Shown: positions 1 through 64,000 of the stretch, piece after piece
How positions within the stretch are numbered: position 1 is the first letter of the stretch
Layout: each line of letters begins with the position of its first letter
Origin: an uncultured Mycoplasmataceae bacterium
GTDB lineage: Bacteria > Bacillota_I > Bacilli_A > Mycoplasmatales > Mycoplasmoidaceae
Length of the DNA stretch: 64,000 nt
Assembly (NCBI GenBank): GCA_947429165.1
Contig: CANEON010000001.1
Location: 1 to 64,000, forward strand
Direction of reading: 5' to 3'
Position numbers and translations under genes: made by a program
Notes under the pieces: model-generated
The model's input: the letters and a program-made list of their open reading frames with translations, nothing else
Database searches by the model: none
What the model was told of the DNA's origin: nothing

Positions 1-273
1 TATTTCTTTCAATTTAGATTCATTTAAATCTAATAAGTCTTTGAATTTGGTATCAAATTTAGAATCAATTTCAGATCTAATAGCATTTAATCTTTCTTCA
101 AAAAAATGATAGTTATTATTAATATTCTCTTCAATAGATTTAATTTGAGTAGCAACAATACTATCTCCGGTATTGTTTTTGTTTTTGTTGTCTAAAAACA
201 ATTTCAATGTAATGCAAGTTGCAATTATTGAAATTATTACTAGAACTAGTGTGATGATAATGACAGCATTCAT
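1..273 (-). CDS. Membrane-anchored coiled-coil protein, N-terminal part (RmuC-like?)
   Basis: Only the first 91 codons are in the window; the gene runs off the left edge. The start ATG (273) is followed by a hydrophobic segment (about residues 3-25) and then a charged, helix-forming stretch rich in Glu, Lys, Asn and Asp that looks like a coiled coil. An N-terminal membrane anchor plus coiled coil is the layout of RmuC, a protein linked to restraint of DNA inversions, but the RmuC nuclease-like core is outside the window. The assignment is a guess from architecture only; any membrane-anchored coiled-coil protein would fit. Confidence 0.4.
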   Translation of the reverse strand, partial: MNAVIIITLVLVIISIIATCITLKLFLDNKNKNNTGDSIVATQIKSIEENINNNYHFFEERLNAIRSEIDSKFDTKFKDLLDLNESKLKEI

Positions 274-357
274 AATGATTTAAATAATTATAAATAATTA
301 TTTCAATTAAAAAATATTAATAAACTTAAGAACAATTGGCGTTAGCAGAAATGCAAT

Positions 358-627
358 CTATTTAAGATTGTTTCTTTTAAAAACATCTAAAACGTAATTG
401 TTAAATTCTTCTTGACGTTCTCAACGTTCATCTTGACGTTTATTAAATTCTTCTTGCTTTTTAAACCCTCTGTGCATCTCATCAGAAAGTTTTAAAACTA
501 ACGATCTTAACGATTCCTGTTTTATCCCTGGTTTTCTTTTCTTTATTTTCTTAGAAGGTTCTAACATGACTTTACCTGATGTATTAGTTTCTTGTTTAAG
601 ATTTGAATATTTAAACTCTTTTTTCAT
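358..627 (-). CDS. Small coiled-coil protein, family copy 1
   Basis: 89-residue protein of unknown function. The N-terminal 35 residues (starting MKKEFKYSNLKQ, ending in a KKIKKRKPG basic block) are almost identical to those of the gene at 2781-3086, and the C-terminus (FKRNNLK) is shared too. The middle holds LRSLVLKL and two QEEFN blocks typical of a short amphipathic helix. One in-frame TGA is read as Trp. I chose the inner ATG at 627 because a TATAAT box lies 4 nt upstream of it; an upstream TTG at 675 keeps the frame open but lies before that box. No signal peptide is visible, so it is probably cytoplasmic. Confidence 0.6.
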
Positions 628-736
628 ATATATTATAAACTCCCATTTTTCACAGTAGATTAATCTTACTACCAAAGTTGGTAAATAAAGGTACTTAAAT
701 AGTCTCTAATTTTTCATAAAAAAGTTCAAAATTAGT
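527..736 (-). repeat. Dispersed repeat, copy 1 (upstream region plus gene 5' end)
   Basis: About 210 bp nearly identical to 2986-3196, with a constant offset of about 2459 bp. It covers the first 34 codons of the coiled-coil gene and roughly 100 bp upstream including the promoter. Conservation extends into non-coding DNA, so the duplication or conversion unit is larger than the gene start. Confidence 0.75.
632..637 (-). promoter_or_regulatory. -10 box, leaderless-type promoter
   Basis: TATAAT ends only 4 nt before the ATG of the coiled-coil gene at 358-627. Transcription would start at or within the start codon. The same arrangement is repeated at 3091-3096. Confidence 0.55.
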
Positions 737-744
737 CTAACAAA

Positions 745-773
745 AATATAAAAACCTAGTCATAGACTAGGTT
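745..773 (-). terminator. Rho-independent terminator of the BspA-like gene
   Basis: On the minus strand AACCTAGTC, loop TAT, GACTAGGTT, then TTTATATTTTT. A perfect 9-bp stem followed by a T-rich tail lies just after the stop codon at 802. Confidence 0.8.
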
Positions 774-801
774 GAATATTTAAAGAAATTATCTTAGAAA
801 A

Positions 802-1650
802 TTATTTATTACTGTTTAATTTGTCACAATCTGCAAAAGCAGTTTCAGAAATTGAATCAACAGATCCTAAATATTTAACTTTTTCAAGGTTTTTGCAATT
901 AGCAAATGCATAATCATCAATTGTTTTAACTGTAGCTGGAATTTCTATCGATTTAAGTTGTTCACAATTAGCAAATGAATATTTTCCAATTGATGTAACA
1001 GATGGGCGGAAGAAGTCAACGATTTGTAAGTTAGTACATCCATAGAATGCGTAATCAGAAATAGTTTGAATATTAGGAGATAAGCTAACTCTTGTTAATG
1101 CTCTACAATCTTTAAAAGCTTCTTTACCTATTGAAGTAATGCTACTTCATAACAAGTTAATTCAACTTAACTTCAAGCAAGTTTTGAAAGCACGATCACC
1201 AATTGATTCAATTGAACTAGGTAAATAAATTGTTTCAATGTATTGTTGGTAATAAAATGCCCCATCCAAAATTTTTGTTAAACCAAGACAATTAGATAAG
1301 TCAATAGTTTTAATTGTATTAGGTAATATTGGAAGAACGAATCTATAACCTATATCTTTTATGAATGATGGAACAACGATTGTATCATATGCATACAAAT
1401 CTGCTATATCAACACCATCTTTTAACCCACGTCATTCACCATATTCTTCATTAATATTAAAGTATTCATCTGGAACCACTTTAGAACCAGCTGTTTTAGA
1501 TGAAGTTATAACTGGATTTCCAGATTTAATAATAAATGGTTTCTTAGGCTTCTTTGAAGTAGATAAACTTGTAGTTGTTGCACATACTGCACCAACGCAT
1601 CCTAATCCACATGCTAAACTAGTAATTGTTTTAATTATTTTTTTATTCAT
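802..1650 (-). CDS. BspA-like leucine-rich-repeat surface protein
   Basis: 282 residues. The N-terminus (MNKKIIKTI then a hydrophobic stretch to about residue 27) is a signal peptide or anchor. From about residue 80 the protein consists of BspA-type LRR_5 repeats: recurring units such as ITSIGKEAFKDC, ISDYAFYGC, IGKYSFANC and IDDYAFANC, each about 23 residues and ending in Cys. Such repeats occur in surface proteins of mucosal bacteria and in Trichomonas, where they mediate adhesion. TGA codons are read as Trp. The gene has its own promoter region with a long inverted repeat and its own terminator. Function as adhesin is inferred; the LRR fold itself is well supported. Confidence 0.8.
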
Positions 1651-1673
1651 ATATTTCTTATTCCTCTCTTTGT

Positions 1674-1708
1674 ATTATGTATTTATTTATAAATACATAA
1701 TAATTATA
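1674..1708 (-). promoter_or_regulatory. Extended -10 promoter with 13-bp inverted repeat at the start site
   Basis: TATAAT (1703-1708, minus strand, preceded by TG) drives the BspA-like gene. Immediately downstream lies a perfect 13-bp inverted repeat (arms 1674-1686 and 1689-1701, 2-nt centre), spanning the expected transcription start. This could be an operator or a 5'-end mRNA hairpin; an AGAGAGGAA ribosome binding site follows. Confidence 0.5.
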
Positions 1709-1756
1709 CACATTTTTCATTTTTTGTCAAGAAAAATTTAAAATATTTTTTTACAT

Positions 1757-1783
1757 AAAAAACCCTCTCTATTTTGAGAGGGC
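1757..1783 (-). terminator. Terminator downstream of tRNA-Arg
   Basis: Minus-strand hairpin CCCTCTC, loop AAAATA, GAGAGGG, followed by TTTTTT. It sits 12 nt past the 3' end of the tRNA. Confidence 0.85.
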
Positions 1784-1794
1784 TTTATTATATT

Positions 1795-1871
1795 TGGCGC
1801 ACCTAGAGGGATTCGAACCCCCGACCCCAGGTTTAGGAAACTTGTGCTCTATCCAACTGAGCTACAGATGC
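1795..1871 (-). tRNA. tRNA-Arg (anticodon CCU)
   Basis: 77 nt including encoded CCA. The acceptor stem (GCATCTG with TAGGTGC), D stem GCTC/GAGC and T arm with GGTTCGAATCC are intact. The anticodon loop is TTCCTAA, giving CCU, which reads AGG. The anticodon stem CAAGT/ACCTG has one A.C mismatch at pair 29-41. It is a single-gene unit with its own terminator. Confidence 0.92.
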
Positions 1872-1890
1872 ATTAGATTAATTATATTAA

Positions 1891-2769
1891 TTAATATTTA
1901 TTGAAAAAATCTAACAGTACTTTATACCTATCTAATGCATCAGGCATTTCGTTTAAGAACTCATGCCTACTATGAGGAAATAAAACTAAAGAAACACATT
2001 TAACTTTAGCTTTATTTTTATAGAAATTAAATAATTTCTTTACTCCTTTACCCATATTACCTACTGGATCATCTTTACCAGATATTAATAAAATCGGTAA
2101 ATTCTTATTAAGAGATTTTTTATATTTTCTTGTATATAACTTCTTTAGACCGCTAAAGAAGTCAGCATAGAATCCATATGAACAAGTAAAACTACAATAT
2201 GGATCAGCGTGGTAACGCTTGTTGTTTTCTTGATCAGCACTCAATCATTCACCTTCGTTAAAGTTTTTAGCATATGCACCAAAGGAAAGCTTTTCAATAA
2301 GTTTTGCTGGTTTTTTCTTGTTATTAAACAAACACACAAAAGAACCCAAGTATACTTGAAAATCTTTCTTATAATTGCTTCCGCCAATTACTACCCCATC
2401 AATTTTATTGCCAAATTTACCAATATAACTTTGGGTTAGGAATGAACCATATGAAAAACCAAATACAAAGTATTTAAGTTTAGGATATTTCTGTTTGTAG
2501 TAATCAGTAATGAAGCCTTCGTCTTTTACAGTATCTGCAAACATATTACCTTTGCAATAACCTAATGTGTTCTTATCTGTGTCTCCGTGGCCTCTATGAT
2601 CATCTGCTACCACCAAATATCCTTTAGAATTCAAAAATTTAGCAAATCTATCATATCTTGCGGCATGTTCTACCATCCCATGAACAATTTGTACAATACC
2701 CTTAGGTTTTTTAACATTTAATCATTCATGAATTGTTATTTTTTTATTGTCTCAACTTTTTAGAACCAT
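1891..2769 (-). CDS. Alpha/beta hydrolase, monoglyceride lipase/lysophospholipase type (S33)
   Basis: 292 residues. The alpha/beta hydrolase core begins near residue 25 (KGIVQIVHGM, the strand ending in the oxyanion HG motif) and continues with DHRGHGDT. The nucleophile elbow is G-F-S-Y-G, the acid is in GKDDPVG and the catalytic His in HSRHEFLNE near the C-terminus, so all three catalytic residues are present. This matches the Hydrolase_4/serine aminopeptidase S33 group, whose members split monoacylglycerols or lysophospholipids. In a mollicute it probably frees fatty acids from host lipids. No signal peptide is seen. It starts 11 nt after the small coiled-coil gene at 2781-3086 and is likely co-transcribed with it. 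Exact substrate is unknown. Confidence 0.85.
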
Positions 2770-2780
2770 AACTATGTTAA

Positions 2781-3086
2781 CTATTTAAGATTATTACGTT
2801 TAAAGATTTGATCGTGACGTTCAAGAATTTCACTGTGACGTTCAAGGATTTCACTGTGACGTTGAAGGATTTCACTGTGACGTTCAAGGATTTCACTGTG
2901 ACGTTGAAGCACATCTTCAACCTTATCTAAACGCTTAAGAATTTGTTCTAATATTTGACGGTTAGAAACTTTTGGAGGTTTAACTCCTGGTTTTCTTTTC
3001 TTTATTTTCTTAGAAGGTTCTAACATAACTATTCCTGATGTATTTGTTTCTTGTTTAAGATTTGAATATTTATACTCTTTTCTCAT
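2781..3086 (-). CDS. Small coiled-coil protein, family copy 2, with heptad repeats
   Basis: 101 residues. The N-terminal third copies the gene at 358-627 (MRKEYKYSNLKQ to KKIKKRKPG). The rest is a clear coiled coil: ILEQILKRLDKVEDVL followed by tandem RHSEILE/RHSEILQ heptads, ending FKRNNLK. Start ATG at 3086 is chosen because TATAAT lies 4 nt upstream. It probably forms an operon with the hydrolase. Function unknown; the long amphipathic helix suggests an oligomeric scaffold. Confidence 0.65.
   Translation of the reverse strand: MRKEYKYSNLKQETNTSGIVMLEPSKKIKKRKPGVKPPKVSNRQILEQILKRLDKVEDVLQRHSEILERHSEILQRHSEILERHSEILERHDQIFKRNNLK
2814..2907 (-). repeat. 21-bp tandem repeat encoding heptads
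   Basis: GTGACGTT recurs at 2814, 2835, 2856, 2877 and 2898, an exact 21-nt period. Each unit encodes one RHSEIL(E/Q) heptad, so changes in unit number keep the frame and lengthen or shorten the coiled coil by one heptad. Confidence 0.8.
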
Positions 3087-3196
3087 ATATATTATAAACT
3101 CCCATTTTTCACAGTAGATTAATCTTACTACCAAAGTGGGTAAAAACAGGTACTTAAATAGTCTTTAATTTTTTCATAAAAAAGTTCAAAATTATT
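2986..3196 (-). repeat. Dispersed repeat, copy 2
   Basis: Second copy of the element at 527-736, covering the 5' end of the coiled-coil gene, its promoter and about 100 bp of upstream DNA. Differences are scattered point changes plus a one-base indel. Confidence 0.75.
3091..3096 (-). promoter_or_regulatory. -10 box, leaderless-type promoter
   Basis: TATAAT 4 nt upstream of the ATG at 3086, identical in geometry to the box at 632-637. Confidence 0.55.
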
Positions 3197-3205
3197 TCAA
3201 CTTTC

Positions 3206-3234
3206 TTCAAAAAAAAAAAAAAACAAAGTATAAA
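3206..3234 (+). promoter_or_regulatory. Poly(A)-spaced promoter, A15
   Basis: A run of 15 A (3209-3223) followed by CAAAG and TATAAA (3229-3234). A -35-like TTCAAA (3206-3211) is exactly 17 nt from the -10 box, and most of that spacer is poly(A). Changes in tract length would change -35/-10 spacing. The same geometry recurs at 23362-23390 and 43803-43832. Confidence 0.6.
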
Positions 3235-3261
3235 TTATTTATATTAGCGTATTTATTACAA

Positions 3262-4386
3262 ATGATTAAAAAGACAAGATACATATTATTATCAACTTTT
3301 GCTTGTTCAATTCCTGCAAGTACAGTTGTTTCTTTATCTCATCAAGCTAACGCTTTAGTAAATATTTCTTCTATCTTCTCTAATCCCCAAATTAACAAGT
3401 ACTTAAGCTATAAAACTAAACCAACAGTTGAAGACATCTATGGTTATTTACACCTATATCTAAAGCAAAACAACAAATATACCCAATACAGTACAGTATT
3501 AAACGACATCAATATAACAATTAGTGACAAAATTACCGTCACAGCTAATCCGTCTTCAACAAAATACACAGGATCAATTCAAATAGAATACGGATTAATC
3601 TATTCACCAGTTAACATTTCAAATATTTTCAACACTTTTAGTGTTGGAAACTTATATTATGTTCCAACAGTAAACGAAGTCAAAAAGATGCTTGTGAATT
3701 ATCTAAAAGCTAATTCCAAATCAGAATGATGTAATTTTATTAACTATTTTGACATCACAATAAGTGGTGAAGCTAAAAACTTATATGTTAAGTTAGGAAC
3801 ATCAAAATTACCAATCCCAATGATTACAGGAGAAGCATCTTTTAACTATTTACTCAAGACTCCACCAGAATTCTATTCACATAATGGAAATATGCTAACT
3901 TCATGATCTGATGAAGTTAGAAATAATTGATCAAAATATGACAATTATTCTATTATGGAAATCCCAAAATATATGGACGGGGTTGAAATCACAGAATTTT
4001 GTGGAGAAACATTCTATTGATTTAATGAAAAGAACAAAATTCCAGCTTACCAATTCACTCTTTGTGATTTAGGTAATTTAACAGGATTAACTCATATGCC
4101 TTTTGCCGCATTTGCTAATTTAAGAGGACCTAATACCATTATTTTGCCAAATGCTACTATGACTTTTAATAATTGATCTTTTTCATCATCTGGCGTTAAC
4201 CACATAATAGTTAAAGGTTTAACTGCAGCACCTAAATTTAGTTGTCCTGGTAATGATGCATTTAATGGATCTCCATCAAGCGGTATTATAGAAAGCGATG
4301 GTTCATATTCATCTTCAGATTTATTACAATTCTTTAAAACGAATATGACTCCTACATCGGTATTTGCTAATTGAACGGCCAAGTAG
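3262..4386 (+). CDS. Secreted or surface protein, modular family
   Basis: 374 residues, unknown function. N-terminal signal peptide MIKKTRYILLSTFACSIPAS to about residue 32. The following section contains a module found in other surface proteins of this window: a helix with PTVEDIYGYLHLYL, then a strand pair KITVTANPSSTKYTGSIQIEY. It is most like the gene starting at 26493. The C-terminal part (GLTHMPFAAFANL, NTIILPNATM) faintly resembles BspA-type repeats. Several TGA codons are read as Trp. Expression is from the poly(A)-spaced promoter just upstream. Confidence 0.7.
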
Positions 4387-4480
4387 TCTTAAGACTGCTC
4401 TTAATTTGGTTACATTCTAGGTTTAGAGCATTTAGTACCTTTTAATTGTTGTAAGATTTGTCTTTAATAATTCGTATTAA
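4387..4480 (-). pseudogene. Fragment of coiled-coil family gene
   Basis: The minus strand resembles the middle of the gene at 4712-4987 (IIKDKSYNN followed by a block like the CSKPR region), but it has a stop codon, no start and no 3' end. It is the most decayed of three adjacent copies. Confidence 0.5.
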
Positions 4481-4494
4481 TTTAACTATTCTTT

Positions 4495-4695
4495 TAATTT
4501 GTTAAGTTTAACAACGTTGTCTAAACGTTTATCAAGATTATCTAGACGATTTAATACTTGTTCATTAAATTCTTCTTGCTTATCTAAACGATTATTAATA
4601 TGTTTAATATCTTTTTCATATTGGTTTTTAACCCAACTTGAAAATCATTCTGGAGCTTTGGGCTTTGGTTTAGAACGTTTAACACCTTTAATCAT
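4495..4695 (-). pseudogene. Truncated coiled-coil family gene
   Basis: 66 codons from ATG 4695, beginning MIKGVKRSKP, the inner part of the paralogue at 4712-4987; the first 40 or so residues of that paralogue are missing. It keeps the NNRLDKQEEFNE block and adds RLDNLDKRLDN heptads. It begins 16 nt after the stop of its paralogue in another frame and has no ribosome binding site of its own, so it looks like a 5'-truncated tandem duplicate. It might still be translated by coupling. Confidence 0.5.
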
Positions 4696-4711
4696 AACCG
4701 AAAGTGAATTA

Positions 4712-4987
4712 TTTAATTCATTTGTGTTTCTTGAATTGATCAAGAACCATCTCATTAAACTCTTCTTGCTTATCTAAACGATTATTGATTTTATCAAAAC
4801 CTTCTAGCATTAATTGTCTTAACGTTTTAGGTTTTTGTTTTGGTTCTGTTCTAGGTTTAGAACATTTAACACCTTTAATCATAATTGGTTCAACTAATTC
4901 ATAATTATTATAAGATTTGTCTTTAATAATTTGTTTTAGTTGTTCTATATTCTTTATAAGAATAATTTCTTTTTTTAAGTTGTTCAT
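4712..4987 (-). CDS. Small coiled-coil protein, family copy 3
   Basis: 91 residues, unknown function. It has a helix-rich N-terminus (MNNLKKEIILIKNIEQLKQI), a basic Pro/Lys linker (KPRTEPKQKPK) and a C-terminal amphipathic helix (LRQLMLEGFDKINNRLDKQ, then EEFNEMVLDQFKKHK). The C-terminal pattern LRxLxL...KQEEFN...VLDxFK is shared with the gene at 358-627, placing both in one family. It ends with TGA read as Trp, Asn and TAA. AAAGGA 7 nt upstream is the ribosome binding site. It is followed by two decayed partial copies. Confidence 0.6.
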
Positions 4988-5003
4988 AGTGATCCTTTCA
5001 CTA
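4987..5003 (-). promoter_or_regulatory. Ribosome binding site in a hairpin loop
   Basis: Minus strand TAGTGA, AAGGA, TCACTA: a 6-bp stem with the Shine-Dalgarno AAGGA as its loop, its 3' arm reaching the A of the start codon at 4987. Confidence 0.35.
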
Positions 5004-5127
5004 TTAACTATTTCTTTTAAAATATCTTTATTTTGAAAAAAGCATAAAGAAACATTTATCTATATATAGAGCTCGTGCGAAATTTAACAAATTTATTACG
5101 TATGTTTAAATTTATTTAAAAATTTAA

Positions 5128-5153
5128 TAAAAAAATGGTGAAAAATCACCATT
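5128..5153 (-). terminator. Terminator of purB
   Basis: Minus-strand AATGGTGA, loop TTTT, TCACCATT, then a T-rich tail. It directly follows the purB stop codon. The rest of 4988-5127 shows no gene or clear signal. Confidence 0.8.
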
Positions 5154-6452
5154 TTATTTATTAATTCCTACTCTCTTGTAAATCTCGTCTACATGTTTTT
5201 GATAATACTCTAATGTGAAACAACCTTCAACATCTTGTTTATTTAACTTAGACATGATAGTTTGGTTGTTTAATAACAAGTCTTTGAACTGTTTATTATT
5301 AAAATAAGCATCCATAGCAATTGGTTGAACAGTATCATATGCTTGTTCACGACTAAATCCATGAGTGATTAATTGGTTCATTACTCTTTGAGCAAAGATT
5401 ACACCATTTGTCTTGTAAATGTTAGCTAACATGTTTTCTTCGAAAATAGTTAGGTTAGCTACAAGTTTAGTAAATCTCTTTAGCATGTAATCTAATAAGA
5501 TAGTAGCATCTGGAAGAACAATTCTTTCAGCAGATGAATGAGAGATATCTCTCTCATGTCATAGATTAACATTTTCATAGCAAGTCATCATATAACCCCT
5601 GATGACTCTTGCACATCCACACATGTTTTCAGATGAAATAGGATTACGCTTATGAGGCATTGCAGATGAACCTTTTTGACCAGTAGCAAAGAATTCTTCT
5701 AATTCATGAACTTCAGTTCTTTGCAAGTGTCTAATTTCAGTCGCAATCTTTTCAACTGTTGAAGCAATAACAGCAAGTGTTGCTAAATAATAAGCATGAC
5801 GGTCTCTTTGAATAACTTGAGTTGAGATATTAGCACTTGCAATATGTAATTTATTACATACATAATCTTGAACAAATGGTGAGTTGTTAGCAAAGTTACC
5901 AACTGCACCAGATAATTTACCTACTTCAACATCTTTAGATGCTAATTTAAAACGTTTCAAATTACGTTTCATTTCTTCATATCATAAAGCATATTTAAGA
6001 CCAAAAGTAGTAATGTCAGCATGGATACCATGAGTTCTACCAATACATGGTAACGTTTTGTATTCAATCGCTTTTGTTCTTAATACTTCCATGAAGTCAG
6101 TAAGATCTTTTAATAAGATCTTATTTGCTTGTTTTAATAAATATCCATTAGCAGTATCAACAACATCTGTTGAAGTTAATCCGTAGTGAACTCATTGCTT
6201 TTCACCGCCTAAAGACTCACTAACGTTTCTTGTAAAAGCAATAACGTCATGGTGGGTTACTTTTTCGATTTCTTCAATTCTTTTAACATTGAATTTAGCA
6301 TTAGCTCTAATCTTATCTACATCTGATTTAGGAATGATTCCTAATTCACTTCAAGCTTCACAAGCTAAAATTTCAATTTTTAAGTAAGTTCTGAACTTGT
6401 TTTTAACAGTTCAGATGTTTTCCATTTTTTTATTTGAATAACGACTAATCAT
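5154..6452 (-). CDS. purB: Adenylosuccinate lyase
   Basis: 432 residues, normal family length. It cleaves adenylosuccinate to AMP and fumarate (and SAICAR to AICAR where the de novo pathway exists). The start [14 protein letters not shown] matches the typical family N-terminus. [11 protein letters not shown] contains the catalytic His region, and the fumarase/aspartase signature [10 protein letters not shown] is intact. TGA codons fall at conserved Trp sites. It is a single-gene transcript with its own terminator. In a mollicute it serves purine salvage: IMP to AMP together with PurA, which is not in this window. Confidence 0.95.
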
Positions 6453-6537
6453 AACAAATATGATTATATGAATAATCTATGATTATTGTTAGTAATTCTA
6501 ATAAATATTTTATTAATAACGTCTGGACGTTTTTCTA

Positions 6538-6543
6538 TATAAT
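6538..6543 (+). promoter_or_regulatory. -10 box of lipoprotein gene
   Basis: TATAAT 23 nt upstream of the ATG at 6567, with TTTAGGG acting as a weak ribosome binding site in between. Confidence 0.5.
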
Positions 6544-6566
6544 ATAAAAAGTTTAGGGTAATAAAT

Positions 6567-7943
6567 ATGAATAAGAAACTAATTAAATCTATTGGGTTAA
6601 TTTCTTCTGCTATTTGTGGAATTGGAGCAATTTCCACTTCTGTTTCTTCATGTGGTTGACTAAAATTTAAATTAGAGGTGAGTTGTAAATCATCTAATTC
6701 AATTGTTGCTGTTGTAAATGAAACTGGTTCTTTAAATACTAAATATACTTTTGATTGCAATTTTGAACGTTCTGAACTTAATAACATGAAATTCAAGATA
6801 GTTGAAAACTATGAAAATCATTTTAGCATTGATGACCATGGGCAAATTAATTGAAATGCAATTAATCATATTACAAGAGATGTAGTTAATATTGCAGTTG
6901 AAGCTTATATACCCGGTGTTGCTGAATCAAATATTATTCCTTTCTCTGTTACTGTTGTTCCAAAAGCTCCTGAAACTATTGATATTAATTATGCAGGATC
7001 ATATGTATTTAACGATAAAGTAGGCAATCTTGGTGAGAACGAAAATTGTTTAGCTTATAAAATAGGACCTGACGGTGCTGGCAAAAATATCGGAAGATGG
7101 AAACTTGAACAAGTTGAAGGTTCTTTAGATATTACTAATGTAATATCAATAGAAAGCTTAACTGGACAACGTGCTAAAATTTCTTGAAAAAATACTCAAG
7201 TTGGAACTTATAAATTCCGAGCTGTAACTTATGTAAACGGATATGATGTTGAATGCAAGTCAGAAGTTTTTACTTTAAATGTTGATTATCAAAATCCTAC
7301 AGATATTGAAATTAATGATGGGCAAACTAGTTTGTCTGGGGTTGCTGGAATTGATGGTATTAGTTCTACTCCGTTCTCTGCTAAAATTCTTCCAGAAACA
7401 GCAGATCAATCTTCAAAAATTAATTGATCTTTAATTGAAGATAAATATTCTGAATTACCAATTAAAAACGTTTTAAACATTGATGAAAACGGATTAGTTT
7501 CATGAACAAAACCACAATATGGAAAATACTCTTTTTATGCTTGTGCTAATATTGACGGAACTTCAATAATGAAATATTCTGATCTAATTACATTAGATGT
7601 TGAAAAACACAAATCAGAATTTAACGTATCTTTTAATAACGGTAAAACTATTTATGGAGACGAATTACAAGACTTAGAATTATCAAACACAATGTGAGAT
7701 ATAAATTTCCTTGATAATCAAGGTGACTGAAATAAAATATCTCCAGAAAACGTTCAATATGAACTTATTTATAACAGTCCTTTCTTTTCAAGTATTTCTA
7801 TAGATGAATCTGGTAACATATTCTGTCATTATCCTTGCACAGCTTATGCTAATCCATTTATTCAAGTTAGATTAACTTATATAGACCCTACATCAAATGA
7901 ATCTTATTCCCAAGATTGCTATATTTTTTGTGAGATTTTTTAA
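6567..7943 (+). CDS. Lipoprotein with bacterial Ig-like domains
   Basis: 458 residues. The N-terminus MNKKLIKSIGLI...ISTSVSSCG is a lipoprotein signal with lipobox V-S-S-C, so the protein is predicted to be anchored to the outer leaflet through Cys30. The body holds repeated beta-sandwich units of about 90-110 residues ending in patterns such as ISWKNTQVGTYKFRAVTYVNG and VSWTKPQYGKYSFYACANIDG. This G-x-Y-x-F-x-A-x-x-x-x-x-G pattern is typical of bacterial Ig-like or cadherin-like domains. It likely has a surface or adhesion role; ligand unknown. Many TGA Trp codons. Confidence 0.7.
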
Positions 7944-7969
7944 TCGGTTGTAATATACGTAATTGACAC

Positions 7970-7990
7970 AATAGTTAAAACTATTATTTT
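7970..7990 (+). terminator. Weak terminator candidate
   Basis: AATAGT, loop TAAA, ACTATT, then ATTTT, 26 nt after the lipoprotein stop codon. Only a 6-bp AT-rich stem. Confidence 0.4.
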
Positions 7991-8063
7991 ATCATTTTAG
8001 AATTTTTGTTTGCTTAATCTTTTTGGACTGTAAAAAATATTTTTAATATTTATTGGAAAATTA

Positions 8064-8072
8064 TGATATTAT
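8064..8072 (+). promoter_or_regulatory. Promoter of the S10 operon
   Basis: Extended -10 TG-A-TATTAT (8064-8072). It predicts a start around 8079, exactly where the structured leader begins. Confidence 0.5.
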
Positions 8073-8079
8073 ATTAATA

Positions 8080-8158
8080 CGCTTTCTCACGTTGAGATTG
8101 CTGATACACCAAAAAGTGTTGTCAAGTATCAGGGAACTCAATGAACCTAGGAAAAGCG
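8080..8158 (+). promoter_or_regulatory. Structured 5' leader of the S10 operon
   Basis: Nested complementary segments: CGCTTT (8080-8085) with AAAGCG (8153-8158), TTGAG (8092-8096) with CTCAA (8137-8141), CTGATAC (8101-8107) with GTATCAG (8126-8132), and an inner ACAC/GTGT hairpin (8106-8109 and 8116-8119, sharing its first two bases with the previous stem). The fold closes 37 nt before rpsJ. By analogy with other ribosomal leaders it may bind a ribosomal protein for autoregulation (L4 does this in Escherichia coli), but which protein binds here is unknown. Confidence 0.55.
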
Positions 8159-8195
8159 ATTAAAATACATCAGAAAGGCAACAAGAAAACAACTT

Positions 8196-8501
8196 ATGAA
8201 TCAAGAATTAAGAATTAAATTATTTTCTTATGATCATGAACTATTAGACAAATCAGTTAAGAAAATAATTGAAATCGCTGTTAATACTAACTGCGAAATT
8301 AAAGGTCCAATTCCTCTTCCAACAAAGAAGGAAGTTTTTACAGTGTGTAGATCTCCACACGTATACAAACCTGCAATGGAACAATTTGAACGTAGAACCC
8401 ACAAACGTTTAATTGTTCTTAAAAAAGCTTCAATCCAAACAATTGATGCTCTTAAGAGATTAATCATCCCATCAGGAGTAGAAATTCAAATCACTTTATA
8501 G
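8196..8501 (+). CDS. rpsJ: 30S ribosomal protein S10
   Basis: 101 residues, normal length. S10 lies in the 30S head. The conserved segment [20 protein letters not shown] is present in full. First gene of the S10-spc-alpha superoperon, following the structured leader; AGAAAGGCAA upstream serves as ribosome binding site. Confidence 0.97.
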
Positions 8502-8529
8502 TGAAATGAACGAAACAAGGAGATAAATT

Positions 8530-9396
8530 ATGAAATATATAATCGGAACAAAAGTGGGAATGATGCAAGTATTCGACGTTAATGGAAAACAACTTGCTGC
8601 AACAGTAGTTAGCTGTGAACCAAACGTTGTACTTGAAATCAAGAAAAACAACAACATCAAAGTGGGATATTTAGATGTTGAAAAGAAACAAAGAAAAACT
8701 AAGGCATACAACGGTATCTTTACTAAAGTAAATACTCAACCTAAAGAATTCGTTCGTGAATTCAAAGGAACTGAAGGATACAAAGTAGGTGACTTAATTA
8801 GTGTTGACACATTTACTAAAGGTCAATACGTTGATGTTCAAGGTATTACTAAAGGTCACGGTTTCACTGGTGCAATCAAGAGATGAAACTTTAAGATCGG
8901 TCCTTTAGCTCATGGTGCAGGATATCCTCACAGATACCAAGGTTCAGTAGCCTTTGGTCGTGGTGGTAGTCAAGCACAAAGAGTACCTAAAGGTAAGAAA
9001 ATGTCAGGTCACTATGGACACGAACTAGTAACAATTCAAAATTTAGTTGTTTTAGATGTAATTAAAAATCGTAACTTAATTTTATTATTAGGTGCAATTC
9101 CTGGTCCAACTGGAAGTGTAGTAACAATTAAGACTTCAGTTAAATATCCAACAAAGAAAACTGAATACCAAATTATTACTAAAGAAATCAAGGAAGAAAT
9201 TTTAAAAGAAAACGAAATCCTTGAAGATAAAGACGCTTTACACAAAGCAAACGAACAAGCAGAAGCTAAAGCTGCTGCTGAAGCAAAAGCTGCAGAAGAA
9301 GCAAAGAAAGCTGAAGCTGCTGCTAAGCAAAAAGAAAAAGAAGCTGCAGAAAAAGCTGCTAAGGCAGCTAACCCAGCTCAAGATGCTAAGAAATAA
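8530..9396 (+). CDS. rplC: 50S ribosomal protein L3 with long charged C-terminal tail
   Basis: 288 residues against about 210 in most bacteria. L3 nucleates 50S assembly and reaches the peptidyl transferase centre. The core starts [15 protein letters not shown] and contains the conserved [21 protein letters not shown] region. The extra roughly 70 C-terminal residues (after about 215) are an Ala/Lys/Glu-rich helix (units like [20 protein letters not shown]), probably solvent-exposed and partly disordered. AAGGAGAT precedes the start. One conserved Trp is TGA. Confidence 0.97.
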
Positions 9397-9408
9397 TAGG
9401 AGGTTAAT

Positions 9409-10038
9409 ATGAGTAAATTAAATTTAATTAATATTGATGGACAATCAGTAAAAGAAATCAACTTTGAACTTCCTACAGACAAAGTTTACAACCAAGCTAT
9501 GTTTGATCAAGTACTAGCTGAAAACGCTGGTAATAGACAAGGTACACACTCTACTTTAACTAAAGCTGAAGTTAGAGGTGGTGGTAAAAAACCTTTACAA
9601 CAAAAACACTCTGGTAATGCAAGACAAGGTTCTATTCGTAACCCTCACTGAGTAGGTGGTGGTGTTGCTTTTGGACCAAAGCCAAACAGAAACTACAAAC
9701 TAGGTACTAACAAACAAGTATCTAAAAAAGCTTTTGATTCTGCTTTATTAGTAAAGATGAATAACAAAACATTATTTGTTATTGAAGATCAAAAAATCTC
9801 AAAACCTTCAACTAAGATTGCTACTAAATTATTTAAAGCATTAAAAATTGATGGTCAAAAGAACTTAATCGTTACTTCAAACAATAAAGAATCTTTAAAT
9901 GTTATTAAGTCTTTTGCAAATGTTAATAAAACAGCTGCTAAGAAATTTAACCAAGTTTCAGTTAAAGATATCTTAAATGCTAAAAACGTAATTGTTGAAT
10001 TGTCAGCAATTAAGAAATACGGAAAGGTAGGTGCATAA
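9409..10038 (+). CDS. rplD: 50S ribosomal protein L4
   Basis: 209 residues, normal length. L4 lines the peptide exit tunnel with an extended loop, seen here in the basic stretch around residues 45-90 ([20 protein letters not shown], then [11 protein letters not shown]). Trp after RNPH is encoded by TGA. AGGAGG lies 6 nt before the start, 12 nt after rplC. L4 is the classical autoregulator of S10 operons, which bears on the leader at 8080-8158. Confidence 0.96.
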
Positions 10039-10039
10039 T

Positions 10040-10462
10040 ATGGAATTCTCAAGAATCATTATTAAGCCTGTTCATACTGAAAAATCTTACGCTCAACAAA
10101 ACATTGAACCTAAGAAACATGCATTTATTGTTGATCTTAATGCAACTAAGAGCGACATTAAATTAGCTTTTGAATCTATTTATGGTTTTGCGCCTACAAA
10201 GGTTTCAACTCAAATTAGAAAACCTGCAAAAATTAGAACTGGTACAGCTAAACCTGGTTTTACTAAAAAAGTAAAAATCGCTTATGTAACTCTTCCAGTG
10301 GGTATGTCTATTTCAGCTGAACAACAAGTTGAAGAACCTAAAAAAGAAACTAAAGTTGAAACTAAAAAATCTGAATCAACTTTAAAAGAAGTTAAAAAAG
10401 AATCTAAACCTAAAAAAGCAACTTCTAACTTAAAGGAAGTTAAGAAGGAAGAAGCTAAGTAA
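10040..10462 (+). CDS. rplW: 50S ribosomal protein L23 with basic C-terminal extension
   Basis: 140 residues; the usual length is about 95-100. L23 sits at the exit tunnel and docks trigger factor and SRP. The core MEFSRIIIKPVHTEKS...KKVKIAYVTLP is followed by about 45 residues of Lys/Glu-rich tail (VEEPKKETKVETKKSES and similar). ATG at 10040 is chosen over the GTG at 10031, which would overlap rplD by 8 nt. Confidence 0.95.
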   Translation: MEFSRIIIKPVHTEKSYAQQNIEPKKHAFIVDLNATKSDIKLAFESIYGFAPTKVSTQIRKPAKIRTGTAKPGFTKKVKIAYVTLPVGMSISAEQQVEEPKKETKVETKKSESTLKEVKKESKPKKATSNLKEVKKEEAK

Positions 10463-10472
10463 GGAGTAAATT

Positions 10473-11321
10473 ATGGCAATAAAATCAATTAAAGCTCGTT
10501 CAAAAGGTAAACGTACATCAATTCTTATTGACTATAAGAAAGTTTTATCTACTAACGCAAACAAACCTAATAAATCTCTTACTAAGTCAATTCATAACCA
10601 ATGTGGTAGAAACAACCAAGGTATCATTACAACAAGACACCAAGGTGGTGGACACAAGAGAAAATACCGTGAAATTGATTTCAAGAGAAATAAAGATGGT
10701 ATCGAAGCAATTGTTCAAACAGTTGAATATGATCCAAACAGAACTGCGTTCATTTGTTTAATTTCATATTTAGATGGTACTAAGAAATACATCTTAGCTC
10801 CACGTGATATTAAAGTTGGTGACAGAATTATTTCTGGTGAAAAAGTAGATATTAAAATTGGTAATACTTTATTATTAAAGAACATTCCTGAAGGTACATT
10901 CGTACATAATATTGAATTAATTCCTGGACACGGTGGCCAAGTTGCTAGAAGTGCGGGTGGTTTTGCTCAAGTATTAGGTAAAGATGAAACAGGAGCATAC
11001 ACAATTTGTAAATTAGCTTCAGGTGAAGTTAGAAAAATTCCTAACGATTGTAGAGCTACAATCGGTGTGGTATCTAATGAAGACCACAACTTAGTTAATT
11101 TAGGTAAAGCTGGTAGAAGCCGTCACATGGGTATTAGACCTACAGTTCGTGGTAGTGCTATGAACCCTAACGATCACCCACACGGTGGTGGTGAAGGTAG
11201 ACAATCTATTGGTTATGACGCACCTCGTACACCATGAGGTAAACGTCACATGGGTGTTAAGACTAGAAGACAAAAGAAATCTTCTACATCTCTAATCATT
11301 AGAAGAAGAAATGGAAAATAA
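10473..11321 (+). CDS. rplB: 50S ribosomal protein L2
   Basis: 282 residues, full length. L2 is needed for subunit joining and peptidyl transfer. The conserved segment [18 protein letters not shown], containing the functional His, is intact. An in-frame TGA at 11238 encodes the Trp of the conserved TPWGK motif. AAGGAG precedes the start 10 nt after rplW. Confidence 0.97.
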
Positions 11322-11331
11322 GGAGTAAAAC

Positions 11332-11640
11332 ATGTCAAGAAGTAGTAAAAAAGGTGCATTTATAGATGCTAGCTTACTTAAAAAAGTAAACGCTGCTAAA
11401 AATGATCCAAAGCACAAACCAATTAAAACTTGATCAAGAAGAAGTACAATCTTCCCAGAATTTGTTGGTTTAAACTTTAGTGTTCACAATGGTAAATCTT
11501 TCATTAACGTTTACGTTACTGAAGATATGGTAGGTCACAAATTAGGTGAATTTGTTCCTACTCGTACATTTAAACAACACTCATCTAACAACAAAGCTGA
11601 AGATGCTAAGAACGCTGCAGCTTCAGGAGCAAGCAAGTAG
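11332..11640 (+). CDS. rpsS: 30S ribosomal protein S19
   Basis: 102 residues. S19 forms a complex with S13 in the 30S head near the A-site tRNA. The core segment [16 protein letters not shown] followed by [20 protein letters not shown] and the end GEFVPTRTF are conserved; Trp is TGA. A short Ala/Asn/Lys-rich tail follows. AAGGAG ribosome binding site. Confidence 0.96.
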
Positions 11641-11651
11641 GAGGTTAATAT

Positions 11652-12053
11652 ATGAAAGCATACGCAATTCAAAGAAATATTCGTGTTTCATCATCTAAAG
11701 CTAAATTAGTTTGTGATTTAATTCGTGGCAAAAAAGTTAAAGATGCTATCGTAATTTTAGACCACACTGAAAAGAAAACGGCTCCTATTATTAAGAAGTT
11801 ATTAAACTCTGCTATTGCAAACGCAACTAACACTAAAGGTTTTAGCAGTGTTGATAACTTATACATCTACCACATAGCAGCTAATCAAGGAACTACTATG
11901 AAACGTGCTTTACCACGTGCTAAAGGTTCTTCTAATATGATTAGAAAACGTACAAGCCATATCGAAATCGTTTTAAGTGACGATCCTAAACAAAAAGAAA
12001 AAGACTTATTAGCTATCAAAGCTAAGAAAGCTAAAAAAGGAGGTAAGAAATAA
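11652..12053 (+). CDS. rplV: 50S ribosomal protein L22
   Basis: 133 residues, slightly longer than the usual 110 owing to a Lys-rich C-terminal tail (KEKDLLAIKAKKAKKGGKK). L22 lines the exit tunnel; the loop region ending RALPRAKGSSNMIRKRTSHI is conserved. AGGAGG upstream. Its TAA overlaps the ATG of rpsC (TAATG), suggesting translational coupling. Confidence 0.96.
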   Translation: MKAYAIQRNIRVSSSKAKLVCDLIRGKKVKDAIVILDHTEKKTAPIIKKLLNSAIANATNTKGFSSVDNLYIYHIAANQGTTMKRALPRAKGSSNMIRKRTSHIEIVLSDDPKQKEKDLLAIKAKKAKKGGKK

Positions 12054-12820
12054 TGGCACAAAAAATCAATCCTAATGGATTACGTTACGGAATTAATAAA
12101 AATTGAAACTCTCGTTGAATCGCTAAGAGCAATCAACAAGTAGCTCAATGATTAGTTGAAGACGAAAAAATCCGTAAATACGTGTTATCTACTTACAAAA
12201 CTGCTCAAATCGTTAACGTAGAAATCGAAAGAACTCAAAAGAATGTAGACGTATTCGTTACTTGTGGTCAACCAGGTTTAATCATTGGTAAAGAAGGCGC
12301 TAACATTCCTGTAGTTACTCTTGCTATTAACAAAATTGTTGGTAGAAAAACAAAAGTTAACGTAAACGTTATCGCTCACGGTAACCCAGCAACAAGTGCT
12401 AGAGTAATTGCTAGAGAAATTGCTGACGCTATCGAAAACCGTGTTTCATTTAGAAACGCTCAAAAAATGGCTATCAAGAAAGTTATGGGTTCTGGTGCTT
12501 TAGGTATCAAAACTACAGTTTCAGGTCGTTTAGGTGGAGCTGAAATGGCTAGAGAAGAAGGTTACTCTCATGGTGTTATTCCTTTAACAACTTTAAGAGC
12601 TGACATTGATTATGCTATTGAAGAAGCTTTAACAACTTATGGTAAGATCGGTGTTAAAGTTTGAATTAACCGTGGTGAAATCTTTGCAAAAGGATTAAAC
12701 AACCAAGTTGTTATTAAACAACAAGATAAATTTGGTGACAAGAAACGTAACAACCGTCACAACAACAGACCTGCAAGAAATAATAAACCTGCAGCTGCTG
12801 CTAATAAGGAGGCTAAATAA
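12053..12820 (+). CDS. rpsC: 30S ribosomal protein S3
   Basis: 255 residues. S3 shapes the mRNA entry channel. The start [18 protein letters not shown] is typical; the KH domain is marked by [11 protein letters not shown] and the C-terminal domain by [13 protein letters not shown] and [10 protein letters not shown]. Several Trp are TGA. The last 30 residues ([20 protein letters not shown]) are a mollicute-style Asn/Arg/Ala tail. Confidence 0.97.
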
Positions 12821-12822
12821 TT

Positions 12823-13245
12823 ATGATGCAACCAAAACGTGTAAAATATCGTAAACCACATCGTACTAGATACGATGGTAAAGCTAAAGGTAACAAATAC
12901 GTTGCTTTTGGTGAATACGGATTAATGGCAACAACTGGTAATTGAATTACTGACAAACAAATCGAAGCTGCCCGTGTTGTTTTATCAAAATCTTTAGGTA
13001 AAACTGGAAAAATGTGAATTCGTATCTTCCCTCAATTATCTTTAACAAAGAAACCGTTAGAAGTACGTATGGGTTCAGGAAAAGGTAACCCAGAACAATG
13101 AGTAGCCGTTGTTAAAAAAGGTACAGTTATGTTTGAATTAGCTGGTATTCCTGAACAGCTAATGAAAGACACATTAAGAAAAGCAGGAAATAAGTTAAAT
13201 GTTTTAACTCGTGTTGTTAAGAAAGGAGAATTAAAAAATGATTAA
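12823..13245 (+). CDS. rplP: 50S ribosomal protein L16
   Basis: 140 residues, normal length. L16 organises the A-site tRNA region. [20 protein letters not shown] and the [17 protein letters not shown] region are conserved. ATG at 12823 or 12826 are both possible (tandem ATG). Its 3' end overlaps rpmC by 8 nt. AGGAGG ends 14 nt upstream, inside rpsC. Confidence 0.96.
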
Positions 13246-13717
13246 GGAATTAAATCAAAAAACTAACGAAGAAATTTGTGGTTTAATCGTAAGATTAAAA
13301 TTACAATTACTTGAGTCACGTTTCAAAATGGCTTCTGGTGAATTAGAAAAAACACACAAGATTGCTGAAATTAGAAAAACAATTGCTCAAGCTTTCACAG
13401 TTTTAAATTCTCGTGGTATTGACTTAACTATTGGTACACATGGTGTAACTATGTATGACCGTAAAAACAAAACTGTTAAATCAATTAACAATGTTATTGA
13501 AAACTCTCTTGACGCTAAAGATGAAACTGCAAAGAAATCATCTAACAAGACAGTTGAACAATCAATTGCACAATCTACAGTTGCTGCAAGCAAGTTAGAA
13601 AAAACTAACAACAATCCTGAAATAACTAAAGTTGAACAAAAGAATACATCTAACCAAAAGTTAGTACAATCTAAAAAAACTTCAACTGAGGTTAAGAGAA
13701 AGGTAATAGGAGCATAA
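13238..13717 (+). CDS. rpmC: 50S ribosomal protein L29 with very long C-terminal extension
   Basis: 159 residues, more than twice the usual 60-70. The L29 core is residues 1-70 (helical hairpin; LLESRFKMASGELEKTHKIAEI). The remaining roughly 90 residues are polar and low-complexity, rich in Asn, Ser, Thr, Lys and Glu. L29 lies next to L23 at the tunnel exit, and both are extended here, so both tails may crowd the exit or contact membrane or nascent-chain factors. Overlaps rplP by 8 nt. Confidence 0.94.
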   Translation: MIKELNQKTNEEICGLIVRLKLQLLESRFKMASGELEKTHKIAEIRKTIAQAFTVLNSRGIDLTIGTHGVTMYDRKNKTVKSINNVIENSLDAKDETAKKSSNKTVEQSIAQSTVAASKLEKTNNNPEITKVEQKNTSNQKLVQSKKTSTEVKRKVIGA

Positions 13718-13718
13718 T

Positions 13719-13973
13719 ATGGAAAGAAATAGTCGTAAGGTCTTCGCTGGAATAGTAGTTTCTACTAAAATGAACAAAACTATCGTAGTTGAAGTAGAAA
13801 GAAAATACTTGCACCCACTATACAAGAAACAAGTTATTTCTCACAAGAAATACCATGTTCACGATGAAAAGCAAGAAGCTAAAGTGGGAGATACTGTAAG
13901 AATCATCGAAACAAGACCAATCAGTAAAACAAAGTTTTACCGTTTACAAAAGATTACAGTTAAAGCTAAATAA
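13719..13973 (+). CDS. rpsQ: 30S ribosomal protein S17
   Basis: 84 residues, standard. It binds 16S rRNA early in assembly. Conserved GIVVSTKMNKTIVVEVER and a C-terminal RPISKTKFYRL are present. It starts 1 nt after the rpmC stop; the ribosome binding site AATAGGAG is inside rpmC. Confidence 0.96.
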   Translation: MERNSRKVFAGIVVSTKMNKTIVVEVERKYLHPLYKKQVISHKKYHVHDEKQEAKVGDTVRIIETRPISKTKFYRLQKITVKAK

Positions 13974-13991
13974 TATAGGAGGTAAAAAGTT

Positions 13992-14360
13992 ATGATTCAA
14001 TTTATGACAAGAATGAACGTTGCAGATAACTCAGGCGCTAGAAAAGTTGGAGTTATTAAAATTCTAGGTAACTCAAGACAAAGATATGCAACAGTTGGTG
14101 ATATTGTAAAAGTATCAGTAAAAGATTGCATTCCAGAATCTGGTGTTAAAAAAGGCCAAATGTTTTTAGCAGTAATTGTAAGAACTAAAAAAGGTATCAA
14201 ACGTGAAAACGGTAACAAGGTAGCATTCGATGACAATGCGTGTGTTTTGTTAAAAGAAGATAAAACACCTCGTGGAACTCGTATCTTTGGCCCAGTAGCT
14301 AAAGAATTAAGAGATAAAGGTTTCACAAAGATCATCTCTTTAGCTCCAGAGGTATTGTAA
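13992..14360 (+). CDS. rplN: 50S ribosomal protein L14
   Basis: 122 residues, exactly the family length. L14 forms an intersubunit bridge. [19 protein letters not shown], then FDDNACVLL and [14 protein letters not shown] are all conserved. TAGGAGG upstream. Confidence 0.97.
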
Positions 14361-14379
14361 GAGAAGGAAAGGAATTAAT

Positions 14380-14703
14380 ATGAACAGAATTAAAAAAGGT
14401 GATAAAGTCAGAGTAATCTCTGGAAAACTATCAACAAAAGAAGGTGTTGTTTTAAAAGTCTTTCCTAAAAACAATACTGCTATTGTTGAAGGTTTAAATA
14501 TGGTTAAAAAACATACTAAACCTTCTGCTAACGCAGAAAAAGGTGGAATTATCGAAAAAGAAGCTCCAATCAACTTATCAAAATTAGCATTAGTTGCTCC
14601 AAAAGCTCCTAGAGGAGTATCTAAAATTTCTTACCAAATTAACAAATCTGGCAAGAAAGTTAGAATTGCTAAGAAAACAAATACAGAAATCGCAGGTAAA
14701 TAA
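14380..14703 (+). CDS. rplX: 50S ribosomal protein L24
   Basis: 107 residues. An assembly initiator of the 50S with a KOW domain at the N-terminus ([19 protein letters not shown]), followed by [14 protein letters not shown] and a central segment ending in [10 protein letters not shown]. Normal length. Confidence 0.96.
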
Positions 14704-14705
14704 TT

Positions 14706-15263
14706 ATGCAAAATACATTAACTAAAAAATACCAAGAACAAATTAAAAACGCATTAATGACTGATGGCGCTTACAAATCAGTTATGCAATTGCCTAAACT
14801 TGAAAAAATCGTTATCAACTCAGGTGTTGGTGACGCTACAAGTGATGCTAAATTATTAGAATCAGTAGTTAACGAATTAACTGCTATTACTGGTCAAAAA
14901 CCAGTAATCACACGTTCTAAAAAAGCGATCGCTACTTTTAAGTTACGTGAAAACCAAGGTATTGGTGCTAAAGTCACATTAAGAGGAGAAAAAATGTGAA
15001 ACTTTATCGAAAACTTAATTAATATTGCGCTTCCTCGTGTTAGAGACTTTAAAGGTATTCCTAACAACTCATTTGACCACCACGGTAACTATACATTAGG
15101 TATCAAGGAACAAATTATCTTTACAGAAATTAACTATGACGATGTAAAGAAAATTCGTGGATTTGACGTTACTTTCGTAACTTCATCTAACGATGATGAA
15201 CAAGCAAGAAAATTATTAAAAGCAATTGGTTTACCATTTGCTAAAACGAAAGGTAACAATTAA
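14706..15263 (+). CDS. rplE: 50S ribosomal protein L5
   Basis: 185 residues, normal. L5 binds 5S rRNA. Conserved: [42 protein letters not shown] and the end segment [12 protein letters not shown] after GEKM encodes the family Trp. It starts 2 nt after rplX. Confidence 0.96.
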
Positions 15264-15276
15264 TTAGGAGGAAAAA

Positions 15277-15462
15277 ATGGCTAAGAAATCATTAATCGCA
15301 AAACAACAAAGAACACCTAAGTATTCAACAAGAAAATACACTCGTTGCGTACGTTGTGGTCGTGTTCACGGAGTATACAGTAAATTCGGATTATGCCGTA
15401 TTTGCTTACGTGAATTAGCACACAAAGGACAAATTCCTGGTGTAAAGAAAGCATCTTGATAG
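15277..15462 (+). CDS. rpsZ: 30S ribosomal protein S14, zinc-binding type
   Basis: 61 residues; the short (type Z) S14 with four Cys in [20 protein letters not shown], which bind zinc. The C-terminal residue is Trp encoded by TGA followed by TAG, matching the family ending KKASW; reading the TGA as a stop would remove the conserved last residue. AGGAGG precedes the start. Confidence 0.97.
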
Positions 15463-15472
15463 GAGGTAAAAC

Positions 15473-15871
15473 ATGTATATAGATCCAATTTCAGATTTAA
15501 TCACAAAGATTAACAACGCTAGAAAAGCAAAATTACCAGAAGTTACAATTTACACTAGTAAATTAACTACTGCAATTTTAGATGTATTAAAAGAACAAGG
15601 ATACATTGAAGACTACGCAATAGCTAAAGATAAAAAATCTTCAAATAAAGTTACAACTATTAAATTAAAATACAAAAACTTTATTTCAAGTATTAGTGGA
15701 ATGAAACAAATCTCTAAACCAGGTTTAAGAGTTTACCAAGAATCTAAAAAATTACCAAAGGTATTAAACGGTTTAGGAATTGCTATCATTTCTACTAGCC
15801 AAGGTATTGTAACAGATAAATTCGCTCGTAAAAATAATTTAGGTGGCGAAATTATCGCATATGTTTGATAG
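15473..15871 (+). CDS. rpsH: 30S ribosomal protein S8
   Basis: 132 residues, normal. S8 organises the central domain of 16S rRNA. It starts MYIDPISDLITKINNARKA; the C-terminal GIAIISTSQGIVTDKFARKN and GGEIIAYVW are conserved, the final Trp being TGA followed by TAG. AGGAGG upstream. Confidence 0.97.
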
Positions 15872-15879
15872 GAGGAAAT

Positions 15880-16431
15880 ATGTCAAGAAAAGGTAATAAA
15901 TTAATTCCAATCCCACAAGGTGTAACAGTAACCATCAATCCTAATGATGTTAAAGTTTCAGGACAATCTGGAACATTAACAGTTGTTTACCCATCAACTT
16001 TAATTAAAGTTGAAAACGTTGAAAACAAAATTAAAGTATCAAGAGTTAACGATGAAAAGCAATCAAGAATGTTTCATGGAACTATCAACTCAAACATCGC
16101 TAATGCTATTGAAGGTATCCACAAAGGTTACCAAAAACATTTAAAAATCGTTGGTGTAGGTTACAAAGCTTCAGTTAGTGGAAATAAATTAACATTAGCT
16201 ATTGGTTTTAGCCATCCAGTAGTATTTGAAATTCCCCAAGGCTTAAAAGTAACTTGTCCAACTCCTACTGAAATCTTAATCAATGGTATTGATAAGATTG
16301 TTGTAGGTGAATTTGCAGCAAAAGTAAGAATTACTAGAAAACCTGAACCATATAACGGTAAAGGAATTATGTATTCAGACGAACACATTATTCGTAAGGT
16401 TGGTAAAACTGCTGAAGGATCTAAGAAATAA
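15880..16431 (+). CDS. rplF: 50S ribosomal protein L6
   Basis: 183 residues, normal. L6 stabilises the factor-binding site. MSRKGNKLIPIPQGVTVTI and the C-terminal RKPEPYNGKGI with a GKT end are typical. ATG 15880 is chosen because AGGAGG lies 5 nt upstream; earlier in-frame starts overlap rpsH. Confidence 0.97.
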   Translation: MSRKGNKLIPIPQGVTVTINPNDVKVSGQSGTLTVVYPSTLIKVENVENKIKVSRVNDEKQSRMFHGTINSNIANAIEGIHKGYQKHLKIVGVGYKASVSGNKLTLAIGFSHPVVFEIPQGLKVTCPTPTEILINGIDKIVVGEFAAKVRITRKPEPYNGKGIMYSDEHIIRKVGKTAEGSKK

Positions 16432-16443
16432 GGAGATTAGAAT

Positions 16444-16803
16444 ATGAAACAACAAAATGTAAATCGTAAAGCACAAAGAACTCTTCGTCACAAGAGAATC
16501 ACTAAGCACCTTAAAACCATAGGTAATACTAAACCTCGTTTAGTAGTATCTAGATCTAATGCAAACATTGTTGCACAAATCGTTGATGACCAAACAGGAA
16601 AAACACTATTTAGTTCATCAACTCTTCAATTAAAACTTAAAGGCAACAATATTAAGAATGCTACTTTAGTAGGTGAAGACATCGCTAAAAAAGCAGTAGC
16701 TAACAAAGTAACTGCAGTAGTATTCGACCGTGGTGGAAACAAATATCACGGAAAAATTAAAGCCTTAGCAGATGCAGCAAGAGCTAACGGATTAAAATTC
16801 TAG
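16444..16803 (+). CDS. rplR: 50S ribosomal protein L18
   Basis: 119 residues, normal. L18 binds 5S rRNA together with L5. RPRLVVSRSN-type segment (KPRLVVSRSNANIVAQIVDD) and the end VFDRGGNKYHGKIKALADAAR are conserved. AAGGAGA upstream. Confidence 0.97.
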   Translation: MKQQNVNRKAQRTLRHKRITKHLKTIGNTKPRLVVSRSNANIVAQIVDDQTGKTLFSSSTLQLKLKGNNIKNATLVGEDIAKKAVANKVTAVVFDRGGNKYHGKIKALADAARANGLKF

Positions 16804-16812
16804 GAGAAAAAT

Positions 16813-17469
16813 ATGGCAAACGAAATTAAACAAGAAAACAAACCAGTAGAACAAGTACAAGAAACAAAAGAAGCAAAAGTGGAAACTAAAGAAGTTAAAG
16901 CTAATGCTAAAGTTGAATCTAAAGATTCAAAGAAAGCTAATTCTAAAAACAACCGTGGACCTAAGAAACCAAACCGTAGAGTTTCTACAAGTGGTTTTGA
17001 AGAAAAAGTTGTTGATATTAAGAGAATATCAAAAACTACAAAAGGTGGACGTAGAATGCGTTTCTCTGCTTTAGTTGTTATTGGTGATAAAAACGGTAAA
17101 GTAGGTTATGGTATTGGTAAATCTGCTGAAGTTCCAAATGCTATTAAAAAAGCAATCAAGAATGCTCGTAATAATGTAAAGAAAGTTATTATGAACAAAA
17201 AAGGAACTCTATACCACGAAGTAACTGGTTATGAAGCTGCATCTAAAGTTTTAATTAAACCTGCAAAACCAGGTACTGGTATTGTTGCTGGTGGTGCAAT
17301 CCGTGCTGTTATTGAATCTGCAGGATTCAAAGATGTTTATACTAAGAACTTAGGATCAAACACTAAAATGAACATGGTTCAAGCTACAATCAATGGTTTA
17401 TTAACTCAAAAACATCCTTCAACTGTTGCTGAATTACGTGACAAAGAAATAAAAACTTATAGGAGGTAA
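16813..17469 (+). CDS. rpsE: 30S ribosomal protein S5 with N-terminal extension
   Basis: 218 residues, about 50 more than usual. S5 helps decoding fidelity and mRNA unwinding. The core starts near residue 60 ([20 protein letters not shown]) and includes [26 protein letters not shown] and the C-terminal domain. The first 55 residues are a Lys/Glu/Asn-rich low-complexity tail at the mRNA entry side. Confidence 0.96.
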
Positions 17470-17472
17470 GCA

Positions 17473-17919
17473 ATGGAATTAAATAATTTAAAATACACAA
17501 AAGGTTCTAGAAATCACAAGACTAAAACATATGGTCGTGGTTTTGGTAGTGGTATTGGTAAGACTTCAGGTAAAGGTACTAAGGGTCAAAAATCTCGTAA
17601 ATCTGGTAAAGTAAGATTAGGTTTCGAAGGTGGACAAACTCCTTTATACCGTAAGATACCTAAAGTTGGTTTTAACAACTACAACTTTAAAGAAAATTAC
17701 GAAGTAATTACTTTAAATCAAATCATTAAATTAGGTAGTGAAGAAATCACTAAAGAAGTTTTAGCTAAGAAAAACTTAATTAGCTCAAAAGATGCTAAAG
17801 TTAAACTTATTGGAAACGCAAAATTATCTAAAGCATTAGTTATTAATGTAGACAAAGCCTCTGAAGGTGCTGCTAAATTAGTAAAAGATGCAGGTGGAGA
17901 AATTAAATATTCTAAATAG
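17473..17919 (+). CDS. rplO: 50S ribosomal protein L15
   Basis: 148 residues, normal. The N-terminal Gly/Arg/Lys-rich arm ([20 protein letters not shown]) threads into 23S rRNA. It follows rpsE by 3 nt, so rpmD (L30), which lies here in most Firmicutes, is absent, as is common in mollicutes. Confidence 0.96.
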
Positions 17920-17921
17920 CA

Positions 17922-19331
17922 ATGGAAAAAAAGGCTAACAAAAGTTCTTGAGTAACTTTTAGGGAAATTTTTACAAACAAAAGCGTTATCTTCTCATTGT
18001 TGATAACAATTTCTCTAATTATCTTTTTTCATTTTGTTAGTACACTAACACTTCCTGGAATTAAGCTTCCTGATGGTTACCACCAATCTGATTCATTCGC
18101 TAACATGATGAACTTGTTAGCTGGTGGTGGTTTATCTAAGATGTCAATGTTTGCAGTTGGTGTTGGTCCATATATTACTGCTCAAATTATCGTTCAATTG
18201 TTATCAAGCGATCTTATCCCTCCGTTATCAAGAATGGCTAAACAAGGTGAACGTGGTAGAAGAAAATTAGAAATCATTACTAGATTTCTAACTCTTCCTT
18301 TTGCATTGGCACAAGCTTATGCTGTAATTGCTATGATCTTAAAAAGTGGATCAAGTGGTGAAGGATCAAGTATTACAATTTATGGTCACTCAGCAATTGG
18401 TGAATTAAGTGCTGGTGAAATTATTTCACTACTATTGACATTTACTGGTGGTACATACATCTGTATTTTCTTAGGTGATATTATCACTAAGCGTGGTGTA
18501 GGTAACGGAGTTACCTTATTAATTCTTGCTGGTATCGTTGGATCAATTATTCCTGACTTTACTTATGCATTCCAATCAATTAGTGGAAAGATTAACCCTG
18601 GCATTTCAACTTATCACTTAACTGTTGCATTGACTTTCATTCTTTATATTGCATTCTTTGTTTTGATCTTGGTATTCGCAATTTTCATTAATGGTGCAAC
18701 AAGAAAGATTCCAGTTCAACAAGTAGGCCAAGGTTTAAGCTCAAAAATTGATGATTTAGCTTTCTTACCAATCAAGTTAAATCCTGCCGGTGTTATTCCG
18801 GTCATCTTTGCTTCATCAATAATGACTATTCCTGGAACTATTGCTCAATTCTTACCAGAAGATAACGCTAAGTGAATTCTTGAAGAAAATTTCACTTTAA
18901 CTTCATGAGTTGGTATGAGTTTATACTTCGTCTTCATTATCTTATTCTCATTCTTCTACTCATACGTTCAAGTTAACCCTCAACAACTATCTGAAAACTT
19001 TGAAAAGTCAGGTAAGTTTATTCCTGGTGTTAAGAACGGTGAAGATACTGAAAAGCAAATTACTAAAGTATTAACAAGAATTAACTGAATTGGTGCGCCA
19101 TTCTTAGCAATCATTTCATTAATGCCTTATATTCTTTCAAAAGTTACTGGAATTCCAAGTGGTTTATCACTTGGTGGTACAGGTATTATCATTATTGTTT
19201 CTGGTTCACTTGAATTATGAAATTCAATTAAGTCTGCCTCTACAACCAGTGGATATAACGTTACTAAGACAAAAATCGTTAGTTCATTTGATTCATCTGC
19301 AAGTAGTGGTAAAACTACAAGATTATGATAG
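17922..19331 (+). CDS. secY: Protein translocase subunit SecY
   Basis: 469 residues. Central channel of the Sec translocon, with ten predicted membrane helices. Conserved landmarks are the plug-proximal [33 protein letters not shown] in the first cytosolic loop, and IPVQQVGQG and [12 protein letters not shown] further on. TGA Trp codons occur in several loops. ATG at 17922 starts 2 nt after rplO. It exports the many signal-peptide surface proteins of this genome. Confidence 0.97.
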
Positions 19332-19341
19332 GAGGTAAATT

Positions 19342-19959
19342 ATGGTATTAGTATTATTAGGTGCCCCAGGTTCAGGCAAAGGAACATTATCAGCAAAACT
19401 TAAAAATGAATTAGGATACATTCATTTATCTACAGGTGATCTTTTTAGAAAGATCATGAAGTCAGATAGTCCATTAGGTAAAAAAATTAACGAAGTTATC
19501 CAATCTGGTAAATTAGTTAGTGATGATTTAACTAATGAATTAGTTAAACAAGAACTTGATTCAATCAAGAACAAAAACATTGTTCTAGATGGTTATCCAA
19601 GAACAGTAGATCAAGCCAAATATCTTGATTCAATTACTAAAGTTGATAAAGCAGTTTTAATCGATGTTAACAAAGACATTATCATCAAGAGAATTTCAGG
19701 AAGAAGAATGTGTCCTAAATGCAATAGCATTTACAACATCTATTTCATGCCTCCTAAATCTGAAAATGTTTGTGATCATGATGGATCTACATTAATTCAA
19801 AGAAAAGACGACAACATCGACTCAGTTACTAAACGTTTAGAAGTTTACGAAAATCAAACTAAACCTTTAATTGACTATTACAATCACCGTCAAATCTTGG
19901 TCAAATTTGACGGTAACGGAACTCAAGACCAAATGTTTGAGGCAATTAAAAAGTTCTAA
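19342..19959 (+). CDS. adk: Adenylate kinase, zinc LID type
   Basis: 205 residues. Catalyses ATP + AMP to 2 ADP. P-loop GAPGSGKGT at residues 7-15, AMP-binding DGYPRT, and a long LID with CPKC and a CDHD-type second half, which binds zinc as in Gram-positive relatives. AGGAGG upstream; its TAA overlaps the map start (TAATG). Confidence 0.97.
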   Translation: MVLVLLGAPGSGKGTLSAKLKNELGYIHLSTGDLFRKIMKSDSPLGKKINEVIQSGKLVSDDLTNELVKQELDSIKNKNIVLDGYPRTVDQAKYLDSITKVDKAVLIDVNKDIIIKRISGRRMCPKCNSIYNIYFMPPKSENVCDHDGSTLIQRKDDNIDSVTKRLEVYENQTKPLIDYYNHRQILVKFDGNGTQDQMFEAIKKF

Positions 19960-20708
19960 TGATTTATCTTAAATCAAATGAAGAAATTGCCTTGATTAAG
20001 CAAGCTTGTGCTATTTGAAAAAAAGTAAGACAAGTGTTAATTGACAAAACCAAACCCGGCGTCAGCTTAATCACCCTTGATAAACTTGCAAATGAAGTTG
20101 CAAAGCAAAACAATGCAAGTTGTAGTTTCTACAAATGTTACGGATTTCCTAAACACATTTGTATCTCCGTGAATGATCAATTAATTCACGGAGTACCAAA
20201 CGACTACATAATTCAACCAAATGATTTAATTACATTTGATGTAGGAATTACTTATCAAGACCACATATGCGATTCTGCATTTAGTTTGGTGGTAGAACCA
20301 TCTGATAATAGTGAAGCAAACGAAATTAATCGTGTTACTAAACTAGCATTAGATGAATCCTTAAAACTAATTAAGCCTGATAACTATATCGGAGATATTA
20401 GTGCCAAAATATATGAAATCGCATCCACCAATGGTTATGATGTGATTCGTGACTTTGGGGGTCATGGATGTGGAAACCACGTCCATGAAGATCCAACGAT
20501 CTTATGCTTTGGAAAACCCCATACAGGAGTCAAAATCAAAAAGGGTATGGTGTTATGCATAGAACCTATGTTAATGACTGGTGGTCATGAATATTACATT
20601 GATTCAAAGAATGAATGAACTGTATATTCATCAAACCACAAACTAACATGTCACTGAGAACATATGGTTCTAGTAACAGATCAAGGCTGTGAAATCTTGA
20701 CTGAATAA
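19959..20708 (+). CDS. map: Methionine aminopeptidase type I
   Basis: 249 residues, normal. Removes the initiator Met from nascent proteins. Metal ligands are visible in order: FDVGI and HICDSAF (two Asp), GHGCGNHVHEDP (His), CIEPML (Glu) and the last Glu in WEHMVLV. TGA codons encode three Trp. One-base overlap with adk. Confidence 0.96.
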
Positions 20709-20738
20709 ATCTTAAAAAAGGAGAAAAAATAAAAATTA

Positions 20739-20951
20739 ATGGCAAATGATGCAATAAAAATTAATGGAACTGTAAAAGAAGTGCTTAATGCAAATTCTTA
20801 TAAAGTTCAATTAGAAAATGGAATTGAAGTAATGGCTAGCGTGTCTGGTAAAATGCGTCTTCATAAGATTCAGATTTTACAAGGCGATACTGTCCAAGTT
20901 GAGTTAAGTCCATATGACTTAACACGTGGAAGAATTACTTACCGCCGTTAA
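20739..20951 (+). CDS. infA: Translation initiation factor IF-1
   Basis: 70 residues, the typical size; a single S1-type OB fold ([20 protein letters not shown], then [20 protein letters not shown]). AAAAGGAGA upstream. Between map and rpmJ in the standard spc-alpha order. Confidence 0.96.
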
Positions 20952-20959
20952 TTTTCATA

Positions 20960-20965
20960 TATAAT
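20960..20965 (+). promoter_or_regulatory. Internal -10 box before rpmJ
   Basis: TATAAT 9 nt before the rpmJ ATG and 8 nt after the infA stop. rpmJ has no clear Shine-Dalgarno, so a short-leader transcript from an internal promoter is plausible. Confidence 0.45.
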
Positions 20966-20974
20966 ATAGAAACT

Positions 20975-21088
20975 ATGAAAGTAAGAGCATCTGTAAAACC
21001 AATCTGTAAAGATTGTAAAATTATCAAAAGAAAAGGTCGTGTAATGGTTATTTGCAAAAACCCAAAGCACAAACAAAGACAAGGATAG
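20975..21088 (+). CDS. rpmJ: 50S ribosomal protein L36
   Basis: 37 residues, too short for most gene callers. Zinc-binding pattern C-x2-C, then C-x4-H ([29 protein letters not shown]) is intact. Confidence 0.97.
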
Positions 21089-21100
21089 AAGGAGAACAAA

Positions 21101-21475
21101 ATGGCACGTATATTAGGTGTAGACATTCCTAACAACAAAAAAGTTCCTTATTCACTTTCTTATATTTATGGTATTGGTATACCAATGGGAAAGAAGATTT
21201 GTAAAGAAGCAAATATCGATCCTGAAAAGAGAATAAGCGAATTAACTGAAAAAGAATTAGCAGCAATCCGTGAAGTTGCAGTCAAGTTAACACTTGAAGG
21301 TGATTTAAGACGTGAAGTTGCAATGAACATTAAGAGATTAATGGAAGTCAACTGTTACCGTGGTATTAGACACCGTAGAGGTTTACCTACAAGAGGTCAA
21401 CGTACAAAGACTAATGCAAGAACTCGTAAGGGTCCACGTAAGACAATTGCAAACAAGAAGGTAGAAACTAAGTAA
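21101..21475 (+). CDS. rpsM: 30S ribosomal protein S13
   Basis: 124 residues, normal. Contacts P-site tRNA and bridges to L5. [39 protein letters not shown] and the end RTRKGPRKT are conserved. AGAAGGAGA upstream. Confidence 0.97.
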
Positions 21476-21486
21476 GGAGGTAAAAT

Positions 21487-21900
21487 ATGGCAAGTGTTAA
21501 ACAAACAACTAAGAAAACTAGCGCTAAAGCTAAACCTAAAAAGAAAAAGAAAATTGCTAGCGTTAAAGGTATCGCTCATATTCACTCAACAGTTAACAAT
21601 ACAATTGTTACTATTACAGACGAACAAGGTAATGCATTAACTTGATCTTCATCAGGAGTAATCGGTTACAAAGGTTCAAAGAAATCAACTCCATACGCTG
21701 CTGGTGTAGCAGCAACTGCAGCAGCAAAAGCTGCTATGACTATGGGTCTTAAATCTGTAAAAGTTGTAGTCAATGGAACAGGTCAAGGTAAAGATACAGC
21801 AATCAGAAGTCTAGCTGCATGTGGATTAGAAATTACAGAATTATCTGATGCAACACCACTAGCACACAACGGTTGCAGACCACCAAAAAAACCACGTTAA
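21487..21900 (+). CDS. rpsK: 30S ribosomal protein S11
   Basis: 137 residues. Forms the mRNA exit platform. The core [18 protein letters not shown] and end [11 protein letters not shown] are conserved; the N-terminus carries an extra Lys-rich stretch. AGGAGG 6 nt before the start. Confidence 0.97.
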
Positions 21901-21919
21901 TTAAAAGAGGAGATACAAA

Positions 21920-22903
21920 ATGGAAAAATTTTTAAAATACGAAATCAAACCAATCATTCAAAAAGAAGATTCTAAACAAACTAAGTTTGTTATCCAACCT
22001 TTACAAAAAGGTTTCGGTACAACAATTGGTAATGCTTTAAGAAGAACATTGTTATCAAACATCCCAGGATCATCAGTATTTGCTGTTAAGATTCCAGGTG
22101 TTACTCACGAATTCCAAGCAATCAAAGGAATTAAAGAAGATGTAACTCAAATCATCTTAAATCTTAAGAACTTAGTTCTTAAAATTAGTGAATCTGCTTT
22201 TAGCGATGAAGATTTAGCTAATACAAAACTTGAACAATGACCAACATTAAACATCTCTAAAAAAGGTGCTGGTGCTGTAACTGCTGCTGATATTGAAGCT
22301 CCTACAGGCATGGAAGTTGTAAACAAAAACTTATACATCTGTACTATTACAGATGACAAAGCAAGTTTTGATATGGAAATCTATGCTACAAGAGGACGTG
22401 GTTTCAAAACATTCACTGAAAACCGTGAATTAATCAACACTTTATCAGTTATTGCTACTGACTCTAACTTTAGCCCAATTATTCAAGTAGGTTACCATGT
22501 AGATGACTACAAGATTACTAAAACATTAACTGGTGACTCATTAACTATGGAAGTTACAACTAACGGTTCAATTGATGCAACTGATGCAGTTGCGTTAGCT
22601 GCAAAAATCTTAGCTGAACACTTCAACCCATTAATTGAGTTAAATGAAAAAGTTAAAGAAATGCAAGTGATCAACCAACAACTTGAACAACAAAAAGCAA
22701 ACACTTTATCAATTGCAATTGAAGATTTGAACTTATCTGTACGTTCATACAACTGTTTAAAACGTTACGGTATTCAAACTATTCAAGAATTAACTAACAT
22801 GACTAAATCACAAGTTGAAAAGATTAACAACTTAGGTAAGAAGTCATTGCGTGAAATTCAAAAACAATTGACTGATTACGGATTAACTTTTAAAGATGAA
22901 TAA
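21920..22903 (+). CDS. rpoA: RNA polymerase alpha subunit
   Basis: 327 residues. The N-terminal dimerisation domain contains [20 protein letters not shown]; the C-terminal domain contains [19 protein letters not shown] and the helix-hairpin-helix [11 protein letters not shown] that contacts promoter UP elements. TGA Trp in the N-terminal half. Located between rpsK and rplQ as usual. Confidence 0.97.
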
Positions 22904-22924
22904 TCTTTAAATGAAAGGAATATT

Positions 22925-23284
22925 ATGTCATTTATTAATAAAAAAGGAAAAACTTCAGCTTGAAGACAAATGGTAATAAGACAACAAGTAAGCGACGTAT
23001 TCGCTTATGGTAAGATTACTACTACTATCACTAAAGCTAAGGAAACTCAAAAACACGTTGATAAAGTAATTACTTTAGCAAAGAAAAACACTTTAGCTTC
23101 TAACCGTCAAATTAGATCAATCATCTTAGCTACTAAAGATAAATCAGTTGATGAATTAGTTAAAACAATCAACGACTATGCTAAGAAGTATGCTAACCGC
23201 AATGGTGGTTATACAAGAGTGTTAAAACTTGGATCTAGACCAGGAGATAACACAGAAGAAGCAATTCTAGCTCTAGTTAAGTAA
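22925..23284 (+). CDS. rplQ: 50S ribosomal protein L17
   Basis: 119 residues, normal. Core segment GKITTTITKAKETQKHVDKV and end RPGDNTEEAILALV are conserved. Last gene of the superoperon; followed by a strong terminator. Confidence 0.96.
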
Positions 23285-23290
23285 AAAAAG

Positions 23291-23316
23291 TCAATGCTAA
23301 ATGCATTGATTTTTTA
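23291..23316 (+). terminator. Terminator of the S10-spc-alpha operon
   Basis: TCAATGC, loop TAAAT, GCATTGA, then a run of T. It lies 6 nt after the rplQ stop. Confidence 0.9.
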
Positions 23317-23361
23317 TTTGTCTTTTTTTGATTAAAAAATTAATCATTTTCAACCATTTTG

Positions 23362-23390
23362 TTGAAAAAAAAAAAAAAACAACATAAAAT
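23362..23390 (+). promoter_or_regulatory. Poly(A)-spaced promoter, A15
   Basis: TTGAAA (23362-23367), then poly(A) (15 A in total, 23365-23379), CAACA and TAAAAT (23385-23390). The -35/-10 spacing is exactly 17 nt. The ATG of the surface protein follows 10 nt after the -10 box, so the leader is very short. Confidence 0.65.
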
Positions 23391-23400
23391 ATATATTAAT

Positions 23401-24975
23401 ATGCAAAAAAGCAAGAAAACTAAAAGGGTCTTAAAAATTTTTGCTTTAACAACTGCTAGTATTTTAATGACTGGTGGTATTTTTAGTTATTCATCTTCTT
23501 GCTCGTGCAGCTCTCGAGTACCTTCAAAAGTTGATTTAGCTTGACTATTTAAAGAAGTTGGTAGTGATCAGTACGGACATGATAGTGCACGTTGATGTAA
23601 CAACGTTGGTCTTGATGGCAAAATCCCAGCAGAAAGAGAAATGAATGATAAATCGTGCTATGGTGGAAAATCTTTCTATGGTGAATCTGGTTATAGAGTA
23701 GATATGCCAAGTAGTGTTTTCTACACAAAAGAAAAAATTATTAGTTACTTACAAGAAGATTTAACTGCTGGTTTTCAAGATAAATATCCAAAATTGGATG
23801 GACAAGTTGATATTGAATTAGATTGTACTTCAAGTGATTCTAAACAACCAGAAGCACTTAACAAATGACATAAAGTTTTGGTTTCTGCAAAAGAAGATGC
23901 TGTTGGTTATTCTGGTTCATTTACTGTTTACTATTATTTAATTAATTCAGAAGCTAGAAATTTAGCAACCGATTTTTCAGAAACAGATATTAAATTTAAA
24001 TACACTATTGATGATGACCAAAACCCAATTAAGGATTTAGAAGTTTTAAATTATTCAAGTTTAAAATCTGCTATTCTTTATTCAAATCCAAATATTATAC
24101 CTGACGCCATTCATTTTCAATATTGTTTAGATAATTCAATTGCTGATACCGATCCAAACAAGTGAGTGGACTGAGAAGAACAATCAGCTCAACCAACTCC
24201 TGGCTCAGATAATCCGGTTTATGATAGCTCAAGAGAGTTCGGTGTAAGATGTTCTGATAGTTCTATTTCTGATATATGTAAAAAATTATGATCTACTCAA
24301 GAAAAGACATATGGAAGTAAAGAAGACAAGATGAGGTTAAGAATAACTCCTAATGAATATCTAGCTACATATCACGATCAGTTACCAATTGAATTCACAA
24401 TCAGTCTATATCGAAATGAAATTAAAAACGATCCTGGTTGGTATGCAAAATGAAATAACACGACACCGCACCAATTCATTGTAACTCCAACAAATGAAAG
24501 CTTAAAATATGCATTCGATGTTGAATATGAAAGTTATCAATTAATTCATTACTTAGATGCTTATCCTAATTCGTGAAAGTGAAATATTAACTCTGAATCA
24601 AAGGTTGCAACATTCTTAATAGATGATACGAATCCATATTATGCAACAAATAATGATTTAGATAAATCGAGTTATCAATTCTCTTATTCAACAGTTCAAA
24701 AAGTAAAATTCTTCGAAAGGTATTTAAAAGGTATAGATTGGGAAAATATATTCTATCAGAAACCAACAGAAGATGAAGTTAAAAGATTTATTGAATGGAG
24801 CGCTATCCAAAAATACGGTGAGAGCGAAAAAATATATTGGAATGAGTTGGAAGTCTCCGTCTCTAAAACAGATGCTCAAATAACAATAAAAAGCCCAAGT
24901 GGTCCATACACCTTAATGTCAACATTACATTATTATGGATTTGAACAAAAAATACAATACAAATTAATAAATTAA
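23401..24975 (+). CDS. Surface lipoprotein A, YxGS/WVDW family
   Basis: 524 residues. A signal sequence with a Ser/Cys-rich end (FSYSSSC) suggests a lipoprotein. Family landmarks: a module with WHKVLVSAKEDAVGYSGSFT and a following YYYL at about residues 158-182, then WVDW after about residue 257, a long middle domain with DTNPYYA, and a C-terminal module ending in a beta-strand (IQYKLIN). It is a paralogue of the gene at 25017-26489 and of the minus-strand gene at 44756-46292. Trp is mostly TGA, but several TGG codons cluster in 24430-24860. First gene of a three-gene operon behind the poly(A)-spaced promoter. Function unknown; probably an antigen or adhesin. Confidence 0.75.
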
Positions 24976-24992
24976 AATAGAAAGGCAAAATT

Positions 24993-25016
24993 ATGAAAAA
25001 CTTAAAAAAATTTTAA
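24993..25016 (+). CDS. Seven-codon leader ORF MKNLKKF
   Basis: ATG 24993 to TAA 25016, preceded by the Shine-Dalgarno AGAAAGG. The stop codon is directly followed by the ATG of surface protein B in the same frame. Either a tiny coupling leader peptide, or a nonsense change that cut an earlier, longer N-terminus. Confidence 0.4.
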   Translation: MKNLKKF

Positions 25017-26489
25017 ATGAAAAAATTAATATTATTCACAGTTACTCCGGTAACATTATTAGCAGTTGGTGGAACAACTACTGCTGTTGTATTAAATAAT
25101 ACAAAACACGTTAATGCTGAAAAAACTGATATCACATCTGTTTTTAGTAAATTATCTACATGAGCGAGCGATGTTACTCAAGGTGCGTCTCCAGCTATGA
25201 CTGCAGAAAACTGTTTAAATGATGAAGTATTCACTGGCGCTGGTATAAGAGAATCAAGCAAAAACTTCGTTTGAGATGCAGACAACTTACTTTACTACTT
25301 ACAAAAACAAGTTAATAACACTGAAGCAATAACTGGTAATCCTGCAATAGTTAATGAATTAGATGTTGTTTTCCAACCAAACTATAACACTGATCAAGCT
25401 AATAACAAATGACAAAAAGTAACTATTAGTGCAAACCAACACAGTGTTAACTATTCGGGCAGTATTAACTTGTATTACTACTTAGACAAAACTGACTATA
25501 AAAGAGATTTATCTGCTGATTTCACAAACACCGAAATTGACATGAGTGCTATGAGTGATTATGCTTCAGTATATGCTCCAACTAACGCGCAAATCTTAAA
25601 CGCAATCAAATCAAAAAATAGTAATTTGAATATTAACTCTGCTCACATCCAATATTGCTTAGACACAACAGCTACAACTCCTAACTGAGTTGATTGAGCA
25701 ACTTTTGATGCAGCAACAGGAAGTTATAAAACAAGTAACACTGCTGGCGTTAACGGAACTGCCGCTGATGAAACTAATTGATTTAGTTTATGAAGTACAG
25801 CCGGACATTACGGACGTACTGCTGCTGAAAAATCAACTCTTAAAGGTGCTTTAAGATTAATTTCAAATTCTCAAGTTTCTTCTTGTTATCCACAAAACTC
25901 AAGTGTTGAATTCTCTATTACTTTTGCTCGTCCATTTATTTATACACAACAAGGTTGAGGTTCAAGTGCTGCATGAGGAATAGATAAAAAACACGAATAT
26001 ATCGTTACTCCTGATGAAGGAAACTTTAAAACAACATTTGTTCAAGCATATGGCGATGGTAATACATATCCTTGATTTACTAAATTAAACAAAGTTCCTG
26101 ATTCTTGATCTTTCACAAGAGTTTCAGATGATTCTAAACTTTATGCAAACTTCCAAATGGATGGAACTAATCCGTATTTTGCTGCCTTTACATCAGAACC
26201 ATCAAAGAAAAATTACTTCTTATATGAAGTAATGTCAAAAATTGATTTTGCTGCTACATATGGTAAATTCTGACCAACTGAAGGCGTAAACTTCTATGCC
26301 AACCCAACTCAAAATGATGTTGTTAGCTATTTAACATATATGGTTGCTAAAGATACTGAGGTAGACCCAATTTATTGAGCTGAAGTAACTATCTCTATTA
26401 ACACATCTGACAAAACAATTACTTTAAGTGTTCCAAACTCTCTTCACTATAACGGTTCTAATTTAACTCTTAAATATACAATCGGATAG
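25017..26489 (+). CDS. Surface protein B, YxGS/WVDW family
   Basis: 490 residues. Signal peptide MKKLILFTVTPVTLLAVGG to about residue 36 (ends HVNAEK), without a Cys lipobox. Same order as protein A: segment KWQKVTISANQHSVNYSGSI followed by YYYL, then NWVDW, a middle domain with DGTNPYFA, and a C-terminal module ending VPNSLHYNGSNLTLKYTIG. Trp residues are almost all TGA. Its ribosome binding site actually serves the leader ORF just upstream, so translation probably depends on re-initiation. Stop is 3 nt before the next gene. Confidence 0.75.
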
Positions 26490-26492
26490 TTA

Positions 26493-28759
26493 ATGAGCAA
26501 ACAAAAGAGGAAGCTAAAAACAATGATTTTTTCTGCTGTTTTATTAAACAGTAGTTTATTGTCTTTAGTTCCTTCTTTTAATTCTCCGCAGAATAAGATT
26601 AATTCTCGTTCTACTAATCTTGAAAATGGAAAAACAAATATTAATTCCATTTTTAATGTTGGTGCAGAAACCGGAATTAAACCAATGATAGGTGTCACCG
26701 AAACATTGACAGACGACGAGATTCACGGACACCTTTATAAATATCTTAAAGAAAAGAATTTATTTAATCAATATCCCACTTTATTAAATGACTTAGTTTA
26801 CATAGTAAACTCTTCTACAAAAAAGATATTAATTAAAGCTCATAGTTCATCGGAAAAATATGAAGGACAGTTTGAATTAAGCTATTCAAATCTTTTTCCT
26901 AAAATCACACTTACCCAATTATTTTCTGGATTACCAAAAATTGAATCATCTTTAACAACTCCATCAAGAAAATCTTTAATTAGTGCTATATCAAATTATT
27001 TTGATAAATCAACTCAATATAACATTTATAAAAATGTTATTTCTTATTTAACTTTTAGTTTTCAAAATAATAAAGTTGAAATTCATTTACAAACAGTAGC
27101 AAAATATTGTGGAATAGTTGATGAAGGATCAGTTCTTCAAATTCCTTATCAAGTTAATACTCCAGCCTCATCTACTGATATCTGTGCAATCATTCCAGTT
27201 AACACTTATTTGAATTGTGCATCTACTGCAAGTAAAACTCCATGATCAACATTACCTACTTATGAAGAGTTTTGTTTAAAGTTAAAAGAACAATTTGGTC
27301 AAAGTTTACAAACTGACGCCCTTCAAATTAATATTGAAGATGCGTTCAATATTTGAGAAACACAATATAGATTAACAATTGTCCCTAGTAAGAATTCTTC
27401 TTACTATACAGGAAGCACTTGTATTATGTTTTATTTAAAAGACACAAGAGTTGCGTTAAATCAAGTAATTAAAGTTGGTCAAGATGTAGCTAATCCAATG
27501 CAAGTGTATAGAACAAAGAATGCTAGTGCTGCTAAATCTGGTGAAAACAAAATCATTAATATTATTGCTGCAGCAAATAATATTGATCCAGGAACATTAA
27601 TAAGCGACGACTTTTCTTTTACATATTCTTCTGGTGCTGGTGGAACTGAAACTATTGGGAATAAATTTACTCTTACAATAACAGTTAATAACAATTCAAG
27701 ATACTACAAAGGGTCTGTAACAATAAATTGTATTTATGTACAACAACCAGCAATTTTTGAAGTTACATGTCAAGAATTATTTGGTAATCAAGGTTCATAC
27801 AATTGATCAACAAACCAATTGTCTACAATCAGTAGCCAAAAATTTGCTTTTGAAAGAATGAATCCATACAATAATCAAGTTGGTATTGCTTATTCAAATG
27901 TTACTATGACCAACACCAACGATCCATACTTAAGCATTGGTTACAAAGTAAAATACCAAAATGTTGAATATGATGTTTGGGGAATTTTAGGTACAAACGA
28001 CATTCAAAAAACAAACTTAGCAACCGCAGAAGAAGATAAAGGTGCGCTTGCATTTGCAACAGCTAGTTTTAGTGGTACTTGTAAACTTTATGGAAAAATT
28101 GGACTCCCTTATACAATTCAATATTTTGGTAAGAATTGCTTTAGAAAACAATCTGGTGTAACTGACTTTATTTGATTAAAAAACCAGGGCAAGTATATGA
28201 TGACAAAGAATTAGATTTCCAATCATCATTCTATTCTGATGCTTTTTATGAATGCTCAGGAGTTAAAAGATGAAGTGTTCCCACTCGTATTCAAGATATT
28301 CCTGCTGAATGAGTTGGTGGAGCAGCAATCTCTATGCCCACATATTTTTTAAGTAGTAAAAAATATTATCCATACGCTAAATCAAATGGTAAGAATATTG
28401 CAAATAACTATCAGTTTGCAACATTATATGTTACTGAAAATTTATTAGAAACATATAAGCAAGATAGCACTTGAAAAGTAAAAGCAACAAATATTTTACC
28501 TATTCCTCATGTTTCGAAAATTATGGCTCCACAAGTGATAGCTACTTCAAACAGTACTGATCAACAAATATTTACAGCTTGAGTTACAACTAGTGCTCAA
28601 CAAGCATCTACAACATATGCTGATTTGTTAGCAAAAATTCAAGATAGTGACTCAATCTATAAATATGTTGTAGATAGAACTAATAAAACAATTACTATCT
28701 ATATAAAAGATAACCACTATTACTACGGAGAATTTACTGCTAACCTTGTATTAAACTAA
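26493..28759 (+). CDS. Surface protein C, interrupted by a -1 frameshift
   Basis: The first frame runs from ATG 26493 to TAG 28214 (573 residues). At 28178-28184 the zero frame reads TTA-AAA-AAC; a -1 shift here continues in an open frame for 191 more residues to TAA 28759, giving about 755 residues. The extra part ends in a beta module (VDRTNKTITIYIKDNHYYYG) of the kind that closes proteins A and B, so both frames belong to one gene. The N-terminus has a signal sequence; modules like TLTDDEIHGHLYKYL and SSSEKYEGQFELSY match the gene at 3262-4386. Last gene of the operon. Whether the shift is programmed, phase-variable or an error is open. Confidence 0.7.
28178..28184 (+). other. Slippery heptamer A-AAA-AAC
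   Basis: AAAAAAC in the correct phase (TTA AAA AAC) for -1 ribosomal frameshifting, at the exact point where the zero frame is about to close and the -1 frame becomes the family-like frame. One extra A would fuse the frames at DNA level. Confidence 0.6.
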
Positions 28760-28789
28760 TTATGGCAGCTACACAGTCAACTATATAAA

Positions 28790-29677
28790 TTAAGCTTTAT
28801 TTTTTAAATCGTAATAGCCTAAGAATACATTAGTATTCTTGGCTTTTTTATTTGGTATATGATAACGTTTAGTTTTTGATTGCATTAAATAATGGAAACA
28901 AATAAAAGAAGACACGACTCCATAACTTATTAATAATGGAATAAATATTATGTAAGGGAACGGAATGCCCTTAAATATAATTCCGATTACATAGTAATCT
29001 CCACCTTCTGCCCAATCCCCTGGTTTCATTCCTGAAACAAAGTGATTAATATCAAACGAATAAGCCATGATGATTACATATAAATAAAATGAAAACGTTG
29101 TTACATTAGTTCATAAGAATGTTTTTCATTTTAATGAAGGGGTATTTAATCAAATACCAACAGCAATAACTAAATTTAAGAAGTGAAGAATAAACATCAT
29201 TCTGTATGGCGGTCTTCCTAAGAAGATAAATTCAGCATTAATGGCTACTAAGTTATCGGCATTAAACACCATTCCAGCATAAGTAAATATCGTTCCGATT
29301 ATTGCTGGTCCGCAAAAGAAAGATGCAATCTTTCTTGATCTATCACATATAAGACTAATGCACATCCCCAAGAAAAAGAATGGGCATAAATCAGTAAGCA
29401 TAGATTTACTTTTAAAGAAATCGTCTCATGGTCCTACATCGATTCCAGGATCACTATAGTATGGTAATATTTCTCCCGTTGATAAATAACGTTGAGCTCC
29501 CATACAATCTCACATTCATCTACCAAACACAAAATAAATAAGACCTAAAATAGAAATTACTAATCAGAATACGTAATAATTTGTGAATTTCTTTATATAT
29601 GGATGAACAAACACTTGCAAACCACATATGGCCGCTACTAAAATAATTAAAACTATTGCAAATGCTGTTAATGACAT
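28790..29677 (-). CDS. Polytopic membrane protein of unknown function
   Basis: 295 residues. About seven hydrophobic segments are visible, starting MSLTAFAIVLIILVAAICGL, with aromatic/charged loops such as GRWMWDCMGAQRYL. It resembles the multi-spanning integral membrane proteins found as single copies in many mycoplasmas (DUF5378-type), but I cannot name it firmly. A TATAAT lies 10-11 nt before the ATG. It is divergently arranged with the sialic acid operon across a 62-bp gap holding an inverted repeat, so joint regulation is possible. TGA codes for at least six Trp. Confidence 0.65.
28816..28849 (+). terminator. Terminator of the surface operon, inside the convergent gene
   Basis: Hairpin of AGCCTAAGAATAC and GTATTCTTGGCT around ATTA, followed by TTTTTTA on the plus strand. 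The stem lies within the last 20 codons of the minus-strand membrane protein gene, so one sequence codes on one strand and terminates on the other. Confidence 0.8.
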
Positions 29678-29692
29678 TGATGGAATTATTAT

Positions 29693-29707
29693 ATAAGAAG
29701 TTCTTAT
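29693..29707. promoter_or_regulatory. Inverted repeat in divergent promoter region
   Basis: ATAAGAA-G-TTCTTAT, a perfect 7-bp inverted repeat with a one-base centre, in the 62-bp gap between the membrane protein gene and the dehydrogenase. Its position, overlapping the divergent promoters, suits an operator. Confidence 0.4.
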
Positions 29708-29739
29708 TTAATAAATGTTTTATATTATTATTAATATAT

Positions 29740-30483
29740 ATGTTACTAAAAGACAAAATTGCAATTATTACTGGTGGAACAAGAGGAATTGGTTTTGAAA
29801 CTGTTCGTCAATTTATTATTCATGGGGCAAAAGTTGCTCTATGTGGTTCAAGACACGAAACAGTTGATAAAGCATTAAGTCAATTAAAATCTGAATTTCC
29901 TCAAACTGAAGTTTTAGGATTTTATCCTAATTTAACAAACGAACAAGAGGTTGTTCAAATGTACAATGAAGTTGAAAAAAAGTTTGGAAAGATTGATGTT
30001 CTTGTTAATAATGCCGGTGTTTCTTCATCTACTCCTATCGAAAAATACACTGAAGCTGAGTTTGATAAAATTGCAAATTTAAATATTAAGTCTGTTTTTG
30101 TTTGTTCTAAAGCAGTTGTCCCTTTTTTAGAAAAAACTAAAGGTGTTATCTTAAATACAAGTTCAATGGTAAGCAAATATGGTCAACCAGCAGGAACTAT
30201 GTATCCAGCGAGTAAATTTGCTGTAAATGGTATAACCATTTCTCTTGCTAGAGAATTAGCTCCAAAGGGAATTAGAGTAAATGCTGTTGCTCCTGGTATT
30301 ACAAACACAGATATGGTCAGAGCATTACCAAGAGAAATGATTGCACCATTAATAAAAACAATCCCATTAGGAAGAATAGGTGAACCAAAAGACATTGCAA
30401 ATGCTTATGTATTCTTAGCAAGTGATATGGCTAGTTATATCACTGGTGACATTATCCACGTAGATGGATGTGCTAGAGCGTAA
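29740..30483 (+). CDS. Short-chain dehydrogenase/reductase (FabG-like)
   Basis: 247 residues. Rossmann fold with the cofactor motif TGGTRGIG at residues 10-17, NNAG near residue 90, catalytic Ser (NTSSM) and Y-x3-K (YPASK), and an end like GEPKDIANAYVFLASD then GDIIHVDGC. Such proteins are NAD(P)H-dependent oxidoreductases; FabG-type 3-oxoacyl-ACP reductases are the nearest class. Mollicutes usually lack fatty acid synthesis, so the substrate may be a sugar or a carbonyl compound. First gene of the operon with the transporter, sialyltransferase and NeuA; 2 nt to the next gene. A short or absent leader is likely (AT-rich -10 region abuts the ATG). Confidence 0.85.
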   Translation: MLLKDKIAIITGGTRGIGFETVRQFIIHGAKVALCGSRHETVDKALSQLKSEFPQTEVLGFYPNLTNEQEVVQMYNEVEKKFGKIDVLVNNAGVSSSTPIEKYTEAEFDKIANLNIKSVFVCSKAVVPFLEKTKGVILNTSSMVSKYGQPAGTMYPASKFAVNGITISLARELAPKGIRVNAVAPGITNTDMVRALPREMIAPLIKTIPLGRIGEPKDIANAYVFLASDMASYITGDIIHVDGCARA

Positions 30484-30485
30484 TA

Positions 30486-32195
30486 ATGAAAGATTCTAAA
30501 TATTTTTGAGTAGATTGATTAATTATTGCAGTTTATTTTGCAACAATTTTTACTGTTTGCGCAGTTATGAAGTACAAAAGAAAGAAACATCCTTCATTAA
30601 CTGAAAAACAAATTCCAAGTAAAGTAATCGGTTTTTCAATTTATGCTACTGGATTATCATCAATTACTTTTCTTTCAGTTCCTGGAACTTCGTTTTCTGG
30701 TGATTGAATGTTTGCGTTCGGTAATTTAACAATTTGTTTTTTAACGCCTTTGTTGATTTATTTCTTTTTACCTATATTTAAATCATTATCATGTCAATCA
30801 TTATTTGAAAACATTAGTAAAAGATATAGTCTTTCTCTAAAGAGAACTCTTGCTTTTTTCTATCTTTTATATAATATCTTCAAAATTTCATTAATGATCT
30901 ATCTTCCTGCTTCTTCATTAAGTTTAATCATTGAAGCAAGAACAGATGATTACATTTATTTGTTTATTGTTATCGTTGGAGCAGTAACAATAATCTATTC
31001 TTATTTATCTAACTTTAAACAGATAATATGAATTAATTTCTTTCAAACCTTCTTAATAGTCGCTTCATTAACAATTACAGTTGTTTTCTTAATTGTTGGT
31101 TCAGCAAAAATTAACGCTCTTGATTTTAATGAATTTATAAGTGAGGGAAAATTCTTAAAATCAAGCAATTGATTGCTTTCTCTAACTTCAGCTAGTATTC
31201 CTATCATCTTAATTTCAGAAATAATTAATGTTATTTACCAATATAGTTGTTCAAAAGATATCACACAACACTATATTTCTAATGGAAAAATTACAGATAC
31301 ATCAGATAGTTTAAAGACAAATGGGTTCATCGTTTTCTTTATGGTTATATTGTTTTATGTCCTAGGTTCATTGTTGTGGGCATTCTTTAGACACAAAACA
31401 GGATATGAGATAAATCCAGATCATACACTTTCATACAATGGAGAAGTAGTATGTAACGCTGATAATATAGTCACATATTACATGTGACACGTTCTACCTG
31501 TTGGTGCTTCTGCTGTTGCATTAATTGGTATGCTTGCAGCTTCGCAATCTTCTATTAGCTCTTCATTAAACTCAATTAGTGAAATTATGATTAAGAACTT
31601 TCTAGTTAATACTAACGAAAGAACAAAAGTATTAATTAGAAACTTCTCAATTTCTGTTAGTGGAGTATTTGCCGTTGCATTGGCGTTAACATTTGCTGGT
31701 TTAGGTGTTGGTGACATATTCCCGTTCTTTATTAGTATTTCAGGATTCTATTCGGCACCAATGGTAGGAATAGTATTACTCGGTTTATTCTCAAAGAAAG
31801 CAAATTCAATTGATGCATATTTAGGATTATCATTTGGTTTATTAGTTTGTCTTATTACATGAGTATTCTCATGTAAGTTTGTCCCAGGACAGCACATAAA
31901 CTCAATTTATATTCCTACTTTAGGTTTTATTTCTACATTATTACTTTCACTCATTACAAGTTGTTGTAGAAAGAACCCTGTAGAAAACTATCAAGATAGG
32001 AATATCTTTGTTTGTTTTAATAAAACACAGAAAAAAGAATTCAAGAATACTCAATTAGATATTTTCTATCATGCAAGATATAAAGAATATAAATTCTTTA
32101 AAAAAACTCAAAACTTATTCCTTAAAAATAAAATTGAAATTTTAAACTATGAAAAGTATAAACAAAGAAAACTAAGACACAAACATGCAAATTAA
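30486..32195 (+). CDS. Sodium:solute symporter (SSS family), probable sialic acid transporter
   Basis: 569 residues with about 13 membrane helices. The segment GFSIYATGLSSITFLSVPGT matches the helix 1-2 signature of SSS carriers, and the Ser-rich motif ASQSSISSSLNSISEI contains the conserved sodium-site Ser residues. The last 70 residues form a charged cytosolic tail. SSS members import sugars, sialic acid, proline, pantothenate or iodide. Sialic acid is inferred from the two following genes, a sialyltransferase and a CMP-sialic acid synthetase; the former overlaps this gene by 11 nt. Many Trp codons are TGA. Confidence 0.8.
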
Positions 32196-33789
32196 TTATG
32201 GTTTTTGAAAAAAATCTGTAGAAGTTTCATCTGGAGATAAGATTCCAGTAATTTTTCACACATATGACGCTTCATATGTATGTTTGAACTTTTTTGCTTT
32301 AGCAAATTTAATGCTAAAGATCCGTGAAAAGAACAAAAGCGAATATGATGAATCATGCCCTATCATCATATTGTTTAATGATGAAATAAGACAAATATAT
32401 AACTATTCTCCAACTGTTTTATATAACAAATACCCAAATGTATTTAAAGACAAAAATACTAATAACTATTTTGGTGTTTATTCAAATATTAATTGCCTTC
32501 CTAATCACGAAACTAAAAACATTCCATACAATGGTAATGAAATTGGAGCATATGAAATTAATGCATTAATTGAGTTTATTAACAAAAATAAAGATAGATC
32601 TAACTTTCAGTTTGATTATTGAATCGATGACTATAGATTAAATCTATTATGAAGAAACCATTCAGAAGCACTGTTCAATATTCTTAAATATTGTAGAAAT
32701 TTAAACGTTATTCCAAATGGTAGTTTGCAATGATGTAAATTTGGTTATTTACAAGAATATGCAAGAATGGCCAACAATCAAGAATTAACATTCTCGCCAA
32801 CAGAACAACAATGATTATGAGAAACAATATTTACAAAAAGTAAATACGAATCCGAACAATACAAAGATGAATTTGAAAAATTCAAAATGTCAAAGAAAGA
32901 ATGATTCATTGACAATGTAATGCTAGTTAAAAATTACAGCTTTGATTGTGACTGAGTAAATTATTTTGGAATTCAAAGTCCAAAGATTAAATTCTATGAA
33001 TACCCAGTTAACTTTGTTTCTTGACCAGAAATGTTCGAAATAGATAAAGATGAGTTTATTACCGATTTAAAACAAATGTTTGGAATTATTTCAGATTCTA
33101 TTTTTAAACAATCTATTGTAAAAAACTATGATTATTTTTCAAATAATAAAACAAATTTAGTTTTTCTTTTAACTCATGAGTGAGGAGAAAGAAAAGACGA
33201 ATTTAGTAAAACTTTTGAGAATATGATGAGCGAATTCTCAAAGAAGTATCCATTTGAAAAATTCAACTATATCTTCAAACACCACCCAAGAAAATCATTA
33301 AATGAAGTAATTAACGATATTGAAGAAGTGTGCGAAAAATCAGGAATAAAACCAATTATTATGAATAATGGTTTGCCTATAGAATTAACTTTATTCATTG
33401 ACATAGAAGAGAATAAAAATACAGGCAAATTAAATCTTTTAAATCCTTTAGACTTTACTGAGCCTACAAAAGATTTGACAAAATATACTGGTGTTTTTGC
33501 AGGATATAACCTTGTTTCTTCGTGTTTTTATACAATAATGAACGGATTTTACCAATCATATGAGGGCGTTGAATGAAATTATTTGATTCCTAACATTATT
33601 CCGTATGATCTTAATTTTGTTTGCGATGATTTTGTATGTGGTTTTAATTCAAACGATGATAAACTATCACCTCATTCATATAATATTAATGTTGAGTACT
33701 TTAACTTGTTAAATGACTGTTTTTTGAAAATGGATCATTTCTTGGATATATCAAAAATTCAACGACTTTCATCGCTATGAAAAAAATAA
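32185..33789 (+). CDS. GT80-like sialyltransferase
   Basis: 534 residues. The C-terminal half carries the CMP-binding signature of bacterial GT80 sialyltransferases: FKHHPR (His367-Pro368), then NGLPIEL (Glu400), then FAGYNLVSSCFYT (Ser445-Ser446). This follows the order HP, PxxxxFE, ASSLYFS in Pasteurella PmST1. VFLLTHEWGERKD aligns with the strand before it. GT80 enzymes move sialic acid from CMP-sialic acid to terminal galactose or similar. In the N-terminal domain the catalytic motif YDDGS appears as IPNGS (177-180), so the usual Asp is missing. No signal peptide; cytosolic like other GT80s. It overlaps the transporter by 11 nt and neuA by 13 nt, indicating one transcript. Confidence 0.75.
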
Positions 33790-34466
33790 ATTTAGCAATC
33801 ATTCCTGCACGAAGTGGATCAAAAGGAATTAAAGACAAAAACATTTTATTGATTAATAAAAAACCTTTGCTTGCTTACACAATTGAAGCTGCTAAAAAGT
33901 CAAAATGTTTTGACATTATTTTTGTATCTACTGACTCAAAAAAATATGCAGCAATGGCTAAAAAATATGGTGCAAACGTTGATTTTTTAAGATCAAAAAG
34001 GAACTCATCTGACACCTCTAAATCTATAGATTTAATGGTAGAAACTGTTGAAAATTTTAAGAAAAAAAATATCTATTGTGAGACTGTTACTTTACTTCAA
34101 CCAACAAGCCCATTAAGAGATGCAAATGACATTAAAAATGCATTTAAAATTCTAAAAAATAAGAAAGCGGATTCAGTAATTTCTGTATGCGAATCATCTC
34201 ACCCAACATTCCTTTACAACACATTAAAAAAAGATGATTCTTTACACAATTTTATAACAAAAAAAGACCTTCATAAGTCACGTCAGGAAGTTGATCAAGA
34301 ATACTATGTAAATGGCGCAATTTACATAGTAAAACCGTCTAAAAAATATGAGTTTTATGGGCATAAATCTTATGCATATTTGATGACTAAAAATCACTCT
34401 GTTGACATCAACGATTTATTTGATGTAAAGCTTTCAGAATTTTTACTTAATAATATAAAAAAATAA
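33777..34466 (+). CDS. neuA: CMP-N-acetylneuraminic acid synthetase
   Basis: 229 residues, the usual bacterial length. It couples CTP and sialic acid to CMP-sialic acid. Motifs: nucleotide-binding IPARSGSKGIKDKN at 8-21, LLQPTSPLR, YYVNGAIYI, and the metal-binding DINDLFD near the C-terminus. Family members of this kind also activate legionaminic or pseudaminic acid, so the exact nonulosonic acid is uncertain. It supplies the donor for the preceding sialyltransferase. No sialic acid synthase or catabolic gene is in the window, so the sugar is probably imported. Confidence 0.88.
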   Translation: MKKINLAIIPARSGSKGIKDKNILLINKKPLLAYTIEAAKKSKCFDIIFVSTDSKKYAAMAKKYGANVDFLRSKRNSSDTSKSIDLMVETVENFKKKNIYCETVTLLQPTSPLRDANDIKNAFKILKNKKADSVISVCESSHPTFLYNTLKKDDSLHNFITKKDLHKSRQEVDQEYYVNGAIYIVKPSKKYEFYGHKSYAYLMTKNHSVDINDLFDVKLSEFLLNNIKK

Positions 34467-34492
34467 AAATATTTTTAAACTTTTATAAAAAA

Positions 34493-34501
34493 TGATATAA
34501 T
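34493..34501 (+). promoter_or_regulatory. rpoB promoter, extended -10
   Basis: TG-A-TATAAT (34493-34501), giving a 5' leader of about 70 nt before rpoB that begins with a hairpin. Confidence 0.6.
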
Positions 34502-34503
34502 TC

Positions 34504-34525
34504 ATTAGCAAAACGCTAATTTTTA
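34504..34525 (+). terminator. Hairpin with T tail just after the rpoB promoter
   Basis: ATTAGC, loop AAAAC, GCTAAT, then TTTTTAT. It could end the sialic acid operon, or act as an attenuator at the very start of the rpoBC transcript; its position 2 nt after the -10 box puts the expected start inside the 5' arm, favouring termination of the upstream operon. The remaining AT-rich leader to 34578 includes CCGGGGG as a ribosome binding region. Confidence 0.55.
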
Positions 34526-34578
34526 TATATTTATATATTATATATATTAGTGAAAATATAACACCATCCGGGGGAAAA

Positions 34579-37500
34579 ATGTCAAGCAACAATCAAAAAC
34601 AATTAAAATTCTCTAACTTGTCTTCTCGTAGAGATTATTCTAAAATCAACGTAGATTTTGAAGAACCAGATCTACTTGAAATCCAAAGAAAAAGTTACAA
34701 CCGTTTCCTTGAAACAGAACTTGAAGAAGTAGTAAAAAATTACTTCCCTGTTAAACATGCGAAAAATAACAAGTACCAAGTTATTTATAACGGCATGAAG
34801 TTCGCTAAACCGTTAAGAAACGAAGAACAAGCAAGAAACGAAGGTAAATCTTATGAAAAAGCTTTATACGTTGACTTATCACTTGTAAACAACGAAACTG
34901 GTGAAATTAAACGTGCTAAGAAATCAAAGAAAAACAACTGCGAAGGTGTTTTCTTTGCAAACATTCCAGTAATGACTTCAAAAGGTACTTTCATCATTAA
35001 CGGTATTGAAAAATTTGTTATTTCTCAAATCGTAAGATCTCCTGGTGCTTATATCTTATCTAAATCACAAATTAAGTTAAATACTAAGAAGAAAATTAAC
35101 CAAGGTTATATCTGTGAAGTTCTACCATCTCGTGGTACTTTAATGAATTTCTGAATTGATGAACACGACAACACAGTTAAAGCAACTATGAGAAACCCTT
35201 TAGGAGACAACGCTCCTACTTTCCCAGTTACTCAATTGCTAAAAGCATTTGGTATGACTCAAGATGAAATTCGTCGTATTTTCAAAGATGATGATTACAT
35301 CTTAAACACATTATTTTCTGAAACTTACAACCATGACACAATCCTTGATGACTTCGAAATTATTACTTTCAGAAAATTAATTAACACTAACGTTGCTAAT
35401 AAATCAAGCAAGATTACTGCTTATGGTTCACCTATCGACAATAAGTTAAAAGATGCTATTACTAAGTATGAAGCAGAAAAAGTTGAAACTGCTCAAATTC
35501 GTCAAAGCTATGAAGAATTGTTTGAACGTTACAACACAGAAGGTGCTGGAATTAAAAAATCTGAAGTTGAAAAACTTTTAAATTCTTTAAATGCTCACGA
35601 ACGTAACTTGAGATTATTATTAGATACAATCATCACTGAAAAAGCTGCAAAAGACTTAATTGGTTTATTATCAATTTCAACTCGTTCTGTTGAAGCATAT
35701 GCTTCAAGTGCTACAAACCAAATTTGTTACCAAGATGTTTTAGCTAACCACTTCATGATTAATCGTCAATACGATTTAACAAGTGCTGGTAGATATAAAC
35801 TTTCTAGAAAATTAAGAATCTCTGAACGTTTATACCACCGTGTATTAGCTGAAGACTTACTTGATAGAAATGGAAAAGTTGTTCTTAAGAAAGATACTTT
35901 AATCAACAAAGAAGAACTTGACATTATTAAACAACACTTAAGTGCTGGTACTCTTAAGATCTTAGACGAAGTTGTATTAAACAACGAAGTTGCTTGTGAA
36001 AAGAAACAACCAAAATTGATTGAAACAATCTGTGTTTACACAAACAATGACCAAAATGAAATTTATACACCAATCATTGGTTACCACGGAGATGTTAAAT
36101 CTAATGCTTTAACTGTAGTTGACTTTGTTTCAATCGTTTCTTATACAATTAACTTACCTCATGACATCGGTTCTTACGATGACATCGATCATTTAGGTAA
36201 CAAACGTTTACGTTTAATCCACGAACAATTAAAATCTAAATTACAAATCGGAATGGCTCGTGTTGAAAAACACATTAAAGATAAATTAGCTTCTATTTCT
36301 GTTGCTACTGCAAACGATGAACAACAAGCTAAGATGGCTGCTAAAACAACTATCAAATCAATCGTTAACACAAAAGCGTTCCAATTGATGGTTAAGAACT
36401 TCTTTAACTCTTACCAATTAACTCAATTCATTGATCAACAAAACCCATTGTCTGAATTAACTAACAAACGTAGAATTTCTGCGATGGGTGATGGTGGTAT
36501 TTCTCGTGAAGACCCAAACTTGAACATCCGTGATGTTCACTATTCTCACTATGGAAGAATCTGTCCAATCGAAACTCCAGAAGGTATGAACATTGGTTTG
36601 ATCATGTCTTTAGCTGCATTTACTAAAGTAGATCCAAACGGTTTCTTAATTTCTCCATACCACAGAGTAATTAAAGGTGTTGTTCAAAAAGAAGTTGAAT
36701 GATTAACAGCTTTAAGAGAAGATGAATACGTAATTGCTGAATCATCAACTAAGTGTGATGAAAAAGGTAAGATTCTTGACAAACAAGTTGTTGCAAGATA
36801 CCGTTCATCTCAAGAATTGTATGATGCAGACAAAATTGATTTTATCGACATTTCTCCAAGACAAGTAGTTTCTATTGCAACTGGATGTATTCCGTTCCTT
36901 GAACACGACGATACCGCTCGTGCATTGATGGGTGCAAACATGCAACGTCAAGCTGTTCCATTATTACATCCTTACGCTCCAATCGTAGGTACAGGTAATG
37001 AATACAAAATTGCTCACGACTCTGGTATTACAGTTACAGCTAACCACGACGGTGTAGTTAACTATGTTGATGGTAATAGAATTACCATTGAAACTGAAGG
37101 TGGTACTAAAGAAAACTACAAATTAGTTAAATATCGTAAATCTAACCAAGACACTTGCATTAACCAATCTCCATTAGTTAAAGTTGGTCAAAAAGTTAAA
37201 GCAGGTGAAACTCTTGCAGATGGTCCAGCAATGCACAACGGTGAATTAGCATTAGGACGTAACCCATTAGTTGCTTTCATGACTTGAAATGGTTACAACT
37301 TCGAAGATGCTGTTATCATTTCTGAAAGATTAGTTAAAGAAGATGTATATACATCTATTAGTATTGAAGAACACACAATTAAATGTTTAAGAACTAAGAA
37401 CGGTGATGAAGAAATTACAAGAGAATTACCAAACGTTTCTGATGACTCTAAACGTTACTTAGATGAAAACGGTATCATTACTGTTGGTGCTGAAGTTAAA

Positions 37501-38799
37501 GAAGGTGATATCTTAGTTGGTAAAGTTTCTCCAAAAGGTCAAACTGAATACACAGCTGAAGAAAAATTATTACAAGCAATCTTTGGTAATAAAACAAAGA
37601 ACTTCCGTGATTCTTCATTGAAAGTTCCTCATGGTGGTGAAGGTACAGTTGCTAAAGTACAAAGATTCTCAATCTTTAACAATGACGAATTAGATGACGA
37701 TGTAATTGAATTGATCAAGGTTTACATTGTTCAAAAACGTAAATTACAAATCGGTGATAAAATGTCAGGTCGTCATGGTAACAAAGGTATTGTTTCAATC
37801 GTTGTTCCGGTAGAAGATATGCCATATTTAGAAGATGGTACACCATTAGATATCTTATTAAACCCATTAGGTGTTCCAAGCCGTATGAACATTGGTCAAA
37901 TTTTTGAAATTCACTTAGGTTATGCAATGAGACAAATTGCTATGAAAAAAGCAATTGAATTCGCTGCTAACAAAACTTCAGTTAGTCAAGTAATGTGTGA
38001 ATTAGGTTTAGAAGAACCTAAAGCTAAAGCTTTAATGTCTGCAATTAATGCTTATATTAAAAAGCAAGAAATTAGTCCTGAAAAAGCTGCAGACAAGATT
38101 ACTAATGCACAATTATTAAGCATTTTAAAATCTGTTGGTTTATCTGTTGAAGATCTTAACTACAAAGCATCTACTCCAGTATTTGCAGGTGCAGATATTA
38201 ATGATATTAAAGATGCATACAAAGAAGTTGGTATTAATGTAGATAAAACATTAGGTAAATTCCAATTATATGACGGTAAAACTGGTGAACCATTTGATGC
38301 TAAAACAACAGTTGGTGTTATGTACATGATGAAACTAGACCATATGGTTGACGATAAAGTTCATGCACGTGCAGTTGGTCCTTACTCTAAGATTACTCAA
38401 CAACCACTTGGTGGTAAATCACAAAACGGTGGTCAAAGATTTGGTGAAATGGAAGTTTGAGCACTTGAAGCATATGGTGCTGCTTACAACTTACAAGAAT
38501 TATTAACAATCAAATCTGACGACGTTAAGGGTAGAAACTTAACATATACTGCAATCGTTAAGGGTAAAACATTCCCAACTCCATCATTACCTGAATCATT
38601 CAAACTTTTAACAAAACAATTACAAGGTTTATGTTTACATATTAATGTAATTAAGGAAGATGGTTCTGTTGAAGACATCAACGACTTTACTTCAGTAATC
38701 TCTGATCAAGAATTGAAAGACACAATTCAATCAGATGAAACAGTTACATTAACTTCATCTGAAGACAATGACTCAAGTAGTTTTGAACAAAACTTTTAA
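34579..38799 (+). CDS. rpoB: RNA polymerase beta subunit
   Basis: 1406 residues. Catalytic core subunit. Starts near [21 protein letters not shown]; the rifampicin region [19 protein letters not shown], the segment [28 protein letters not shown] and [13 protein letters not shown] are conserved. The residue equivalent to Escherichia coli His526 is Asn (codon 36463-36465). TGA Trp codons occur at 35152, 36700, 37285 and near the 3' end. Followed 19 nt later by rpoC with AGGAG. Confidence 0.98.
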
Positions 38800-38818
38800 T
38801 ATAGGAGTGTAGAAAATT

Positions 38819-42640
<3,822 letters not shown>

Positions 42641-42679
42641 ATATTATAATTTAAGATACTTCATTTAAGGAGATAGGTG

Positions 42680-43129
42680 ATGCAAAAAACAACAATGTTA
42701 AAAAAAGAACAAGCAAAATCAGCACGTAAGTGATTCGAAATCGACGCTACTGGTGTTGTTTTGGGCAAGTTATCTGTTGAAGTCGCAAACATTTTGCGTG
42801 GTAAAAACAAACCAAACTTTACACCTAATGTTGATTGCGGAGACTACGTTATTGTAAGAAACGCAAGCAAGGTTGTTCTTACTGGAAACAAAGCACAAAA
42901 AGAAAAATGATACACTCATTCACAATATATTGGTGGATTAAGAACAAGAACTGGTAAACAAATGATCGAAGAATACTCAGTTGAATTAATTACAACTGCA
43001 GTTAAAGGAATGCTTCCTAAAAATCGTTTAGCTAAACAAATTCTTTCTAAATTAACTGTATATCCTGATATGGGTATTGCTCACGAAGCACAAAAACCAA
43101 TAAAATTAGATTTGAAAGGTAAAAAATAA
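42680..43129 (+). CDS. rplM: 50S ribosomal protein L13
   Basis: 149 residues, normal. Early 50S assembly protein. The core [19 protein letters not shown], then [12 protein letters not shown] and the MLPKNRL segment are conserved; Trp is TGA. AAGGAGA upstream; its TAA overlaps the rpsI ATG (TAATG). Confidence 0.97.
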
Positions 43130-43521
43130 TGGAAAAAGTTTCATACAAAGGATTAGGTAGAAGAAAAACTTCTGTTGCTAAGGTAATATTAACACCTGGT
43201 ACTGGTAAGATTTTGATTAACTCAAAAACTCCAGAAGAATACTTTCCTAATGCATTAGTAATTAAGGATATGAAACAACCATTAGAAATTACTAACACTA
43301 CTAAAGAATTTGATATCAACGTTAAAGTTTCAGGTGGTGGTTTCAATGGTCAAGCAGGTGCCATTAGATTAGGTATTGCTCGTGCTTTAGTTGAAGCAAA
43401 TGCTGAATCTAAAACAGCATTAAAGAAAAAAAAAATGATGACACGTGACTCTCGTGCTAAAGAACGTAAGAAATACGGTAAATACGGTGCACGTAGAAGT
43501 CCACAATTTACAAAACGTTAA
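43129..43521 (+). CDS. rpsI: 30S ribosomal protein S9
   Basis: 130 residues, normal. The extended C-terminal tail reaching P-site tRNA ends in RRSPQFTKR, and the core contains [12 protein letters not shown] and [19 protein letters not shown]. One-base overlap with rplM; followed 16 nt later by tRNA-Ile. Confidence 0.97.
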
Positions 43522-43537
43522 TTTCTTTTTCGTTTTT

Positions 43538-43614
43538 GGGAGTATAGCTCAGTTGGTTAGAGCACACCCCTGATAAGGGTGAGGTCGCTGGTTCGAATCC
43601 ATTTGCTCCCACCA
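43538..43614 (+). tRNA. tRNA-Ile (anticodon GAU)
   Basis: 77 nt with encoded CCA. Acceptor GGGAGTA/TGCTCCC, anticodon stem CACCC/GGGTG with loop CTGATAA, T loop TTCGAAT. It follows rpsI by 16 nt and may be processed from the same transcript. Confidence 0.95.
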
Positions 43615-43627
43615 TTAAAAATAAACC

Positions 43628-43646
43628 GGATGTGCATAGCACATCC
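43628..43646 (+). other. Hairpin between two tRNAs
   Basis: GGATGTGC, loop ATA, GCACATCC: a perfect 8-bp stem with no T tail, so not a terminator. It may be an RNase processing structure. Confidence 0.45.
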
Positions 43647-43654
43647 ATCCCGAT

Positions 43655-43730
43655 GGGGAGTTAGCGCAATTGATAGAGCATCTGATTTGCACTCAGAAGG
43701 TTGAGGGTTTGAGTCCCTTACTCTCCACCA
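43655..43730 (+). tRNA. tRNA-Ala (anticodon UGC)
   Basis: 76 nt with encoded CCA. Acceptor GGGGAGT/ACTCTCC, anticodon stem TCTGA/TCAGA with loop TTTGCAC, T arm GAGGGTTTGAGTCCC. Confidence 0.95.
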
Positions 43731-43733
43731 TGT

Positions 43734-43767
43734 AAAAAGCACTAGGCTAAACCTGGTGCTTTTTTTA
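43734..43767 (+). terminator. Terminator after tRNA-Ala
   Basis: AAAAAGCACTAGG, loop CTAAA, CCTGGTGCTTTTT with more T. Strong hairpin ending the rplM-rpsI-tRNA unit. Confidence 0.9.
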
Positions 43768-43802
43768 TATAAAAATTAATTGAAAAGTAATATAAGTTTT
43801 TA

Positions 43803-43832
43803 CTCAAAAAAAAAAAAAAAACAAAGTAAAAT
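43803..43832 (+). promoter_or_regulatory. Poly(A)-spaced promoter, A16
   Basis: CTCAAA (43803-43808), poly(A) of 16 (43806-43821), CAAAG, then TAAAAT (43827-43832). The 5-nt gap between tract and -10 box is the same as in the two other copies, but with 16 A the -35-like element is 18 nt away instead of 17. Confidence 0.6.
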
Positions 43833-43841
43833 ATAAGTATT

Positions 43842-44684
43842 ATGAAATCTAGAAATAAAAAAATTTTAATGTGAACTTGTACAATAATTCCTATCATTGC
43901 TGTTAGCTTTGGAGGTATTGTTTATTCTGTTGCGGGTAGTAAAAATAATGATTCATATCCAACACAAATGTATCTTGTTGATGAATTAAATGAAATTAAT
44001 GGAATAGATAATTTTGCTAATTTTGATTTTAGTTTACTCAAAGATAATATAGCTTTTGAACCTTCTCATAAATATTCATCATATGTTGATCCGGATCTTC
44101 CTGATGATCCATCACAAATGTATGATTACCATAATGCAATCACTGCTGATTTTGCTAACCATATTAATGATGGACTACCTAATTTTATAAAAGCTTCATT
44201 CTTGTGTTATTTCATGTGTATTTATATGGGATATGCTTTCAGTACAGAAATAGACCAATCATATAAACTTTTAAACGATACATATGTAAAGGATTTTTCT
44301 TGAAATGTTTATAATTTTTCGACAATAAAATATACTAAACATACTTCTCCAGAATCTTTTGATCAATTTTCGTTTAGTGGTGAATTTGAATTGTATTTTA
44401 AAGCTGCTCCATTTGGGACAAGAATCGATGAAGAAGAAATAGATGTTAAAATTGAAGTTTATGATATACCTTTTTCATTTATGAATTTAGTTAATCTTGG
44501 CTTTGTATTTTTGGGCGTTGGATGTAGTTATGATTTCGAAACAGAAATTTGCCATACAGCAACTTATGTAAATGGCTCTTTACAACAAGAAAACGAAATG
44601 TCAGACTTTTATTTATATTCTTTTCCTGGCACTCCTTGAAATGATATTTTTTCTGACATTGATTTATTATTAATGGAAGATTAA
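43842..44684 (+). CDS. Membrane-anchored or secreted protein D
   Basis: 280 residues, no recognised family. One N-terminal hydrophobic segment (residues 8-32, WTCTIIPIIAVSFGGIVYSV) and an acidic outer part. Two inner segments (FLCYFMCIYMGYAF, FMNLVNLGFVFLGVGC) are hydrophobic enough to insert in a membrane or form a core. Start ATG is 9 nt after the -10 box of the poly(A)-spaced promoter. Trp is TGA. Confidence 0.65.
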
Positions 44685-44697
44685 GAAACCAATTACA

Positions 44698-44740
44698 AAT
44701 AAAAAAAACACTGGGTAATCAATCCAGTGTTTTATTTTTT
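44698..44740. terminator. Bidirectional terminator between convergent genes
   Basis: AACACTGG, loop of 9, CCAGTGTT, flanked by an A run on the left and a T run on the right, so it can end transcripts from both sides. Confidence 0.85.
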
Positions 44741-44755
44741 ACTAATAATTCAATA

Positions 44756-46292
44756 TTATTGAATTAAAGTATAAGTGATTGTTAATGGAGTAGTTGAGTA
44801 GATACCGCTTGTAGTACCAGCGAATATAACTTTTCCAGCCTCAAATGTAATTGTTATATCACTTCAGATGAACTTGCTGTATTCGTCACCCATTACTTGT
44901 TTAGCAACAAGTTTGAAGTTGTCCATAGCGAATGGGTCAACACTTAAGTCAGTGTATAACATACCACTAATGTTTAGATCTTTTAATGTAGTTGTACTTA
45001 AATCAACTTTTTCTCTTGTATCAGTTGTAAATTCATAACCAGCAGATGCAGCATCAGCTTTATTGCTCATTTGTGTGTTGAAGAATGGGTTTCCTGACAA
45101 TTTAAGAATTCATTGTCTCATAGAAGTTTCAGTTGATGAACCATCTTCTAATTCCATTCCTCAAGTGTCAGATCAATCGTAACCATTATTTGCAGTTTGA
45201 TCATCTAACTTATTAACAAATCATTCTCTATCATTGAATAATTCAACAATTCTTGATTCTACTGAAATGTTGTCTGGAATAATATAGAATTTGTTGTTAT
45301 TTCCTGTAGATCAAACAGCTTTGTCTGCTAATCATGTAGAACCATCACTAATTTCTGGTCTATATAATTTAACACTAATATCTTTGTATGTGTTTGCGTT
45401 AGCAGGATCATATGCATTATAGTAGTTACTATTTTCAATAGGAACAATTCTCAAGTGAGCATATGAATCAGCAGTCTTGTCTCATAATTTTAATGATTCA
45501 TCTTGGTTAGTTGAAGCATCTTCAGCATTTGCTTTAACACCAAACTTGTTAGTTGTATTGTTTGTACCTCATGGGTTTGTTGAATCATCTCATTTTCAAT
45601 CAACTCATTTAGATGTACCATCTTCTTTAGTTGATTCGTACATTAATTTGGTTTGACGAGTGTTCAATGCAGTATTATCAGCAGATAATTTTTCTGATAA
45701 TTCAATACCTGTTACTGATTGATATTTGTTAATAACATCATCAGAGAAGTTGATATCAGCTTTTGTAATATCAGGTGCTAAATCTTTTAATTCAGATTGA
45801 GATGTGTAGAACAAGAATTTAAAAGAACCTTCGAATCCACGTGAATGTTTAATTGCACTAACTGTTCATTCATAGAAGTCATTTTCACCAGCAACTGGAG
45901 TGTCTTCTGTAATTTCGATGTTGTTAATGAATTGTTTTTCATTATCTTGTAATTCAGTTTCAAAATTTGCATCGCTCAATAAAAGTGAAATAACTTCATC
46001 AATAGTTGGAGCATTTACAAATTGTTGATCAATATAAAATGCTTTACCTTGGAAACCAGTATCAACTGATGTTTGGCCTTTTAAAACTTTAGAAGCTGAA
46101 ACATAATTTTGTAATTTTGAAGCAATTGTTTCAACGTTAAGTTTTGTTCTTGTGAACAATCCAGCAGCGTATAAACCACCAACTGTTGCACCAGCAGTTC
46201 CGAATAAAAAGAATGGTAAGAAGATAAATAAGGCTTTTCTTTTCTTATTCTTCTTGTCTTCAGAATATGTTTTTTTTGTTTTTTTTAGACAT
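44756..46292 (-). CDS. Surface protein E, YxGS/WVDW family, start codon out of frame
   Basis: About 510 residues. Paralogue of proteins A and B: segment EWTVSAIKHSRGFEGSFKF, then KWVDW, and an end module LTITYTLIQ. A single hydrophobic anchor (KALFIFLPFFLFGTAGATVG) follows a Lys-rich N-terminus. The only ATG with a ribosome binding site (AAGGAGAGAAA, ATG 46292) is in another frame: it is followed by TCT and two A8 runs separated by C, and closes after 15 codons. Removing one A would join ATG and the long frame. In this sequence the gene therefore looks switched off, or depends on slippage. Confidence 0.7.
46268..46287 (-). repeat. A8-C-A8 homopolymer tract at the start of protein E
   Basis: On the coding strand the ATG and TCT codons are followed by A8, C, A8 (T8-G-T8 on the plus strand, 46270-46277 and 46279-46286). 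Such tracts favour polymerase or ribosome slippage and replication slips. Confidence 0.7.
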
Positions 46293-46351
46293 TTTCTCTC
46301 CTTAATTTATATATAGTTTATTTATAACACAAATCAGAATATTTATTAAAC

Positions 46352-46378
46352 AAAAAAATCCTAATTCAATTAGGATTT
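46352..46378 (-). terminator. Terminator of LRR gene F
   Basis: Minus strand AATCCTAAT, short loop, ATTAGGATT, then TTTTT. It lies between the stop of F (46385) and the start of E (46292), so E needs its own promoter. Confidence 0.8.
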
Positions 46379-46384
46379 TATTAA

Positions 46385-47677
46385 TTATTTTTTTCTACCT
46401 TTAACAAGTTTTTTTACTCTATTGTAAATAAAAACCGAACCACACACAAGCATTAATATAGCTAACATTAGAGGAATAATCTTTTGATGTAAAGTAATAT
46501 TTTCTGTATAGCTATCAGCACCATCTGTATCACCAGAATGAATTGTTATATTGAATCTTCCGGTTCAGTCGTTTGATGATATAGTAACGATTTTGTTTAA
46601 ATCAGTAGAATCTTTTAATTGTACAGGATATAAATTTAAGTCATCGATTTCAGTAGCTATTTTATTAAAAATATCTTGGTCGTTTATTAACTCTGAAGGT
46701 CATAAATAGCGAGAATCAAATTCAGAATAAATTAAATCATATAAGAAATAATTACTTGTTGGATCAACTGGCGAAAAGTAGTTGTATTTAATGGTTGTAT
46801 CGTTAACAAAATTAAAAGCTTTAAACTTGTTATTAAAATTATTGTTAACAGCATCCACTGTTGTGTTTACTTCTAATTTGTTATTAGAGAATAACAAAGT
46901 TAAATTAATTGCTGTATTAGAACCAAATTGATCAGCGCCTACATATGATAAGTTATTACTATCTAAAGAAATGGTTAATGTGCTTGATGCTGCTAAACCT
47001 GAACCAATATTATCAAAAGTTGATGCCGGAACAGAAGTTAATGAGTTGTTTTGTAACTCAATATTATTTACAAGAGCATATGAAGGTTTTGGTTCTGTGT
47101 TTGCACTATCAGAACTTAATGAAAGATCATAAAGTCACGGGTTAATGAAAAGAGCAGCTAAAAGTTGTTCAGGTGAGTTATTTAAATCTGAACTAGAAAC
47201 AAGTAACGAAGCAAAATTTAAGGTAGTTATCTTTGATAAACGGTTTTCAGTAATTGATTTACCATCATCTGAAATTACTAAAACAGGTTCATTAATACTT
47301 CCTATTTGCAAAGATTTGATAACACTATTAGCAATTGACTCATTAATAAATAATTGTTTAAATGTAATTGATTGTAATTTTCCGTCATCTAAAGTTTTTC
47401 ATAATTTTGGAAAATATGAACCAATACCTTTAGTAATTGTTGTAGGAAAAAACTCTTTTGCAGAAGAAGAATAATTTGGTGCAAAATATTTTTTTAATAG
47501 TCTAAAATCGTTGTTCTCTAAATCTGGAGCTTTAAGTCCACCACAATATTTATCAACTGAAACATTATTGTTTAAATTTAGTACCGTTCTTTGAGTTTTG
47601 TTGGTAGGTAAATTACACAGAGGAACAATACCTATTGTTCCAAGCGATAATAAAGAAATAATTTTTTTAATTTTCAT
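46385..47677 (-). CDS. Leucine-rich-repeat surface protein F with C-terminal anchor
   Basis: 430 residues. N-terminal signal MKIKKIISLLSLGTIGIVPL with Cys at 21, possibly lipidated. The centre has classical LRR units, for example IELQNNSLTSVPASTFDNI and ISLDSNNLSYVGADQF. A C-terminal membrane helix (IIPLMLAILMLVCGSVFIY) is followed by a basic tail (NRVKKLVKGRKK), so the protein is probably held with the LRR domain outside. Ligand unknown; likely adhesion. A TATAAT box 6 nt upstream suggests a leaderless message. Trp is TGA. Confidence 0.7.
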
Positions 47678-47683
47678 ATCTTT

Positions 47684-47714
47684 ATTATAGGAATATGTTC
47701 TAAATATTTAGAAC
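47684..47714 (-). promoter_or_regulatory. Promoter of F with 18-bp palindrome
   Basis: TATAAT (47684-47689) ends 6 nt before the ATG. Upstream, GTTCTAAATATTTAGAAC (47697-47714) is a perfect palindrome placed where an operator or -35 region would be. Confidence 0.45.
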
Positions 47715-47725
47715 AAAACAATATA

Positions 47726-48141
47726 TTATTGTTTAATAATTTTTCTTAAATCATTAAGTTCTTTTTCAAGTCTTGTTTGTATTTTTTCAACCGCTATTTC
47801 TGTTGAGAATGTTTTATTGTTAATTGCTTGTTTAATTTTTTGTTCACGTTTAGCAATAACAGATTCATTAATATTATTGGTAAAGTCGAAGAAATCAGTA
47901 ATAACATTGATTTCGTTGTTATTAGTGTAAAACATTCCTCCATTGATAACCGCGGAAACTCTATTATTTCTAATGTCTCTAATGTAACAAACAGAAGGAA
48001 CAATTGCACCAATTAATGGAGCGTGATTAGCTAATATAGCAATATATCCTGTAGATGTTTTTAGTTCGATTTGCAAAATATCATCTTCAAAGAAGATGCC
48101 TTCTGGAGTATTGATTTTTAACTTAAATCGACTAAATGCCA

Positions 48142-48142
<1 letters not shown>
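47726..48142 (-). CDS. atpC: ATP synthase epsilon subunit
   Basis: 138 residues. Rotary stalk subunit of F1; beta-sandwich N-terminus (FKLKINTPEGIFFEDDILQI, then GYIAILANHAPLIGAI) and a C-terminal helix pair. One-base overlap with atpD (TAATG). Last gene of the atp operon. Confidence 0.95.
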
Positions 48143-50440
<2,298 letters not shown>

Positions 50441-50442
50441 GA

Positions 50443-52035
50443 CTATTTTTTAGTTGTTTTAGCTTGTTTAGTTTTAGAAGCAGAATATTTTAATTCTTCT
50501 TTTGACCCATATTTAGAAACGTCGTAGTTTGAAAAACTTGAGATGTAACTAGATAAGAATTTTTTAAATTCATTTCTAAATTCTTCAATTAATGTGTCGT
50601 CAAAAGCTTGTGTTTTAACTAGTTTCGCACGAGCATTAGTGTTTTTAAAATAAGCAATAGCGTCTTGTTTGAATAATTCAATCTTGTCGATAGGGATTCA
50701 TTTTATGAATCTTTCTTTAATTGCAAACAATAAAATTGCTTCATCTATTTGATCATAAGGTTGGTTTTGAGGTTGCTTAATCATTTGCATAACTCTTTCA
50801 CCGTGTTCAAGAACTCTCTTTGTTTCATTATCCAAGTCACTACCAAATTGACTGAACGCATTCAATTCAGAGTATTGAGCAAGTTCAAGTTTTAATGTAC
50901 CTGCCATTTGTTTAACGGCTTTAATTTGAGCAGATGAACCAACACGGGAAACTGATAAACCAATTCCAATCGCAGGTCTTTGACCAGCATTGAACATACC
51001 TGTTTCCATAAACAATTGACCATCAGTAATTGAAATTACATTCGTAGGAATGTAAGCCGAAATATCTCCAGCTTGAGTTTCAATAATTGGTAAAGCAGTA
51101 ATTGAACCACCACCGTTTTCTTTGTTTAATCTGCATGCACGTTCTAGTAAACGAGAGTGTAAGTAGAAAACATCACCAGGGTAAGCTTCACGACCAGGAG
51201 GACGTCTTAGTAATAATGAAATTGTACGATAAGCAACAGCATGTTTAGATAAGTCATCGTAAATAATTAAAACATCTTTACCTTTAGACATTCATTCTTC
51301 AGCAATTGTTACACCTGTATAAGGAGCAATATATTTCAATGCAGGAATATCAGATGCTGTAGCCGAAACGATTGTTGTATATTCCATTGCATCGTGTGCA
51401 TTAAGAGTTCTTGCTAATTGTGCAACAGAAGAATTCTTTTGACCAATTGCTACATATACACAGTATATGTTTTTACCTTTTTGGTTAATAATTGTGTCAA
51501 TAGCGATTGTGGTTTTTCCTGTTTGTCTATCACCAATAATAAGTTCACGTTGACCTTTACCAATAGGGAACATTGAGTCGATTGATAAGATACCGGTAGG
51601 TAATGGTTGATCAACTGATTGTCTTGTCATAACACCAGGAGCAATCTTTTCAATAGGCATTAATTTCTTAGAAGAAATTTTTCCTTTACCGTCAATTGGT
51701 TGACCTAGCGGGTCAACAATTCTTCCGACTAATTCATCACCAACAGGAACTGATACTACTGTTTTTGTACGTTTAACAACACTGTCTTCAGTAATGTTTT
51801 TATATTCACCTAACATTACGACACCAACGAAATCACTTTCAAGGTTAAGTGCCATACCATAAGAACCATTTTCAAAAAGTACTAACTCATTTAACATGAT
51901 GTTAGTTAAACCAGAAACATAAGCAATACCATCACCTACAGAGATGACTTTACCTTCTTCTTCAAAAGTTGCTTTTGAAGAATATTTATTTATTCTGGCT
52001 TTTATGGTTGTTGAGAATTTATCGCTATTGTTCAT
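50443..52035 (-). CDS. atpA: ATP synthase alpha subunit
   Basis: 530 residues. Non-catalytic nucleotide-binding F1 subunit. Walker A GDRQTGKT, then VYVAIGQK and the arginine-finger region SRVGSSAQ. The C-terminus carries an extra Ser/Lys-rich tail ([15 protein letters not shown]). TGA Trp codons occur at two positions. GGAG ribosome binding site before ATG 52035. Confidence 0.97.
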
Positions 52036-52038
52036 GGT

Positions 52039-52587
52039 TTAACTCCTTTGTTGTATTGGTGCAATTGATTTTTGTTTAATAATTTCTAATTTCTTTTTGA
52101 ATGTGTTATCGATAGACATGTATTTTGATTCGATTTTGATTCCTCCGATAACGCTTGGATCTACAATATTTTCAAGAACTATTTGCTTTTTATATTTTTG
52201 AGTTAAAGCTTTTTTAATGTCATTTAAATGTTTTGGATTTAAAGCAAATGCTGAATAAACTTTAACAAAGTTAATTGAGAAATAATCATCATAGATTGAA
52301 AGGAAACTTCTTAAAATTTTTTCTAAATAATCTCCTCTATTGAAATCAATTATCGTTCAAACAAAGTAAATGAATTTTGTTTCTAGTTTCTTTTGAAACA
52401 TTGATTTAAATACTTTTTTTCTTTGTTGTTTATCAATAGATAAATTAGATAAAAAGTCAGCAAGTTCTGTTTTAGTTAATACGTCAACCAAAAAACAAGC
52501 TTGCTTGTAATAAGTTTTAATTTTCTTTTCTTTTGTTCCTATTTCGAACAATAGAGAACTATATGAATAAATAAAACTTATATTCAT
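52039..52587 (-). CDS. atpH: ATP synthase delta subunit
   Basis: 182 residues. Peripheral stalk cap. Sequence is divergent, as usual for this subunit, but length, helix-rich N-terminal domain, the C-terminal DPSVIGGIKIES motif and position between atpF and atpA identify it. Confidence 0.93.
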
Positions 52588-52589
52588 TG

Positions 52590-53201
52590 TTATTCTCCCT
52601 TATCTTTCTTAACCTGTTCAATAAAGTCTTTTACAAATTGATCAGAATCTTTACGTGATACTTTCTTCTTTAATAAAGAAGTTGTTGCATCAAAAGCAAT
52701 ATCTAAGATTTCTTGATCCATAGAAGAATAGATGTCAGTTTTAATCTTTATTCCTTCATTTACAGCATCGTCTGTAATTTTTTTAGCGTTGTTCTTAGCT
52801 TCAGTTTCGATCTTTTCTTTTAATTGATAAGCTTGATTAGAAGCAACTTCAAGAATGTTTTGAGCTTGACTGTGAGCATTCATTTTTTCTTTTTCAGCAT
52901 CAGCTAATTTTTTTAACGCTTCTTTTCTAGCTTCTTCAGCTTGATTAATTTGATCTTGAATATATTCATTACGTTTACGTAATGTTTCTTTTGAAGGTTT
53001 CCAAACTAATCAAATACATAATGTTAATAAAACAACTGTGGCAAACAAATGAGATAAGAATACTCATAAGTTTGGCATGATTGATTGAATTACATCATCA
53101 GGTTCAACAGGGCTACATGAAGATAGGCCAAAACAAAATGGTGCAACTAAAAATACACCAAAAAAAGTTAAGAATATTTTGTTAAATCCCTTCTTGCCCA
53201 T
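52590..53201 (-). CDS. atpF: ATP synthase subunit b, lipoprotein type
   Basis: 203 residues. The N-terminus (MGKKGFNKIFLTFFGVFLVA, then LSSCSPVEPDD) is a lipoprotein signal with lipobox L-S-S-C, followed by the usual membrane helix (LWVFLSHLFATVVLLTLCIWLVW) and a long charged coiled coil forming the stator stalk. A lipidated subunit b is known from several mycoplasmas. TGA Trp at two sites. Confidence 0.95.
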
Positions 53202-53226
53202 TATGCTTTATTAAAAAAGTAATTCC

Positions 53227-53517
53227 TTATTGAGGAGCTGCAACGAAAATTAATAAGATTGCAACGATCAATGCATAAATAGCAGAAGTTTCTGCAATCG
53301 CACAACCTACGATCATCATTGTACGAATTTTTGATTCAGCTTCTGGGTTTCTACCAACAGCTTCAGCTGCTTTACCGGCCGCATAACCTTGACCAACACC
53401 AACACCAGTAGCGCCTAACATGGCAAAACCAGCACCAATGAAAGCACCTAATTTATCGTTGATTTCACCAGCATCTGCTGATAAATTTGCTATAGTTTGA
53501 ATTAAATCAGACATCAT
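53227..53517 (-). CDS. atpE: ATP synthase subunit c
   Basis: 96 residues. Two-helix hairpin of the rotor ring: GAGFAMLGATGVGVGQGYAAG with the GNxxxG-like glycine pattern, polar loop RNPEAESKI, second helix with the ion-carrying Glu in CAIAETSAIYAL. Start MM, either Met possible; AGGAGAAA upstream. Confidence 0.97.
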   Translation of the reverse strand: MMSDLIQTIANLSADAGEINDKLGAFIGAGFAMLGATGVGVGQGYAAGKAAEAVGRNPEAESKIRTMMIVGCAIAETSAIYALIVAILLIFVAAPQ

Positions 53518-53553
53518 TTTCTCCTATATAGTAATAATTAATTAATATTTAAT

Positions 53554-53559
53554 ATTATA
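53554..53559 (-). promoter_or_regulatory. Possible internal promoter before atpE
   Basis: TATAAT in the 64-bp atpB-atpE gap, 36 nt before the atpE start. An extra promoter here would raise subunit c output relative to a and b. The gap is otherwise AT-rich and featureless. Confidence 0.4.
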
Positions 53560-53581
53560 GTTATTAATTAAATAATAAGTA

Positions 53582-54406
53582 TTAAAGTTTTTTTAAGTTG
53601 GCTTCGTTAATGTTTTTGTTTTCAATAACATTGGCTTGTTCAATATTCTCTACTTCGTTTTCACCTTTTGCTAGAGTTCAATAAACCATGGTTAGCAATG
53701 TGAAAACAAGAGCTTGAATGCAACCACACAATAAATCAAAATATGCATGAATTGGTGCAGCTGTTATTCCTGCTAAGATATTAAACGCTCCAAGGAAAGG
53801 AACACTTTGTGACATATAAGCAAATAGATAAAATCATAAAGACATTACTAGAGAACCAGCAAAAATATTTCCTCATAAACGGAAAGAAATAGAAATTAAA
53901 GGTGTAATTGCAGAAATAACTTCAAGCGGATTAATGAAAACAGGAATCTTCTTACCACTCTTTGTTTTAATTCCAAATGTGAACGTTTTTAAGTATGAAA
54001 GTTTTTGGTATTTAAAAGCAACAACTTGAGTACCGATTCATGTTACTAATCCCATAGAAAGCGTAACAGTTAATGAACCCGTAGGGTTTTCTAAACCAAT
54101 AATACCAATTATGTTTGATAACAAAATATAAGACATTAAATACAAGAAATATGGAGTGATTTTTTCAAATTTTGGTCCTAGAATTTCAATTACTAAAGAA
54201 CGAATAAAACCGATGTAAATATCTATTAAAAGAACAAAGCCTTTTGGTGCTTCATTTACTTTATATTTCTTTTGTTTTACATAATAAGTTATTGCACAAG
54301 TTGCAAGGATAACCATGACAACTAAAATAGTTAAAATTTGTGGTCTTCCGGCATCCATCAAATTTTCATATGGTCTTAGTGCTGAATCTTGTAAATTACT
54401 TGGCAT
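53582..54406 (-). CDS. atpB: ATP synthase subunit a
   Basis: 274 residues with five to six membrane helices. The essential Arg is in ISISFRLWGNIFAGSLV; the C-terminal helix pair region IHAYFDLLCGCIQALVFTLL is conserved. Overlaps atpI by 11 nt. Confidence 0.95.
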
Positions 54407-54857
54407 TCTTTTTATTAATAGTTAATAAAACTACTTGACTTATGATTATATAACAAGGTGAAATTAATGTTCCAACTAATGTTGAATATAGTTCAAAAAT
54501 ATTAGCATTTCCATTACAATTTTTAATGATTAAAATTGTTAATAATGGAATCAAAATTACAAAATATCTAAAGAAATTTACAAGGAAAAAAATGAAATAT
54601 TTTAACCCACTTTTTAACGATTTATTTTTAGATAAACTAACTACTAAATTACCATTTAATTCCATTAAAGAAATTGATAAAACTCCAGTAAAACAACACA
54701 AAATACTTGAGTAAAAATAACAATATTTTTTGGTACAACAAGAGGCAATAAAACAAGAAATAAAATACAAAATAAAAAGAAGCAAACCTATAAAATAGGT
54801 TTTTTTAAGTATAGGACTTGTCTTCTTATTTTGTTCCAAAAATTCTATCTCCTGCAT
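54396..54857 (-). CDS. atpI: ATP synthase-associated membrane protein I
   Basis: 153 residues with four hydrophobic segments and little conserved sequence; position just before atpB and topology identify it. AtpI helps assemble the c ring. The only good start, ATG 54857, lies 32 nt inside the end of upp in another frame, so translation is likely coupled to upp. Confidence 0.75.
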   Translation of the reverse strand: MQEIEFLEQNKKTSPILKKTYFIGLLLFILYFISCFIASCCTKKYCYFYSSILCCFTGVLSISLMELNGNLVVSLSKNKSLKSGLKYFIFFLVNFFRYFVILIPLLTILIIKNCNGNANIFELYSTLVGTLISPCYIIISQVVLLTINKKNAK

Positions 54858-55446
54858 CGCCTAATCCAGGTACAATGTAACCTTTTTCGTTAAGTTTCTT
54901 GTCTACTGAACTTGTATAAATCATTACATCTGGATGAGCTTTTTCAATAACTTTAATTCCCTCTGGAGCTGATAAAATACTTACAAATTTAATTGATTTA
55001 GGTTTATATGTTTTAATGATTTCAATTGCTGCTGCTCCAGAATGTCCTGTTGCTAACATTGGATCTAACAATAGAACATTTGATCCTTTAATACAATCAG
55101 GCATCTTGCAATAGTATTGCACAGGTTTCAATGTTTCTTCATTTCTATATAGACCAATAAAACCAACCGGCGCCTCAGGAATCATATTTTTAAACCCATC
55201 TACCATACCTAATCCGGCACGAAGTATTGGAACTAAAACAATATTGTCTTTTAATTTAAAACCTTTAGTTTTGGCAAGAGGTGTTTCGATGTTGATAGAA
55301 GTAGTATTTAAATCTTTAGTAACTTCATAAGCCATAAACTGAGCTAACTCAGTTAGATTTAATCTAAAATCTCTAGAATCAGTATTCTTATTTCTCATTC
55401 TAGATAATTTAGTTTTAATGATTGGATGATTAATAACTGTATACAT
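54826..55446 (-). CDS. upp: Uracil phosphoribosyltransferase
   Basis: 206 residues, normal. Makes UMP from uracil and PRPP. PRPP-binding LLLDPMLATGHSGAAAI, uracil-binding end YIVPGLGDAGDRIFGTK, and VPILRAGLGMVDG are intact. It lies between the nucleoside ABC transporter and atpI. GAGGT 8 nt before ATG. Confidence 0.97.
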   Translation of the reverse strand: MYTVINHPIIKTKLSRMRNKNTDSRDFRLNLTELAQFMAYEVTKDLNTTSINIETPLAKTKGFKLKDNIVLVPILRAGLGMVDGFKNMIPEAPVGFIGLYRNEETLKPVQYYCKMPDCIKGSNVLLLDPMLATGHSGAAAIEIIKTYKPKSIKFVSILSAPEGIKVIEKAHPDVMIYTSSVDKKLNEKGYIVPGLGDAGDRIFGTK

Positions 55447-55451
55447 TTTTT

Positions 55452-56378
55452 TTACCTCGCAGATTTATCAAATGGAATTCCCTCGTGTTTAGGTGGTCTA
55501 ATCCATTTAGAAAATGAAATTAATATTATCAATGTAATTATATAAGGGAACGAGAATGAAACAGCACGTGGTACACCAAGGTTTGTAAGAACAGAACTTG
55601 TTGATAAAGCTGTGAACATCGCAAAGCAAACTGAAACTAAACTTATTCACTCAACTTTTCAAGCGCCAGCAATCATAATTGCTAATGCTAAGAAACCATA
55701 ACCTTGAGTATTACCAGAGAATTGTTTTACATTAAACATAAAGATTGCTCCTGCAAGTCCAGCAATTGCAGACGAAAGTAAGGTACCAATTCATTGGTAC
55801 TTAAACACACTAATTCCTTGTGAATCAACCGCATTTGGATTTTCACCAACAGCACGATATCTTAATCCAACTCTTGTGTAGTTCATAACTACATACAAGA
55901 TTGCAGTAATTGCAACTACTAACAAGAATAAAATTAAAGAAGATCCATAAATTGAATTTCCCATATATAAGAAATCATTAAAACCAGATTGAAGTCTAGT
56001 ACTTCCTGAATATAGCAATGAACCTAATGGTGCATTTAAGAATGTTGCAAGCGCTACACCAATTAAATTAATTGCAGTACCAGAAATGATATGATTAGCT
56101 TTCAATTTTATTGTTGCAAAAGCGTGCATCAATCCGGTAATCATTGTGGAAACAACTGTTAGTATTAATGGGAATATCATCATTCAAGGACCATAGTTAC
56201 TCATCTTTAATAAAGGTGATGAATAAATAGCAAAGAATAAAGCTCCAAAGCACATCATTCCGTCAATACCAATATTGATGATTCCGACTTTTTCGGCTAA
56301 ATATCCTGATAAAGCACCAGCTAATAAGATAGCTCCTATTAATAATGCATAGTTAGTTATTAATCCTATATCTGCCAT
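55452..56378 (-). CDS. Nucleoside ABC transporter permease 2 (BMP type)
   Basis: 308 residues, about 8-9 membrane helices. Contains the BPD_transp_2 region: EKVGIINIGIDGMMCFGA and the ATP-subunit docking loop with GENPNAVDSQGIS. Partner of permease 1, with which it overlaps by one base. AGGAGG upstream. Confidence 0.9.
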
Positions 56379-57742
56379 TAGTTACCTCCTTTCGTAATTC
56401 TACATTTTGAATATGAAGAATAAATTTTATTCAAAAGCATTTTCTTTTGCTTTCAAGTTTTAACATCAGTATTTTGAATTTTTAATTTTAAAAGAATTTT
56501 ATTTTTGTAATACCAAACAGGTTTTCTTTTAAATATATTGTTTCAATATTTCTTTTTTATTAAAGAAATGGCATCGGTATATTCGTTTATTTGTGATTCA
56601 ACATTAAATGTATATTCTTCATATGACATGTTTTTGTTTTTGAAACAAAGTTTCATAATTCATCTTCATGGTTTTATGTAATAAAGTAAAGAAACAACAG
56701 CAGCACCATAAACAATGATTCCAAACATTAAATCTGTAATATATGCATCAACACCACAAGATTGTGCAATTGATGATTTTGCAGTTTCGATCATACCAAA
56801 CAAAATTGAAACAGGCACAATTCCAATAGGATTATTCATTGCAATTAGTCCAACAGAAATTCCGTTAAATCCTTCGATAGGAATTGCTTTTGCTGTAATT
56901 TCAGTAGGAACGTTACCGTTTGATTTTCCCAAATAAACCATTGCTCCTAATAATCCAGCAATTAATCCAGATATTAGCATAGATAGTATTTGGTTTTTCT
57001 TAACTGAATAACCAGCATATCTACTACCTTCTAAACTTAATCCTACATCTGTAATTTTCTTTCCGAATACCAAGAATTTAAATATTACAAAACAGAAAAT
57101 AACAGCAAATATCGAAAGAATTATTAATGGAACTGCAGATTGACCATTAATTTGTAATAACACATTATCAGTTAAACTTTCTGTATATGTTCCAGATGGA
57201 TCAATATTACATAAACTCTTTACCATGTATGTTCCAGCAAAATAAATAATTCAATTAAACATAATTGATGAAACAACTTCGTTCATATTGAATTTTGCTT
57301 TTAATCATCCAATAATTGCCGCAATTAATCCACCCATACACATAGCAACAATTATTAAAATAATTTGTCCAATTACATTAGGAACACTCTTCATGTATTG
57401 TCCAATAATTGTTGCAAACATACCTGCAAATAACATTTGACCAGATATTCCAATATTAAACAAACCGCACTTAAAAGCAAAAATAAACGAACAAGCTGCT
57501 ACTACAAATATTGAAATGTTTGTAAATAATGATCCAACGTTTGATTTAGTAAATGGTGCAGTAAATATTTGATAGAAAACATCAGTAAATAAACTTGCTT
57601 TACCATAAATTATCATGCAGATAAATAAAGCTATAAATAAAGATAAAAATATTATGGTTAGTGAAACTAAAAAGTTTTTAGTTCCGTTTTTTCTATTACT
57701 TGAATGTAAGAAATTATCAAATCTTAATCTTAACGAATTCAT
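56378..57742 (-). CDS. Nucleoside ABC transporter permease 1 (BMP type)
   Basis: 454 residues. Core membrane region contains FKCGLFNIGISGQMLFAG and, later, LEGSRYAGYSVKKN (docking loop) and IEGFNGISVGLIAMNNP. The last 90 residues form an unusual Lys-rich cytosolic tail, longer than in family relatives of about 350 residues. Overlaps both neighbours by one base. Confidence 0.9.
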
Positions 57743-59322
57743 TATTTGCCTCCTTTCTTAACAGATCTTGATAAATATTTACCAACCATTGTTTTATTTG
57801 TGTCACAAACTTTAGACTCGTAAACAAATCTACCTTGATCTATTACAAGAACACGATCAGCGATTTTAAATATTTCGTCTAATTCATAAGAAATTAGCAA
57901 TACGCTTGAACCTTTCTTAGTATCATTCATTACTTTTTTATGAATATCTGAAATAGCTTTTAAATCTAAACCTCTAGTTGGCTGCACCATAACAACTAAT
58001 GAGTGGAATTTTTCAATTTCTCTACCAACTACAAGTTTTTGTTGGTTACCACCAGATAAATTTCTTACTGGAGCATTGATGTTGTTAGATCCTCTAACAT
58101 CTCATTTTTTGCAAACATCTTTTGCAAAATTGTTTATTGCTCTTTTATTAATAAAACCAAAGTTTGAAAAAGGTTTTCTATCAATAATTGGTGAAACTAC
58201 ATTGTAAGCAATTGATTCATCTGGAATCAATGCATATTTTAAACGGTCTTCAGGAACGTGTGAAATTCCTTCATCATAAATTTTCTTAATTGAAAGTTTG
58301 GTTAGATCAACTGGTTTTTTAGATTTAGGCTTATAAAAATTTATAGAACCTTTCTTTGGTTTAATCAATCCACCAATTGCTAAAGCAATTTCTGATTGAC
58401 CGTTTCCTTCTATTCCAGCAATTCCTAAAATTTCTCCACGTTTGACACTAAAAGAAACATCGTTTACTCCAATAAGTTTAGGTTGAGAGATTTTGTTAAT
58501 TGTTAGATTTTTTACTTCTAAAGCAATATCTGTTTTGTCGTAATTGAACTTTCTTTGGTTTGTGACCTCAGAAAATTTCTGACCGATCATATATTCACTA
58601 ATTTTTTCAACCGATGTTGACTTAACATCGTAAGTTCCTATATATAGACCTTTTCTAATTACACTAACTCTATCAGCAACAGCTTTTACTTCGTTTAATT
58701 TATGAGTAATAATAACGATTGTTTTACCTTGTTTCTTAAACTCTTTTAACATTTTTAAGAAACCTTGAATTTCATCATCAGATAAAACTGCTGTTGGTTC
58801 ATCAAATATTAAAATATTTGAATCTCTATAAAGGAGTTTTAAAATTTCTGTTCTTTGTTGTTCGCCAACAGTAGCATTAATTGCTTTGGTATCTAAATTA
58901 ACTTTTAAATTATATTTTTTTGATAAACCTAAAATTTTATTCCTTGCTTCAGTTTTTTTAATAAACCCAAATTTGTTTGTTAATTCTGCACCAAGAATAA
59001 TATTTTCAAACAATGTGTAAACATCAACTAATTTAAAGTGTTGGTGAACCATACCAATACCTGCTTTTGATGCGTCAATAGCAGATTTAAAGTTAACAGT
59101 TTGTCCATTAACTTTAATTTCACCAGTATCTGGTTTAAATAAACCAAATAAGATAGACATTAATGTCGTTTTTCCTGCACCATTTTCACCAACGATTGCA
59201 TGGATTTCATTTGTTTTAACTCTTAAATTAATATCTTGATTTGCTTTAATTTTTCCTTTTTGAAATGATTTAGAAACGTTTAACATTTCAAAAGCAAATT
59301 CTGGTTTTTGAACACGCTTCAT
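57742..59322 (-). CDS. Nucleoside ABC transporter ATP-binding protein, tandem domain
   Basis: 526 residues with two ABC domains. Domain 1: Walker A GENGAGKT (45-52), signature region VGEQQRTEI, Walker B ILIFDEPTAVLSD. Domain 2: degenerate Walker A GIEGNGQSE and a canonical LSGGNQQK signature, as in other ribonucleoside/sugar importers. Energises the two permeases encoded next. Confidence 0.95.
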
Positions 59323-59324
59323 AA

Positions 59325-60833
59325 CTAAAATGTAAACTCCATATTATCATCAATATATTTCAAAGGATCAGTCCATGAAGTTGATGGTTTTTCTTTTAAA
59401 AGCTTTGATAAAGCTTCAGCATATGTCATTTGTTGAGATGGACTAATTTTAAATATTGATTTAACCATATCAACAATATATTGTTCTCCACCAGAAGAAA
59501 CTTTACAACCGTTGTTATTTAAATCTCCAACTGTTAAATAACCAAAAGAACCAATTTTAACTTTACCATCTGTTGAATATGTTTCTTCTTTTTTTTCTGC
59601 AAGTTTTAATATTGCTGAAGTCATATAAGCAATATTCTTTTCAGCTGAAAACTTAATTATCTTGTCGTGATATTTTGAATCGGAACCATCGTCATAAACA
59701 CTTGTTTCGTTCATATCACTATTTTCTTGATCTGTATCAACACCAACAACAATACAGTCTGATTTTTGATTTTTAATTTCTTGAACAGTATCAATAGTTT
59801 GTGGTCCAGCAACAGGCATAATTGCATCTGCTCCACGAGCTAAAAGATTTTGAACAACAGATCTTCCGTCACCAATAGTGAAGGTACCACTAAAATATGA
59901 ATCTTCTTTACCTAAGTTAATTACGTTAACTTTGTGTTGTTCAAAATCTTCGTCTGAATAATTCATTAATGGTAATACATAGTTATTAAAGAATTGAACA
60001 CCACGTTCAAATCCTCCCATGAATATAGTAACTGTTGGAATACTTGTTCCACCAAATGTTCCAACAGATAATGGGCCTTTCTTAATATAATGTTCAAAAT
60101 TCTTTTGATTTAATGATAAATATGTACATGCAGATAATCCTGCTAAAAAAGCAGATTGATCTGCTCTAAACATAACAGATGCAATTCTCTTATCATTTTC
60201 CATATTAGAGTCGATCAAAATGTATCCAGCTTTGTTGTACGTATCTTGACGTGATGTTTTAAATTGAGAAAGCGGTGTTGAATGTAGATACCCTGGTAAA
60301 ACTAAAACTTTTTTACCAGCATCTACTGCAGCACTATATGTTGAAACAAATCCAGCCGGTTGATCGTTAGCTGGTTTTCCAGAATAATTATTATTGTCTT
60401 TAGAATAAAACTCATTAATCTGTTCATCAGAAACAGTTGGATATTCATCGCCAGGTTTTCATTGACCTTGTTGTCAAACATATAAACCTTTGTATGCTCC
60501 TTCATTAAAAGATTTATCCAATACTTGATGGTTAGAACCATCAATAACTTCTTCAGCAAATTTGTCATATCCATTAAAGTCAACAGTTACTTTACCAGTT
60601 TGATCAGAACAGTTTCATTTAGTTTCTAAAGGAGTAATACCACCACCATATGAAATATGATTAGTAGCATTATCAAAGTCAATAAATTGACTATATGAAT
60701 GTGCGCTAGCTAATCCATATACTAATCCAAATGTTCCAACTAAAGCGGTAGTTGCTAAACCGAGTTTAAAAATAAGAGACTTATGTCCTTTAAAGAAATT
60801 TCAAAAAGACTATTTCCAGTTCTTATTTTGCAT
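59325..60833 (-). CDS. BMP-family substrate-binding protein with an early amber codon
   Basis: About 502 codons. The body matches BMP/PnrA-type nucleoside-binding proteins: MFRADQSAFLAGLSACTY, VGTFGGTSIPTVTIFMGGFERG, ARGADAIMPVAGPQT and GVDTDQ. A signal anchor (LIFKLGLATTALVGTFGLVYGL) follows the Lys-rich start. The only ATG (60833), 8 nt after a TATAAT, reads MQNKNWK and then TAG (60810-60812) before continuing in frame. No other good start exists before the signal. Either a nonsense mutation (TGG or TGA to TAG), a sequencing error, or unusual initiation. First gene of the transporter-upp-atp cluster. Confidence 0.8.
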
Positions 60834-60841
60834 ATTTAAAT

Positions 60842-60847
60842 ATTATA
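60842..60847 (-). promoter_or_regulatory. -10 box of the transporter operon
   Basis: TATAAT 8 nt before the ATG at 60833, in the 22-bp gap to rpiB. Again a very short leader. Confidence 0.5.
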
Positions 60848-60855
60848 TATTTAAA

Positions 60856-61305
60856 TTAATTATTTGAGTTTTCGTAATCAACAATTTTTTGAACTCGTCT
60901 ATTGTGTCTATCTCCAAGGAATTTTGCATTTAGAAAATTATTAATAATTTCTAAGTTTGTATTCAAGTCGTTGAATCTTGCGCTCAAACATAAAACGTTT
61001 GCATTATTGTGTTCAACCCCAAGAGCAGCTGTTTCTGGTTTATATACATCGACAGCTCTAATTCCCTTTACTTTGTTGGCAGCAATTGTCATTCCAAATC
61101 CTGTTCCGCAAATTAAAATACCAATCCCGTTATTTTTTACAACTTCATTACATACTTTAAATCCATAATCTGGATAATCAACAGAATCGTTTGAATCTGT
61201 GCCCAAATTTTCATATTTAATATTTTGTTTATCAAAATATTCACAGATACTTTTCTTCATATCTGTTGCTGCATGATCATTTGCTATATATATAGTTTTA
61301 TTCAT
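60856..61305 (-). CDS. rpiB: Ribose-5-phosphate isomerase B / LacAB family
   Basis: 149 residues. Interconverts ribose 5-phosphate and ribulose 5-phosphate. Active-site segments YIANDHAATDMKK, LICGTGFGMTIAANKV (catalytic Cys) and DRHNRRVQKI are present. It would feed PRPP supply for the salvage enzymes nearby. Overlaps the end of tsaC by 8 nt. Confidence 0.9.
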   Translation of the reverse strand: MNKTIYIANDHAATDMKKSICEYFDKQNIKYENLGTDSNDSVDYPDYGFKVCNEVVKNNGIGILICGTGFGMTIAANKVKGIRAVDVYKPETAALGVEHNNANVLCLSARFNDLNTNLEIINNFLNAKFLGDRHNRRVQKIVDYENSNN

Positions 61306-61846
61306 TGTATATCTCCTTTAAAATTTTTTGACCGTCTAAATCGCCTTCTCTTAAAACTTTCTTACTATCTAAATTAATTATGGTTGATGGATTAGTATTT
61401 TTTGTTTTCTTTCTTTTGTTATCTACCAAAACCAATTTTCATTCTCATCGTCTAAAAGTATTATGAGCTTCATCTAAATCTGTTATAGGATTTCTTCCTG
61501 ATATATTTGCACTAGATGAATATAAGAAATCAAATCTATCTAATAGTTTTAATAGAAAATCATCATTGGGAACTCTATAACCAATTTTATTTTTAACTAC
61601 AGTTAGTTTTCCTGGTCAATACTTTTTAAGCACATCAACTTCTTTTTGTGTAAAGACACCTAAATTTTCAAAATCTTTAATAAATAAAACAAGTTTCTTA
61701 TAGTGTGGGCGTCTCTTAATTTTATATATATTTTTTTTGTCTAAACTTACAATACCCATAACGGTATCTGTATTAACAATTGCAGCCTTATCGTTTCTTA
61801 ATTCAAACTCTATATAATCTAACTCGTTTGGTTGATAAATTATCAT
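61298..61846 (-). CDS. tsaC: L-threonylcarbamoyladenylate synthase (TsaC/YrdC/Sua5)
   Basis: 182 residues. Makes the activated intermediate for t6A in ANN-reading tRNAs. The pattern TDTVMGIVSLD, then IYKIKRRPHYKKLVLF, WPGKLTVV and SSSANISG is the family signature. Trp codons by TGA. Confidence 0.9.
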
Positions 61847-61888
61847 ATATTATTAATATATATTTTTTAGCAAAAAAATATTAATGAA

Positions 61889-62737
61889 TTAAATCGTTTG
61901 TTTTTCACTAACCGTTAAAGTCCGATAATTTCCAGAAAGATCTTTGTAAAATTCAAAATTTAAATCTGTTTTTTCTAAAAAAGCTTTAAGGTTGTTTGTC
62001 TGGGTTGATGAAATCTCAAAAACCATTAAAAATTTCTTCGGATTATTTACAATGCTTTGATAGTTAGAAAAAATGTTGAAATAAAATTCGTTAGGGTCGT
62101 TTGAGTTAACAAAGCTAATATCTGATTCATATTTTGTCATTTCATAATCAAGTTCATTCTTAGCTACATATGGAGGATTCATAAGAATTACATCAAACTT
62201 TAAATTATTTTTTGTAATTGTTTTTAAATAATCACCACAAATAGTTGAAACATTTAAATTATTTTTTTTAGAATTATGTTTGATGTTTTCGATAGAAACA
62301 GGATTGATATCAATGCAAGTCACATTAGAATCTTTAAATGTTTTTTTCATATATAAACCCATGTTCCCTGTACCAGAACACAAATCAACAATTGAAATTT
62401 TACTATTGTTAAATTTTTCCAAAAGCTTTTGTCTTGCTATTTGGCAAACAAATTCTGTTTCGTTTCTTGGAACAAGAATATTATCAAATACATCGATGCT
62501 AATTCCAAGAAAGGAAGTATTTTTAGTTATGTGACCTAATGGTTTTTTATTTATAAAGTATTCAATACATTGCTTTCTTAATTCATTAAAGGCAAAATCA
62601 ATCTCTTCATTTCGATTGCTTATATAAGACAACTTATCTTTTACTTTTTTTGACAAATAAAAAATGATCTCATAAATAATAAGATCATTTGATGAGTGTT
62701 CTTTTTTAATTTCATTAAAAGCTTCAAAAAAAGTCAT
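61889..62737 (-). CDS. prmC: Release factor glutamine methyltransferase
   Basis: 282 residues. Methylates the Gln of the GGQ motif in release factors. SAM-binding VDLCSGTGNMGLYMK and catalytic NPPYV are intact; VPRNETEF is the family motif. Stop-start contact with prfA, its natural partner. Confidence 0.95.
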   Translation of the reverse strand: MTFFEAFNEIKKEHSSNDLIIYEIIFYLSKKVKDKLSYISNRNEEIDFAFNELRKQCIEYFINKKPLGHITKNTSFLGISIDVFDNILVPRNETEFVCQIARQKLLEKFNNSKISIVDLCSGTGNMGLYMKKTFKDSNVTCIDINPVSIENIKHNSKKNNLNVSTICGDYLKTITKNNLKFDVILMNPPYVAKNELDYEMTKYESDISFVNSNDPNEFYFNIFSNYQSIVNNPKKFLMVFEISSTQTNNLKAFLEKTDLNFEFYKDLSGNYRTLTVSEKQTI

Positions 62738-63817
62738 CTATATTTTTAATTCACTCATTAATCTTGTTTGCTCGTCAGCAATTAACGGATCAATGATTTC
62801 ATCAAGGTTACCTTGCATTATTTGGTCGAGCTTATTTAGTGTTAAACCAATTCTATGATCTGTTACTCTATTTTGTGGGTAGTTGTACGTTCTAATTTTT
62901 TCTGAACGATCGCCAGTACCAACTTGAGATTTTCTCATAGAAGAAATTTTTTCATTTCTTTCAGTTTCTTGTTTTTCTCAAAGTTTAGAATATAGCATTT
63001 TCATACATGTATCACGGTTTTCAAACTGTGACTTACCTTCTTGACAACTTACTACAACGCCAGTTGGTATATGTGTAATTCTCACAGCTGATTCTGTTCT
63101 GTTAACGTGTTGACCGCCAGCACCAGATGCTCTATATGTATCAATTCTTAAATCAGCAGGATTAATTTTAACATCCACCGCATCGAATTCTGGTAATACT
63201 GCAACTGTAATAGTAGAAGTATGAACTCTACCTTTAGATTCTGTAGCAGGAACACGTTGAACACGGTGAACACCAGATTCAAATTTCATTTTTGAATAAA
63301 CTTCTTGGCCTGAAATGTTGAAATAAATGTAATCATATCCACAAGAATTTTGTGAGATGTCCATAATCTTAATTTTTCATCCTTGCTTATCAGCAAATCT
63401 TTTATATGTATCAAACAAATCAGCAACAAATATAGAAGATTCATCACCACCAGCTCCTGGTCTCATTTCAACTATAACGTTCTTTTCGTTGTTTGGATCA
63501 ACTGGTAATAACAAAATTTTAATTTGTTCTTCAAGCGGAGGAATTTGGGTTTTAATTTCGTCTAATTCCATCTTAGCTAAGTCAATTAAATCTTTATCTG
63601 ATTCATTAGCTAAGATCTTCTCATCTTGTGAACCATTATCAATTAACTTTTTATATTCTAAAAACTTTTCATGTAATGGAGCAGCATGTTTAATTTGCTT
63701 GTTTATCTCTGTTAATTGACTAATCGGTAAACTAGCAGATTCAAGCTGTTTATTAAGCTCTAAATACTTGTTTGATATAGATTCTAATGATTCGAATAAT
63801 CTTTTGTTATATTCCAT
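62738..63817 (-). CDS. prfA: Peptide chain release factor 1
   Basis: 359 residues, normal. Reads UAA and UAG. GGQ in [15 protein letters not shown], and [12 protein letters not shown] in the second domain. With UGA reassigned to Trp this would be the only release factor needed. One TGA Trp before KIKIMD. Transcribed with prmC, tsaC and rpiB. Confidence 0.97.
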
Positions 63818-63843
63818 AGTTTGTATAAAAAAATCTCCTACTT

Positions 63844-63866
63844 ATAAAAAAAGACAAAATGTCTTT
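63844..63866 (-). terminator. Terminator upstream of prfA
   Basis: Minus-strand AAAGACA, loop TTT, TGTCTTT, then T run. It ends the gene at 63891-64000, so prfA needs its own promoter. Confidence 0.8.
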
Positions 63867-63890
63867 CTTACGAAAGGAGATGAAATGTTG

Positions 63891-64000
63891 TTATTTTTCA
63901 GTTGATGTAAGTTCGTCTAAAGATTTAACAACTTTCTTGTTACCTGTTTTCTTGGTTTTAACAGTTTTAACTTTCTTAGTTGTTGAAGTTGCTTTTCCAG
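63891..64000 (-). CDS. C-terminal end of a Lys/Thr-rich protein (L31?)
   Basis: Only the last 35 or so codons are visible: a Lys/Thr/Val-rich tail (VKTVKTKKTGNKKVVK) ending SLDELTSTEK. rpmE (L31) often lies before prfA in Firmicutes, and basic tails on ribosomal proteins are common in this genome, but nothing in the visible part proves this. Confidence 0.35.
   Translation of the reverse strand, partial: GKATSTTKKVKTVKTKKTGNKKVVKSLDELTSTEK

What the first reader, a model, noticed from the sequence alone, without database searches (positions are those of the whole stretch)
3206..3234. Poly(A)-spaced promoter geometry shared by three surface-gene units (first copy)
Runs of 15, 15 and 16 A occur at 3209-3223, 23365-23379 and 43806-43821. 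Each ends exactly 5 nt before a TATAAA/TAAAAT box and overlaps the 3' end of a -35-like element (TTCAAA, TTGAAA, CTCAAA). With 15 A the -35/-10 spacing is 17 nt, with 16 A it is 18 nt. This is what a slip-strand phase switch would look like; poly(A) tracts in vlp gene promoters of Mycoplasma hyorhinis are the known precedent. All three drive signal-peptide proteins and no other poly(A) run of this length occurs in the window.
Basis: partly seen in the sequence, partly recalled or inferred. Interest (0 to 1): 0.86.

Follow-up and report, generated by a model that had tools for sequence, protein, structure and literature searches.

The report
Poly(A) promoter switches for surface genes
Three runs of 15-16 A in this uncultured mycoplasma sit between the two contact points of a promoter in front of surface-protein genes, and relatives carry up to 22 such units per genome with different run lengths, so they most likely act as random on/off switches of the kind already known from a pig mycoplasma.

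Summary
A15, A15 and A16 lie at 3209-3223, 23365-23379 and 43806-43821, each 5 nt before TATAAA/TAAAAT, with 17/17/18 nt to the proposed -35, and each 20-38 nt before the start codon of a signal-peptide ORF. About 0.01-0.02 such runs are expected by chance in the window. The 710-kb assembly has only one other A-run of 11 or more. Six sister species hold 9-22 tracts each. Five carry TTTGTTGC-A(14-25)-(C)GAG-TATAAAT. One (G031) carries a mirror-image poly(T) form, TTGCG-T(15-21)-GTTAAAAT. Nearly all lie just upstream of signal-peptide or lipoprotein ORFs, many of them BspA-type leucine-rich repeat proteins. Orthologous tracts differ in length (A15/A20/A16; A15/A20), whereas short runs mostly do not; 32 of 39 near-identical paralogous promoters differ. 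Best explanation: slip-strand phase switching by changing promoter spacer length, working like Mycoplasma hyorhinis vlp. The poly(T) version, clade-wide scale and BspA cargo appear new, as far as the held literature shows. Not shown: length variation within one population, transcription starts, dependence of expression on length. The exact -35 is uncertain. The P0003 gene is absent from the closest relative, and its one ortholog lacks the tract.

The parts
3206..3211 (+). proposed -35 element TTCAAA overlapping the 5' end of tract 1
   Evidence: sequence; spacing; weak consensus match, position supported by the conserved TTGTTGC/TTGC in relatives
3209..3223 (+). poly(A) tract 1, A15
   Evidence: ortholog in G032 has A20
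3229..3234 (+). proposed -10 box TATAAA
   Evidence: similar box at the same place in relatives
3262..4386 (+). signal-peptide surface protein, 374 aa (P0001); 80% identical ortholog in G032; 42% identical relative in G030 that carries BspA LRR repeats
23285..23315 (+). intrinsic terminator-like hairpin that closes the upstream gene
23362..23367 (+). proposed -35 element TTGAAA (5 of 6 match to TTGACA)
23365..23379 (+). poly(A) tract 2, A15
   Evidence: syntenic tract is A20 in G030 and A16 in G035
23385..23390 (+). proposed -10 box TAAAAT; 10 nt before ATG, so the transcript would be nearly leaderless
   Evidence: leaderless is inference
23401..24975 (+). signal-peptide (lipoprotein-like) surface protein, 524 aa (P0002)
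25017..28759 (+). downstream co-oriented genes (25017-26489 paralogue of P0002; 26493-28214; 28172-28759), probably one unit with P0002; next strong + terminator-like site at 28819-28842
   Evidence: operon is inference, and a weaker terminator-like site lies at 26533-26554
43803..43808 (+). proposed -35 element CTCAAA (weak)
43806..43821 (+). poly(A) tract 3, A16
   Evidence: whole unit missing in G030
43827..43832 (+). proposed -10 box TAAAAT; ortholog in G032 has TATAAT in the same place but no tract
43842..44684 (+). signal-peptide surface protein without Pfam or NCBIfam match, 280 aa (P0003)

Best explanation
Each poly(A) tract is most of the spacer between a -35-like element (TTG/TTC/CTC plus the first As) and the -10 box of a promoter for a surface protein. 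During replication the polymerase slips on the run, adding or losing As (step inferred; between-species and between-paralog differences shown). Each change alters the spacing and the rotational phase of -35 and -10, so RNA polymerase starts well only at some lengths (about 17-18 nt spacer, i.e. A15-A16 here) and poorly or not at all at others (inferred, not shown). Cells therefore switch individual surface proteins on and off at random. Because each gene has its own tract, a genome with 3-22 units can produce many surface combinations. In this genome one of the tracts may switch a four-gene surface cluster (23401-28759). In one sister species the same job appears to be done by poly(T) between TTGCG and TTAAAAT, which suggests that the length of the spacer, not the identity of the bases on the coding strand, is the working part.
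For: Tract lengths far beyond chance, with a gap between 10 and 14. Same geometry in relatives: in 64 tracts of five sister species the bases before the run read TTTGTTGC and those after read CGAG/GAG-TATAAAT. Mirror-image poly(T) with TTGCG before and GTTAAAAT or GTTATAAT after, 16 units, 15 of them before the same signal peptide. Signal-peptide ORF within 60 nt in either orientation: 4/4, 7/7, 15/16, 9/11, 14/18, 9/10, 8/9 scorable tracts per genome, against 13 of 64 window genes with such an N-terminus; several exceptions are decayed lipoprotein genes. Length differences at orthologous sites: A15/A20/A16 and A15/A20, while 30 of 39 short runs (6-8 nt) are unchanged between G000 and G030 and only 2 changed length. 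32 of 39 paralog pairs with nearly identical downstream DNA differ in tract length. The pattern A13-N1-7-TATAAW is concentrated in this subclade, others at control level. A non-tract BspA gene in the window has a textbook TTGACA-16-TATAAT, so the genome does use two-box promoters. Precedents: vlp poly(A) and vmm TA-repeat spacers (PMC10502178), porA poly(G) spacer (PMC3899988).
Against: No reads, transcripts or multiple isolates were available, so neither switching within a population nor length-dependent expression was seen. MAG consensus lengths can be off by one or more at long homopolymers. The -35 hexamers are weak, and with them many relatives would have spacers of 19-22 nt, which fits either OFF states or a wrong -35. 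The P0003 ortholog in G032 has no tract, and the unit is absent in the closest relative, so the switch is gained and lost. The P0002 site also differs in its linker between species.
Confidence: 0.83

Rival explanations
1. The tract is a fixed structural part of the promoter: a stiff, bent A-tract (UP-element-like or spacer rigidity) that helps RNA polymerase, and its length drifts without switching anything.
For: A-tracts in either orientation would have the same stiffness, which would also explain the poly(T) form. Some -35 hexamers are weak, so A/T-rich DNA could compensate.
Against: The tract lies between -35 and -10 rather than upstream of -35. Lengths vary by 5 nt between orthologs and by 1-4 nt among near-identical paralogs. 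Tracts occur almost only before surface genes, and another BspA gene in the window uses an ordinary spacer.
Confidence: 0.1
2. The tract lies in the transcribed leader and acts after initiation (RNA polymerase slippage, translation or mRNA stability).
For: Transcription starts were not mapped; leaders with A-runs can affect translation (general knowledge).
Against: A -10-like box follows the tract in every window unit and in most relatives. In two window units this box is 9-10 nt before the ATG, and no TATAAT-like consensus precedes the tract in relatives.
Confidence: 0.04
3. Chance or artefact: the runs are assembly errors, terminator tails or leftovers of mobile elements, unrelated to the genes.
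For: MAG contigs in relatives often break close to tracts. The P0003 unit is a clean presence/absence difference to the closest relative.
Against: Same architecture in seven separately assembled species. No minus-strand gene ends at the tracts, and the nearest terminators are separate hairpins upstream (sequence). Chance expectation is 0.01-0.02 in the window. Contig breaks fit repeated leader sequences of paralogs.
Confidence: 0.03

Closest known systems
Mycoplasma (Mesomycoplasma) hyorhinis vlp promoters
   Same: Poly(A) tract in the promoter region of a family of surface lipoprotein genes, each with its own promoter; ON/OFF by random gain or loss of A (as reported in PMC10502178, citing Citti and Wise 1995).
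   Different: Different genes (BspA-type LRR and unknown proteins, not Vlp), dispersed loci rather than one cluster, a different lineage, plus a poly(T) version. Length dependence shown for vlp, not here.
Mycoplasma mycoides vmm promoter (TA repeats in the spacer)
   Same: Simple repeat between -35 and -10 in front of a mycoplasma surface lipoprotein (PMC10502178).
   Different: Dinucleotide repeat, not a homopolymer.
Neisseria meningitidis porA poly(G) spacer
   Same: Homopolymer between -35 and -10, expression graded by length (PMC3899988).
   Different: Poly(G), unrelated bacterium, single gene.
Candidatus Mycoplasma girerdii BspA phase variation
   Same: Uncultivated mycoplasma, BspA-like surface proteins, repeat-length variation seen in metagenomic reads (PMC5476646).
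   Different: There mostly dinucleotide repeats that shift the coding frame; here homopolymers in the promoter spacer.
Mycoplasma agalactiae spma poly(G) tracts
   Same: Homopolymers in the 5' untranslated regions of surface genes, suspected switches (PMC2824730).
   Different: Poly(G), position relative to promoter boxes not established.

Membership tests
Slip-strand promoter-spacer phase switch (general kind) | Simple repeat located between -35 and -10 | tested here: met
   -10 exactly 5 nt after the tract, -35-like bases just before it; conserved in six sister species. -35 identity uncertain.
Slip-strand promoter-spacer phase switch (general kind) | Repeat length varies between strains or paralogs more than other sequence | tested here: met
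   A15/A20/A16, A15/A20; 32 of 39 near-identical paralog pairs differ; 30 of 39 short runs unchanged. Between species, not within one.
Slip-strand promoter-spacer phase switch (general kind) | Expression depends on repeat length and switches reversibly within a clone | not testable with these tools
   needs reads, RNA or reporters
Mycoplasma hyorhinis vlp system | Poly(A) tract in the promoter of surface lipoprotein genes | tested here: met
Mycoplasma hyorhinis vlp system | Vlp-type lipoproteins in one gene cluster | tested here: not met
   The three window genes are 20 kb apart; P0001 and P0003 have no Pfam or NCBIfam match and P0002 has none either; relatives' cargo is BspA-type LRR. Direct comparison with Vlp sequences was not made.
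BspA-type LRR surface proteins (Pfam LRR_5) | LRR_5 domain | tested here: inconclusive
   LRR_5 strongly matched in tract-driven genes of sister species (E about 1e-30 to 1e-61) and in a 42% identical relative of P0001, but not in P0001 or P0003 themselves

The most novel reading that the evidence does not exclude
A whole group of uncultured mycoplasmas runs much of its surface repertoire (BspA-type LRR lipoproteins, up to 22 loci per genome) through one shared promoter design in which the spacer is a homopolymer, and the homopolymer is poly(A) in some species and poly(T) in another while the flanking -35 (TTGC) and -10 are kept: a natural experiment suggesting that spacer length alone is the switch.
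Probability: 0.55. Interest if true: 0.65.

Novelty: new variant of a known kind. Interest (0 to 1): 0.55.

Why it matters
It extends promoter-spacer phase variation from a few pathogens to a clade of uncultured mycoplasmas known only from metagenomes, and gives tens of natural promoters with the same boxes and spacers of different length and of either A or T. That makes two open questions directly testable from existing reads: how fast such tracts switch in natural populations, and whether spacer length or A-tract structure sets promoter strength in mycoplasmas.

Tried and rejected
My first genus search used a pattern that demanded exactly 12 A and found nothing; it was replaced. Terminator-tail reading rejected: no minus-strand gene ends at the tracts. 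A consensus promoter scan gave no excess over shuffles, so hexamer match alone was not used as evidence. Mobile-cassette idea for the P0003 unit (clean absence in G030): G030 keeps AAAAAAAAGTAAAATA at the site, which looks like a remnant of the promoter, so gene loss is more likely; terminal repeats were not searched for systematically. The fourth genome tract (A14) was considered part of the set but does not show the -10 geometry on either strand. The original vlp papers (PMC453155, PMC94424) are not held; later papers that cite them were used. No structure prediction was run because it would not bear on the promoter question.

Full report
What was checked. The window is 64 kb from an assembly of 709,615 bases in 7 contigs of a TGA=Trp mollicute. 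Its nearest named relatives by RpoC are metagenome assemblies of uncultured Mycoplasmataceae/Mycoplasmatales (98%, 86%, 85% identity) and, further off, Ureaplasma- and Malacoplasma-labelled assemblies (65%, 63%).

More than chance. A-runs in the window fall off geometrically to eight, then there is one of ten (inside a ribosomal protein gene), none of 11-14, and then 15, 15 and 16. Markov extrapolation expects 0.013-0.018 runs of 15 or more in the window and about 0.3-0.4 in the whole genome on both strands. The whole genome holds only one more run of 11 or more A on either strand. About 13 of 64 window genes have a signal-peptide-like N-terminus; 60 nt upstream of each is about 0.6% of the window's two strands, so three of three tracts there by chance has a probability of roughly 2e-7 (my arithmetic).

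Relatives. Six sister species hold 9-22 runs of 13 or more A each. I fetched the surroundings of nearly all of them. In five species (64 tracts) the bases before the run read TTTGTTGC and those after it read CGAG, CAAG or GAG followed by TATAAAT, usually with a start codon within about 35 nt. In the sixth (G031) the tract is poly(T) on the coding strand: TTGCG, T15-21, GTTAAAATA or GTTATAATG, then ATG; 16 units, 15 of which encode the same signal peptide MKKIKTINKLLSSLTLLSPL or a close variant. TTGC before the run and a -10 box 2-5 nt after it are common to both forms. Across the family (95 genomes, 11 genera) the A-form with TATAAW is concentrated in this subclade and otherwise at control level. 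The T-form with TAWAAT is found in 22 of 95 genomes with few control matches; the T-form places inspected include surface genes but also others such as rpoA.

Cargo. Signal-peptide ORFs start within 60 nt of 4/4, 7/7, 15/16, 9/11, 14/18, 9/10 and 8/9 scorable tracts in the seven genomes, counting either orientation. Several of the exceptions are lipoprotein genes with a broken frame. Many encode BspA-type leucine-rich repeat proteins (LRR_5, E about 1e-30 to 1e-61 in those tested). In the window, P0001 has an 80% identical ortholog in G032 and a 42% identical relative with LRR_5 repeats in G030. P0002 has a 40% identical partner at the same place in G035 and a paralogue directly downstream. 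P0003 has no family match and one relative, 67% identical, in G032.

Length variation. At the 23365 site the tract is A15 in this genome, A20 in G030 and A16 in G035. The P0001 ortholog in G032 has A20 against A15. The fourth genome site is A14 here and A25 in G034. As a control, 39 A or T runs of 6-8 nt aligned between this genome and G030: 30 keep their length, two differ and seven are interrupted. Within genomes, 32 of 39 pairs of tracts with at least 90% identical DNA downstream differ in length by 1-4. Differences of one could be assembly noise; differences of four or more are unlikely to be.

Gain and loss. In G030 (about 95% identical DNA here) the whole P0003 unit is missing between the tRNA-Ala terminator and the next gene; the site reads AAAAAAAAGTAAAATA, possibly what is left of the promoter. 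The G032 ortholog of P0003, elsewhere in its genome, has TATAAT in the position of TAAAAT but no tract. So the -10 position is supported independently of the tract, and the tract is an optional addition.

Mechanism. The anatomy is that of a promoter whose spacer is a homopolymer. Shown: position, conservation, length variation between species and paralogs, association with surface genes. Inferred: slippage in living populations, and loss of transcription at unfavourable lengths. The -35 element is the weakest part. Consensus scans alone find no excess of promoter-like sites, though TTGAAA-17-TAAAAT at 23362-23390 ties for the best hit in its region and a non-tract BspA gene in the window has a perfect TTGACA-16-TATAAT.

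Comparison with the known. Random gain or loss of A in the promoter tract of vlp genes of M. hyorhinis, TA repeats in the vmm spacer of M. mycoides (PMC10502178) and poly(G) in the porA spacer (PMC3899988) are the same kind of switch. Ca. M. girerdii switches BspA-like proteins mostly by dinucleotide repeats in coding sequence (PMC5476646). What appears new is the combination: dispersed BspA-type surface genes in an uncultured clade under a shared homopolymer-spacer promoter, with both poly(A) and poly(T) forms. Searches of the held literature found no such description, but most subscription papers are not held.

Verdict. Real, more than chance, and best explained as a slip-strand phase switch; a new variant of a known kind, not a new mechanism.

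Noticed in passing
L172 (G032:C3:23294-25207): A lipoprotein-like gene with an A18 promoter tract also has a G8 run inside its signal-peptide codons, with the frame closed in this assembly: possibly two slip sites, one transcriptional and one translational, in one gene.
   Followed up: no
window 43426-43435: A10 inside rpsI; the relative G030 has AAAAAGAAAA at the same place, an interruption that would reduce slippage in an essential gene.
   Followed up: partly
G000 contig 1, 169962-169975 (L006 1502-1515): Fourth long A-run of the genome (A14; A25 in G034) between two divergent genes (a signal-peptide ORF and a membrane protein), without the spacer geometry on either strand.
   Followed up: partly
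G032-G035 contigs (L175, L180, L181, L189, L195, L205, L207, L216): Assembly contigs often end within about 300 bp of a tract, probably because leader and signal-peptide sequences are repeated among paralogs.
   Followed up: no
window 43796-44696: The P0003 unit is a clean presence/absence difference to the closest relative, with a promoter-like remnant left behind.
   Followed up: partly
window 802-1650 (-): BspA-type LRR lipoprotein gene with a perfect TTGACA-16-TATAAT promoter and no tract: a natural unswitched control.
   Followed up: partly
family-wide, e.g. L297, L309, L310, L293: Poly(T) runs directly followed by TATAAT/TAAAAT occur in 22 of 95 family genomes, several before surface genes, one before rpoA (L298).
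   Followed up: partly

Follow-up and report, generated by a model that had tools for sequence, protein, structure and literature searches.

Proteins A, B and E of the 64,000-nucleotide stretch of mollicute DNA analysed here (the window) belong to one small protein family; the DNA is from a gut bacterium that is uncultured and has no wall. They are predicted to lie at the cell surface, anchored in the membrane, and consist of repeats of a spiralin-related domain. They represent ordinary mollicute surface biology in a new variant and no new kind of system; their four-unit architecture and gene-pair context are the undescribed part, and the unit domain itself is not new. Family homology, unit-spiralin relatedness, gene pairing and tract positions were established by computation. 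The explanation we somewhat favor as a whole is that A, B and E and their partner are surface stalk proteins, forming an adhesive or antigenic layer that would be switched by poly-A tracts.

Homology and distribution of the WVDW proteins

Open reading frames were read with translation table 4, and the genes named in an earlier note on this DNA opened at the positions given there. That note was right to describe a modular surface protein family. A, B and E were aligned over their full length (BLASTP, A-B 5e-43, A-E 9e-16, B-E 3e-15), and the common plan proposed for them was borne out as homology from end to end. The (V/I)(x)(V/I)SA...YxGS...YYYL block and the WVDW motif were found in all three, with FEGS for YxGS in E. 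The proposed DxxNPYxA motif held in A (DDTNPYYA, +) and B (DGTNPYFA, +) and failed in E (SGNPFFN, -), leaving NP as its sole invariant part. Among relatives, WVDW varied (WTDW, WTEW, WVDY, WNDW, WEDW) and was gone in a few. A, B, E and seven other sequences of the window were scanned against Pfam and NCBIfam, without a match for A, B or E, and a literature search on spiralin repeats found no account of the family in the papers searched. LRR_5 was absent from A, B, E and C in the Pfam scan, and A/B/E as LRR proteins were ruled out for want of an LRR match.

One N-terminal hydrophobic segment was present in each of A, B and E, and also in the partner proteins. A carried a lipobox-like site (LSSC and VSSC in orthologues), and none was seen in B or E. 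LspA was encoded in the genome; signal peptidase I was not found in the genome search.

The A/B/E architecture was found in 12/99 genomes, from one genus only, with 22-35% identity between species, so the family is genus-restricted and fast-evolving. In the collection scan, a narrower alignment of the family (A4) recovered five loci; the wider one (A2) was too divergent for scanning. Because most relatives in the genus do without it, the WVDW family is not a core function.

Table 1. Coordinates of features in the window. E-values are for the unit profile.
Feature	Position	Strand	Details
A15 tract before gene 3262	3209..3223	+	with CAANNTAWAA
Unit protein 3262	3262..4386	+	374 aa; two N-terminal units; no WVDW
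Unit 1 of 3262 protein	3358..3597	+	E 9e-25
Terminator-like hairpin	23285..23315	+	between upstream ribosomal-protein operon and A-B-C; consensus scan only
Promoter-like TTGAAA-17-TAAAAT	23362..23390	+	spacer mostly poly-A; joint best score of region, 10 of 12
A15 tract before A	23365..23379	+	then CAANNTAWAA; candidate slippage switch of A-B-C
Protein A	23401..24975	+	WVDW family; 524 aa; lipobox-like SSSC
First spiralin-like unit of A	23710..23940	+	E 3e-6
WVDW motif of A	24163..24174	+	
Protein B	25017..26489	+	WVDW family; 490 aa; N-terminal hydrophobic segment; four helix-strand-strand-strand units in model
First spiralin-like unit of B	25281..25484	+	E 9e-8
WVDW motif of B	25686..25697	+	within insert of unit 2
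Last spiralin-like unit of B	26238..26480	+	the 'closing beta module'; E 1e-4
Gene C	26493..28759	+	partner protein; four N-terminal units; frame-broken into ORFs 26493-28214 and 28172-28759
Unit 1 of C	26631..26891	+	E 1e-23
Unit 3 of C	27204..27437	+	E 2.5e-6
Unit 4 of C	27516..27728	+	best PF05215 match of genome
A6 run at frame break of C	28178..28183	+	1-base shift
Terminator-like hairpin	28819..28842	+	after A-B-C
Protein E	44756..46292	-	WVDW family; frame-broken; no unit gene downstream
WVDW motif of E	45596..45607	-	
First spiralin-like unit of E	45809..46024	-	E 1e-6

The interval to which the earlier note was attached (23401-28759) spans A, B and C; E and 3262 lie outside it.

The repeated unit and the spiralin domain

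The genome was searched with profiles and patterns. For the whole-genome search, a unit profile was made from the tandem-unit proteins only; it independently found the last unit of B as well as the unit that comes first in each of A, B and E (Table 1). Because a profile from tandem-unit proteins alone recovered these units, their recurrence in A, B and E is beyond chance. Tandem helix + YxGS units without WVDW were seen in both the 3262 and 26493 proteins, as the earlier note had read them. Its division of A, B and E into further modules was revised: the closing beta module was a further copy of the unit (profile E 7e-12), and the separate middle domain was largely more unit copies, as judged from the model of B. 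AlphaFold models were of moderate confidence (mean pLDDT 67-69), that of B with four helix-strand-strand-strand (H-E-E-E) units and WVDW in an insert of the second, that of C with tandem units. An unrelated enzyme or binding domain in the NPYxA middle region was considered and rejected, since the model of B has more H-E-E-E units there; a third unit in A, B and E is predicted by the model alone.

On profile evidence, the unit is related to the spiralin domain (PF05215) and has diverged from it. Comparison of the unit profile with a spiralin-domain profile from other mollicute families gave 90% probability (E 1.5e-6) over 56 columns that covered the helix and strands, and a score of 35.1, against a maximum of 13.1 for shuffled and 8.8 for reversed profiles. 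The unit profile also scored a PF05215 domain belonging to another family, which forms a bridge between the two. C reached 24.5 bits with PF05215 (E 4e-5; Pfam cut-off 25), and the genome search with PF05215 gave a best score of 19.3 bits, below the cut-off, at unit 4 of C; other species of the genus exceeded it. Single units matched PF05215 weakly in the Pfam scan, and the WVDW profile alone reached 15% probability against the spiralin profile. As the window proteins score below the Pfam cut-off, the unit is labelled spiralin-like and not a PF05215 member. The suspected likeness to spiralin repeats is real, given the match of C and a profile comparison far above the shuffled controls, and the idea of an undescribed mollicute surface domain gives way to a divergent spiralin-type domain. 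A strong Pfam match had been named as what would tell against novelty, and half of this was observed: window proteins came just under the PF05215 cut-off, and A, B and E alone matched nothing.

Common to the unit and the spiralin domain are a helix with strands after it, a K-D-(I/L)-S/T start, an (I/V)xVxA...S....G strand-turn-strand and tandem use in mollicute surface lipoproteins; the turn is YxGS in the unit and of (I/L)xGS type in the spiralin domain. Unlike spiralin lipoproteins, B and E are without a lipobox, and the four-domain WVDW architecture and partner gene also differ from spiralin. The spiralin of S. citri has been described as a surface lectin, required for adhesion (PMC4804543).

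Foldseek and VIA-align gave no match well above background; rows for Rib, SRR Unique, InlK, Sap, FERM and cadherin were weak and tied, and no fold name is claimed for this reason (a family missing from these matches proves nothing). VIA-align of the moderate-confidence models against solved Rib, SRR 'Unique' and Sap S-layer folds was weak (Z 2.7-4.5). PDB sequence searches returned nothing credible (Top7 mutant, PerR, nanobody at E 0.02-0.1), and the unit profile matched no solved structure. The Gram-positive Rib, SRR 'Unique', InlK and Sap S-layer domains resemble the unit in recurrent weak fold matches and in repeated use as stalk domains, but only at these Z values and without a PDB sequence match.

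Gene pairing, poly-A tracts and frame breaks

At 13/16 testable places, a WVDW gene was followed within about 25 nt by a unit-protein gene, and this tight order was conserved across divergent species despite differing heads on the partners (BspA-type LRR (LRR_5), ALK/LTK glycine-rich, other). Some heads are thus the domains of BspA-type LRR and ALK/LTK glycine-rich surface proteins; unlike in known proteins of these kinds, they follow spiralin-like units here, and a WVDW protein is encoded together with them. The head of C gave no significant domain match, and the C orthologue in genome L031 matched LRR_5 weakly (0.009). Pfam matches of L107, translated across stops, were set aside as odd matches from a repetitive frame. 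E had no partner gene, and the unit proteins 3262 and C1:140-kb had no WVDW gene.

Tract-plus-motif sites numbered three in the genome, all within the window, and the gene that follows each of them codes for a surface or secreted protein; the layout downstream of the tract was the same before 3262 and 43842 as before A. The A15 of the A-B-C operon lay inside the spacer of the predicted promoter, which places poly-A between the predicted -35 and -10 boxes of a surface protein gene, the Vlp-type arrangement. Between species, the tract before A was A15, A16 or A17. These sequences suggest A-B-C and the other tract sites as candidates for Vlp-type phase variation. The Vlp lipoproteins of Mycoplasma hyorhinis are switched at promoter poly-A (PMC10502178, section 5.1.1), and in both cases genes for surface proteins have a homopolymeric A tract in their promoter region; unlike Vlp, the present genome has only three tracts, and the likeness proposed is one of promoter layout.

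The two ORFs of C were joined as one gene because the L031 orthologue is continuous (731 residues, frame intact), and 28172-28759 as a gene of its own was thereby ruled out. E had no usable in-frame start, with an A8 run (46279-46286) after the ATG that is A7 in a relative. Both genes are frame-broken here, and therefore their products may not be made.

Proposed explanation and alternatives

In the favored explanation, A, B and E would be membrane-anchored surface stalks, fixed through a lipid or an N-terminal signal anchor, each with four tandem, partly degenerate alpha-beta-beta-beta spiralin-related domains, the second of which would have the WVDW-marked insert. The usually co-encoded downstream partner would be exported, with N-terminal unit domains and an exchangeable head. 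WVDW proteins and partners would most likely cover the wall-less cell with a layer that is adhesive or antigenic and that may be switched on and off through poly-A tract slippage. Surface exposure, physical partnership, adhesion and switching are properties that we infer for this system.

The spiralin domain is known chiefly from Spiroplasma and its allies, and the analysis now ties to it a set of surface proteins from uncultured gut mollicutes that had no other annotation; a usable profile for the unit results from the analysis. The recurrent gene pair has exchangeable heads, one of them a glycine-rich domain named for the animal ALK/LTK receptors. If poly-A tracts do switch these genes, phase variation in uncultured bacteria could be tested with metagenome reads that already exist.

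A more specific reading, which we consider rather unlikely, is a true two-component, phase-switched adhesion system of one gut-mollicute genus, in which the exported head protein would be docked or assembled by a four-domain, anchored WVDW protein, and heads would be swapped between species with the pair retained. The conserved gene order over differing heads and the N-terminal unit in both proteins favor it, but 3262 and C1:140-kb occur without a WVDW gene and E without a partner, and the partners may be anchored on their own because they have a hydrophobic segment and signal peptidase I was not found. Small repeated domains in a genus-restricted, fast-evolving family with candidate switch sites would suit a passive coat, a structural or immune-decoy layer (S-layer-like) with no specific adhesion; exchangeable binding-type heads (LRR_5, ALK/LTK glycine-rich) would be superfluous in such a coat, which is judged unlikely.

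Convergence, with a unit unrelated to spiralin and a similar strand-turn-strand pattern, is improbable: single units are weak against PF05215 and the WVDW profile alone compares poorly, but the unit-spiralin score (35 vs <=13 shuffled, 8.8 reversed) extends over helix and strands, and the unit profile scores the PF05215 domain of another family. Decay or assembly error, with C and E as pseudogenes and the A-tracts incidental and no switch, is less likely than not. All genomes are MAGs; in the G032 relative of E an A7 run restores the frame and a point stop is nevertheless present, and the G029 relative of C is broken elsewhere, at a T7 run. Against this, rpoB, rpoC and other housekeeping genes in the window are intact, and the three longest A-tracts all have one motif in common and lie upstream of genes for surface or secreted proteins, where the reversed control pattern gave none.

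Repeat structure of the WVDW proteins

When the reading frames of the window were translated with table 4, the genes named in the earlier note were present, among them the tandem-unit proteins without WVDW. A, B and E, the WVDW-family surface proteins, were homologous end to end by pairwise alignment (A-B, 28% identity, E 5e-43; A-E, E 9e-16; B-E, E 3e-15), and the YxGS block and WVDW of their proposed shared plan were found in 3/3. The set is a real and coherent surface-protein observation.

Coordinates of WVDW, unit and partner genes and of frame breaks in the window and in compared loci (L)
Feature	Coordinates	Strand	Description
A	23401-24975	+	WVDW protein
B	25017-26489	+	WVDW protein
E	46292-44756	minus	WVDW protein
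C	26493-28759		Partner gene after B
3262	3262-4386	+	Tandem-unit protein
Frame break	28178-28183		A6 run of C
Frame break	46270-46286		At/near homopolymer
Frame break	L070:5560-5900	-	At/near homopolymer
Frame break	L073:6560-6760	-	At/near homopolymer
Partner	L034:6480-8066		ALK/LTK glycine-rich, PF12810
Partner	L072:7619-9220		ALK/LTK glycine-rich, PF12810

A profile of the full unit (helix plus YxGS strand; profile A7) was aligned from tandem-unit proteins only, leaving the units of A, B and E out, and searched against the whole 710-kb genome. This recovered the first unit of A (3e-6), of B (9e-8) and of E (1e-6), the last unit of B at 1e-4, and also C, 3262 and two other loci. In profile-profile comparison with a second unit profile (A5), the WVDW family matched at 98% probability (E 2e-14), with a score of 88.7 (maximum of 60 column shuffles, 14.7). 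Compared region by region, the first part (E 1.5e-17) and last part (E 7e-12) matched the unit strongly, the second matched partially (2e-4), and the third gave no unit match. In the AlphaFold model of B, built from 8 sequences (mean pLDDT 67; ~80-90 in domains 2 and 4), helix-strand-strand-strand occurs four times, at 88-155, 190-302, 337-404 and 432-489; WVDW (224-227) falls within an insert of unit 2, behind that unit's first strand. The model of the N-terminal 426 residues of C has this tandem arrangement too, most clearly in units 1 and 3. Given the regional matches and the four-unit model, the separate 'middle domain' and 'closing beta module' proposed earlier are most likely further, partly degenerate unit copies; the third copy of A, B and E is a prediction of the model.

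No solved structure stood out in Foldseek (best E 0.026 for B; 4.6e-4, InlK, for C), and VIA-align gave a best Z of ~5; Rib, SRR 'Unique' and Sap S-layer domains came up repeatedly, at Z 2.7-4.5. All of these scores are of the common-arrangement type, and none was taken to indicate kinship.

Relation to spiralin

Against the Pfam spiralin domain (PF05215), C scored 24.5 bits (E 4e-5), narrowly missing the curated cut-off of 25, which was exceeded in six other species of the window's genus and also in members of three further mollicute families (f4, f5, f9). PF05215 domains drawn from genomes exceeding the cut-off were aligned, and the unit profile matched them at 90% probability (E 1.5e-6, 56 columns), scoring 35.1, compared with 13.1 at most after shuffling and 8.8 when reversed. 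In the reverse search, the unit profile matched proteins in the same three families; in a tandem-repeat protein (G070, L107), it scored adjacent repeats together with the exact domain matched by PF05215. From these profile matches, we take the unit to be homologous to the spiralin domain. The likeness to spiralin repeats that the earlier note pointed out is borne out, and its suggestion of a new domain falls on the same matches; as the cut-off was tested and missed, the window proteins are called spiralin-like rather than filed as family members. The WVDW architecture and gene pair are a new, genus-restricted form of a known surface-protein kind. In one genome from another mollicute family, ten unit-profile matches lie exactly 441 nt apart in a long tandem repeat (G152:C1:557043-561221).

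Distribution and gene pairing

The WVDW architecture was found in 12/99 related genomes, every one of the window's genus, including 'Mycoplasmataceae bacterium' MAGs with isolate codes that presumably denote termite-gut samples. The window's own genome carries a fourth and divergent copy on its contig 2 (E 3e-18). Pairing was counted for each distinct WVDW gene that was the last of a run and was followed by 600 or more bases of sequence. The next same-strand frame, opening at -23 to +19 nt, encoded a unit protein at 13 of the 16 places: B followed by C, the contig-2 copy, G029, G001, G018, G013 (unit profile match 2e-7), G024 (three loci), G023, G003, G009 and G020; the partners in G029, G003 and G009 are frame-broken. 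No such unit gene followed E, its orthologue in G032 or a truncated copy in G025. Since unit proteins are only a handful of genes per such genome, the adjacency is far beyond chance. The partners carry LRR_5 heads in G018 (4e-12) and G009 (2e-8), and an ALK/LTK glycine-rich domain ends those of two gut mollicutes (G024, 3e-42; G023, 6e-35); other heads had no clear Pfam match. A unit gene with no adjacent WVDW gene also occurs in the window's own genome (L069:4436-6652, minus strand; 736 aa); the protein has two units at its N-terminus, and its C-terminal half is repetitive and rich in glycine.

Expression signals and frame breaks

Terminator-like hairpins (23285-23315 and 28819-28842) bracket A-B-C. 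Upstream of A, TTGAAA-17-TAAAAT (23362-23390; spacer mostly A15) shares the top promoter-like score of the region, where such sites are no commoner than chance, so that it counts by position only. The window holds only three A/T runs of at least 12 (3209-3223, 23365-23379 and 43806-43821), all on the plus strand, 20-40 nt in front of genes for surface or secreted proteins (3262, A and 43842) and each followed by CAANNTAWAA. This tract-motif combination occurs exactly three times genome-wide, all in the window, and the reversed control pattern was absent from the whole genome. A single further A tract of at least 11 in the genome precedes a frame of 388 residues whose start is signal-like and contains Cys. 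A16 precedes the A orthologue in G029, and A17, at a suspect contig end, that in G032. Vlp lipoproteins, for which insertions or deletions within a poly-A tract of the promoter act as the switch (PMC10502178, section 5.1.1), have the same layout.

ORFs 26493-28214 and 28172-28759 belong to a single gene, C, with a 1-base break: the protein continues in the downstream frame and the L031 orthologue is one 731-residue frame. The frame of E is broken directly after ATG, at A8 in the window versus A7 and an open frame in the close relative G032, whose copy has a point stop further along. In several genomes the breaks in unit or WVDW genes coincide with homopolymer runs or lie close to them, with housekeeping genes intact. 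The cause may be a switch, decay or assembly error.

Export and proposed display

A single N-terminal basic and hydrophobic segment was found in WVDW proteins and most partners; in a few it scored under the threshold. The lipobox-like sequence of A is SSSC (LSSC and VSSC in orthologues), and LspA is present. No signal peptidase I (PF10502) turned up in the genome (92% complete), the same search being positive in 14/14 control genomes, and the N-terminal segments may therefore stay on as anchors. In many WVDW proteins the hydrophobic segment is glycine-rich (GGxTVGG), which may favor helix pairing.

Most likely, the WVDW proteins would be anchored stalks of spiralin-like domains on a wall-less cell that, together with their co-encoded partners, display exchangeable heads, turned on and off through poly-A slippage. 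In S. citri the cell surface is coated with spiralin, a protein described as a lectin required for insect-cell adhesion (PMC4804543); by analogy, a lectin or adhesion function could carry over to the window proteins. The more interesting possibility is a physical hold of the WVDW proteins on their partners.

Other surface-type genes

The product of 43842-44684, behind the third promoter-like tract (A16), has 280 aa and an N-terminal hydrophobic segment, with no Pfam or NCBIfam match. Adjoining E, and kept beside it in L035, is a 430-aa protein with an N-terminal signal and a C-terminal hydrophobic segment (46385-47677, minus strand). A BspA-type LRR_5 surface protein (E 2.4e-41) is encoded at 802-1650 (minus strand). 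The protein encoded at 6567-7943 has 458 aa, a VSSC resembling a lipobox, and weak matches of Ig/prealbumin type.

Follow-up and report, generated by a model that had tools for sequence, protein, structure and literature searches.

A cassette of three overlapping genes on the forward strand of the window (the whole 64,000-nucleotide stretch of DNA that was analysed) appears to provide an uncultured mollicute with a route for the salvage, activation and transfer of sialic acid to its own glycan, with host-derived Neu5Ac the most likely sugar; taken as a whole, we regard this reading as moderately probable. In the proposed route, a Na+-coupled sodium:solute symporter (SSS) would import an acidic nine-carbon sugar in free form, most likely host Neu5Ac released by other gut microbes, and NeuA would join the imported sugar to CTP, yielding the cytoplasmic CMP-sugar. 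An inverting sialyltransferase that is GT80-like but highly diverged, and likewise cytoplasmic, would then transfer the sugar onto an acceptor that the cell itself makes. A membrane glycolipid is the most likely acceptor, and it would subsequently be exposed on the wall-less surface.

The three genes are intact open reading frames under genetic code 4, located at 30486-32195 (symporter, 569 aa), 32185-33789 (glycosyltransferase, 534 aa) and 33777-34466 (NeuA, 229 aa). Code 4 is required due to seven TGA=Trp codons in the symporter gene and 12 in the middle gene, both frames being broken under code 11. The 11-nt overlap between the symporter stop and the glycosyltransferase start (32185-32195, +) and the 13-nt overlap between the glycosyltransferase stop and the NeuA start (33777-33789, +) were read directly from the sequence and agree with those reported in the first-pass annotation. 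The 11 nt are identical in the cassette copies L002 and L003, and the 13 nt in L002, L003 and L017. The recurrence of the three genes with the same overlaps in L002 and L003, their presence in rearranged form in L017, and a dN/dS of ~0.1 indicate that the cassette is real and not a chance arrangement. A short-chain dehydrogenase/reductase (SDR) gene (29740-30483, +; PF13561/PF00106) ends 2 nt upstream of the symporter start, and for this reason the transcription unit in the window genome probably comprises four genes, with the SDR as a possible fourth member. The rpoB start lies 112 nt downstream of the NeuA gene, and the other genes of the window (SecY, RpoA, a DUF5378 membrane protein and ATP synthase genes) are those of a normal mollicute chromosome. 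A promoter scan returned sites no more frequently than in shuffled sequence, and the repeats at the cassette ends were only short, AT-rich, chance-like pairs, so that no mobile-element boundary was found.

The first gene (30486-32195, +; PF00474) encodes a SiaT-like SSS protein that is quite likely a nonulosonate importer, Neu5Ac as its substrate being less certain than nonulosonate uptake itself. Its best PDB match was P. mirabilis SiaT (5nv9) at 166.8 bits, with the next at 56, and it fell inside the SiaT/nan clade with support of 95/96 in a small tree in which its branch is long and one inositol-linked carrier lies in the clade. All three plasmid relatives examined are in nan operons (Lactobacillus, Ligilactobacillus and Enterococcus), and the closest mollicute relative, from another genus of the family, adjoins nanE-nanA. 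The symporter thus groups with sialate carriers, as its first reading had supposed. Like the SiaT symporters (P. mirabilis 5nv9 and the mycoplasma nan-cluster SSS listed in PMC2693436), it belongs to the same SSS clade, keeps the contacts Ser60 and Thr63, and has Asn at the Gln82 position, as does S. aureus SiaT. It differs from them in sharing only ~25-31% identity, in being linked to neuA rather than nanA, and in carrying Lys for Arg135 and Glu for Phe243. The Lys (Lys133, 30882-30884, +) occupies the position of the residue that forms the carboxylate salt bridge to the substrate (PMC5931594), and the Glu lies next to the N-acetyl methyl group. A further contact, Thr58, is changed to Gly, and the Na3-site ligand Asp182 to Asn.

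The third gene (33777-34466, +) very probably encodes a CMP-nonulosonate synthetase of the NeuA type. It matched PF02348 (3.4e-29), its best solved relative was N. meningitidis NeuA (1eyr, 5.8e-32), and KdsB structures were far weaker matches. A PseF (pseudaminic) identity was the only strong NCBIfam match but scored below the cut-off, NeuB/NeuC-linked enzymes score equally high against the same model, and it is excluded by the tree, in which the third gene is split from PseF with support of 100/100 and falls in the NeuA/Leg branch. Both NeuA motifs noted at first pass were recovered, LLQPTSPLR around 34092-34118 and the CTP-binding P-loop IPARSGSKGIKDKN at 33801-33842 (+), in which Arg12, Ser15, Lys16, Lys21 and Asn22 are identical to N. 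meningitidis NeuA. Also kept are Gln104 and Arg165 of the Neisseria enzyme (Gln108 and Arg169 in the cassette protein), Asp209 and the aromatic N-acyl pocket (Y183/F193/Y194; residue roles as described in PMC2901514 and PMC6580227). Of the two metal ligands, D209 is therefore retained while D211 is replaced by Asn (Asn212, 34410-34412, +) in 4/4 cassette copies, the residue being Asp in every other homologue covering the position; in N. meningitidis NeuA, D211A lowers kcat 15,000-fold (PMC2901514). The NeuA/LegF enzymes of Bacilli nonulosonate clusters (G168, G340 and G091) are 44-51% identical to the cassette protein and share its active-site frame, but theirs adjoin NeuB and NeuC, whereas no synthase was found for the cassette, which has the Asp to Asn change at the metal ligand.

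The nearest NeuA (51% identical) lies within a LegB-LegC-NeuB-NeuC, legionaminic-type cluster. Together with the symporter Glu, rather than Phe, next to the N-acetyl methyl group and the replacement of Arg135 by Lys, this would suit the same route supplied with a bacterial nonulosonate (legionaminic-like) or Kdn from neighbouring cells in place of host Neu5Ac. We consider such a supply unlikely, because the N-acyl pocket of the cassette NeuA is aromatic like that of N. meningitidis, whereas one of these positions is Ile in the Leg-cluster enzyme, and because free Neu5Ac is the abundant nonulosonate in the animal gut. Neu5Ac specifically is retained as the preferred sugar, with fairly good confidence.

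The middle gene (32185-33789, +) had no sequence relative in Pfam, NCBIfam or the PDB. The profile search proposed for it at first pass did not bear out GT80 at the sequence level: a Pfam hmmscan that allowed E values of up to 10 gave no GT80 match, and a PDB profile search with a nine-sequence alignment of the family, which includes distant homologues from other mollicutes, gave no match. A KAP NTPase assignment (E 0.0017) was rejected, being below the gathering score and without support from the fold. The AF2 model built on the nine sequences (mean pLDDT 57, pTM 0.63) points with high confidence to a GT80 fold, in keeping with the GT-B architecture anticipated earlier. In a Foldseek search of the PDB, 14/14 hits at E<=0.001 were GT80 sialyltransferases (best E 4.9e-6), and in VIA the best 21 rows were GT80 (Z 12.1, 289 residues aligned, rmsd 4.4; next family Z 8.5), the structural alignments showing 10-15% identity with GT80 enzymes. 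A second model was built for a distant homologue from another mollicute (~20% identical, a lipoprotein), and its best match was likewise GT80 (E 7.5e-8), with a small lead over plant UGTs in VIA. Viral structures gave no significant match.

The residues expected of a GT80 enzyme are also present. The catalytic residues in the Pasteurella enzyme PmST1 are Asp141, His311, Glu338 and Ser355-Ser356 (PMC4202792). In the middle protein, the candidate catalytic base Asp149 (32629-32631, +; PmST1 Asp141), the predicted CMP-phosphate-binding HP motif His367-Pro368 (33283-33288, +) and Glu400 (33382-33384, +; PmST1 Glu338) are invariant in nine homologues, Asp149 down to 18% identity, and Ser445-Ser446 (33517-33522, +; PmST1 Ser355-Ser356) is SS in the cassette copies and Ser/Thr in distant homologues. 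The HP (367-368), PIE (398-400) and SS (445-446) elements of the GT80 signature that had been picked out at first pass are thus in place, and the order of Asp, HP, Glu and Ser-Ser is that of PmST1, the residues having been matched by motif order and not by residue-level structural superposition. The middle protein therefore resembles GT80 enzymes (PmST1, Photobacterium) in its predicted GT-B fold and in these four elements, but differs from them in its low identity, in its D/E-D/E-G motif, where DD is kept and Gly is replaced by Tyr (DDY), in its HP/Glu/Ser-Ser spacing, and in being missed by the Pfam models. Due to the lack of a sequence-profile match, the missing Gly and the altered motif spacing, it is described here as GT80-like and not as a filed member of the family. 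Its N-terminus is without a hydrophobic signal peptide, which fits an enzyme using a CMP-sugar made in the cytoplasm.

A protein with the GT80 fold could have another job, either CMP-sialic acid hydrolysis or the transfer of another CMP-activated sugar, as may be suggested by the 10-15% identity, the absent Gly, and the hydrolase and trans-sialidase side activities found in GT80 enzymes (PMC4202792). The chance of this appears small, as the catalytic Asp, HP, Glu and Ser-Ser are kept under purifying selection, and the gene is coupled to NeuA by the 13-nt overlap in four genomes. With a sialyltransferase as the preferred role, we tentatively suggest, as a rather speculative extension, that mollicutes hold their own unrecognised GT80-like branch, comprising a cytoplasmic form in a mobile symporter-GT-NeuA cassette for self-decoration with scavenged sialic acid, and a surface-lipoprotein form in cassette-less mollicutes that would work extracellularly on glycans of the host or of bacteria, for instance in the role of a trans-sialidase. 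The predicted fold would extend the reach of GT80 to a family invisible to sequence profiles.

Presence and absence across genomes were scored by protein-family searches with positive controls, in a window assembly that is 92% complete and three cassette relatives that are 90-91% complete. No NeuB synthase (PF03102) was found in 13 genomes, including the four cassette genomes, and searches of these four also gave no match for NanA lyase (PF00701) or for a BNR_2 sialidase. Controls were positive for each family, G036 as well as the control genomes being positive for NanA, and a genome from a different genus of the family contained NanA and a BNR_2 protein. The local lack of synthase and nan genes noted at first pass therefore extends across the assembly and the three relatives, an absence that is not final given the 92% completeness. 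With neither NeuB nor NanA, the cell must obtain the sugar from its surroundings and does not pass it into the known lyase route, and the lack of all three families in four genomes makes salvage for display the best reading. The earlier proposal, that scavenged host sialate is placed on the cell's own glycolipid or glycoprotein as mimicry, is partly supported, while Neu5Ac, the acceptor and mimicry are parts that we infer. Display of the sugar at the surface is judged reasonably probable, host mimicry is plausible, and a benefit may lie in hiding from the host or in binding to it. Neither an acceptor nor a flippase was identified. Counted against the route are the changed symporter contacts, the NeuA D211N replacement, the DDY motif and the mean pLDDT of 57 for the glycosyltransferase model.

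The SDR gene is present in all four cassette genomes, and of 13 others searched only G008 had a distant match (27% identity). This distribution could point to a symporter that carries something else and to an intracellular origin of the nonulosonate, through an unrecognised pathway involving the SDR, and the inositol-linked SSS of another mollicute in the same clade indicates that substrates switch. We consider such internal synthesis improbable, since 0/13 genomes have a NeuB-family synthase, in 2/4 genomes the SDR lies apart from the cassette (after pepA in G025 and G026), and the symporter and glycosyltransferase are coupled by the 11-nt overlap. Under the preferred salvage reading, the SDR may have a part in the route or may be no more than a marker of the clade.

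A NeuA search of 60 relatives recovered 4/36 genomes of the genus, the window genome among them, and 0/24 genomes of other genera. Among the matches listed from 395 genomes of the class, NeuA occurred in no other Mycoplasmatales and otherwise in larger-genome Bacilli families. The expectation that the cassette would be unusual in Mollicutes is thus upheld among the Mycoplasmatales sampled, with NeuA in four species of one genus only. All six of the Bacilli NeuA clusters examined contain NeuB and most contain NeuC, and one Bacilli genome has neuA-SSS-neuB-neuC in a row. Two chromosomal locations were found. In the window genome the cassette lies between RpoA/lipoproteins and rpoB, and the G029 cassette, in which a small lipoprotein gene precedes the symporter and the contig ends after it, is probably at the same locus. 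In G026, and in G025, where the contig ends after NeuA, it lies between pyr genes and purL. Core genes of G029 and the window genome have a median of 96% amino acid identity and a dS of 0.22, and their SDR genes a dS of 0.59, whereas the G029 glycosyltransferase and NeuA genes have a dS of 0.37-0.48 to G025/G026 and 0.71-1.08 to the window. This conflict between the core/SDR and glycosyltransferase/NeuA relationships points to exchange between species and, together with the two loci, suggests that the cassette is mobile. The cassette genes are under purifying selection, with a dN/dS of about 0.1 (0.08-0.18). A decaying acquisition without current function, as might be read from the low G+C (24-28%, compared with 31% across the window and 33% in rpoB) and the changed NeuA metal ligand, is very improbable, because all frames are intact in four genomes and dN/dS remains ~0.1 even for the pair with a dS of 1.08.

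Haemophilus influenzae sialylates its LOS by salvage, using the SiaPQM TRAP transporter, SiaB/NeuA and the Lic3A/SiaA sialyltransferases. By analogy, the cassette may work like Haemophilus salvage sialylation with other carriers and a diverged transferase, the two being alike in host sialate import, NeuA activation, transfer to a surface glycan and the lack of NeuB synthesis. The cassette differs in having an SSS rather than a TRAP carrier, a GT80-like rather than a GT42/GT52 enzyme, and three overlapping genes, in a cell in which no LPS is expected and NanA was not found. Known examples of bacterial surface sialylation come from cells with LPS or a capsule, and a three-gene version in a cell without either would show how little sialylation needs. 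The route would also give mollicutes a defined means of looking like the host surface. It would present a testable case of gut cross-feeding as well, in which the cell would rely on other organisms to release the sugar, as no BNR_2-type sialidase was found.

A literature search found no paper on a sialyltransferase or NeuA in Mollicutes, weak evidence of absence given its open-licence scope, and a route for self-sialylation seems not to have been described in these bacteria before. Two of the relatives are the assemblies extra-SRR7533634 and extra-SRR7533638, and a sister assembly of the first run has been treated as a mouse-gut genome (PMC10507020).

Distant homologues of the GT80-like middle gene of the cassette were found in other mollicutes (L012 1366-3111, L013 874-2673, L014 1168-2967, L015 490-2319, L016 1162-2964 and L039 538-2337, each L-number being a locus in another genome). 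These homologues carry a lipoprotein signal with an SSC or ASC lipobox and are therefore probably located at the cell surface. The GT80 motif residues Asp149, HP and Glu400 (middle-gene numbering) are all retained in the lipobox-bearing proteins, one of which has a GT80-like predicted fold, and one genome encodes two of them as a tandem pair. Lipobox-bearing GT80-like homologues occur without the cassette.

The NeuA metal ligand Asp211 (N. meningitidis numbering) is replaced by Asn in all four cassette copies (34410-34412 in the window), and is Asp in the other NeuA homologues that cover this position. In another Bacilli genome, neuA, an SSS gene, neuB and neuC lie in a single row (L074 5860-10273), placing the symporter within a nonulosonate synthesis operon. 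An SSS gene of another mollicute adjoins inositol catabolism-like genes (L044 6981-13467) and its product groups inside the SiaT clade of the SSS tree, likely reflecting a substrate switch.

Large, rapidly changing genes for surface-protein-like or lipoprotein-like products lie one after another between rplQ and the cassette locus (window 23359-28759), one with a near-threshold Spiralin match. Their homologues in the cassette-bearing close relative G029 are only 36-83% identical, against mostly 95-99% for the adjoining ribosomal proteins. In the large surface-protein gene at 26493-28759 the reading frame changes close to an A-run (28172-28214), which breaks the gene in two, and its G029 homologue is broken at a different place, near a T-run (L017 10581-10783); these splits may represent either phase variation or assembly error. 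The DUF5378 membrane protein gene (window 28790-29677), divergent from the SDR-cassette unit, encodes a product 93% identical to its G029 counterpart.
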